Below the pieces are notes generated by a model. The model made no database searches, was not told where the DNA came from, and was given only the letters and a program-made list of their open reading frames with translations. A stretch of 21,218 nt of DNA, taken from positions 1 through 21,218 of IMG/VR virus record IMGVR_UViG_3300047586_000047. One strand, given 5' to 3'. Below are positions 1 to 21,218 of this stretch, piece by piece (position 1 is the first letter of the stretch; every line of letters starts with the position of its first letter). This DNA comes from a virus. Made by a program: the position numbers and the translations under genes.

Positions 1-642
1 GTCAGGATGGACGATATCACTCAGCCACAAAGCCTGGATATAGGCCTGATTTGGGAGGATTGCCCCGCCCATATGCAATGCCCCAATCCAAAGGCTAACT
101 GTTGGAAATGCTCCGGGTACTAGCGTCAAACCATCATCTATCCCATTACGATAACATTTGGTTCCGGCGACACCCAAAACACCGTCTGTTATCGCGGGTG
201 ACTTATTTTGATTATTCCCGCCCCAATAATATGCAACAGCACCTCCGGAACCGGAAGGTATGAGACAAGTAATTCCAGAGAATCCGCCATTGGAAGAACC
301 TATCAATACCCTGTCTGTTGTCCCATCACAATTTGAAAATCTACAAAATATAGACATACCCGATATCGGTATAAATCCGGTGTCCAAATATTGGGGAATA
401 GAACGGTCCAACTGCCACCCATCTGTCGCATCCCATGTTGGCGCAACTCCTCCAACCACTGACGGGTCGATATTGGCATGACCAAAAGACGCGCCTCCCA
501 GTTTCAGGTAACTGGCAGCCAGCGACACCGCGCCCTTCGCCTGCCAGGCAGCCACGTGCGCAGCATCCACTCCGCCCGCCAGATACCACGGATTAACAGT
601 TTCTGGCAATAACGCTTCGAGTTCGATGATGGCTATTTCCAT
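1..642 (-). CDS. Tail protein with a likely LamG/concanavalin-like fold, open at the left edge
   Basis: An open frame starts at ATG 642 and runs 214 codons without a stop to the edge of the window. It begins three bases after the stop of the tape-measure gene, the place where distal tail or minor tail proteins sit. The first residues (MEIAIIELEALLPETV) are acidic and hydrophobic. From about residue 75 the sequence is rich in Gly, Ser and aromatic residues in short beta-strand-like runs (PQYLDTGFIPISGMSIFCRF, YYWGGNNQN, LWIGALHMGG). That pattern, and phrases such as NQAYIQALWLSD near the visible end, resemble LamG/concanavalin-like glucanase domains used by phage tails for carbohydrate binding. 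The family call is by appearance only. The stretch from 1 to about 480 is visibly AT-richer than the genes to its right. Confidence 0.7.
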   Translation of the reverse strand, partial: MEIAIIELEALLPETVNPWYLAGGVDAAHVAAWQAKGAVSLAASYLKLGGASFGHANIDPSVVGGVAPTWDATDGWQLDRSIPQYLDTGFIPISGMSIFCRFSNCDGTTDRVLIGSSNGGFSGITCLIPSGSGGAVAYYWGGNNQNKSPAITDGVLGVAGTKCYRNGIDDGLTLVPGAFPTVSLWIGALHMGGAILPNQAYIQALWLSDIVHPD

Positions 643-645
643 GTT

Positions 646-2178
646 TTACCTGGTGATGATCTGCTGCACCGCATCCCGGATCGCCCGCGGAAGATTCCGC
701 TGCAGCGAGCGCAGCTCTTGCAGGATGTCATTGTTGTTCATCGGCGGCAGGCTGCCGCCGCCGGCCATCGGCGCCGCGCCTCTCATCTGCGATTGGTTGT
801 AGACCGTCGCTCCCTGCGGCGCATAGACCCACTCGGTGTAGGGCGTCACGCCGCCGCCGGGCGCATCCCCTACCATCGCCCAGCCGGAAAATGAGCCGCC
901 GGCAGCCAGATTGGGATTGACCTTATAGTGTCCGGGGTGGGCAGGGTCCGGGATCCAGTATGGTACACCGCCCGTGCTGGGAGCCGCAGGGACGCCTTGG
1001 CCGGGGATATTCCCATAATTGACGCCGGCCTGCTGTTCCCCCTTGCTGCCTGTCACCTGATACCAGAGGGCCAGGATGATATCCTTCGTGATCGGTTTGT
1101 CGCCCCAGGCCTGCATCGCCACATCGAAATTATGCAGGTTTGTCATTGATGTTAATTCCTGATCGGAGAGATAGCCGAACGCCTCCCCAACCGCAATGGT
1201 GCGATCATCCATCTGCCCGAATGTGGAGACCAGGTGATCATATTCGCCTTTCATATCTTTTAAATATTTGGTGTCATCGGCTGTCTGTTCGAAAGCATGA
1301 TTGGCTCTCAACCAGGCATTGGCAGCATCGATCCCGGTTTGTATGATTGCCTGGCCTCCAGATGCACTTGCAATTCCCATTGATTGATCGAGTTGTTTTA
1401 TATCCGCAACCCAAGCTTTGCTCATAAGATCGAATTCTTGCAAAGCCCCGGTGGCATCTCCTCCTATTGCCAATGCGATACCAATAAATAAATGTTTATA
1501 TGCATCACCCGCATTGATAATTGCGAGCAACGATTCTTCATACACCCCCAAAACCGGAAGGAGTTCCCCTCCGATTTCATATTTCAGCGCTTTGGTCGTG
1601 TTTGTTAGATCGGTTTGAACAATTTCATATTCACGCGCTTGATCGATAGTCGCTTGCGTCAGAATGAGTCCAGCACTTACCGCAGCATTTCTATCGAGAA
1701 TTGCCTGCGAACCTTGCGATAAGATATTGGTCCACTCCGCGCTTGCCCGTCCCATATTCTGGGTCAGGAAAGTCTGGCGTTCTGCTCCGGTGTTGAGCGC
1801 CAGATATTCATCGGACAACCTTGCGATGGTTTCAACGGTCAGCGATAATCCCTGGGTTGCCAGTTTTCGTGAGCCGACTTCCAGATCGCTTTCACTGATC
1901 TTGAAGAAGTTGGTTATTTGCACCAGGCGGGAGGATGCTTCTGCCGATTGGTTGGTCAGTTGTTCGATGGTGCGAACCGAATCTGCATATGTCACCAGTT
2001 CCCCCACCGTTGCTTTCAGTACCTGGTCGACCGCATAATAAGCCGCGGTGATCGATCCGGCCACGGCGATCCCGGCCGTCATCGCATTCTTGATGTCCAC
2101 CAGCCCGCGCACCGTCTCCGCGTCCGCCCCGCCCTGTTTCATCAGCCTGATGATAATGTTGAAAATCTTGTCGGTCAT
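646..2178 (-). CDS. Tail tape-measure protein
   Basis: The 510-aa protein lies directly after the frameshifted chaperone pair, the standard place for the tape measure, which sets tail length and is threaded through the tail tube. Residues about 1 to 240 are helix-rich (IRLMKQGGADAETVRGLVDI; SAEASSRLVQITNFFKISES). There are hydrophobic stretches near residues 33 to 60 and 230 to 245. The C-terminal third is Gly/Pro-rich and contains AAGGSFSGWAMVGDAPGG followed by TPYTEWVYAPQGATVYN, a pattern typical of tape-measure C-termini. It ends with an amphipathic helix (LRSLQRNLPRAIRDAVQQII). At 510 aa it is short for the family. With the usual rule of about 0.15 nm per residue, the tail would be under 80 nm (inference). 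The middle of the gene (about 1250 to 1900) is AT-richer than its ends. Confidence 0.85.
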   Translation of the reverse strand: MTDKIFNIIIRLMKQGGADAETVRGLVDIKNAMTAGIAVAGSITAAYYAVDQVLKATVGELVTYADSVRTIEQLTNQSAEASSRLVQITNFFKISESDLEVGSRKLATQGLSLTVETIARLSDEYLALNTGAERQTFLTQNMGRASAEWTNILSQGSQAILDRNAAVSAGLILTQATIDQAREYEIVQTDLTNTTKALKYEIGGELLPVLGVYEESLLAIINAGDAYKHLFIGIALAIGGDATGALQEFDLMSKAWVADIKQLDQSMGIASASGGQAIIQTGIDAANAWLRANHAFEQTADDTKYLKDMKGEYDHLVSTFGQMDDRTIAVGEAFGYLSDQELTSMTNLHNFDVAMQAWGDKPITKDIILALWYQVTGSKGEQQAGVNYGNIPGQGVPAAPSTGGVPYWIPDPAHPGHYKVNPNLAAGGSFSGWAMVGDAPGGGVTPYTEWVYAPQGATVYNQSQMRGAAPMAGGGSLPPMNNNDILQELRSLQRNLPRAIRDAVQQIITR

Positions 2179-2207
2179 TGCGCTTTTCTTTCTTATCCTT
2201 CGAATTT

Positions 2208-2238
2208 GGTCTCGATACGCCCTGCGGGCTACTCGACC
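2208..2238. repeat. GLDT/LLD palindromic element, copy 1 (intergenic)
   Basis: GGTCTCGATACGCC and GGCTACTCGACC flank a short centre in the gap before the tape-measure gene. It is the same element as at 2876 to 2912 and 7676 to 7706, but in the opposite orientation. Confidence 0.8.
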
Positions 2239-2245
2239 ATCTCTT

Positions 2246-2359
2246 GACTTGTCAGACTTGTCAGACTTGTCAGACTTATTAGACCTGCCTGCCCCCGCCT
2301 GCCTGTACCCGTTCTTCGGGTATTTGGGGTCAGACTTCTACGACCTGTAAGACTTGTGA
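2246..2359. repeat. 9-bp-periodic repeat, cluster 1
   Basis: Units of GACTTGTCA (three identical copies from 2246, then GACTTATTA) are followed by a spacer, then GACTTCTAC, GACCTGTAA and GACTTGTGA (2333 to 2359). The second block runs over the stop of the chaperone downstream frame. Confidence 0.85.
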
Positions 2360-2658
2360 CTCGCCCGCCACGCCGCCAGCCTCTTCTCGATGATCTCGTT
2401 CGCCTTGCTGGCCTGCGGGATGCGGGTCGTGATCGCCCGCGCCCCCTCCAGCCACTCCTGCGGCAGCTCCTGTACCTGCCAGGGGGCGATCACCGGGCCG
2501 CCGGCCGCCGCGTTGACGCGCTGCGCCAGGTAATAACCGCTCAGGACGGGGTCGCCGGTGCGTCCACTGCGGGCGACTTCCCCGACGGACCCCGATATCC
2601 TTTTTTTATTTCGTCCCGGTGCGCCTCGATCAGCGCCCACGAGCTCACACACAACCAT
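2338..2658 (-). CDS. Tail assembly chaperone, downstream frame (T-like), reached by -1 frameshift
   Basis: This 106-codon frame overlaps the 3' end of the preceding gene in the -1 frame and ends just before the tape-measure gene. That is the arrangement of lambda G/T. I see no convincing ribosome-binding site at its nominal ATG (2658). It is more likely expressed as a C-terminal extension of the upstream protein through slippage at 2601 to 2607. That would add 87 residues, starting RISGSVGEVARSG and ending ASHKSYRS. In lambda-type phages the fusion binds the tape measure and recruits tail-tube subunits, and it is absent from the mature virion. Its last codons lie inside a 9-bp-periodic repeat (2333 to 2359), so the C-terminus may have been shaped by the repeat. 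Confidence 0.72.
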   Translation of the reverse strand: MVVCELVGADRGAPGRNKKRISGSVGEVARSGRTGDPVLSGYYLAQRVNAAAGGPVIAPWQVQELPQEWLEGARAITTRIPQASKANEIIEKRLAAWRASHKSYRS

Positions 2659-3113
2659 TCGTAGAACTGCGGATTCCGCTCGGCGATCTGCTCCAGCTCA
2701 TCCGCCGTCCAGCGCGTCTCCGCATCCGGCGACTGCGACCACAGCCGGGCGTACCAGGCCGCGATCGATCGCCGGTAAGACCCGGTCGCCGCCTTGAAAT
2801 GGTCGCCGCCGGCGTGTTTCGTCCGTGCCCGGGCCTTCAGCCATCCCAACAACATTTCTCCCAAATTTGACCGGTGGTCGAGTAGGCGGTGTTCCCCCGC
2901 CGTATCGAGACCGGAATCTGGCAGGGGGGTCTGCAGAGAGACCATCCCCTCCAGCACCGCCCGGAACTCCCGGTTGAGCTGGTCGAACTCCATGAGCATG
3001 CCCTGCGGCGGATCCACCCAGACCTGGATGCCCACCCCGGCCAGGCTCGCCTCGTCCGGGGCGTAAGCCTGCAGTGGCAGGAACTTCGTCACCTTCGGGA
3101 TCTTGATTTTCAT
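2541..3113 (-). CDS. Tail assembly chaperone, upstream frame (G-like)
   Basis: The gene begins at ATG 3113, which shares its A with the TGA stop of the tail-tube gene upstream (TGATG), and encodes 190 aa. The same frame stays open to 3803, but the part above 3113 is antisense-free shadow of the tail-tube gene. The start MKIKIPKVTKFLPLQAYAPD fits a small chaperone between tail tube and tape measure. The 0-frame product ends DAPATPS. Slippage at codons 170 and 171 (AAA AAA) would give a 258-aa fusion with the downstream frame. Residues about 67 to 81 (SGLDTAGEHRLLDHR) are encoded by a palindromic repeat (2876 to 2912) that occurs twice more in the window, so this segment is probably an insertion. 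There is no direct homology evidence; the call rests on position, size and frameshift geometry. Confidence 0.75.
   Translation of the reverse strand: MKIKIPKVTKFLPLQAYAPDEASLAGVGIQVWVDPPQGMLMEFDQLNREFRAVLEGMVSLQTPLPDSGLDTAGEHRLLDHRSNLGEMLLGWLKARARTKHAGGDHFKAATGSYRRSIAAWYARLWSQSPDAETRWTADELEQIAERNPQFYEWLCVSSWALIEAHRDEIKKGYRGPSGKSPAVDAPATPS
2601..2607 (-). other. Programmed -1 frameshift heptamer A_AAA_AAA
   Basis: On the minus strand the 0 frame reads ATA AAA AAA GGA. Seven consecutive A bases therefore form X_XXY_YYZ in exactly the phase needed for two tRNAs to slip back one base, and the next codon becomes AGG in the downstream frame. The shift joins 171 residues of the first protein to 87 of the second. 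This matches the known slippage in tail chaperone genes of lambda-like phages. I did not identify a clear downstream stimulatory hairpin by eye. Confidence 0.8.
2876..2912 (-). repeat. GLDT/LLD palindromic element, copy 2 (in frame in the tail chaperone)
   Basis: On the minus strand it reads GGTCTCGATACGG, a longer centre with GCGGGG, then CGCCTACTCGACC. It encodes GLDTAGEHRLLDH. Confidence 0.8.
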
Positions 3114-4114
3114 CACACCGCCGATTTGTTGGTGCAGACGTACAGCGTGAACATCTGTGCGCCGACCGTCCCGTACAGACCGTGGAATAGGCCCACATGC
3201 AGGTTGTTGCCGTCCTTCTCGGAGCCCATCGGCTGCAGATCCTCGAAAACGCCCCACATGCTGATTTTCAGCGTGTGACTCAGGCCGCTCCCGATCGCCG
3301 ATCCGGTCACCTTCAACTGGATGGCGTATGGCGTGCGCGCCTGCATGCCGGTGTACAGCGCATTGGCGTCCGAGTCGCCTTCCAACGTCAGCTTCAGCAT
3401 GGCCTCGAAGTAACTCTCGCCGTGCACATCGAACGTCAGGGCGCTGCCGTGGAATTTTGGGTGCAGCCCGGTAATCAACTCGAACGAGAAGTCGCGCAGC
3501 AGGCCAGTCTTTACCGAGCCTCCCACGCCGGACCAGGTCGTGTCGATGTAGAGTTGGGCTTTGTTGGCCACGATCGGCTCGATGGTTGGGATTGTCAGTG
3601 AAGAGGTGAATGTGGTCGGCGCGCAACTTTGGGCGAAACATTCTGCCGTGAGTTTGACGGCCTGGTTCTGCCCCATCGTCCCGGCGATGGTCAGCTTCTT
3701 GCACATCACGTAATTCAGCAAATACGCCTGCACGTCGTCGCCGATCTCGACCGTGAAGCTGTCCTGCGCGTTCGTGGCGGTCATGCTGGGCGTGAACGTC
3801 CATTCGTAATCGCCCTGGCCGGAGTGTTTCAGTATCCCGCTCAGGTCGCCCTTGACCGCCATACTGAGCAGCATCGGCAATATCTGGTAGTAGCCGTCAT
3901 CCACGTTCAATGTGAAGCTATCCACCAGTTGCTGGTACAGGTGCGCCTCCGCAGACCTGGCCGCCACCGCCAGGTTGTAGGCCGGGAAAATATACTTGCG
4001 ATCGCTCGGCACGGCCGCATCGCCCAGGAACATGCTGGTGGCATCCACCTCCACGCCCTTGGCGGTTTTCAACTCTTTGCCAAACTGGACTCTCTTGAAC
4101 ATGCGCTCGCCCAT
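3113..4114 (-). CDS. Tail tube protein, second paralogue
   Basis: A 333-aa protein closely related to its upstream neighbour at 4130 to 5134. Both start MGERMFK and share SMFLGDAAVPSDRK, AHLYQQLVD, MGQNQAVK, FHGLY and QPMGSEKDGNNLH. The length, beta-rich composition and place just before the chaperone pair fit a siphovirus tail tube protein, which stacks as hexameric rings between head and tip. Differences cluster at the two ends and around residues 90 to 100. The gene is 15 bases from the first copy, with a recognisable ribosome-binding site (ATAGGAGC) upstream of ATG 4114. Possible roles for a second copy are a mixed tube, a specialised ring at one end of the tail, or a decorated variant. 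The sequence alone does not decide. Confidence 0.82.
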   Translation of the reverse strand: MGERMFKRVQFGKELKTAKGVEVDATSMFLGDAAVPSDRKYIFPAYNLAVAARSAEAHLYQQLVDSFTLNVDDGYYQILPMLLSMAVKGDLSGILKHSGQGDYEWTFTPSMTATNAQDSFTVEIGDDVQAYLLNYVMCKKLTIAGTMGQNQAVKLTAECFAQSCAPTTFTSSLTIPTIEPIVANKAQLYIDTTWSGVGGSVKTGLLRDFSFELITGLHPKFHGSALTFDVHGESYFEAMLKLTLEGDSDANALYTGMQARTPYAIQLKVTGSAIGSGLSHTLKISMWGVFEDLQPMGSEKDGNNLHVGLFHGLYGTVGAQMFTLYVCTNKSAV

Positions 4115-4129
4115 GTTTTATGCTCCTAT

Positions 4130-5134
4130 CTAAACACTATTCCCATTGATCGTAACGGTGCAGGCCAGCATCGCCAGGCCGGTGCTTGGGGTTGGATCGT
4201 ACAAGCCGTGGAACAGCGCCACGTGCAGGTTGTTGCCGTCCTTCTCGGAACCCATCGGCTGCATCTCCTCGAATCGCCCCCACAGGTCGAAGATCATGCT
4301 GTAGGTCGTGCCGTTGGCAATCTGGCTGCCGATCGTCTTGAGCCGGATGGCGTACGGCGTCCTGGACTGGAAGCCGTCGTACAATGTGTCTGCATCCGAG
4401 TTGCCCTCCAGCGTCAGTTTCAGCATGGCGTCGATGTAACTTTCACCGTGCACGTCGAAACTCAGCCCGTTGCCGTGGAATTTCGGTTGCAACCCGGTGA
4501 TGATCTCCAAACTGAAATCACGCAGCAGACCGGTCGCCGGGGTGGCGCCCCTGGTGGCCCAGCTGGGGTTGATGTACAACTTGGTCTGGTTCGCCACGAT
4601 CGGTTCCACCGTCGGGATGGTCGCCGCGCCCGAGAAATCGCACGGGGCGAGATCCTGGGCGAAACATTCCGCCGTAACCTTGACGGCCTGGTTCTGGCCC
4701 ATTGCCCCGGCGATGGTCAGTTTCCTCGCCATGACATACGTCAGCGCATATTGTTCCACATCGTCGCCCACCTCGAAGCTGAACGAATCCTGCGAGTTGC
4801 TGGCTGTCCAGGACGGGCTGAAGTCCCACAGGTAATCGCCCTGCCCGGTCGTGACCAGGCTGGCGGTGACATTGCCCTTCAGCGCCATGCTGAGCAGCAT
4901 CGGCAGCGCCTGGAAATAGGCGTCATCCAGGTTCAGCGTGAACCCGTCCACCAGCTGCTGGTACAGGTGCGCGGCGTTCGCCCTGGCGGCCACCGCAATG
5001 TTATAGGCCGGAAAAACGAACTTCCGGTCGCTCGGCACGGCTGCATCACCCAGGAACATGCTGGTGGCAGTCTGCTTTGAGCCCTTGGTGCCTTCCTTCG
5101 CATATTGGATCTTCTTGAACATTCTCTCGCCCAT
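4130..5134 (-). CDS. Tail tube protein, first paralogue
   Basis: A 334-aa protein, first of two tandem paralogues. It has the same motifs as the copy at 3113 to 4114. A hand count over an ungapped stretch of 139 residues starting near SMFLGDAAVPSDRK gives about 100 identities. It starts at ATG 5134, two bases after the stop of the 80-aa gene. Members of this family form the inner tube of non-contractile tails. I see no extra immunoglobulin-like domain at the C-terminus. Both copies keep complete frames with no internal stop, so neither looks like a decaying duplicate. The antisense strand has a long open frame across this gene that I treat as a codon-bias shadow. Confidence 0.82.
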   Translation of the reverse strand: MGERMFKKIQYAKEGTKGSKQTATSMFLGDAAVPSDRKFVFPAYNIAVAARANAAHLYQQLVDGFTLNLDDAYFQALPMLLSMALKGNVTASLVTTGQGDYLWDFSPSWTASNSQDSFSFEVGDDVEQYALTYVMARKLTIAGAMGQNQAVKVTAECFAQDLAPCDFSGAATIPTVEPIVANQTKLYINPSWATRGATPATGLLRDFSLEIITGLQPKFHGNGLSFDVHGESYIDAMLKLTLEGNSDADTLYDGFQSRTPYAIRLKTIGSQIANGTTYSMIFDLWGRFEEMQPMGSEKDGNNLHVALFHGLYDPTPSTGLAMLACTVTINGNSV

Positions 5135-5136
5135 GT

Positions 5137-5379
5137 TTACGCTCCATTCTCGACGATCGGCGCCGGCTGCGGTTGGACCGCCTGGTCGCTATAGTTGCCG
5201 ATCTGGATGGCTGTATTCAGCACATCCAACAACCCCAGTTCTCTCGCCTGCGTTTTTGTCACGCTCCACGGCAGCCCCGGTATGCCCTGGCCGTAATCGT
5301 GTCCCGCTACGACGCCCGTTGCGCCGGCGAAACAGTACACTTTTTTTATCGCAACACCACTCGTCTGATTCGCCATCAT
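5137..5379 (-). CDS. Small protein between tail terminator and tail tube
   Basis: An 80-aa frame starting at ATG 5379, or at the adjacent ATG 5376, behind a GAAGG ribosome-binding site. It fits tightly between a 9-bp repeat and the first tail-tube gene. The sequence includes IKKVYCFAGATGVVAGHDYG and WSVTKTQARELGLLDVLNTA, with a Pro/Gln-rich tail, and no domain I recognise. The position suggests a minor tail or assembly protein. A run of seven A bases inside it resembles a slippery site, but the shifted frame looks random. Confidence 0.6.
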   Translation of the reverse strand: MMANQTSGVAIKKVYCFAGATGVVAGHDYGQGIPGLPWSVTKTQARELGLLDVLNTAIQIGNYSDQAVQPQPAPIVENGA

Positions 5380-5393
5380 CTGCCTTCTTCCTT

Positions 5394-5420
5394 GACATGT
5401 CAGACTTATTAGACCTATTA
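5394..5420. repeat. 9-bp-periodic repeat, cluster 2
   Basis: GACATGTCA, GACTTATTA, GACCTATTA, ending exactly at the stop codon of the tail-terminator-like gene. Confidence 0.8.
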
Positions 5421-5900
5421 AATTTGCCCTGATAAATTCTGTTTGACTTCCCAGCGGATCACGATCCCGTGGTGCGGCGCTTCGTCGCCGTATTTCAGCA
5501 CGCTCAGCGCCAGGTTTTCCTCCTCGAGCAAATAAAAGCGCGTCACCAGTCCACCCAGGGTGCTGTTCGCCTTGGCGGCGTACAGGATCCGCCCGTAAAA
5601 TGGCAAAATAAACGCCAGGTTGGCCTTTTTGACGTCCGCCGTCAGGTGCAGCTCCGTCTCGCCTTTCCAGATCAGGATGGTCGGGATCGAGCTGCTGGCG
5701 TCGCCGTAATGCGGCACCACATCAACCGGCCAGCTCAGTGCGATCGGGCCTTTGTCTGCCAGGTCCGGTAACGACTCCGGGAACTCGTCCTTGACCGTGC
5801 ACTTGGGTGTCCGCACCAGCTGCCCGCGTCCATAATCGAACGCCCAGACGGCGTTCAACACATCCAGCCATAGTTCGACGGTCCTTGTATCGATGGTCAT
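5418..5900 (-). CDS. Probable tail terminator (tail completion) protein
   Basis: A 160-aa protein whose ATG (5900) shares its A with the TAA of the gp10-like gene upstream (TAATG), so the two are translationally coupled. The size and place between a gp10-like head-tail joining protein and the tail tube are those of tail terminator proteins, which cap the tail tube and connect it to the head. It starts MTIDTRTVELWLDVLNAVWA and continues with alternating beta segments (PTILIWKGETELHLTADV; GGLVTRFYLLEEENLALSVL), consistent with the alpha/beta fold of that group. I found no diagnostic motif, so the call is positional. A 9-bp-periodic repeat begins right at its stop codon. Confidence 0.6.
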   Translation of the reverse strand: MTIDTRTVELWLDVLNAVWAFDYGRGQLVRTPKCTVKDEFPESLPDLADKGPIALSWPVDVVPHYGDASSSIPTILIWKGETELHLTADVKKANLAFILPFYGRILYAAKANSTLGGLVTRFYLLEEENLALSVLKYGDEAPHHGIVIRWEVKQNLSGQI

Positions 5901-6409
5901 TATGCCGCCGCCAGTTCCTGGACCACTTGTTCAGCCGCACTGCTGAACAAAATCTCCATGCCCGGCCCGGCCGCCTCCAGCCCGGCTTCCATGAAGTGCC
6001 GGCCGGCAAAGCCCGGGTCCTGCACGCTGCCGATGCTGGTGAAACGTCCCCTCGAGCTGAAGTGCAGCAGCCCATCCGCCGTGCGCCTGGCAGATACGGT
6101 GTGCGCCACCGCCCCCTCGTTCAGCGCCGCCGCATAGCGCGCCGAAGGCATCCCGTAGCGTTTGCCGAAACCAATATCGGCGCGTGTCCCCAACGCCGAC
6201 GTATTACTGTGGATCACCTTCGAGCCGAGCGCATTCTCCAGCCGGCCGGTGTGGTGCGGCAGGTTCGGTCTAATGCCAGCCTTGACCAGCTCCGCCGCCG
6301 CCTGCAGCGCCGGGTAGAAATATTTGTCGACGATCTCCGGGTAGAACTTGAGAACTTCGATCTGCGCCTGCAGTGCTTCACTGCCTTCGATTTCGTATTT
6401 GATAGTCAT
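5900..6409 (-). CDS. HK97 gp10-like head-tail joining protein
   Basis: A 169-aa protein with the usual gp10 layout. An N-terminal helix pair (SEALQAQIEVLKFYPEIVDK) is followed by AAELVKAGIRPNLPHHTGRL, a beta region around RYGMPSARYAAALNEGAVAH, and the C-terminal DPGFAGRHFMEAGLEAA, which matches the conserved PxF-x-R-xF-xxAL end of the family. These proteins lie at the neck between portal and tail. The start is ATG 6409 behind a weak ribosome-binding site. The stop overlaps the start of the next gene. Upstream lies a 151-bp gap carrying a 9-bp-periodic repeat, one of the longer gaps inside the structural operon. Confidence 0.78.
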   Translation of the reverse strand: MTIKYEIEGSEALQAQIEVLKFYPEIVDKYFYPALQAAAELVKAGIRPNLPHHTGRLENALGSKVIHSNTSALGTRADIGFGKRYGMPSARYAAALNEGAVAHTVSARRTADGLLHFSSRGRFTSIGSVQDPGFAGRHFMEAGLEAAGPGMEILFSSAAEQVVQELAAA

Positions 6410-6509
6410 TCTGTCTGCACTTTCAGCTTTGTATTTCTTAATCTTTCTTCTTCAATCTCTGCTCGCCGGCAACTTGTCCCCACGAAGTGGGGATCGTCAT
6501 TTTTTCCTT

Positions 6510-6572
6510 GACTTATCAGACATGTTAGACTTTTTAGACTTATTAGATTTGTCCGACTTACTAGATCATGTA
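6510..6572. repeat. 9-bp-periodic repeat, cluster 3
   Basis: GA-initial units occur at exact 9-base steps from 6510 (GACTTATCA, GACATGTTA, GACTTTTTA, GACTTATTA, GATTTGTCC, GACTTACTA, GATCATGTA). The last two carry the connector stop codon and its final codons. Confidence 0.85.
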
Positions 6573-7577
6573 ATGGTCCCGGATCCGCTCCAGGTCATAA
6601 CGCGGGAAGGCGTCGTTGTAATAGACCTGCCCCAGCTCGGCGTTACCGGTCTTGCCGGCGTAACCGGTCCCGGCCTTGTTCGCCATCAGCGTGGCGATCT
6701 CCTTGCACAGAAACAGGATATCCGCCGGTACCAGGTAGCGGCTGATGCCCGCCAGCGCGGCATGGATGGCCAGTGTGGTCCCATTCACGCCCCTGGACAC
6801 GACGAACTTGCGGTAAACGTCCACCGCCGCCCCGGTCGGATGCGCCGCGCCCAGCGTCTTGTTCCAGTGCCGCTGCACGTAGACCGTGTTCGTGGCGATG
6901 TCCAGGATGCGCATCTGCTCCACGCCGATCCGGATGATCTCGCCGATAATCACCAGTGCTGCATTGGCCAGCACGATTGTCTCTTGATTGGCATCGATCG
7001 TACCGTTAAGCGTGATGACCGCCGTCACCGGCGTGTCGTAGCCCGTCACCAGCTCCTGCTCGGATCCGATCAGCGCCACCGCCCCCGGGCTGATCTTCGA
7101 CCCGTCGCTCACCTGCAGGCCTGTGGCGTTGGCATCCTGCTGCGCCGCGACCGTCGCCCCCGTATCGGCGTTTTCATCCCACAAACCCCACTTCCCGGGG
7201 ATCTCCACGTCATCCTGGTCGGTGGACCACGTCCCCAGGTTCGTGGCATTCTCCTCATCCACCTCCAGCCAGCTGTATGGACCGTTCAGCCAGTGACGTT
7301 CGTCTGGCTTGTAGATAAAATCAGTTGCCGCCAGGGAAACATCGTCGTTGACGATCTCCCCGGTCAGATTCAACAGCACCGGAATGTACAGCCGCCCTCC
7401 GCCGTTGCCTCGAAAATATCTTGTCTCACAGATCGGGATGAAGTTCCCGATCTCCTGCAGGATCGTCTGGCTGGCCGCCTGGATCTGCTTGTACAACAAA
7501 TCCACGCCTCCCGCCGGCGGCGCCGGGTCCAGCAGTAGGTCGGCTATTGTGCAGAAAATCTGTGCATAGGTGGTCAT
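6561..7577 (-). CDS. Head-tail connector, gp6-like, with a large central insertion
   Basis: A 338-aa protein whose ATG (7577) directly follows the TAA of the preceding gene. The N-terminus (TYAQIFCTIADLLLDPAPPA, then YKQIQAASQTILQEIGNFI) and the C-terminus (CKEIATLMANKAGTGYAGKT, then FPRYDLERIRDHYMI) are helical and look like the two ends of a gp6-type head-tail adaptor. Known gp6 proteins are near 100 to 200 aa. The middle here, about residues 55 to 285, is beta-rich and carries repeated hydrophobic strands (PVTAVITLNGTIDANQETIV). I read it as an adaptor with an inserted beta domain. An alternative is an unrelated virion protein in the adaptor's place. Its TAG stop lies inside a 9-bp-periodic repeat. 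Confidence 0.6.
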   Translation of the reverse strand: MTTYAQIFCTIADLLLDPAPPAGGVDLLYKQIQAASQTILQEIGNFIPICETRYFRGNGGGRLYIPVLLNLTGEIVNDDVSLAATDFIYKPDERHWLNGPYSWLEVDEENATNLGTWSTDQDDVEIPGKWGLWDENADTGATVAAQQDANATGLQVSDGSKISPGAVALIGSEQELVTGYDTPVTAVITLNGTIDANQETIVLANAALVIIGEIIRIGVEQMRILDIATNTVYVQRHWNKTLGAAHPTGAAVDVYRKFVVSRGVNGTTLAIHAALAGISRYLVPADILFLCKEIATLMANKAGTGYAGKTGNAELGQVYYNDAFPRYDLERIRDHYMI

Positions 7578-7859
7578 TTATTTCTTCCTGCCGCTCCCCT
7601 TTTTAGCCGGCGCCACCACCGCCTTCTCCGCTTCCGGCTCGATCACTGCCGTTTCCACTGCCCGAGCCGGCTGCCGGTCGAGTAGCCCGGAGGGCGTATC
7701 GAGACCCAACCTGCCAGCCTTCTCCACGATCCTGGCATACCCACCCTCCACAAAAGCCAGTGCCTGCTCCTTCCGGATATCCATCCCGACTTCCAGCACA
7801 TCGCCGGCGTTGAAATTGCCTTGCGGCCCGGCCGCCACAGTTAACATTTTGATTTTCAC
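7578..7859 (-). CDS. Small head protein (gene between capsid cluster and connector)
   Basis: I choose GTG 7859 as the start because AAGAAGGA lies just upstream. The frame stays open to a TTG at 7880, but that codon is inside a palindromic repeat. The 93-aa product begins VKIKMLTVAAGPQGNFNAGD and continues VLEVGMDIRKEQALAFVEGG, a pattern common in small phage head-region proteins of unknown role. Residues about 51 to 62 (LGLDTPSGLLDR) are encoded by a palindromic repeat (7676 to 7706) inserted in frame after the conserved part. The remainder is a low-complexity Ala/Glu/Lys tail ending KKGSGRKK. The stop is immediately followed by the ATG of the connector gene. Confidence 0.7.
   Translation of the reverse strand: MKIKMLTVAAGPQGNFNAGDVLEVGMDIRKEQALAFVEGGYARIVEKAGRLGLDTPSGLLDRQPARAVETAVIEPEAEKAVVAPAKKGSGRKK
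7676..7706 (-). repeat. GLDT/LLD palindromic element, copy 3 (in frame in a small head protein)
   Basis: On the minus strand it reads GGTCTCGATACGCC, CTCCG, then GGCTACTCGACC. It encodes GLDTPSGLLDR, the same frame as in the chaperone gene. Confidence 0.85.
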
Positions 7860-7872
7860 GTTTTCCTTCTTT

Positions 7873-7929
7873 CTGCCCAAGGCGGCGTCATACCGCCCTT
7901 GGGCGTGTCGGCGATACGAATCGCCGACC
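7873..7929. repeat. Double-hairpin element, copy 1 (intergenic)
   Basis: Two adjacent hairpins, one built on GGCGG/CCGCC and one on GTCGGCGA/TCGCCGAC, fill the gap just before the 93-aa gene. More than 50 bases are shared with the copy at 12713 to 12766. Confidence 0.85.
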
Positions 7930-7948
7930 TATTTCACTGTCATGGGAG

Positions 7949-8335
7949 TCACTCCACTATCACGTGGAACGTCCCGGTCCGCGGCGTCGTTCCCGCCGTC
8001 GCCGAGCTCACCGCGATCACCACCCGGTCGGCAAACGCCACGATCTTGTCCAGCACCGCCGAGCCGCCCGAAGCATACAACTGCGCCACCCCGGCGGTCG
8101 TGTGCGTCGCCTGGCGCGGCGCCACCGTCGCCGAGGCGTTCACATCATTCTCCGTCCAGACCGTCTCGCCGGTCGCTTCCAGCGTGATCGCAAAGTCTAC
8201 GCCGTTCTCGTACCCGTTGGATCCGTCCTTCACATACCGCATCTGGCTGATCTGCCCGGAAAATACCGGCGTATATCCGGTCCCGACTCCACTCGCGTTC
8301 GTCGGGATCACTACCGTAAATCGTTTGATCGCCAT
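7949..8335 (-). CDS. Conserved phage head-region protein of unknown function
   Basis: A 128-aa protein starting at ATG 8335 behind AAGGTGA. It begins MAIKRFTVVIPTNASGVGTG and includes the stretch GVDFAITLEATGETVWTE followed by NDVNASATVAPRQATHTTAG, which I recognise as recurrent in proteins encoded between capsid and connector genes of siphoviruses and prophages. The composition (Val, Thr, Ala and Gly in alternating strands, few charges) suggests an all-beta virion component, perhaps a decoration or minor head protein. No catalytic motif is visible. A double-hairpin repeat lies between its stop and the next gene. Confidence 0.7.
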   Translation of the reverse strand: MAIKRFTVVIPTNASGVGTGYTPVFSGQISQMRYVKDGSNGYENGVDFAITLEATGETVWTENDVNASATVAPRQATHTTAGVAQLYASGGSAVLDKIVAFADRVVIAVSSATAGTTPRTGTFHVIVE

Positions 8336-8371
8336 AATTCACCTTTTTTTTATCTTCCCTAAAAAAGAGGG

Positions 8372-8399
8372 TTGTAGGGGCGAGATATATCTCGCCCCT
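8372..8399. repeat. TAGGGGCG palindromic element, copy 1
   Basis: TTGTAGGGGCGAGATATATC followed by TCGCCCCT, a near-perfect palindrome in the gap between the beta-helix gene and the 128-aa gene. Confidence 0.8.
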
Positions 8400-8418
8400 C
8401 TCATCTCCTCCTTCTGGG

Positions 8419-9357
8419 TTACGCTTCTGCTATAACCACTCCTAGCAAACCGCTCGGTGTGGTCCCTTGATCGTGCGAGAACACGTAGGTCAGCGGGTTG
8501 GCAACTGCCGTGCAACCCATGACCAGGCATTGGCCGGTCAACAGGATTTGGTGATGGGTTTCGGTCGCGCCGTCGACGATCGCGGCGGTCAGACTCGCTC
8601 CGCCGTTCAAATTGTCGAACAAGCAGTCCTCGAATTGCGTCACGAATCCTTCGCTGGTCACGTCGCTGGCAATTCTTACCAGTGCGTGGCTGTTTATCAT
8701 TGACCAGCACAGGAACTCGCTCTTCACGAACTTGTTCCGCAGCACCGATCCAGTCATCCATAGGCTGGCGCTTGCCGCCGCGCGCGGGTTGGTGAACTGC
8801 CCGATCGTGCTGCGATAGAACACGTTCTCCGAGGAGCCGGTCATCTTCAGCGCATACGAATCGGCGTCATGGGCGGTTGGCGACATGCAAAAGATGTTCT
8901 CCAGGTAGTTGCGGCTGCCTGTCATGGTCGCGCAGCCCGAGGCCGCTCCGCTCGCTTTCTCGTTGTTGACCTGGATGTTTTTGATGATGCAGCCATCCCC
9001 GGCGAAAGAGATCACGTGCTCCAGCGCCGTGGCTGCCAGCCCGACGATCCGGGTGCGCTGCCCCAGCCCGTAAACGGGCGAACTCAGCCCCACCAGGTGG
9101 GTGTAACTCTTCCAGGTGATGATCGACTTGGGGTTCAGCGCCGCGGCGCCCGAGAGCACCAGTACTGCATCGTGTTGGTTTGCCACGGTCATGGCCGCAG
9201 CCGTATCCAGCGTCAACAACGGTTGCTCGATGTTCGTGCCCGGGTTGTTGTCGCTCCCGTTCACGGGATCCACCAGGTATGTCTTGCTCAACGGCCCGCG
9301 TGGGATGTCGGTGATGTTGTAATACTTCCGTAGATCGTAGGAAATCGCTTGCTTCAT
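8419..9357 (-). CDS. Virion protein with a right-handed parallel beta-helix
   Basis: I choose ATG 9357 (MKQAISYDLRKYYN) because AGAAGGAG lies just upstream, giving 312 aa; the longer frame to 9396 has no good ribosome-binding site. After a short N-terminal part comes KTYLVDPVNGSDNNPGTN and QPLLTLDTAAAM, the usual opening of secreted or virion parallel beta-helix domains. Repeated coil-like segments follow (HVISFAGDGCIIKNIQVNNE; ATMTGSRNYLENIFCMS; GSSENVFYRSTIGQF; FVTQFEDCLFDNLNGG). Such folds are common in tail spikes and also in some capsid decoration proteins. The place between the capsid and connector genes favours a head-decorating spike. I see no clear catalytic pair for a glycan lyase. 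Confidence 0.72.
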   Translation of the reverse strand: MKQAISYDLRKYYNITDIPRGPLSKTYLVDPVNGSDNNPGTNIEQPLLTLDTAAAMTVANQHDAVLVLSGAAALNPKSIITWKSYTHLVGLSSPVYGLGQRTRIVGLAATALEHVISFAGDGCIIKNIQVNNEKASGAASGCATMTGSRNYLENIFCMSPTAHDADSYALKMTGSSENVFYRSTIGQFTNPRAAASASLWMTGSVLRNKFVKSEFLCWSMINSHALVRIASDVTSEGFVTQFEDCLFDNLNGGASLTAAIVDGATETHHQILLTGQCLVMGCTAVANPLTYVFSHDQGTTPSGLLGVVIAEA

Positions 9358-9401
9358 GGTATTTTCTCCTTCTGAGAGGCCGGGGTCTCCGGCCAACCAT
9401 C

Positions 9402-9458
9402 CGCCGGGGCGGCATCATGCCGCCGCCGGCGACTTCGGCGATATGGATCGCCGAAGTT
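9402..9458. repeat. Double-hairpin element, variant copy 2 (intergenic)
   Basis: It has the same two-hairpin layout (GGCGGCATCATGCCGCC, then CTTCGGCGAT with ATCGCCGAAG) but diverged arms that still pair. It lies between the 147-aa gene and the beta-helix gene. Confidence 0.7.
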
Positions 9459-9485
9459 TATATTAACAAAAGGTGCTCTCGGGCG

Positions 9486-9929
9486 CTACACGCCCACAAC
9501 GCAGGCGCGCTTCGCAACGGTCGCATCGTCCGTGATCGGGGCCAACTTGCCGTGGTACTGGATTGCGATCATGTTCCCGTAGGCGATGTTCGCCGCCGAG
9601 ATGGTGATCGTGCCCTGGATGTAGCGCTTGAGCGGCTTGTACACGTCCACGATCAGCAGCAGACCGTTCAGATCGTCCCCCGGGGTCAGGCTGGTCGCCG
9701 CAGCCGATGCGCCGGTCAGGGTCGCCATGTAGGTGTCGGCGTTGGTGGTGCTGCCTTGCGCCACCAGGGTGGCAATCCCGCCCGTCGCGCTGTCCGTGAT
9801 CGGCTGGATGAAGACCACCCCGTCCCAGCCGGCCATGTCCAGGATGGTGGAATTGTTGTCGAGGGTGTTGGTCGCCGATACGGGCGCATGCACCATCGCA
9901 ATCAACACGTTTTGGGTTAGTTCGTTCAT
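9486..9929 (-). CDS. Small capsid-associated protein, possible decoration protein
   Basis: A 147-aa protein starting at ATG 9929 behind GGAGAAACGA, the first gene after the major capsid gene. The sequence is rich in Thr, Ala, Ile and Val with few charges (TNTLDNNSTILDMAGWDGVV; ITDSATGGIATLVAQGS). Its C-terminal strand pattern includes RYIQGTITISAANIAYGNMI. Size, composition and location fit a capsid-stabilising or decoration protein, but no family motif is obvious. The gap on its 5' side is filled by an SPPAPL-type repeat and the gap on its 3' side by a double hairpin. Confidence 0.65.
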   Translation of the reverse strand: MNELTQNVLIAMVHAPVSATNTLDNNSTILDMAGWDGVVFIQPITDSATGGIATLVAQGSTTNADTYMATLTGASAAATSLTPGDDLNGLLLIVDVYKPLKRYIQGTITISAANIAYGNMIAIQYHGKLAPITDDATVAKRACVVGV

Positions 9930-9955
9930 GTTCGTTTCTCCTTACTTTTATTCTT

Positions 9956-9999
9956 CCCCTCTCTATACCTTCGGTATAGAGAGGGGGTAGGGGGTGAGG
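9956..9999 (-). repeat. SPPAPL-type palindromic element, copy 1 (intergenic)
   Basis: It starts immediately after the capsid stop. On the minus strand it opens CCTCACCCCC like the other copies, but the hairpin arms differ (CTCTCTATACC with GGTATAGAGAG), so the stem is kept with different bases. Confidence 0.8.
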
Positions 10000-11235
10000 T
10001 TACGCCAGTTTCACCCGCACGAACGCCTCTTCCAACACCGGCATTCCGTCCGATTCCATCCGGCCGATGAAGCCCGTCTGGTTGGTGGCCGCATACAGCT
10101 CCACCAGGCGCTGGATCGAGAACTCGAGCGAGTCCACGATGTGGTAATAACCGAAATCGCCCAGTATGCCCACGTACAAGCCGGTCGTGAAGGTGCTTGG
10201 CGCATACTCGCTCATGTTCACCGGGAAGTTCAGCAGGGTGTCCGGAGCGCCGGCCGCCAGACTCGGCTGCCACATGTAGTGGCCGTCGTCGTCCTGCAGC
10301 TTGGCGATCTGTTTGAGCGCCGAGCGGTGGAAGATCCAGCGCGCCTTCGCCCAGTATCCGCCCTTCAGCGTGTACTTGGCTTCCTGCAAGCCGTCCGTCT
10401 GGATGCTCGTGGTGGTGTTTCCGGTCGAAACGTCCCGGCCGGTCGTGATGCCGTCAGCCGAGGCGGTAAACACGCCCAGCGGTTCGTTGGCGCCCGTGCC
10501 GGTCATCCCGGCCTTCTCGAACGCGATCCCGAACTTGTACGCCAGACGCTGGATCACCAGATTGTCGACAGCCGGGTTCAACCGTAGCATCTTATTGCTG
10601 ATCTTAATGAACTTGGCCAGCGGGTGCGGGGTCAGTTCCCGTTTTCCGAAGGCCATTGTGCTGTCTTCCGCCCCGATCAGCAGTTCGCTCGTCCAGGTCG
10701 GGTCTGATGCGTCCGCGGCCAGGTATGGTTGCCCCAGGCTCTGCGCGCTGGTCAGTTTCTGCACGTCCGCGAATTGCCGGATAAAGGTCTGGTCGTCGAT
10801 CGCCTGGATCAGGTTCGCCACGAACTGCTCCGGGGCGATGGTGTACCCGCCCGAAGCATCCGCATCCGCTTGCAGCGCCCGTAGTTCCGGGCTGAGCGCC
10901 CCGTTTGTGCGTGCGCGCAGGATCGGACCTTTGACGCCGTTGATCAAAAAGGCCCGTATTTCGGCCTTCGCCTTGGCATCGTCCGCATTGACGCTGGCGT
11001 GCCCTTCCGGGCGTTGCGGCTCGGTCGCCAGTTGCCCCAGCTCGAGCTCGGCCGCTTCCAGTTTCTCGCTCCGCTCGATCTGCACTTGCAGCTTCTCAAC
11101 CTCTGCCATGATGCGGTCGTACTGGGTATTCTCTTCGGCCGACATGTCCCGCTTGGCGGTGTCGGCGGCGTCCACCAGCTCACGTGCCTGGTGGACCAGG
11201 GTTGCCCTTTTTTGGCGCAATTCAATCGATTTCAT
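10000..11235 (-). CDS. Major capsid protein, HK97 fold
   Basis: ATG 11235 (MKSIELRQKRATLVHQ) is preceded by AAGGAGA, giving 411 aa; upstream in-frame codons lack a ribosome-binding site. The first 70 or so residues are a charged helical delta/scaffold domain (SAEENTQYDRIMAEVEKLQV). A linker follows and then the capsid core, opening near residue 130 with SGGYTIAPEQFV. Core phrases typical of HK97-family capsids include TFIRQFADVQKLTS, PHPLAKFIKISNKMLRLNPA, LAYKFGIAFEKAGMTGTGAN and LLNFPVNMSEYAPS. Processing by the upstream protease probably occurs in the region about residues 100 to 130 (inference). An SPPAPL-type hairpin begins next to the stop. Confidence 0.93.
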   Translation of the reverse strand: MKSIELRQKRATLVHQARELVDAADTAKRDMSAEENTQYDRIMAEVEKLQVQIERSEKLEAAELELGQLATEPQRPEGHASVNADDAKAKAEIRAFLINGVKGPILRARTNGALSPELRALQADADASGGYTIAPEQFVANLIQAIDDQTFIRQFADVQKLTSAQSLGQPYLAADASDPTWTSELLIGAEDSTMAFGKRELTPHPLAKFIKISNKMLRLNPAVDNLVIQRLAYKFGIAFEKAGMTGTGANEPLGVFTASADGITTGRDVSTGNTTTSIQTDGLQEAKYTLKGGYWAKARWIFHRSALKQIAKLQDDDGHYMWQPSLAAGAPDTLLNFPVNMSEYAPSTFTTGLYVGILGDFGYYHIVDSLEFSIQRLVELYAATNQTGFIGRMESDGMPVLEEAFVRVKLA

Positions 11236-11279
11236 GGTACATCTCCTTGATTTTAATTTTTTTCCTCTCCTCATCTTCT

Positions 11280-11326
11280 CCCCTCGCCTGATCGTCCTTT
11301 GATCAGGCGAAGGGTCAGGGGTGAGG
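11280..11326 (-). repeat. SPPAPL-type palindromic element, copy 2 (intergenic)
   Basis: It lies five bases after the protease stop. On the minus strand CCTCACCCCTGACCC is followed by arms CGCCTGATC and GATCAGGCG. The orientation matches all other copies. Confidence 0.85.
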
Positions 11327-11331
11327 CGGGG

Positions 11332-12378
11332 TTATAACTTCTCCGCCAGCTCCAGGCGCCTGCGCTTCAGGGCGTTCCGCACCTGCGGACCCCGGGCATC
11401 GCTTTCCCCATCGGCGGCCTCCTGGCCGTCCTCCGGGCGGATCTGGGCTATCTCGTAAAGCTTCGAGCGCACGTTCGCGCTCGTCGTCGGGTACGCCGGG
11501 AATGTCACCGGCGATACATCGTATAGTTGGTCTATATTGATCAACTCCCGCAGCGGCAGTAGATTCTTATCTTCCGGAAAAGTCCACTTCTCGCCTTCCG
11601 GCAGTACCGTCCAGGCATACGAGCTCTGATGGACATCTCCACGCTTCACGCGTGCATAGAAATTCATCGCCTCTTGATCATCAGGGTTGATGTCGATGGC
11701 ATAATGCAACCCATCTGTTTGCTGGGAAAGATGCAGCGTGTTGGATGTGGTGCGCCCCAGCACGATATCCCAGTCATGGTTTGGCGAACCGATCACGTCC
11801 GGATTTTTGGCCAGCACATTGGTGAACGCCCCCGGCCGCACAATCTCCCGGAACAGGCCGGCGATGACCGTTTCCTGGTTGAAAACCGCCGCCACGCCCT
11901 CGATCACCGGCTTCTGCTCCGCATTCTGCCCGGCCCTTACGGAGATATTCAGATATCGCCGTTCGATATCTTGTCCTTCTCCCCTCGCCTGACCGTCGGA
12001 CAGGAGAGGGGCCGGGGGGCTGGCGCTCGCCAGCTCCGCCGGCGTTACCTTGGCGTCCCTCAAATGCAGCGCCAGGTGATTCCAGACCCCCTGCCGGTCC
12101 GCATCCGGGATGTTCGCCCCGCCCATCGCCCCGTTCAGCACCCCGATCCCGCTCTGGCAGCCCTTCACGTTCGCCGCATGGATGCTCCCATCCGCATCCA
12201 CCTCGTGGTGGATGAACTTGTACGATCCCTTCAGGGTGGCATCCTTATCCGGGTCCTGCCAGGCAAACGCCTGCCGGTAATACGTCTCCGTGTCGCCGTT
12301 CTTTAGGTTCGCCTTGTTCCCCGGGCCGTCCCACGCGCCCTCGGATATGGCGGTATGATGACTCTTGATCGCTGGCAT
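11332..12378 (-). CDS. Prohead protease (HK97 type) with an extra N-terminal domain
   Basis: A 348-aa protein starting at ATG 12378 behind AAGGAAGG. Residues 1 to about 115 form a separate domain (SEGAWDGPGNKANLKNGDTE, AFAWQDPDKD, SYKFIHHEVDADGSIHAANV, GGANIPDADRQGVWNHLALH) known from other phages as a stand-alone or fused small domain of unclear role. Residues about 138 to 330 are the HK97 protease, which cleaves capsid delta domains during maturation. The likely catalytic His is H201 (SPNHDWD) and the likely Ser lies in HQSSYAWTV (S252 or S253). The two domains are joined by SPPAPLLSDGQARGEGQ (about residues 120 to 136), encoded by a palindromic repeat inserted in frame. A second copy of that repeat lies just after the stop. 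Confidence 0.9.
   Translation of the reverse strand: MPAIKSHHTAISEGAWDGPGNKANLKNGDTETYYRQAFAWQDPDKDATLKGSYKFIHHEVDADGSIHAANVKGCQSGIGVLNGAMGGANIPDADRQGVWNHLALHLRDAKVTPAELASASPPAPLLSDGQARGEGQDIERRYLNISVRAGQNAEQKPVIEGVAAVFNQETVIAGLFREIVRPGAFTNVLAKNPDVIGSPNHDWDIVLGRTTSNTLHLSQQTDGLHYAIDINPDDQEAMNFYARVKRGDVHQSSYAWTVLPEGEKWTFPEDKNLLPLRELINIDQLYDVSPVTFPAYPTTSANVRSKLYEIAQIRPEDGQEAADGESDARGPQVRNALKRRRLELAEKL
11980..12021 (-). repeat. SPPAPL-type palindromic element, copy 3 (in frame in the protease)
   Basis: It encodes SPPAPLLSDGQARGEG at the junction of the two domains of the prohead protease. The upstream half is slightly worn (AGCCCCCCGG), but the arms still pair. Confidence 0.85.
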
Positions 12379-12390
12379 ATCTACCTTCCT

Positions 12391-14067
12391 TTACTCATCG
12401 TGATTGCTCCCCTCGCCTGATCGTTCTTCGATCGGGAGAGGGGCCGGGGGTGAGGATCGAAACAACCCGAACACCTGCTCCACCAACAGCCCGGGCAGTT
12501 CTTTCTCCCAGGCCTCCAGTAACTCGCTCAAAATTCCGCTGTCAGAAATGGACCTCGCCGTCTCCAGGTTGCCGGCCGTATAAGCCTTGATCATCTCTTC
12601 CATCGCCGGCGGCCCTGCCCTGTTCAACAGACCGCTGTAACTTTCCACTGCCGGCCGCAGCGCCCGCTCCATGAACCTGGCATGTTCTGCATAAAAATTT
12701 TCCAGCCAGGCTGCCCAAGGCGGCTCCATGCCGCCATTGGGCGTGTCGGCGACACGAGTCGCCGACGCCCTCTCTATTTTCTTGATCCCGTCCCTCAGGT
12801 CGTGCAGCTCCCGCCGCACGATCCGCTCGGCCGCCTCCGCCACCACCGGCGCAAAACTCTGTTTTACCGACGCCGGCGCCATGTTCAGCGGCGTCAGGTA
12901 GGTCTGCCCTTGCCCGTTCGGCAGCGGGTTCCGGTTCTCCATCGCCAGGATGTCGTCTGCCGAGAGCCAGCCCCATTGCCGGCCGGTGGCGTACGATTTG
13001 TAACGGGTGTCGATGTCGCCGCGCAGCAGACTGTCCATCAGCGTCTCGCAGAAATACGGCCCGCGTTCCTCCGGGCTCAGCAGGTTGAAATTGATCGCCT
13101 GGTCGAATCTCACCGTCCACGGCAATATCGTGTGCACCACGAAACTCAGCAGGAATTGCTCCACGCTCGCATAGGTGGAGGCCTTGTCGCTCGCATCCAG
13201 CAGCGTCAGCGGGTAACGGTAATACCGGGCGATCTCCGCCACCTGGAAGGCCCTTGTCTGCAGGAACTGGGCGTCCTCCGGCGGGATCCCGATTACGTTT
13301 ACTTTCATTCCCTCTTCTGCAATTTTCGTCTTGTGGCTGTTGGCGCTGCCCTGGTACTCGTCGTTCCATTCAAGTTTCAACCGGTCATAAGCCTTATCGC
13401 TCAGTGCCTTCGGATGCTCGAGTACGATCCCCGGCCGCGCATCGTTGGCGAAAAACTTTCCGCCGAATTCCTCCGCCGCCATCGACAAAGCCAGCGCATT
13501 GCGCGCCATCTGGATCGGCGAGTAGCCCACCAGCCCGTCGAACCCGAACCCCGGCACCTGCATGATCTCTTTGGCTGCGAAATTTCTCGGCGAACCGTCC
13601 GCTTGGCGGTAGTGATAGACTTTCACCCCGTCCTTGCGGTCCACCTCCATCCGGTCCGGACGCAGCGGCCACAGCTCCGCCACCTGGCCTCCCTTGTTCC
13701 GCACGATTTGGTAATAGGCGTTCCCCCAGGCGCAGGCGTGTCCTGCTCCTAGTTCCCAGCCCGTCTGGGCGGTGTGTTCCGGGTTGATCGCATCATGGAT
13801 GATCGGGTAGAGCGGGTGCTCGAACGCCCGCCGCTTCCCGCCCCCCGGCAGCCGTCGGTACAGGATCTTCGGCAGCATCGCCGTCGTCTCGGCGATCCCC
13901 CGGATGCACGCATACGCCGCCGATACGCTCAGCGCCGATTCCGGGCTGATATCTTTCCCGGTGTAGGTCTCCCAACCATATCCGTAGACGATCTTCCCGG
14001 GCGGCGTCTCGCTCACTTTCCAGGTCGTGGATCCGTGCTGCCGTAATTCAACCAGTTTACTCAGCAT
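12391..14067 (-). CDS. Portal protein, HK97 family
   Basis: A 558-aa protein starting at ATG 14067 that overlaps the end of the membrane-protein gene by 11 bases. Typical HK97/SPP1-like portal phrases are SVSAAYACIRGIAETTAMLP, HPLYPIIHDAINPEHTA, GNAYYQIVRNKGGQVAELWP, GLVGYSPIQMARNALALSMA, and RYYRYPLTLLDASDKASTYA with its following VEQFLLSFV. The portal is the dodecameric gate at one capsid vertex and the docking site of the terminase. The C-terminal part departs from the family. Residues about 434 to 452 (TRVADTPNGGMEPPWAAW) are encoded by a double-hairpin repeat, and residues about 538 to 553 (SSPPAPLPIEERSGEG) by an SPPAPL repeat, leaving only NHDE before the stop. Both are probable late insertions in a tolerant region. 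Confidence 0.92.
   Translation of the reverse strand: MLSKLVELRQHGSTTWKVSETPPGKIVYGYGWETYTGKDISPESALSVSAAYACIRGIAETTAMLPKILYRRLPGGGKRRAFEHPLYPIIHDAINPEHTAQTGWELGAGHACAWGNAYYQIVRNKGGQVAELWPLRPDRMEVDRKDGVKVYHYRQADGSPRNFAAKEIMQVPGFGFDGLVGYSPIQMARNALALSMAAEEFGGKFFANDARPGIVLEHPKALSDKAYDRLKLEWNDEYQGSANSHKTKIAEEGMKVNVIGIPPEDAQFLQTRAFQVAEIARYYRYPLTLLDASDKASTYASVEQFLLSFVVHTILPWTVRFDQAINFNLLSPEERGPYFCETLMDSLLRGDIDTRYKSYATGRQWGWLSADDILAMENRNPLPNGQGQTYLTPLNMAPASVKQSFAPVVAEAAERIVRRELHDLRDGIKKIERASATRVADTPNGGMEPPWAAWLENFYAEHARFMERALRPAVESYSGLLNRAGPPAMEEMIKAYTAGNLETARSISDSGILSELLEAWEKELPGLLVEQVFGLFRSSPPAPLPIEERSGEGSNHDE
12409..12455 (-). repeat. SPPAPL-type palindromic element, copy 4 (in frame in the portal)
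   Basis: It encodes SSPPAPLPIEERSGEG, the portal C-terminus. The arms are CTCTCCCGATCG and its near complement, and only four codons follow before the stop. Confidence 0.88.
12713..12766 (-). repeat. Double-hairpin element, copy 3 (in frame in the portal)
   Basis: It encodes ATRVADTPNGGMEPPWAAW. Relative to copy 1 the second hairpin has C-G where copy 1 has T-A, a compensatory change. Confidence 0.85.
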
Positions 14068-14281
14068 CCGGTTTTGCCTCTTTAGAGTTCCGCGGTTCCA
14101 CCAGCCAGATGCTCAGGCCAATCAGTATGGCCCCGCTGACGGCCATCGCCGCCGGCCAGGAAATGGCAAAACCCAGCCCTGTAAATAACAGGACCAGGCC
14201 TAAAATCAAAAGGATATCTGGCACTTCGATGATCGGTTTCTTGCCCCCAGCTTTTTTGGGGGTCTTTTCTGGTTCGGTCAT
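14057..14281 (-). CDS. Small membrane protein with two transmembrane helices
   Basis: A 74-aa protein starting at ATG 14281 behind AGGCGAG. It is the first gene after the leader and terminator segment. A charged, Lys/Pro-rich N-terminus (about residues 1 to 20) is followed by two hydrophobic helices (about 22 to 40, ILLILGLVLLFTGLGFAI; about 44 to 61, AMAVSGAILIGLSIWLV) and a charged tail. It overlaps the portal gene by 11 bases, so it belongs to the head operon. I do not recognise a family. A membrane protein at this position is unusual. Superinfection exclusion, membrane-linked assembly or a small holin-like role are possible but unsupported by any motif. Confidence 0.7.
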   Translation of the reverse strand: MTEPEKTPKKAGGKKPIIEVPDILLILGLVLLFTGLGFAISWPAAMAVSGAILIGLSIWLVEPRNSKEAKPDAE

Positions 14282-14324
14282 CTCGCCTCATGTCGATGAT
14301 TTTCCAGGGCAGCAATCTCGGGTT

Positions 14325-14376
14325 AAAACAAAACGCCCGCCAGAGGATGGACCTTGCGATCCATGTCTGGCGGGCG
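14325..14376 (-). terminator. Strong intrinsic terminator inside the leader of the head operon
   Basis: On the minus strand an 11-bp perfect stem (CGCCCGCCAGA with TCTGGCGGGCG) continues past a small bulge into a further 5-bp stem (ATGGA with TCCAT) around a loop of TCGCAAGG. It is followed at once by TTTTGTTTT (14333 to 14325). This is a canonical rho-independent terminator pointing toward the membrane-protein and portal genes. On the plus strand no T-run follows. As nothing is encoded between the promoter at 14430 to 14458 and this site, it would end a transcript of about 100 nt unless read through. Confidence 0.8.
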
Positions 14377-14423
14377 GTAAACTCCGTCTTTCCCTATTTA
14401 TGAGCGTCCCCATCCGCTCAATT
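14325..14423 (-). ncRNA. Candidate short leader RNA upstream of the head operon
   Basis: A transcript from the promoter at 14430 to 14458 would start near 14423 and stop at the terminator near 14325. Its 5' part forms a small hairpin (14401 to 14420, stem TGAGCG with CGCTCA, loop GATGGGGA). A possible weaker stem (TAAA with TTTA, 14378 to 14400) follows, then the terminator. The first loop contains GGATGG, which can pair with CCATCC in the 3' arm of the terminator. This suggests either a conditional leader or a free small RNA. I do not recognise an RNA family. The transcript is predicted, not seen. Confidence 0.4.
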
Positions 14424-14429
14424 GCCTCT

Positions 14430-14458
14430 ATCCTAGCATATAAATTCCAAAATTACAA
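14430..14458 (-). promoter_or_regulatory. Sigma70-type promoter with extended -10, facing the head operon
   Basis: On the minus strand the -35 box TTGTAA (14458 to 14453) is separated by 17 bp from TAGGAT (14435 to 14430). TG lies one base upstream of the latter, giving an extended -10 (TGCTAGGAT). The surrounding AT-rich spacer contrasts with the GC-rich coding sequence. The predicted start is near 14423. It lies in the largest intergenic gap and faces the membrane protein, portal and all downstream head and tail genes, so it is a good candidate for a late promoter. Confidence 0.55.
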
Positions 14459-14461
14459 GCT

Positions 14462-14477
14462 CGTTTCCACGGAAACG
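14462..14477. promoter_or_regulatory. Perfect 7+7 dyad next to the -35 box (candidate operator)
   Basis: The minus strand reads CGTTTCCGTGGAAACG: two perfect 7-base arms around a 2-base centre. It lies three bases upstream of the -35 box, centred about 46 bases upstream of the predicted transcription start. This is where a dimeric activator that touches RNA polymerase would bind. It is followed on the plus strand by a T-run and could also be read as a plus-strand terminator, but no plus-strand gene needs one. Confidence 0.45.
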
Positions 14478-14483
14478 TGTTTT

Positions 14484-14511
14484 TTGTAGGGGCGAGTCGC
14501 CGACTCGCCCG
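14484..14511. repeat. TAGGGGCG palindromic element, copy 2
   Basis: TTGTAGGGGCGAGTCG then CCGACTCGCCC, lying between the stop of the GGGPSL-protein gene and the candidate operator. Confidence 0.8.
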
Positions 14512-14519
14512 CCTCTGTC

Positions 14520-15281
14520 TCAGCAGCGGCGTATGCCACAATGGGGACATCTATCGCTATCAGGGCCACAACTATTCGCACCGGATGTGTATTTAGCGCC
14601 GCACGCAGGGCAACCGTACGCTGGAGCCGTATCCATTGTGTCCTTCGTGTTGATCTCTTTTCCTTCCCATTTCCCGAAGACTCTCACCAGCGGCCCGCTC
14701 ACCGCCCGGATCCGCTCCGCATGCGGGCATTTTTCCAGCGCCGGCCGCCAACACTCCAGGTGTTCCTCCAGCGTCATCTTGTACGCATTATTCCTCGGGT
14801 TCGCATCCGCCGGCCGCGGCCCCTGGTAACAATCCATCCCTGCCAGTAGCACCGGATTGCATCCCATCCAACACGCCAGCCACGTCGCCAGGTGGCTGCT
14901 GAAACACCCCCGCCACCATTCGACTCCACTGAGATCAACATCCGACCATTCCGCCAGCGGGCTGACTCTCATCCCCTTGAACCTGCCCATCGCCTCCAGC
15001 ATCTTCGCATTGCTCTCCGGACTGTCCCAGAATACCATGTAATCAGCCTGCACCAGTTTTTTTGGCGCCTGCACCAGCTTTATCGGCGCCTGCACATACT
15101 CCAGCCCGTGATGATTCACCGCAATCCATAGCATTCTCCCCTCTCCTGATTGTTCTTCGATCAGGAGAGGGGCTGGGGGTGAGGAAATCCGCCCCACGTC
15201 CCTCTTCAGACTTGGCCCCCCGCCCATCACCACCGCCGGCCGGCCCTGGTATTTGTCTCGCAACTTTGCAATTGGAATCAA
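14520..15281 (-). CDS. GGGPSL-motif (MptE/DUF115-like) protein with C-terminal zinc ribbon
   Basis: A 253-aa frame starting at TTG 15281, three bases after the large-terminase stop, with GAGGAG upstream; no in-frame ATG fits. The N-terminus GRPAVVMGGGPSLKRDV carries the GGGPSL loop of the MptE-like/DUF115 group (Rossmann-like proteins related to a pterin diphosphokinase and to Maf glycosyltransferases). Later parts fit the same fold (MLWIAVNHHGLEYV; YMVFWDSPES; GCNPVLLAGMDCYQG). Residues about 33 to 48 (SSPPAPLLIEEQSGEG) come from a palindromic repeat inserted between the first helix and the second strand. Residues about 63 to 80 are 21-bp tandem repeats (LVQAPIK, LVQAPKK, LVQA). The C-terminus has CPAC (224 to 227) and CPHC (245 to 248), a zinc ribbon. 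The function is unknown; nucleotide-sugar transfer or DNA/virion modification is speculation. Confidence 0.65.
   Translation of the reverse strand: MIPIAKLRDKYQGRPAVVMGGGPSLKRDVGRISSPPAPLLIEEQSGEGRMLWIAVNHHGLEYVQAPIKLVQAPKKLVQADYMVFWDSPESNAKMLEAMGRFKGMRVSPLAEWSDVDLSGVEWWRGCFSSHLATWLACWMGCNPVLLAGMDCYQGPRPADANPRNNAYKMTLEEHLECWRPALEKCPHAERIRAVSGPLVRVFGKWEGKEINTKDTMDTAPAYGCPACGAKYTSGANSCGPDSDRCPHCGIRRC
15044..15095 (-). repeat. 21-bp tandem repeat inside the GGGPSL-protein gene
   Basis: About 2.5 units beginning GTGCAGGCGCC on the minus strand encode LVQAPIK, LVQAPKK, LVQA. The period keeps the frame. Confidence 0.8.
15138..15184 (-). repeat. SPPAPL-type palindromic element, copy 5 (in frame in the GGGPSL protein)
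   Basis: It encodes SSPPAPLLIEEQSGEG between two core elements of the Rossmann-like fold. It has near-perfect arms (CTCTCCTGATCG) and the same frame as copies 3 and 4. Confidence 0.88.
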
Positions 15282-15284
15282 TTC

Positions 15285-17039
15285 TTAAACGCTCCTCACC
15301 CCTCTCGTCTCATATACCGACCCGCTCTCCCCCTGGTTCCGCATCGCCACGTCCAGCCCCATCAACAGCGTCACGATCCCGTCGATCTTCTCCTTCGATT
15401 TTGACTTATCCGGCTTGATATTCCCGGCTGGATCGGTCGTGGCGATCACATTGTCCGCCATCCAGTTCAGCACCGGGTTGTCGCCGTGCGCCAGTTTATG
15501 CCTGATCACCAGCCGCTCCAGTTCCTTCATCGGCGGGCTCATGCTCTTATACCCCTGCCCGAAATTGAACACCGGAATGTTCAAGCCCTTTTTCTCGAGC
15601 ATCTGCACCAGGAACTCGGCGTTCCAACGGTCGAATGGGATCGACATGATCTGGAACTGTTCGGCGTCCTGCTCGATTTCGTCCAGGATCCAGTCATAAT
15701 CGATCACGTTCCCCGGCGTGGCCGTCAAATATTCCTGGTCCCGCCACTGGTCGTAAGGCACCCCGTCATTTTTGCATCTCTCCACCAGGTTGTCTTCCGG
15801 GATCCAGAACCGGCACACCACGAACCACGCCTCCTCCTCCGTCAGCGGCGGGAAGACGTGCGTCAACGATGTGATATCCAGTGTCGAAGACATATCCAGC
15901 CCGGAATAACACGGCCTCCCGGCTAAATAATCCGGCAGATCCAGCGACGCCACCGGCCCCCTGCACAGCCGCCAGTCGTCCATCGGCATCCACTTGATCT
16001 CGCCGTGCACCCAGGTGTTGAGCTCCTTCTGCAAAAAGGCGTTCAACGCACTGGTCATGCTCTTCGCCCGCTCGGCCTTCGTCCGCATGTCCGACCATTT
16101 TTTGCTCACGCCCAGGTTTGGATTAGATTTGATCCAGGTCGACTCGTCCCGCCAGTCGTCGCCCTCGTCCAGCGTGTAAATGATCCCGAACCAGGCGTCA
16201 TCCTCCACCAGCCCTTCCAGGACCTGGCGCGTGTGCTCGTGCACCTCCCAGCAGACGCTCTGCCGGTTCGTCCCCGCTGTGCTGATCGCAATGATCATCG
16301 GCTGCCGCCGGCTCCCGGTCGCCGTCTCGAGCACATCCCAGACCGACCGGGTTTTGTGCGCATGTAACTCATCCACGATCGCCCCGTGGATGTTCAAGCC
16401 GTCCATCGTGTCGCTGTCTGCCCCCAGCGGTTCGAACTTCTGGTCCATCTCCGGCCGGTTCAAATTGTCTTTGAACTTGATCACGCCCCGCTTCCGCAGC
16501 ATCGGGCTCCGTCTCACCATCCTGATCGCCTCGCCGTGCACGATCCGGGCCTGGTCCCGCTTCGTGGCCGCCGTGTAGACCTCCGCCCCTGGCTCCCCGC
16601 CCGCCACTTCATCCGCAAATGCCAGATATAACCCGATCCCTGCCGCCCAGGTGCTTTTCCCTCCCTTCCTGGCCACCTCGATATATGCCGTCCTGAACCG
16701 GCGCGTGCCGCTGCTGTCCTCCCTCTGCCTGTTCTTCTCGACGATCCAGCGTGCATGCGGCGCCCGCTTCCACCCAAACAGGCACCAGGTGATGAACTGT
16801 TGCCACGGTTCGAGCACCAGTGGCTGGCCGGCCCATTCGCCTTTCGATTGCCGCAGCACGCCAAAGAACTGCAATGCCCGCTCCGCCGCCTCCTGGTCGA
16901 ACACCAGGCCCCGTTTCGCGCCTGTTTTTAGGTCATTCAGGTGCCGCTGGCAGGCCTTCCGCACCAGGCTCCCGGCCACGATCCGCCCGGCCACCACGTC
17001 CCGCGCATATCGCTCCGCTGGGTGCAGTCTCTTGGGCAT
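15285..17039 (-). CDS. terL: Terminase large subunit, HK97 type
   Basis: A 584-aa packaging motor subunit starting at ATG 17039, which shares its A with the TAA of the 70-aa gene (TAATG). The ATPase domain has Walker A at about residues 123 to 130 (ARKGGKST) and Walker B with the catalytic Glu at about 221 to 224 (AIVDELHAH). A coupling segment around ATGSRRQPMIIAISTAGTN follows. The C-terminal nuclease domain shows the acidic cluster in YSGLDMSSTLDITSL and a second site in KSKEKIDGIVTLLMGLD. The enzyme drives DNA into the prohead through the portal and cuts the concatemer. The first seven codons are duplicated 286 bp upstream, behind the small-terminase stop, so the 5' junction has been rearranged. 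Confidence 0.95.
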   Translation of the reverse strand: MPKRLHPAERYARDVVAGRIVAGSLVRKACQRHLNDLKTGAKRGLVFDQEAAERALQFFGVLRQSKGEWAGQPLVLEPWQQFITWCLFGWKRAPHARWIVEKNRQREDSSGTRRFRTAYIEVARKGGKSTWAAGIGLYLAFADEVAGGEPGAEVYTAATKRDQARIVHGEAIRMVRRSPMLRKRGVIKFKDNLNRPEMDQKFEPLGADSDTMDGLNIHGAIVDELHAHKTRSVWDVLETATGSRRQPMIIAISTAGTNRQSVCWEVHEHTRQVLEGLVEDDAWFGIIYTLDEGDDWRDESTWIKSNPNLGVSKKWSDMRTKAERAKSMTSALNAFLQKELNTWVHGEIKWMPMDDWRLCRGPVASLDLPDYLAGRPCYSGLDMSSTLDITSLTHVFPPLTEEEAWFVVCRFWIPEDNLVERCKNDGVPYDQWRDQEYLTATPGNVIDYDWILDEIEQDAEQFQIMSIPFDRWNAEFLVQMLEKKGLNIPVFNFGQGYKSMSPPMKELERLVIRHKLAHGDNPVLNWMADNVIATTDPAGNIKPDKSKSKEKIDGIVTLLMGLDVAMRNQGESGSVYETRGVRSV

Positions 17040-17045
17040 TATTTC
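17019..17045 (-). repeat. 27-bp direct repeat, left copy (terL start)
   Basis: It spans the last codon and stop of the 70-aa gene and the first seven codons of terL. It is identical to 17305 to 17331, with mismatches immediately on both sides. Confidence 0.9.
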
Positions 17046-17251
17046 CTCGGTAATAACTTCAGGCGCAGTTCATCAGGTTTGACCGCCTTTACGCGAAAGC
17101 GGCTATCTCTAATTTCGATAATTTCTCCCACTCTGAACCATCCTCTATGTTTAGGAAATTTTGCTTCCAATTCTTGCATGGCGATTTTTAATTCTTCTTC
17201 GGTTTTACCTTCGACCATTTCAAAACGACCTTTTCCAGTATCCATTTTCAT
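17039..17251 (-). CDS. Small basic protein inserted between terminase genes
   Basis: A 70-aa protein with a strong ribosome-binding site (AAAAAGGAGTGA) before ATG 17251. The N-terminal half is helical and acidic (EGKTEEELKIAMQELEAKFP). The C-terminal half is a small beta unit (GWFRVGEIIEIRDSRFRVKA, then ELRLKLLPRK) similar in style to short phage proteins of unknown role. Its last codon, stop and the following terL start are part of a 27-bp sequence repeated behind the small-terminase gene. I infer that it arrived as an insertion that recreated the coupled TAATG junction. It is absent from the usual terS-terL order. Confidence 0.72.
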   Translation of the reverse strand: MKMDTGKGRFEMVEGKTEEELKIAMQELEAKFPKHRGWFRVGEIIEIRDSRFRVKAVKPDELRLKLLPRK

Positions 17252-17268
17252 TCACTCCTTTTTCTCCA

Positions 17269-17292
17269 TAGGGGCGGATCTGCATGTCCGCC
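17269..17292. repeat. TAGGGGCG palindromic element, copy 3
   Basis: TAGGGGCGGATCTGC then ATGTCCGCC, located inside the 286-bp segment inserted between the terminase genes, just before the ribosome-binding site of the 70-aa gene. Confidence 0.7.
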
Positions 17293-17295
17293 TGT

Positions 17296-17325
17296 TCATT
17301 CCTTTGGGTGCAGTCTCTTGGGCAT
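17296..17325 (-). pseudogene. Vestigial copy of the terL start
   Basis: ATG 17325 overlaps the small-terminase stop (TAATG) and opens a nine-codon frame, MPKRLHPKE, ending in TGA at 17296. Its first seven codons equal those of the real large terminase at 17039. It lies within the upstream copy of a 27-bp direct repeat. I read it as the original terL start, cut off when the 286-bp segment with the 70-aa gene came in. Confidence 0.6.
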
Positions 17326-17331
17326 TATTTC
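17305..17331 (-). repeat. 27-bp direct repeat, right copy (terS end)
   Basis: It spans the last codon and stop of terS and a vestigial terL start. It lies 286 bp from the left copy and bounds the segment with the 70-aa gene. Confidence 0.9.
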
Positions 17332-17810
17332 TGCACCTTGACCTTCGGTCCGAATAATACTTTCTCCAGCTTTTCCTCTTCCTCGGGCGGCTCCGCCTTT
17401 ACCCTGGTCCGGCTGCTGGGCGTTATCCCAAATTCCGCAGCCAGGCTGTTGAGCTGCGCCAGGCTGCGGTTCGCAATGGCCAGCCACGGGTTCTGCACAT
17501 AGTTCCCCTTGGTCGTTGTAAGTACTTCCCCATGTTTGGCGATCTCTTTTTCCGCTTTCAACCAACGCTGGTACACCTTGCAATAACGTGCCAGGGCATC
17601 CTGGTCCACCTCGGTCAGCACGCCCATCCTGTGCAGCTGGGCCGCCAACTTTTGCCATTTCTTCTTCGCCTCCCCGGTCAAATGCTCTGGTGGAGGCGGT
17701 ACCCGGCTCGGTCTCCCAGGCTGGGGCTCTGCCCGGTTGAGTGCGCGGTGTCCCGGGTTGCCCGCCAGAACCTTCACGGCGGTGGGCAGGGGTTTTCTTC
17801 CACTGGTCAT
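17325..17810 (-). CDS. terS: Terminase small subunit, P27 family
   Basis: A 161-aa DNA-recognition subunit starting at ATG 17810. The P27 family signature is clear: GRKPLPTAVKVLAGNPGHRA at the start, then HLTGEAKKKWQKLAAQLHRM, LTEVDQDALARYCKVYQRW, and AAEFGITPSSRTRV near the end. The Pro-rich stretch after residue 30 and the acidic EEEEKLE tail are typical. Its TAA is followed by a vestigial nine-codon copy of the large-terminase start (MPKRLHPKE, 17325 to 17296), then by the 70-aa gene. The HNH gene lies just upstream, an arrangement known from HK97-like phages where HNH proteins assist packaging. Confidence 0.92.
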   Translation of the reverse strand: MTSGRKPLPTAVKVLAGNPGHRALNRAEPQPGRPSRVPPPPEHLTGEAKKKWQKLAAQLHRMGVLTEVDQDALARYCKVYQRWLKAEKEIAKHGEVLTTTKGNYVQNPWLAIANRSLAQLNSLAAEFGITPSSRTRVKAEPPEEEEKLEKVLFGPKVKVQK

Positions 17811-17938
17811 AGCCCCCCCATTTCATTTCTCGGCTTGATCCCCACGCTGTTACATATCGCGGATTTATACCCCCCGCCTCGCATTTCGCGGACATGTATA
17901 AACAACCTTACCCTAACCGGTCTAGCCCAATTATCCAT
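17807..17938 (-). CDS. Possible 43-aa peptide between HNH and terS
   Basis: A frame from ATG 17938 (MDNWARPVRVRLFIHV...) to TGA 17807 overlaps the small-terminase start as ATGA, which is typical of coupled genes, and GGGGAG lies 9 bases before the ATG. It fills the 142-bp gap after the HNH gene. The peptide is basic and has no recognisable motif, so it could equally be an untranslated leader. Confidence 0.3.
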   Translation of the reverse strand: MDNWARPVRVRLFIHVREMRGGGYKSAICNSVGIKPRNEMGGL

Positions 17939-17952
17939 AGATTTAATCTCCC

Positions 17953-18336
17953 CTATATCCCCCAACGGCCATTCTCGATTGCCGTCTTGCGACTGTGACA
18001 TGTATGGCATAGGGCCTGGAGGTTGTCCCATTCATCTTTACCGTTGTTCTTCCGCGATAGTATATGATCCACGTCAGTTGATCTCACCACTTGCAGACCA
18101 TGTATCTGGTATGGATCCTCGCAGTTTGGATGCCGGCGCAGATATGCGACGCGCAAGCCTTGCCACTTCGAACCATAACCTCGTGCGGCTGCAGATGGTC
18201 GGTTATCCTTTTGTCGCTCTAGCCGATTTGCTCGCATCCGGTTGATGATTGCATGATGGTAATCGCACCGACCGCCTTGATAGGCCGGGCGCGGGCAACC
18301 TGGCCAGCCGCAGATGGATGGTGGTTTACGCGGCAT
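17953..18336 (-). CDS. HNH endonuclease, packaging-associated
   Basis: I choose ATG 18336 (MPRKPPSICGWPGCPRPAYQ), 11 bases inside the end of the upstream gene, giving 127 aa; the frame is open to 18399 but the extra residues look unrelated. An N-terminal CxxxxC...CxxH zinc motif (CGWPGC, CDYHH) is followed by SAAARGYGSKWQGLRVAYLR. The HNH core is DVDHILSRKNNGKDEWDNLQ with ALCHTCHSRKT, containing the DH, N and CxxCHxxKT positions expected of the beta-beta-alpha metal site. Such enzymes lie next to terminase genes in many HK97-like phages and are required with the terminase for cohesive-end cutting. The same fold is used by homing endonucleases, but the terS neighbour favours a packaging role. 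Confidence 0.88.
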   Translation of the reverse strand: MPRKPPSICGWPGCPRPAYQGGRCDYHHAIINRMRANRLERQKDNRPSAAARGYGSKWQGLRVAYLRRHPNCEDPYQIHGLQVVRSTDVDHILSRKNNGKDEWDNLQALCHTCHSRKTAIENGRWGI

Positions 18337-18607
18337 GTTTGCCATCCAATTCGGTCTGGCCAAGCACGGTACGCAGGACTTGTTCCAGCCTTTGGTCATT
18401 CACGTTCCAGTGCATGAGTTGACCACAATGGATACAGAACAGACTCTGCCCATCCTTGATCAACAGATCGCCGACATGTAGTAGATATAACCCTGGTTCC
18501 CAACCATACAGCCTGCCAATCTCATGCTGGCATAATGGATTGATGCACTGAACCGGATTACCGTGTACCATTGGCAGTGGCCGACTGATCGCCTTGGATT
18601 TGCTCAT
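18326..18607 (-). CDS. Small zinc-ribbon protein
   Basis: A 93-aa protein whose ATG (18607) overlaps the stop of the upstream gene as ATGA. Two Cys pairs, CINPLC near residue 21 and CIHCG near residue 58, frame a stretch with LYGWEPGLYLLHVGDLLIKD and suggest a structural zinc ribbon. No catalytic motif is visible. It overlaps the HNH gene by 11 bases. In this cassette it may be a DNA- or RNA-binding accessory protein; the function is not known. Confidence 0.7.
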   Translation of the reverse strand: MSKSKAISRPLPMVHGNPVQCINPLCQHEIGRLYGWEPGLYLLHVGDLLIKDGQSLFCIHCGQLMHWNVNDQRLEQVLRTVLGQTELDGKHAA

Positions 18608-18978
18608 AGTTTTACCTGCCTTAAACTGACATATCCGTCCTCGATGCAGAACTCTGCCCGCCGGGCGGAATGTTTCTCCAGGTAACGTTTAGCGGTTTCT
18701 GTGCTGACATTCAATTCGTACGCCGCCTCTCGGATTGCCTCTCGGTATGAGAGCGGACCATCCTCTCGCAAGATTTCGCTGATCAGCCGCACGAAAGCCC
18801 GCTCGGCGTCATTGTTGAATGTCAGAATGTCGCTTTGCTTCAGTCCCTGGCTCGGCAGGTCGATCCGGCGGGGGCTCTTCGTCTTGCCCGACGCCGCTTG
18901 TGCATGCGCCCGCAGCGCCGCCCGGTGCGGTCTGACTATATTTTCCGGCAGGTCCGATTTCGGGAACTTCTTGCTCAT
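18604..18978 (-). CDS. Helix-turn-helix-like DNA-binding protein
   Basis: A 124-aa protein starting at ATG 18978 behind GGAGATTAG. The N-terminal half is basic and Pro/Ser-rich. The C-terminal half reads LSYREAIREAAYELNVSTET then AKRYLEKHSARRAEFCIEDG, which looks like a helix-turn-helix or small winged helix (a helix, the turn LNVST, a recognition helix, then a short strand pair). It is the first gene after a candidate promoter and a GA/GT microsatellite leader. It could be a regulator of the packaging and late genes, or a DNA-binding packaging accessory. The family is not identified. Confidence 0.65.
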   Translation of the reverse strand: MSKKFPKSDLPENIVRPHRAALRAHAQAASGKTKSPRRIDLPSQGLKQSDILTFNNDAERAFVRLISEILREDGPLSYREAIREAAYELNVSTETAKRYLEKHSARRAEFCIEDGYVSLRQVKL

Positions 18979-18986
18979 CTAATCTC

Positions 18987-19020
18987 CACTCACACACACA
19001 CACGCACACACACTCTCTCT
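18987..19020. repeat. (CA)n/(CT)n dinucleotide microsatellite in a 5' leader
   Basis: On the plus strand a CA tract (18991 to 19013, broken once by CG) runs directly into a CT tract (19013 to 19020). On the transcribed strand it reads GA repeats, then GT repeats, ending 9 to 12 bases before the start codon at 18978, close to the ribosome-binding site. Dinucleotide tracts of this length are uncommon in bacterial or phage DNA and are prone to slippage. Confidence 0.85.
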
Positions 19021-19022
19021 TT

Positions 19023-19052
19023 TTAATAGAGGGATCTGAAATTTACTCTCAA
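19023..19052 (-). promoter_or_regulatory. Possible sigma70-type promoter for the HTH, zinc-ribbon and HNH genes
   Basis: On the minus strand TTGAGA (19052 to 19047, one mismatch to TTGACA) is followed after 18 bp by TATTAA (19028 to 19023). The box overlaps the stop of the 126-aa gene. The transcript would begin near 19016, inside the microsatellite. This is the only gap over 60 bp in the right-hand cassette, which supports a new transcription start here. The -10 match is modest. Confidence 0.35.
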
Positions 19053-19429
19053 AACGGCATGGATAGCCGTGCAGATTGCACGCGTTTCCCACCGCGTGCA
19101 TATACCCGGTTTGCCTCTTCTGACGCCTGGACCTGCTCTTCCAACCTGCGCAGATTCGCCACAGCCTCCTCCACCCAGGCCGGCACACGCCGGCCGCCTT
19201 TGACTTTCCTGCCACAGCCCACGCAGACCGGCGGCAGCCCCAGCCTTTGGCGTGTCTCGATCCGGGCTGGATCATAACCCTGTGTGGCTATGCGCTGCGC
19301 CAGACCGGGATCCGGCCGGCCGTCGCTGGTCAGCACGCCGCAGATCTGCGCGGACTTCCGCCAGGAATGCGTCAGGGCGTGTTCCTGGCGCAGATTCCTT
19401 GCCAGGTGGATCAATGTTCGGGTTTTCAC
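19049..19429 (-). CDS. Protein with CxxC motif and helical tail, unknown function
   Basis: I choose GTG 19429, which overlaps the stop of the upstream gene as GTGA, giving 126 aa (VKTRTLIHLARNLRQEHALT). The longer frame to 19585 is a shadow of that neighbour. The N-terminal part is basic. A middle part contains GRPDPGLAQRIATQGYDPAR. A single VCVGCG pair follows, then a helical, probably coiled-coil stretch (VEEAVANLRRLEEQVQASEE). The layout suggests a small nucleic-acid-binding or recombination accessory protein, but I recognise no family. Confidence 0.62.
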   Translation of the reverse strand: MKTRTLIHLARNLRQEHALTHSWRKSAQICGVLTSDGRPDPGLAQRIATQGYDPARIETRQRLGLPPVCVGCGRKVKGGRRVPAWVEEAVANLRRLEEQVQASEEANRVYARGGKRVQSARLSMPF

Positions 19430-19686
19430 TTTGCGCCGTTCCGAGGGGGTGTTACAAGTCGTAACGCAGCATTCGGGCGGGCCTTCCCCGCCGTCTGTTT
19501 CCGCCACAGATCCGTGCAATCCGGACACCAGGCCACGGATTGCACCGGCGCGACCGCTTCCGCCGCCGGGATCGTCCGCCCGCAATATGTCACCAGCAGA
19601 TCCCGGTCATAGCGCAGCACCCGGTGCGCCTGGCTGGCGCGCGGATGATCCTTCAGCCATTTCCCAAGGCAACTCGTGGGATTCAT
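19426..19686 (-). CDS. Small Cys-containing phage protein
   Basis: I choose ATG 19686, which shares its A with the upstream TGA (TGATG), giving 86 aa (MNPTSCLGKWLKDHPRASQA). The pattern TYCGRTIPAAEA then VQSVAWCPDCTDLWRK, with spaced C...CxxC, is typical of short phage proteins with a single zinc site. It is translationally coupled on both sides. The function is unknown. Confidence 0.65.
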   Translation of the reverse strand: MNPTSCLGKWLKDHPRASQAHRVLRYDRDLLVTYCGRTIPAAEAVAPVQSVAWCPDCTDLWRKQTAGKARPNAALRLVTPPRNGAK

Positions 19687-19922
19687 CAATGCCGGCCATT
19701 CTTTTTGTCGAGCAAATTCTGCCCGGCTGCGAGACTGTCATGGCTAACACCCTGCTCGCCTTCCGCGCACCAATCCATTGGGCGGACGGTCGGCCAAAGA
19801 GTAACGATACCTTGCGGCAATATACCCGCCGCCGGCGGGTGGCGCCGGCAAACGCCCTGGCCATTGGCATCTTGGAGAATAGGACTGTAGAATCTACACA
19901 GAGTGCAGGAGGTCGGGCTCAT
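19686..19922 (-). CDS. Small four-cysteine protein, possible metal-binding
   Basis: I choose ATG 19922, which overlaps the upstream stop as ATGA, giving 78 aa. The pattern SCTLCRFYSPILQDANGQGV, then CRRHPPAA, WPTVRP and DWCAEGE is a recurrent small-protein signature in phages and bacteria (CxxC, CRxxPP, W-P-x-DWCGE) with four Cys placed to bind zinc or an iron-sulfur cluster. The longer frame to 19994 lies inside the neighbouring genes. The role is unknown. Confidence 0.7.
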   Translation of the reverse strand: MSPTSCTLCRFYSPILQDANGQGVCRRHPPAAGILPQGIVTLWPTVRPMDWCAEGEQGVSHDSLAAGQNLLDKKNGRH

Positions 19923-20050
19923 GCGCTTGCTCCTTCCTGATTTGGTTCCGGCTCCACATCCTTCGGCCAGTAACTGGCCGCAAGTTCCAACCATTCGGCC
20001 GGTAGATCCACGCTCCAGGTCTTGGCCAGGTCCTGGAAATACTCAGCCAT
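19919..20050 (-). CDS. 43-aa protein downstream of the ParB-like gene
   Basis: ATG 20050 opens a 43-codon frame reading MAEYFQDLAKTWSVDLPAEW then LELAASYWPKDVEPEPNQEG, ending in a TGA that overlaps the next start (ATGA). It overlaps the end of the ParB-like gene by eight bases. The coupled junctions on both sides and the regular amphipathic helix make it a real gene despite its length. A competing frame over the same bases is Arg/Trp-rich and unconvincing. Confidence 0.62.
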   Translation of the reverse strand: MAEYFQDLAKTWSVDLPAEWLELAASYWPKDVEPEPNQEGASA

Positions 20051-21218
20051 CGCCACCGGGCCCTCTTGATCGTCTGCATCGTTCGGCTTTATTTTCCTCG
20101 ACCGCTTTGGGCGCCACCGTCACCAGTTCGACGATATCGGAGCCGGTGAAGGCATGCTGGTACTGCCCGGGCTTGATACGCAGGCGCAGGTCCGGATCCT
20201 TCGCCTTGACCAGCGCCGTCTGGGCAGCATCCCAGCTCCGATCCAGCACCACATATCCGGAGCGGGCTTCGTCCGTCGTCAGCGATTTGATATTGAGTTC
20301 TTTTTCCTCCTTCTCCAACTCGAGCGAGCTCCAGGCCTCTTTTTTGCGGGTGTGGCAAGTTTTCCAGGTGCAGTAATGGTTGTTTTGCGCCCGGACGTAG
20401 AACGGGCAGGCCGTGCAGGCCGGCGGGTGGATCAGTTGGTCCAGGCGTTCGATCACGTCCGCCGGCGCACCCTGGGCGATCAGCGCCGCGGCGGCCACCA
20501 GGCCGCTGTGCAGTTGGTTAGTCCATTTTATCAACTGAGGGCGGTTCTGGGCGGTCAGTTCCTCGCCCTCGAGCGCCTTCTTGGCCAGGCGCATGTCCAC
20601 GTCGCCCAACACGGAGAGCGGCTGCAGGTATTTGGCAAACTTGCTGGTGGGCGTGTCCAGTTCCCACAGGCCCGGGCCGCCGCAGGGCGCGCCGGTGCGC
20701 CAACCATCCCACATCTTGATCGCCTTGTTATGATAAGCCAACCCATCCAGGGATTCTTGGATGACTGTGTCAGGCAGAACGCCGGCGATGACCAGTCTGA
20801 CGGCATCCTCGATCAGATCGGGCGCCACCCGCACCAGGATGAGCATCTTGCGAGCCGTTCCGACCGTGATCTCCCCGCTGGATAGTTTCTCCAGGGCGGC
20901 GGCCGGCAGATCCAGCAGCCGGACCGTGCCGCGCACCGTCGCCTCGTCGCAGCTGAAGAACTCGCCGGTCTCGGCGGAGGTTTTCCTGAACTTGTCCAAG
21001 TAGGTCTGCATGGCGCGCGCCCGCTCGACCGGGTTCAGCTCCCGGCGCTTGATGTTCTCCGCCACGGCCAACTCGAACATCTGCAGATCGTCCAGGTCGC
21101 GCACGAAGCAGGGCATCAACTGGTATTCATCCTTTCCCTGGCCAAGCAGTAACTTAAATGCCGCCAGGCGGGTATGGCCAAAGGCCAGTTCGTAGATCCT
21201 ATTCCCCTCGCCAGAACC
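20043..21218 (-). CDS. ParB/Spo0J-like protein with C-terminal cysteine cluster, open at the right edge
   Basis: The frame is open from the right edge for 391 codons to TGA 20043; the start lies outside. The visible N-terminus IYELAFGHTRLAAFKLL corresponds to the ParB GxRRLxAxxLL box, and ENIKRRELNPVERARAMQTY is box II. A helix-turn-helix segment follows (FSCDEATVRGTVRLLDLPAA, then LEKLSSGEITVGTARKM). The C-terminal half carries ACTACPFYVRAQNNHYCTWK and TCHTRKKEAW, a four-Cys cluster seen in phage ParB-like proteins. Plasmid and chromosome ParB proteins bind DNA and hydrolyse CTP. Phage relatives without an adjacent ParA may instead act in replication, transcription or host takeover. No parA is visible here. 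Confidence 0.85.
   Translation of the reverse strand, partial: GSGEGNRIYELAFGHTRLAAFKLLLGQGKDEYQLMPCFVRDLDDLQMFELAVAENIKRRELNPVERARAMQTYLDKFRKTSAETGEFFSCDEATVRGTVRLLDLPAAALEKLSSGEITVGTARKMLILVRVAPDLIEDAVRLVIAGVLPDTVIQESLDGLAYHNKAIKMWDGWRTGAPCGGPGLWELDTPTSKFAKYLQPLSVLGDVDMRLAKKALEGEELTAQNRPQLIKWTNQLHSGLVAAAALIAQGAPADVIERLDQLIHPPACTACPFYVRAQNNHYCTWKTCHTRKKEAWSSLELEKEEKELNIKSLTTDEARSGYVVLDRSWDAAQTALVKAKDPDLRLRIKPGQYQHAFTGSDIVELVTVAPKAVEENKAERCRRSRGPGGDG

Follow-up and report, generated by a model that had tools for sequence, protein, structure and literature searches.

The stretch of DNA analysed here (the window) is a linear IMG/VR viral record of 21,218 bp, and its minus strand carries an HK97-type head module comprising TerS, TerL, an MptE-like GGGPSL protein, the portal, an S78 protease and the capsid. 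Among cellular sequences the best match is an Anaerolineales MAG, whose TerL is 77% identical. The nearest phage is L177 (also L130/L163), with identities of 75% for the protease, 72% for the portal, 81% for the capsid and 51% for GGGPSL; other near phages are L180 (also L081/L136; capsid 82%), L004 (portal 63%) and L132-L135 (TerL 74%). The relatives compared with the window are 50-80% identical to it and are therefore too distant for exact element junctions to be read.

Five copies of a palindromic element (family 1) lie in and between the genes of this module. They are matched by a covariance model, R1, which was built from 17 related-phage copies and none from the window and was searched with filters off. 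R1 returns five copies in the window, all on the minus (coding) strand, with E-values from 1.9e-12 to 1e-6, and no sixth; its only other matches there are reverse-strand echoes of the five and one match at E 0.93. An Rfam search of the window matched no family. The copies are as follows:

15138..15184, minus strand: GGGPSL copy (R1 58.7 bits, E 1.9e-12), in frame in the gene at 14520-15281
12409..12455, minus strand: portal copy (R1 E 2.7e-11), forming the C-terminal tail of the gene at 12391-14067
11981..12023, minus strand: protease copy, shorter (R1 E 1e-6), in frame in the gene at 11332-12378
11280..11326, minus strand: protease/capsid intergenic copy (R1 E 1e-10), 5 nt past the protease stop
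9956..9999, minus strand: capsid/147-aa gene intergenic copy (R1 E 1.1e-9), abutting the capsid stop

A preliminary description of this DNA had reported five copies in the orientation of transcription, three of them coding and read in the same frame. The R1 matches bear this out, and the three coding copies share one register, in which codons begin at element base 3. Taken alone, the three agreeing frames are weak evidence, because two sense frames are open in the window version of the element and such agreement arises about 1 time in 4 by chance. Several details needed adjustment. The opening said to be common to all five is found in four, which start CCTCACCCC, and not in the protease copy, which starts CCAGCCCCCC. 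Two copies were said to abut stop codons: the capsid-side copy does, the capsid TAA at 10000-10002 being directly joined to it (TAA/CCTCACC), but the protease-side copy starts 5 nt after the stop. In-frame inserts had been claimed in three genes, which holds for GGGPSL and the protease, but the portal copy is a C-terminal tail and not internal.

Both intergenic copies have perfect stems (fold z of -6.3 for the 9956 copy and -4.4 for the 11280 copy). The arms of the 9956 copy differ from those of the other window copies, as had been noticed at the outset, yet they pair in a perfect 14-bp stem. Among the coding copies GGGPSL folds well (z -3.2), whereas the protease and portal copies contain two mismatched pairs each and fold slightly more stably than shuffles (z -0.7 and -1.6).

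The element measures 49 nt in the 19 related-phage copies that align without gaps; copies of 43-47 nt are shorter in the middle. It begins with an unpaired 12-nt head, CCYCACCCCYNR, continues through a 9-nt outer arm, a 6-nt inner arm and a 7-nt loop into the matching arms, and ends GGAGAGGGG. The outer stem is fixed (CCCCTCYCC/GGMGAGGGG), while the inner stem is variable but still paired and the loop often contains AGAAC. Pairing is found in 94.4% of cells, a figure slightly favoured by the requirement for at least four inner pairs when copies were chosen (the excluded hits were nearly all mis-registered); moving the partner by one column reduced it to about 60%. Six of the 15 pairs change on both sides, in 33 cells where shuffles give 12.7; none of 500 shuffles attained the observed covariation score, 0.304 (shuffle mean 0.065). 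Part of the double change is arm exchange (AAAT..ATTT versus ATTT..AAAT) and not point compensation. The covarying arms uphold the earlier suggestion that the hairpin is maintained. Homogenisation of copies within each phage fits the repeated arms of L177 but fails in G761, which has many different inner stems; in-gene copies in that phage have perfect inner stems.

We then compared the coding copies with homologues. The GGGPSL block, SSPPAPLLIEEQSGEG (about residues 33-48), follows the first helix and precedes the next strand; it is absent in L164, L227 and L232, for a net gain in the window of about 14 residues. The empty sites read RV-PPGA-VMISVN in L227, RV-PKDA-ILIAVN in L232 and EL-PPNC-VLISVN in L164, where the window has RI-SSPPAPLLIEEQSGEGRM-LWIAVN. 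L177 carries at the same place an element of its own with different arms, one copy nested inside another. GGGPSL also contains a short tandem duplication, VQAPIKLVQAPKKLVQA (window 15050-15110), absent in L164, L227 and L232.

The protease block, SPPAPLLSDGQARGEG, lies where a linker joins the N-terminal domain to the S78 protease domain. This linker is 4-7 residues long in the fused proteases of L132, L137, L138, L140 and L141, about 19 in the window and about 22 in L177, which gives the window a net gain of 12-15 residues. In the L177 linker the inserted sequence comes from an unrelated palindrome (TTCGGTGACTCATGTCGCCGAA with a second hairpin). That the protease copy is the scar of a two-gene fusion was considered and rejected, since many relatives have a fused protease with a short linker. 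The portal block forms the C-terminal tail, SSPPAPLPIEERSGEG; the portals of L004 and L227 end differently, and that of L177 ends within its own element copy, which provides the TAA stop.

The preliminary description had proposed aligning homologues to see whether relatives lack the blocks, and they do, in three phages for GGGPSL and in five fused proteases. Judged from these alignments, the GGGPSL and protease coding copies are insertions. The same description had held that unrelated phages carrying the same blocks at the same positions would speak against insertion. L177 does have elements at the GGGPSL and portal sites, but their arms differ and its protease insert is unrelated; sites filled with different sequences indicate reuse of the position, not conservation of the block as a protein feature. 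In AlphaFold models of modest depth (mean pLDDT 68 for GGGPSL and 66 for the protease), pLDDT falls below 50 within the inserts themselves (residues 34-47 of GGGPSL and 119-136 of the protease), and the internal blocks of both proteins are predicted to be disordered.

The palindrome in the L177 protease belongs to a second, unrelated family, a two-hairpin element of the form GTCGGCGA..TCGCCGAC followed by GGCGGC..GCCGCC. Its copies include the following:

12711..12766, minus strand: in frame in the portal gene, about residues 434-452, opposite a 14-residue gap in the L004 portal
9400..9457, minus strand: between the 147-aa and 325-aa genes
7873..7928, minus strand: between the 128-aa and 100-aa genes
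L177:14898-14960, sense: in frame in the L177 protease linker

All 13 copies of this family (three in the window and ten in relatives) are sense, after one palindrome artefact was dropped, an antisense match produced by reading a sense copy in reverse. At the protease/capsid junction L132 has a second-family copy where the window and L177 have family 1, a swap indicating that two unrelated palindromes use the same niches.

The window holds further repeats. A pair of neighbouring homologous genes (3113-4114 and 4130-5134; about 75% DNA identity) probably stems from duplication of a tail gene. Three intergenic gaps (2234-2292, 5373-5431 and 6498-6574) contain arrays of the 9-bp unit TCAGACTTR, and two more intergenic palindromes of the GGGGCGA..TCGCCCC type lie at 14490-14510 and 8376-8399. 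A 34-nt repeat, GGTCGAGTAGCCCG..CGTATCGAGACC, is present in opposite orientations at 2205-2238 and 7676-7709, the latter within a 100-aa gene (7578-7880).

Occupancy of the intergenic junctions varies among the relatives. The protease/capsid junction has no family-1 copy in L004, L180 and L224 and a different copy in L177 and L227; the capsid/147-aa junction spans only about 15 bp in L004 and holds a different copy in L227. Most phage copies occupy such short intergenic gaps, where they lie a median of 12 nt past the stop and 19 nt ahead of the next start. A stop triplet stands immediately upstream of 7 of 40 phage copies (1.9 expected, p 0.002). As to transcription signals, none of six terminator-like sites falls on a family-1 copy and the copies have no U-tract, and a search for sigma-70-like promoters, the only promoter type sought, found none in window 9900-15300. 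A purine directly precedes 34 of 40 phage copies, and none of 17 calls for coding copies uses the frame that starts at element base 1; target and frame preferences are possible.

Orientation is strict in the phages. All 50 head-pattern matches in 11 whole records point one way, and all 40 in-register copies in nine records with gene calls are sense, as are 30 of 30 in viral loci of the AGAAC subtype, which largely overlap the nine records; phage genes are mostly unidirectional, so sense to transcription is inseparable here from a fixed orientation to replication. In two draft host genomes, scored with a simple gene caller, about 16-17 copies are sense versus 25 antisense (Fisher p 2.7e-10 for 16:25 against the phages), a count blurred by host copies that are symmetrical or in head-to-head pairs. 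Between these extremes stands a broader viral set with generic heads, at 109 sense versus 51 antisense. Stop codons do not account for the orientation, as two of the three frames are open in either direction in the window version. The strict sense bias, with the placement behind stops, suggests that in phages the element is recognised at the RNA level or, at the minimum, that antisense copies are eliminated.

The family extends well beyond the window. A generic pattern of head and outer stem occurs in 179 of 396 Anaerolineae genomes, with up to 170 copies and reversed-pattern controls near zero, and in at least 119 viral stretches, some of them perhaps host sequence. The AGAAC-loop subtype was found in 21 viral stretches and in 4 of the 396 class genomes, at one copy each, a small share of the host elements; a prophage origin of these host copies was rejected, because the three examined lie beside secA, within an FGE-like gene and within a chromosomal-looking gene pair. 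A scan of 400 Anaerolineales genomes for the window's inner stem, allowing up to three mismatches, found no match. Strict in-register counts are 11 in G761, 7 in G762, 5 in the window, 5 in G765 and 4 in G764, and L004, L164 and L140 have no family-1 copies. In G762, at 19770 and 7782 (G762:C1:7695-7782), and at L163:6101-6200, one copy lies within another of like orientation, and the right arm of the outer copy is still there. Host genes carry in-frame copies too: an FGE-like domain in G342 (L236:1479-1550) reads EKAARTPPPAPPLAKNTPGEGRLWPWGDEW / PPPAPPLAKNTPGEG, and one gene in G165 contains the element twice. The search of hosts and related phages that the preliminary description had called for showed the element amplified in phages and the family common in Anaerolineae, but recovered the window's inner stem from none of the 400 genomes. 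Its view that the repeat is probably host-derived is not supported in that form, given this absence, the rarity of the loop subtype in hosts and the difference in orientation.

Copy number and position differ between related phages, and empty sites exist. No mobilising enzyme for the element emerged from the ten phage records, none of which has Y1_Tnp, or from the host Y1 loci inspected. Strong Y1_Tnp matches (E <1e-15) occur in 8 of 12 element-rich and 4 of 12 element-free host genomes, 7 of the 12 element-free genomes having any Y1 match. With the best locus taken from each element-rich genome, 0 of 12 Y1 loci is immediately flanked by elements, and the nearest case among these 12 is one clear copy about 1 kb away, in L169. 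Genomes G320, G183 and G283 contain 91-104 element copies yet have weak Y1 matches only.

With a probability of roughly two-thirds, we regard the five copies as REP-like palindromic elements, short and non-autonomous, whose number has grown within an Anaerolineae phage lineage. The DNA hairpin would drive the formation of new copies, through either insertion or template switching, and the enzyme would come in trans. In densely packed operons only sense copies would survive, the transcript hairpin behind a stop being harmless or useful, and in-frame landings in loops, linkers and C-termini may survive as translated decorations of virion proteins. We regard the coding role as an incidental, tolerated effect.

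The most substantial competing account, plausible although we would not favour it, holds that the copies are intercistronic RNA hairpins kept to stabilise, process or punctuate mRNA in a long late operon, spread by recombination, with the coding copies as slips. It would explain why the element is sense-only and sits between stop and ribosome-binding site, why a second unrelated hairpin family occupies the same niches with the same bias, and why the two intergenic window stems are perfect while two coding copies are mismatched. It sits poorly with the many in-frame and nested copies, the variable occupancy of junctions, the relatives that lack the element and the perfect inner stems of in-gene copies in G761, and the lack of a U-tract sets the element apart from an ordinary terminator. 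Passive acquisition of host repeats by recombination, without phage-specific amplification, is unlikely: hosts do share the head and outer stem, in up to 170 copies, and have in-frame copies of their own, but the window's inner stem is missing from the 400 Anaerolineales genomes, the AGAAC subtype is rare in hosts yet present in 21 viral stretches, and host copies look unoriented where phage copies are sense-only.

Movement by a Y1 HUH transposase of the IS200/IS605 class, as for GTAG REPs, is less probable again. The element's unpaired 5' tag on a hairpin recalls GTAG REPs (PMC3733652), and strong Y1 matches are commoner in element-rich genomes. The GTAG tag itself is missing, though, no Y1 gene examined is immediately flanked by the element, none is present in the phage records, and three element-rich genomes have only weak matches; a RAYT link is not supported by these results. 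It is barely conceivable that there are no insertions at all and that proline-rich linkers look repetitive in GC-rich DNA. The segments are indeed low-complexity, C-rich and located in loops, but the R1 E-values reach 1e-12 with essentially no other match in the window, the reversed-pattern controls are near zero in hosts, the arms covary and empty sites exist. The linker reading is rejected, and the palindromic elements are real. A bolder extension of the preferred reading, that the multiplying phage elements are a phage-borne, strand-restricted REP-like subfamily acting as self-copying intercistronic RNA punctuation, with the second palindrome independently in the same role and both adding loops to capsid-assembly proteins, is speculative and on balance doubtful.

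Among known systems, the preliminary description had likened the coding copies to the Rickettsia palindromic elements (RPEs), and the likeness stands. RPEs are palindromic, lie in frame in unrelated genes and are tolerated by host proteins (Ogata 2000, 2002, as described in PMC2229807 and PMC3733652); in-frame insertions that homologues lack are likewise found here in GGGPSL and the protease. The comparison is one of behaviour, since RPEs are 105-146 bp long and occupy a bacterial chromosome (PMC2229807), whereas the present element is 43-49 bp, lies in phage virion genes and is always sense. With the GTAG/CGTC REPs (Di Nocera 2013, PMC3733652) it shares a stem-loop, an unpaired tag at one end, placement near 3' ends and intragenic copies in loops or linkers, but its tag is CCYCACCCC and its stem is longer and bipartite. 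The aligned copies carry no GTAG tag in the head, and the CGTC tag of CGTC REPs, RPE-4 and RPE-6 is absent from both consensus ends. The element is REP-like in the broad sense of a short, repeated stem-loop with many copies and compensatory change. PMC3733652 is silent on phages, and the word "phage" appears neither there nor in PMC2229807. Pseudomonas REPs and their RAYTs (Loper 2012, PMC3390384) are comparable, since those palindromic repeats also occur throughout the genome and lineages have versions of their own. Mobile genetic elements are found in some Pseudomonas REP deserts (PMC3390384), whereas here the phages are dense in copies and no cognate RAYT was found.

The PeSL cassettes of T4-type phages and the inverted-repeat motif of HGTV-1 are also repeated stem-loops between phage genes and are thought to be mobile, but PeSLs carry an early promoter (Arbiol 2010, as cited in PMC3950731 and PMC4503421), and the present copies are associated with virion genes, have no sigma-70-like promoter and are in part coding. 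MITEs and ERIC/RU elements with open frames (Delihas, PMC2229807, PMC2759123) are likewise small non-autonomous repeats readable in frame; the present element is shorter, with a single hairpin and a one-sided tag. Its outer stem pairs while the 12-nt head does not, and the 50-80% identical relatives offer no near-identical empty site from which a target-site duplication could be read. We found no description of this repeat in literature that scarcely included subscription journals. Protein-coding palindromes are known from bacteria, but a sense-only phage subfamily that invades virion genes appears to be new.

The same type of event is now seen in phage portal, head protease and GGGPSL genes, with both empty and filled relatives. 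The sense-only bias, the reuse of sites by two palindromes and the nesting make REP-like movement and upkeep testable in small genomes. For those who annotate Anaerolineae proteins, SPPAPL..GEG peptides are likely to be element-encoded, and for the phages themselves the element is a source of new loops in virion proteins.
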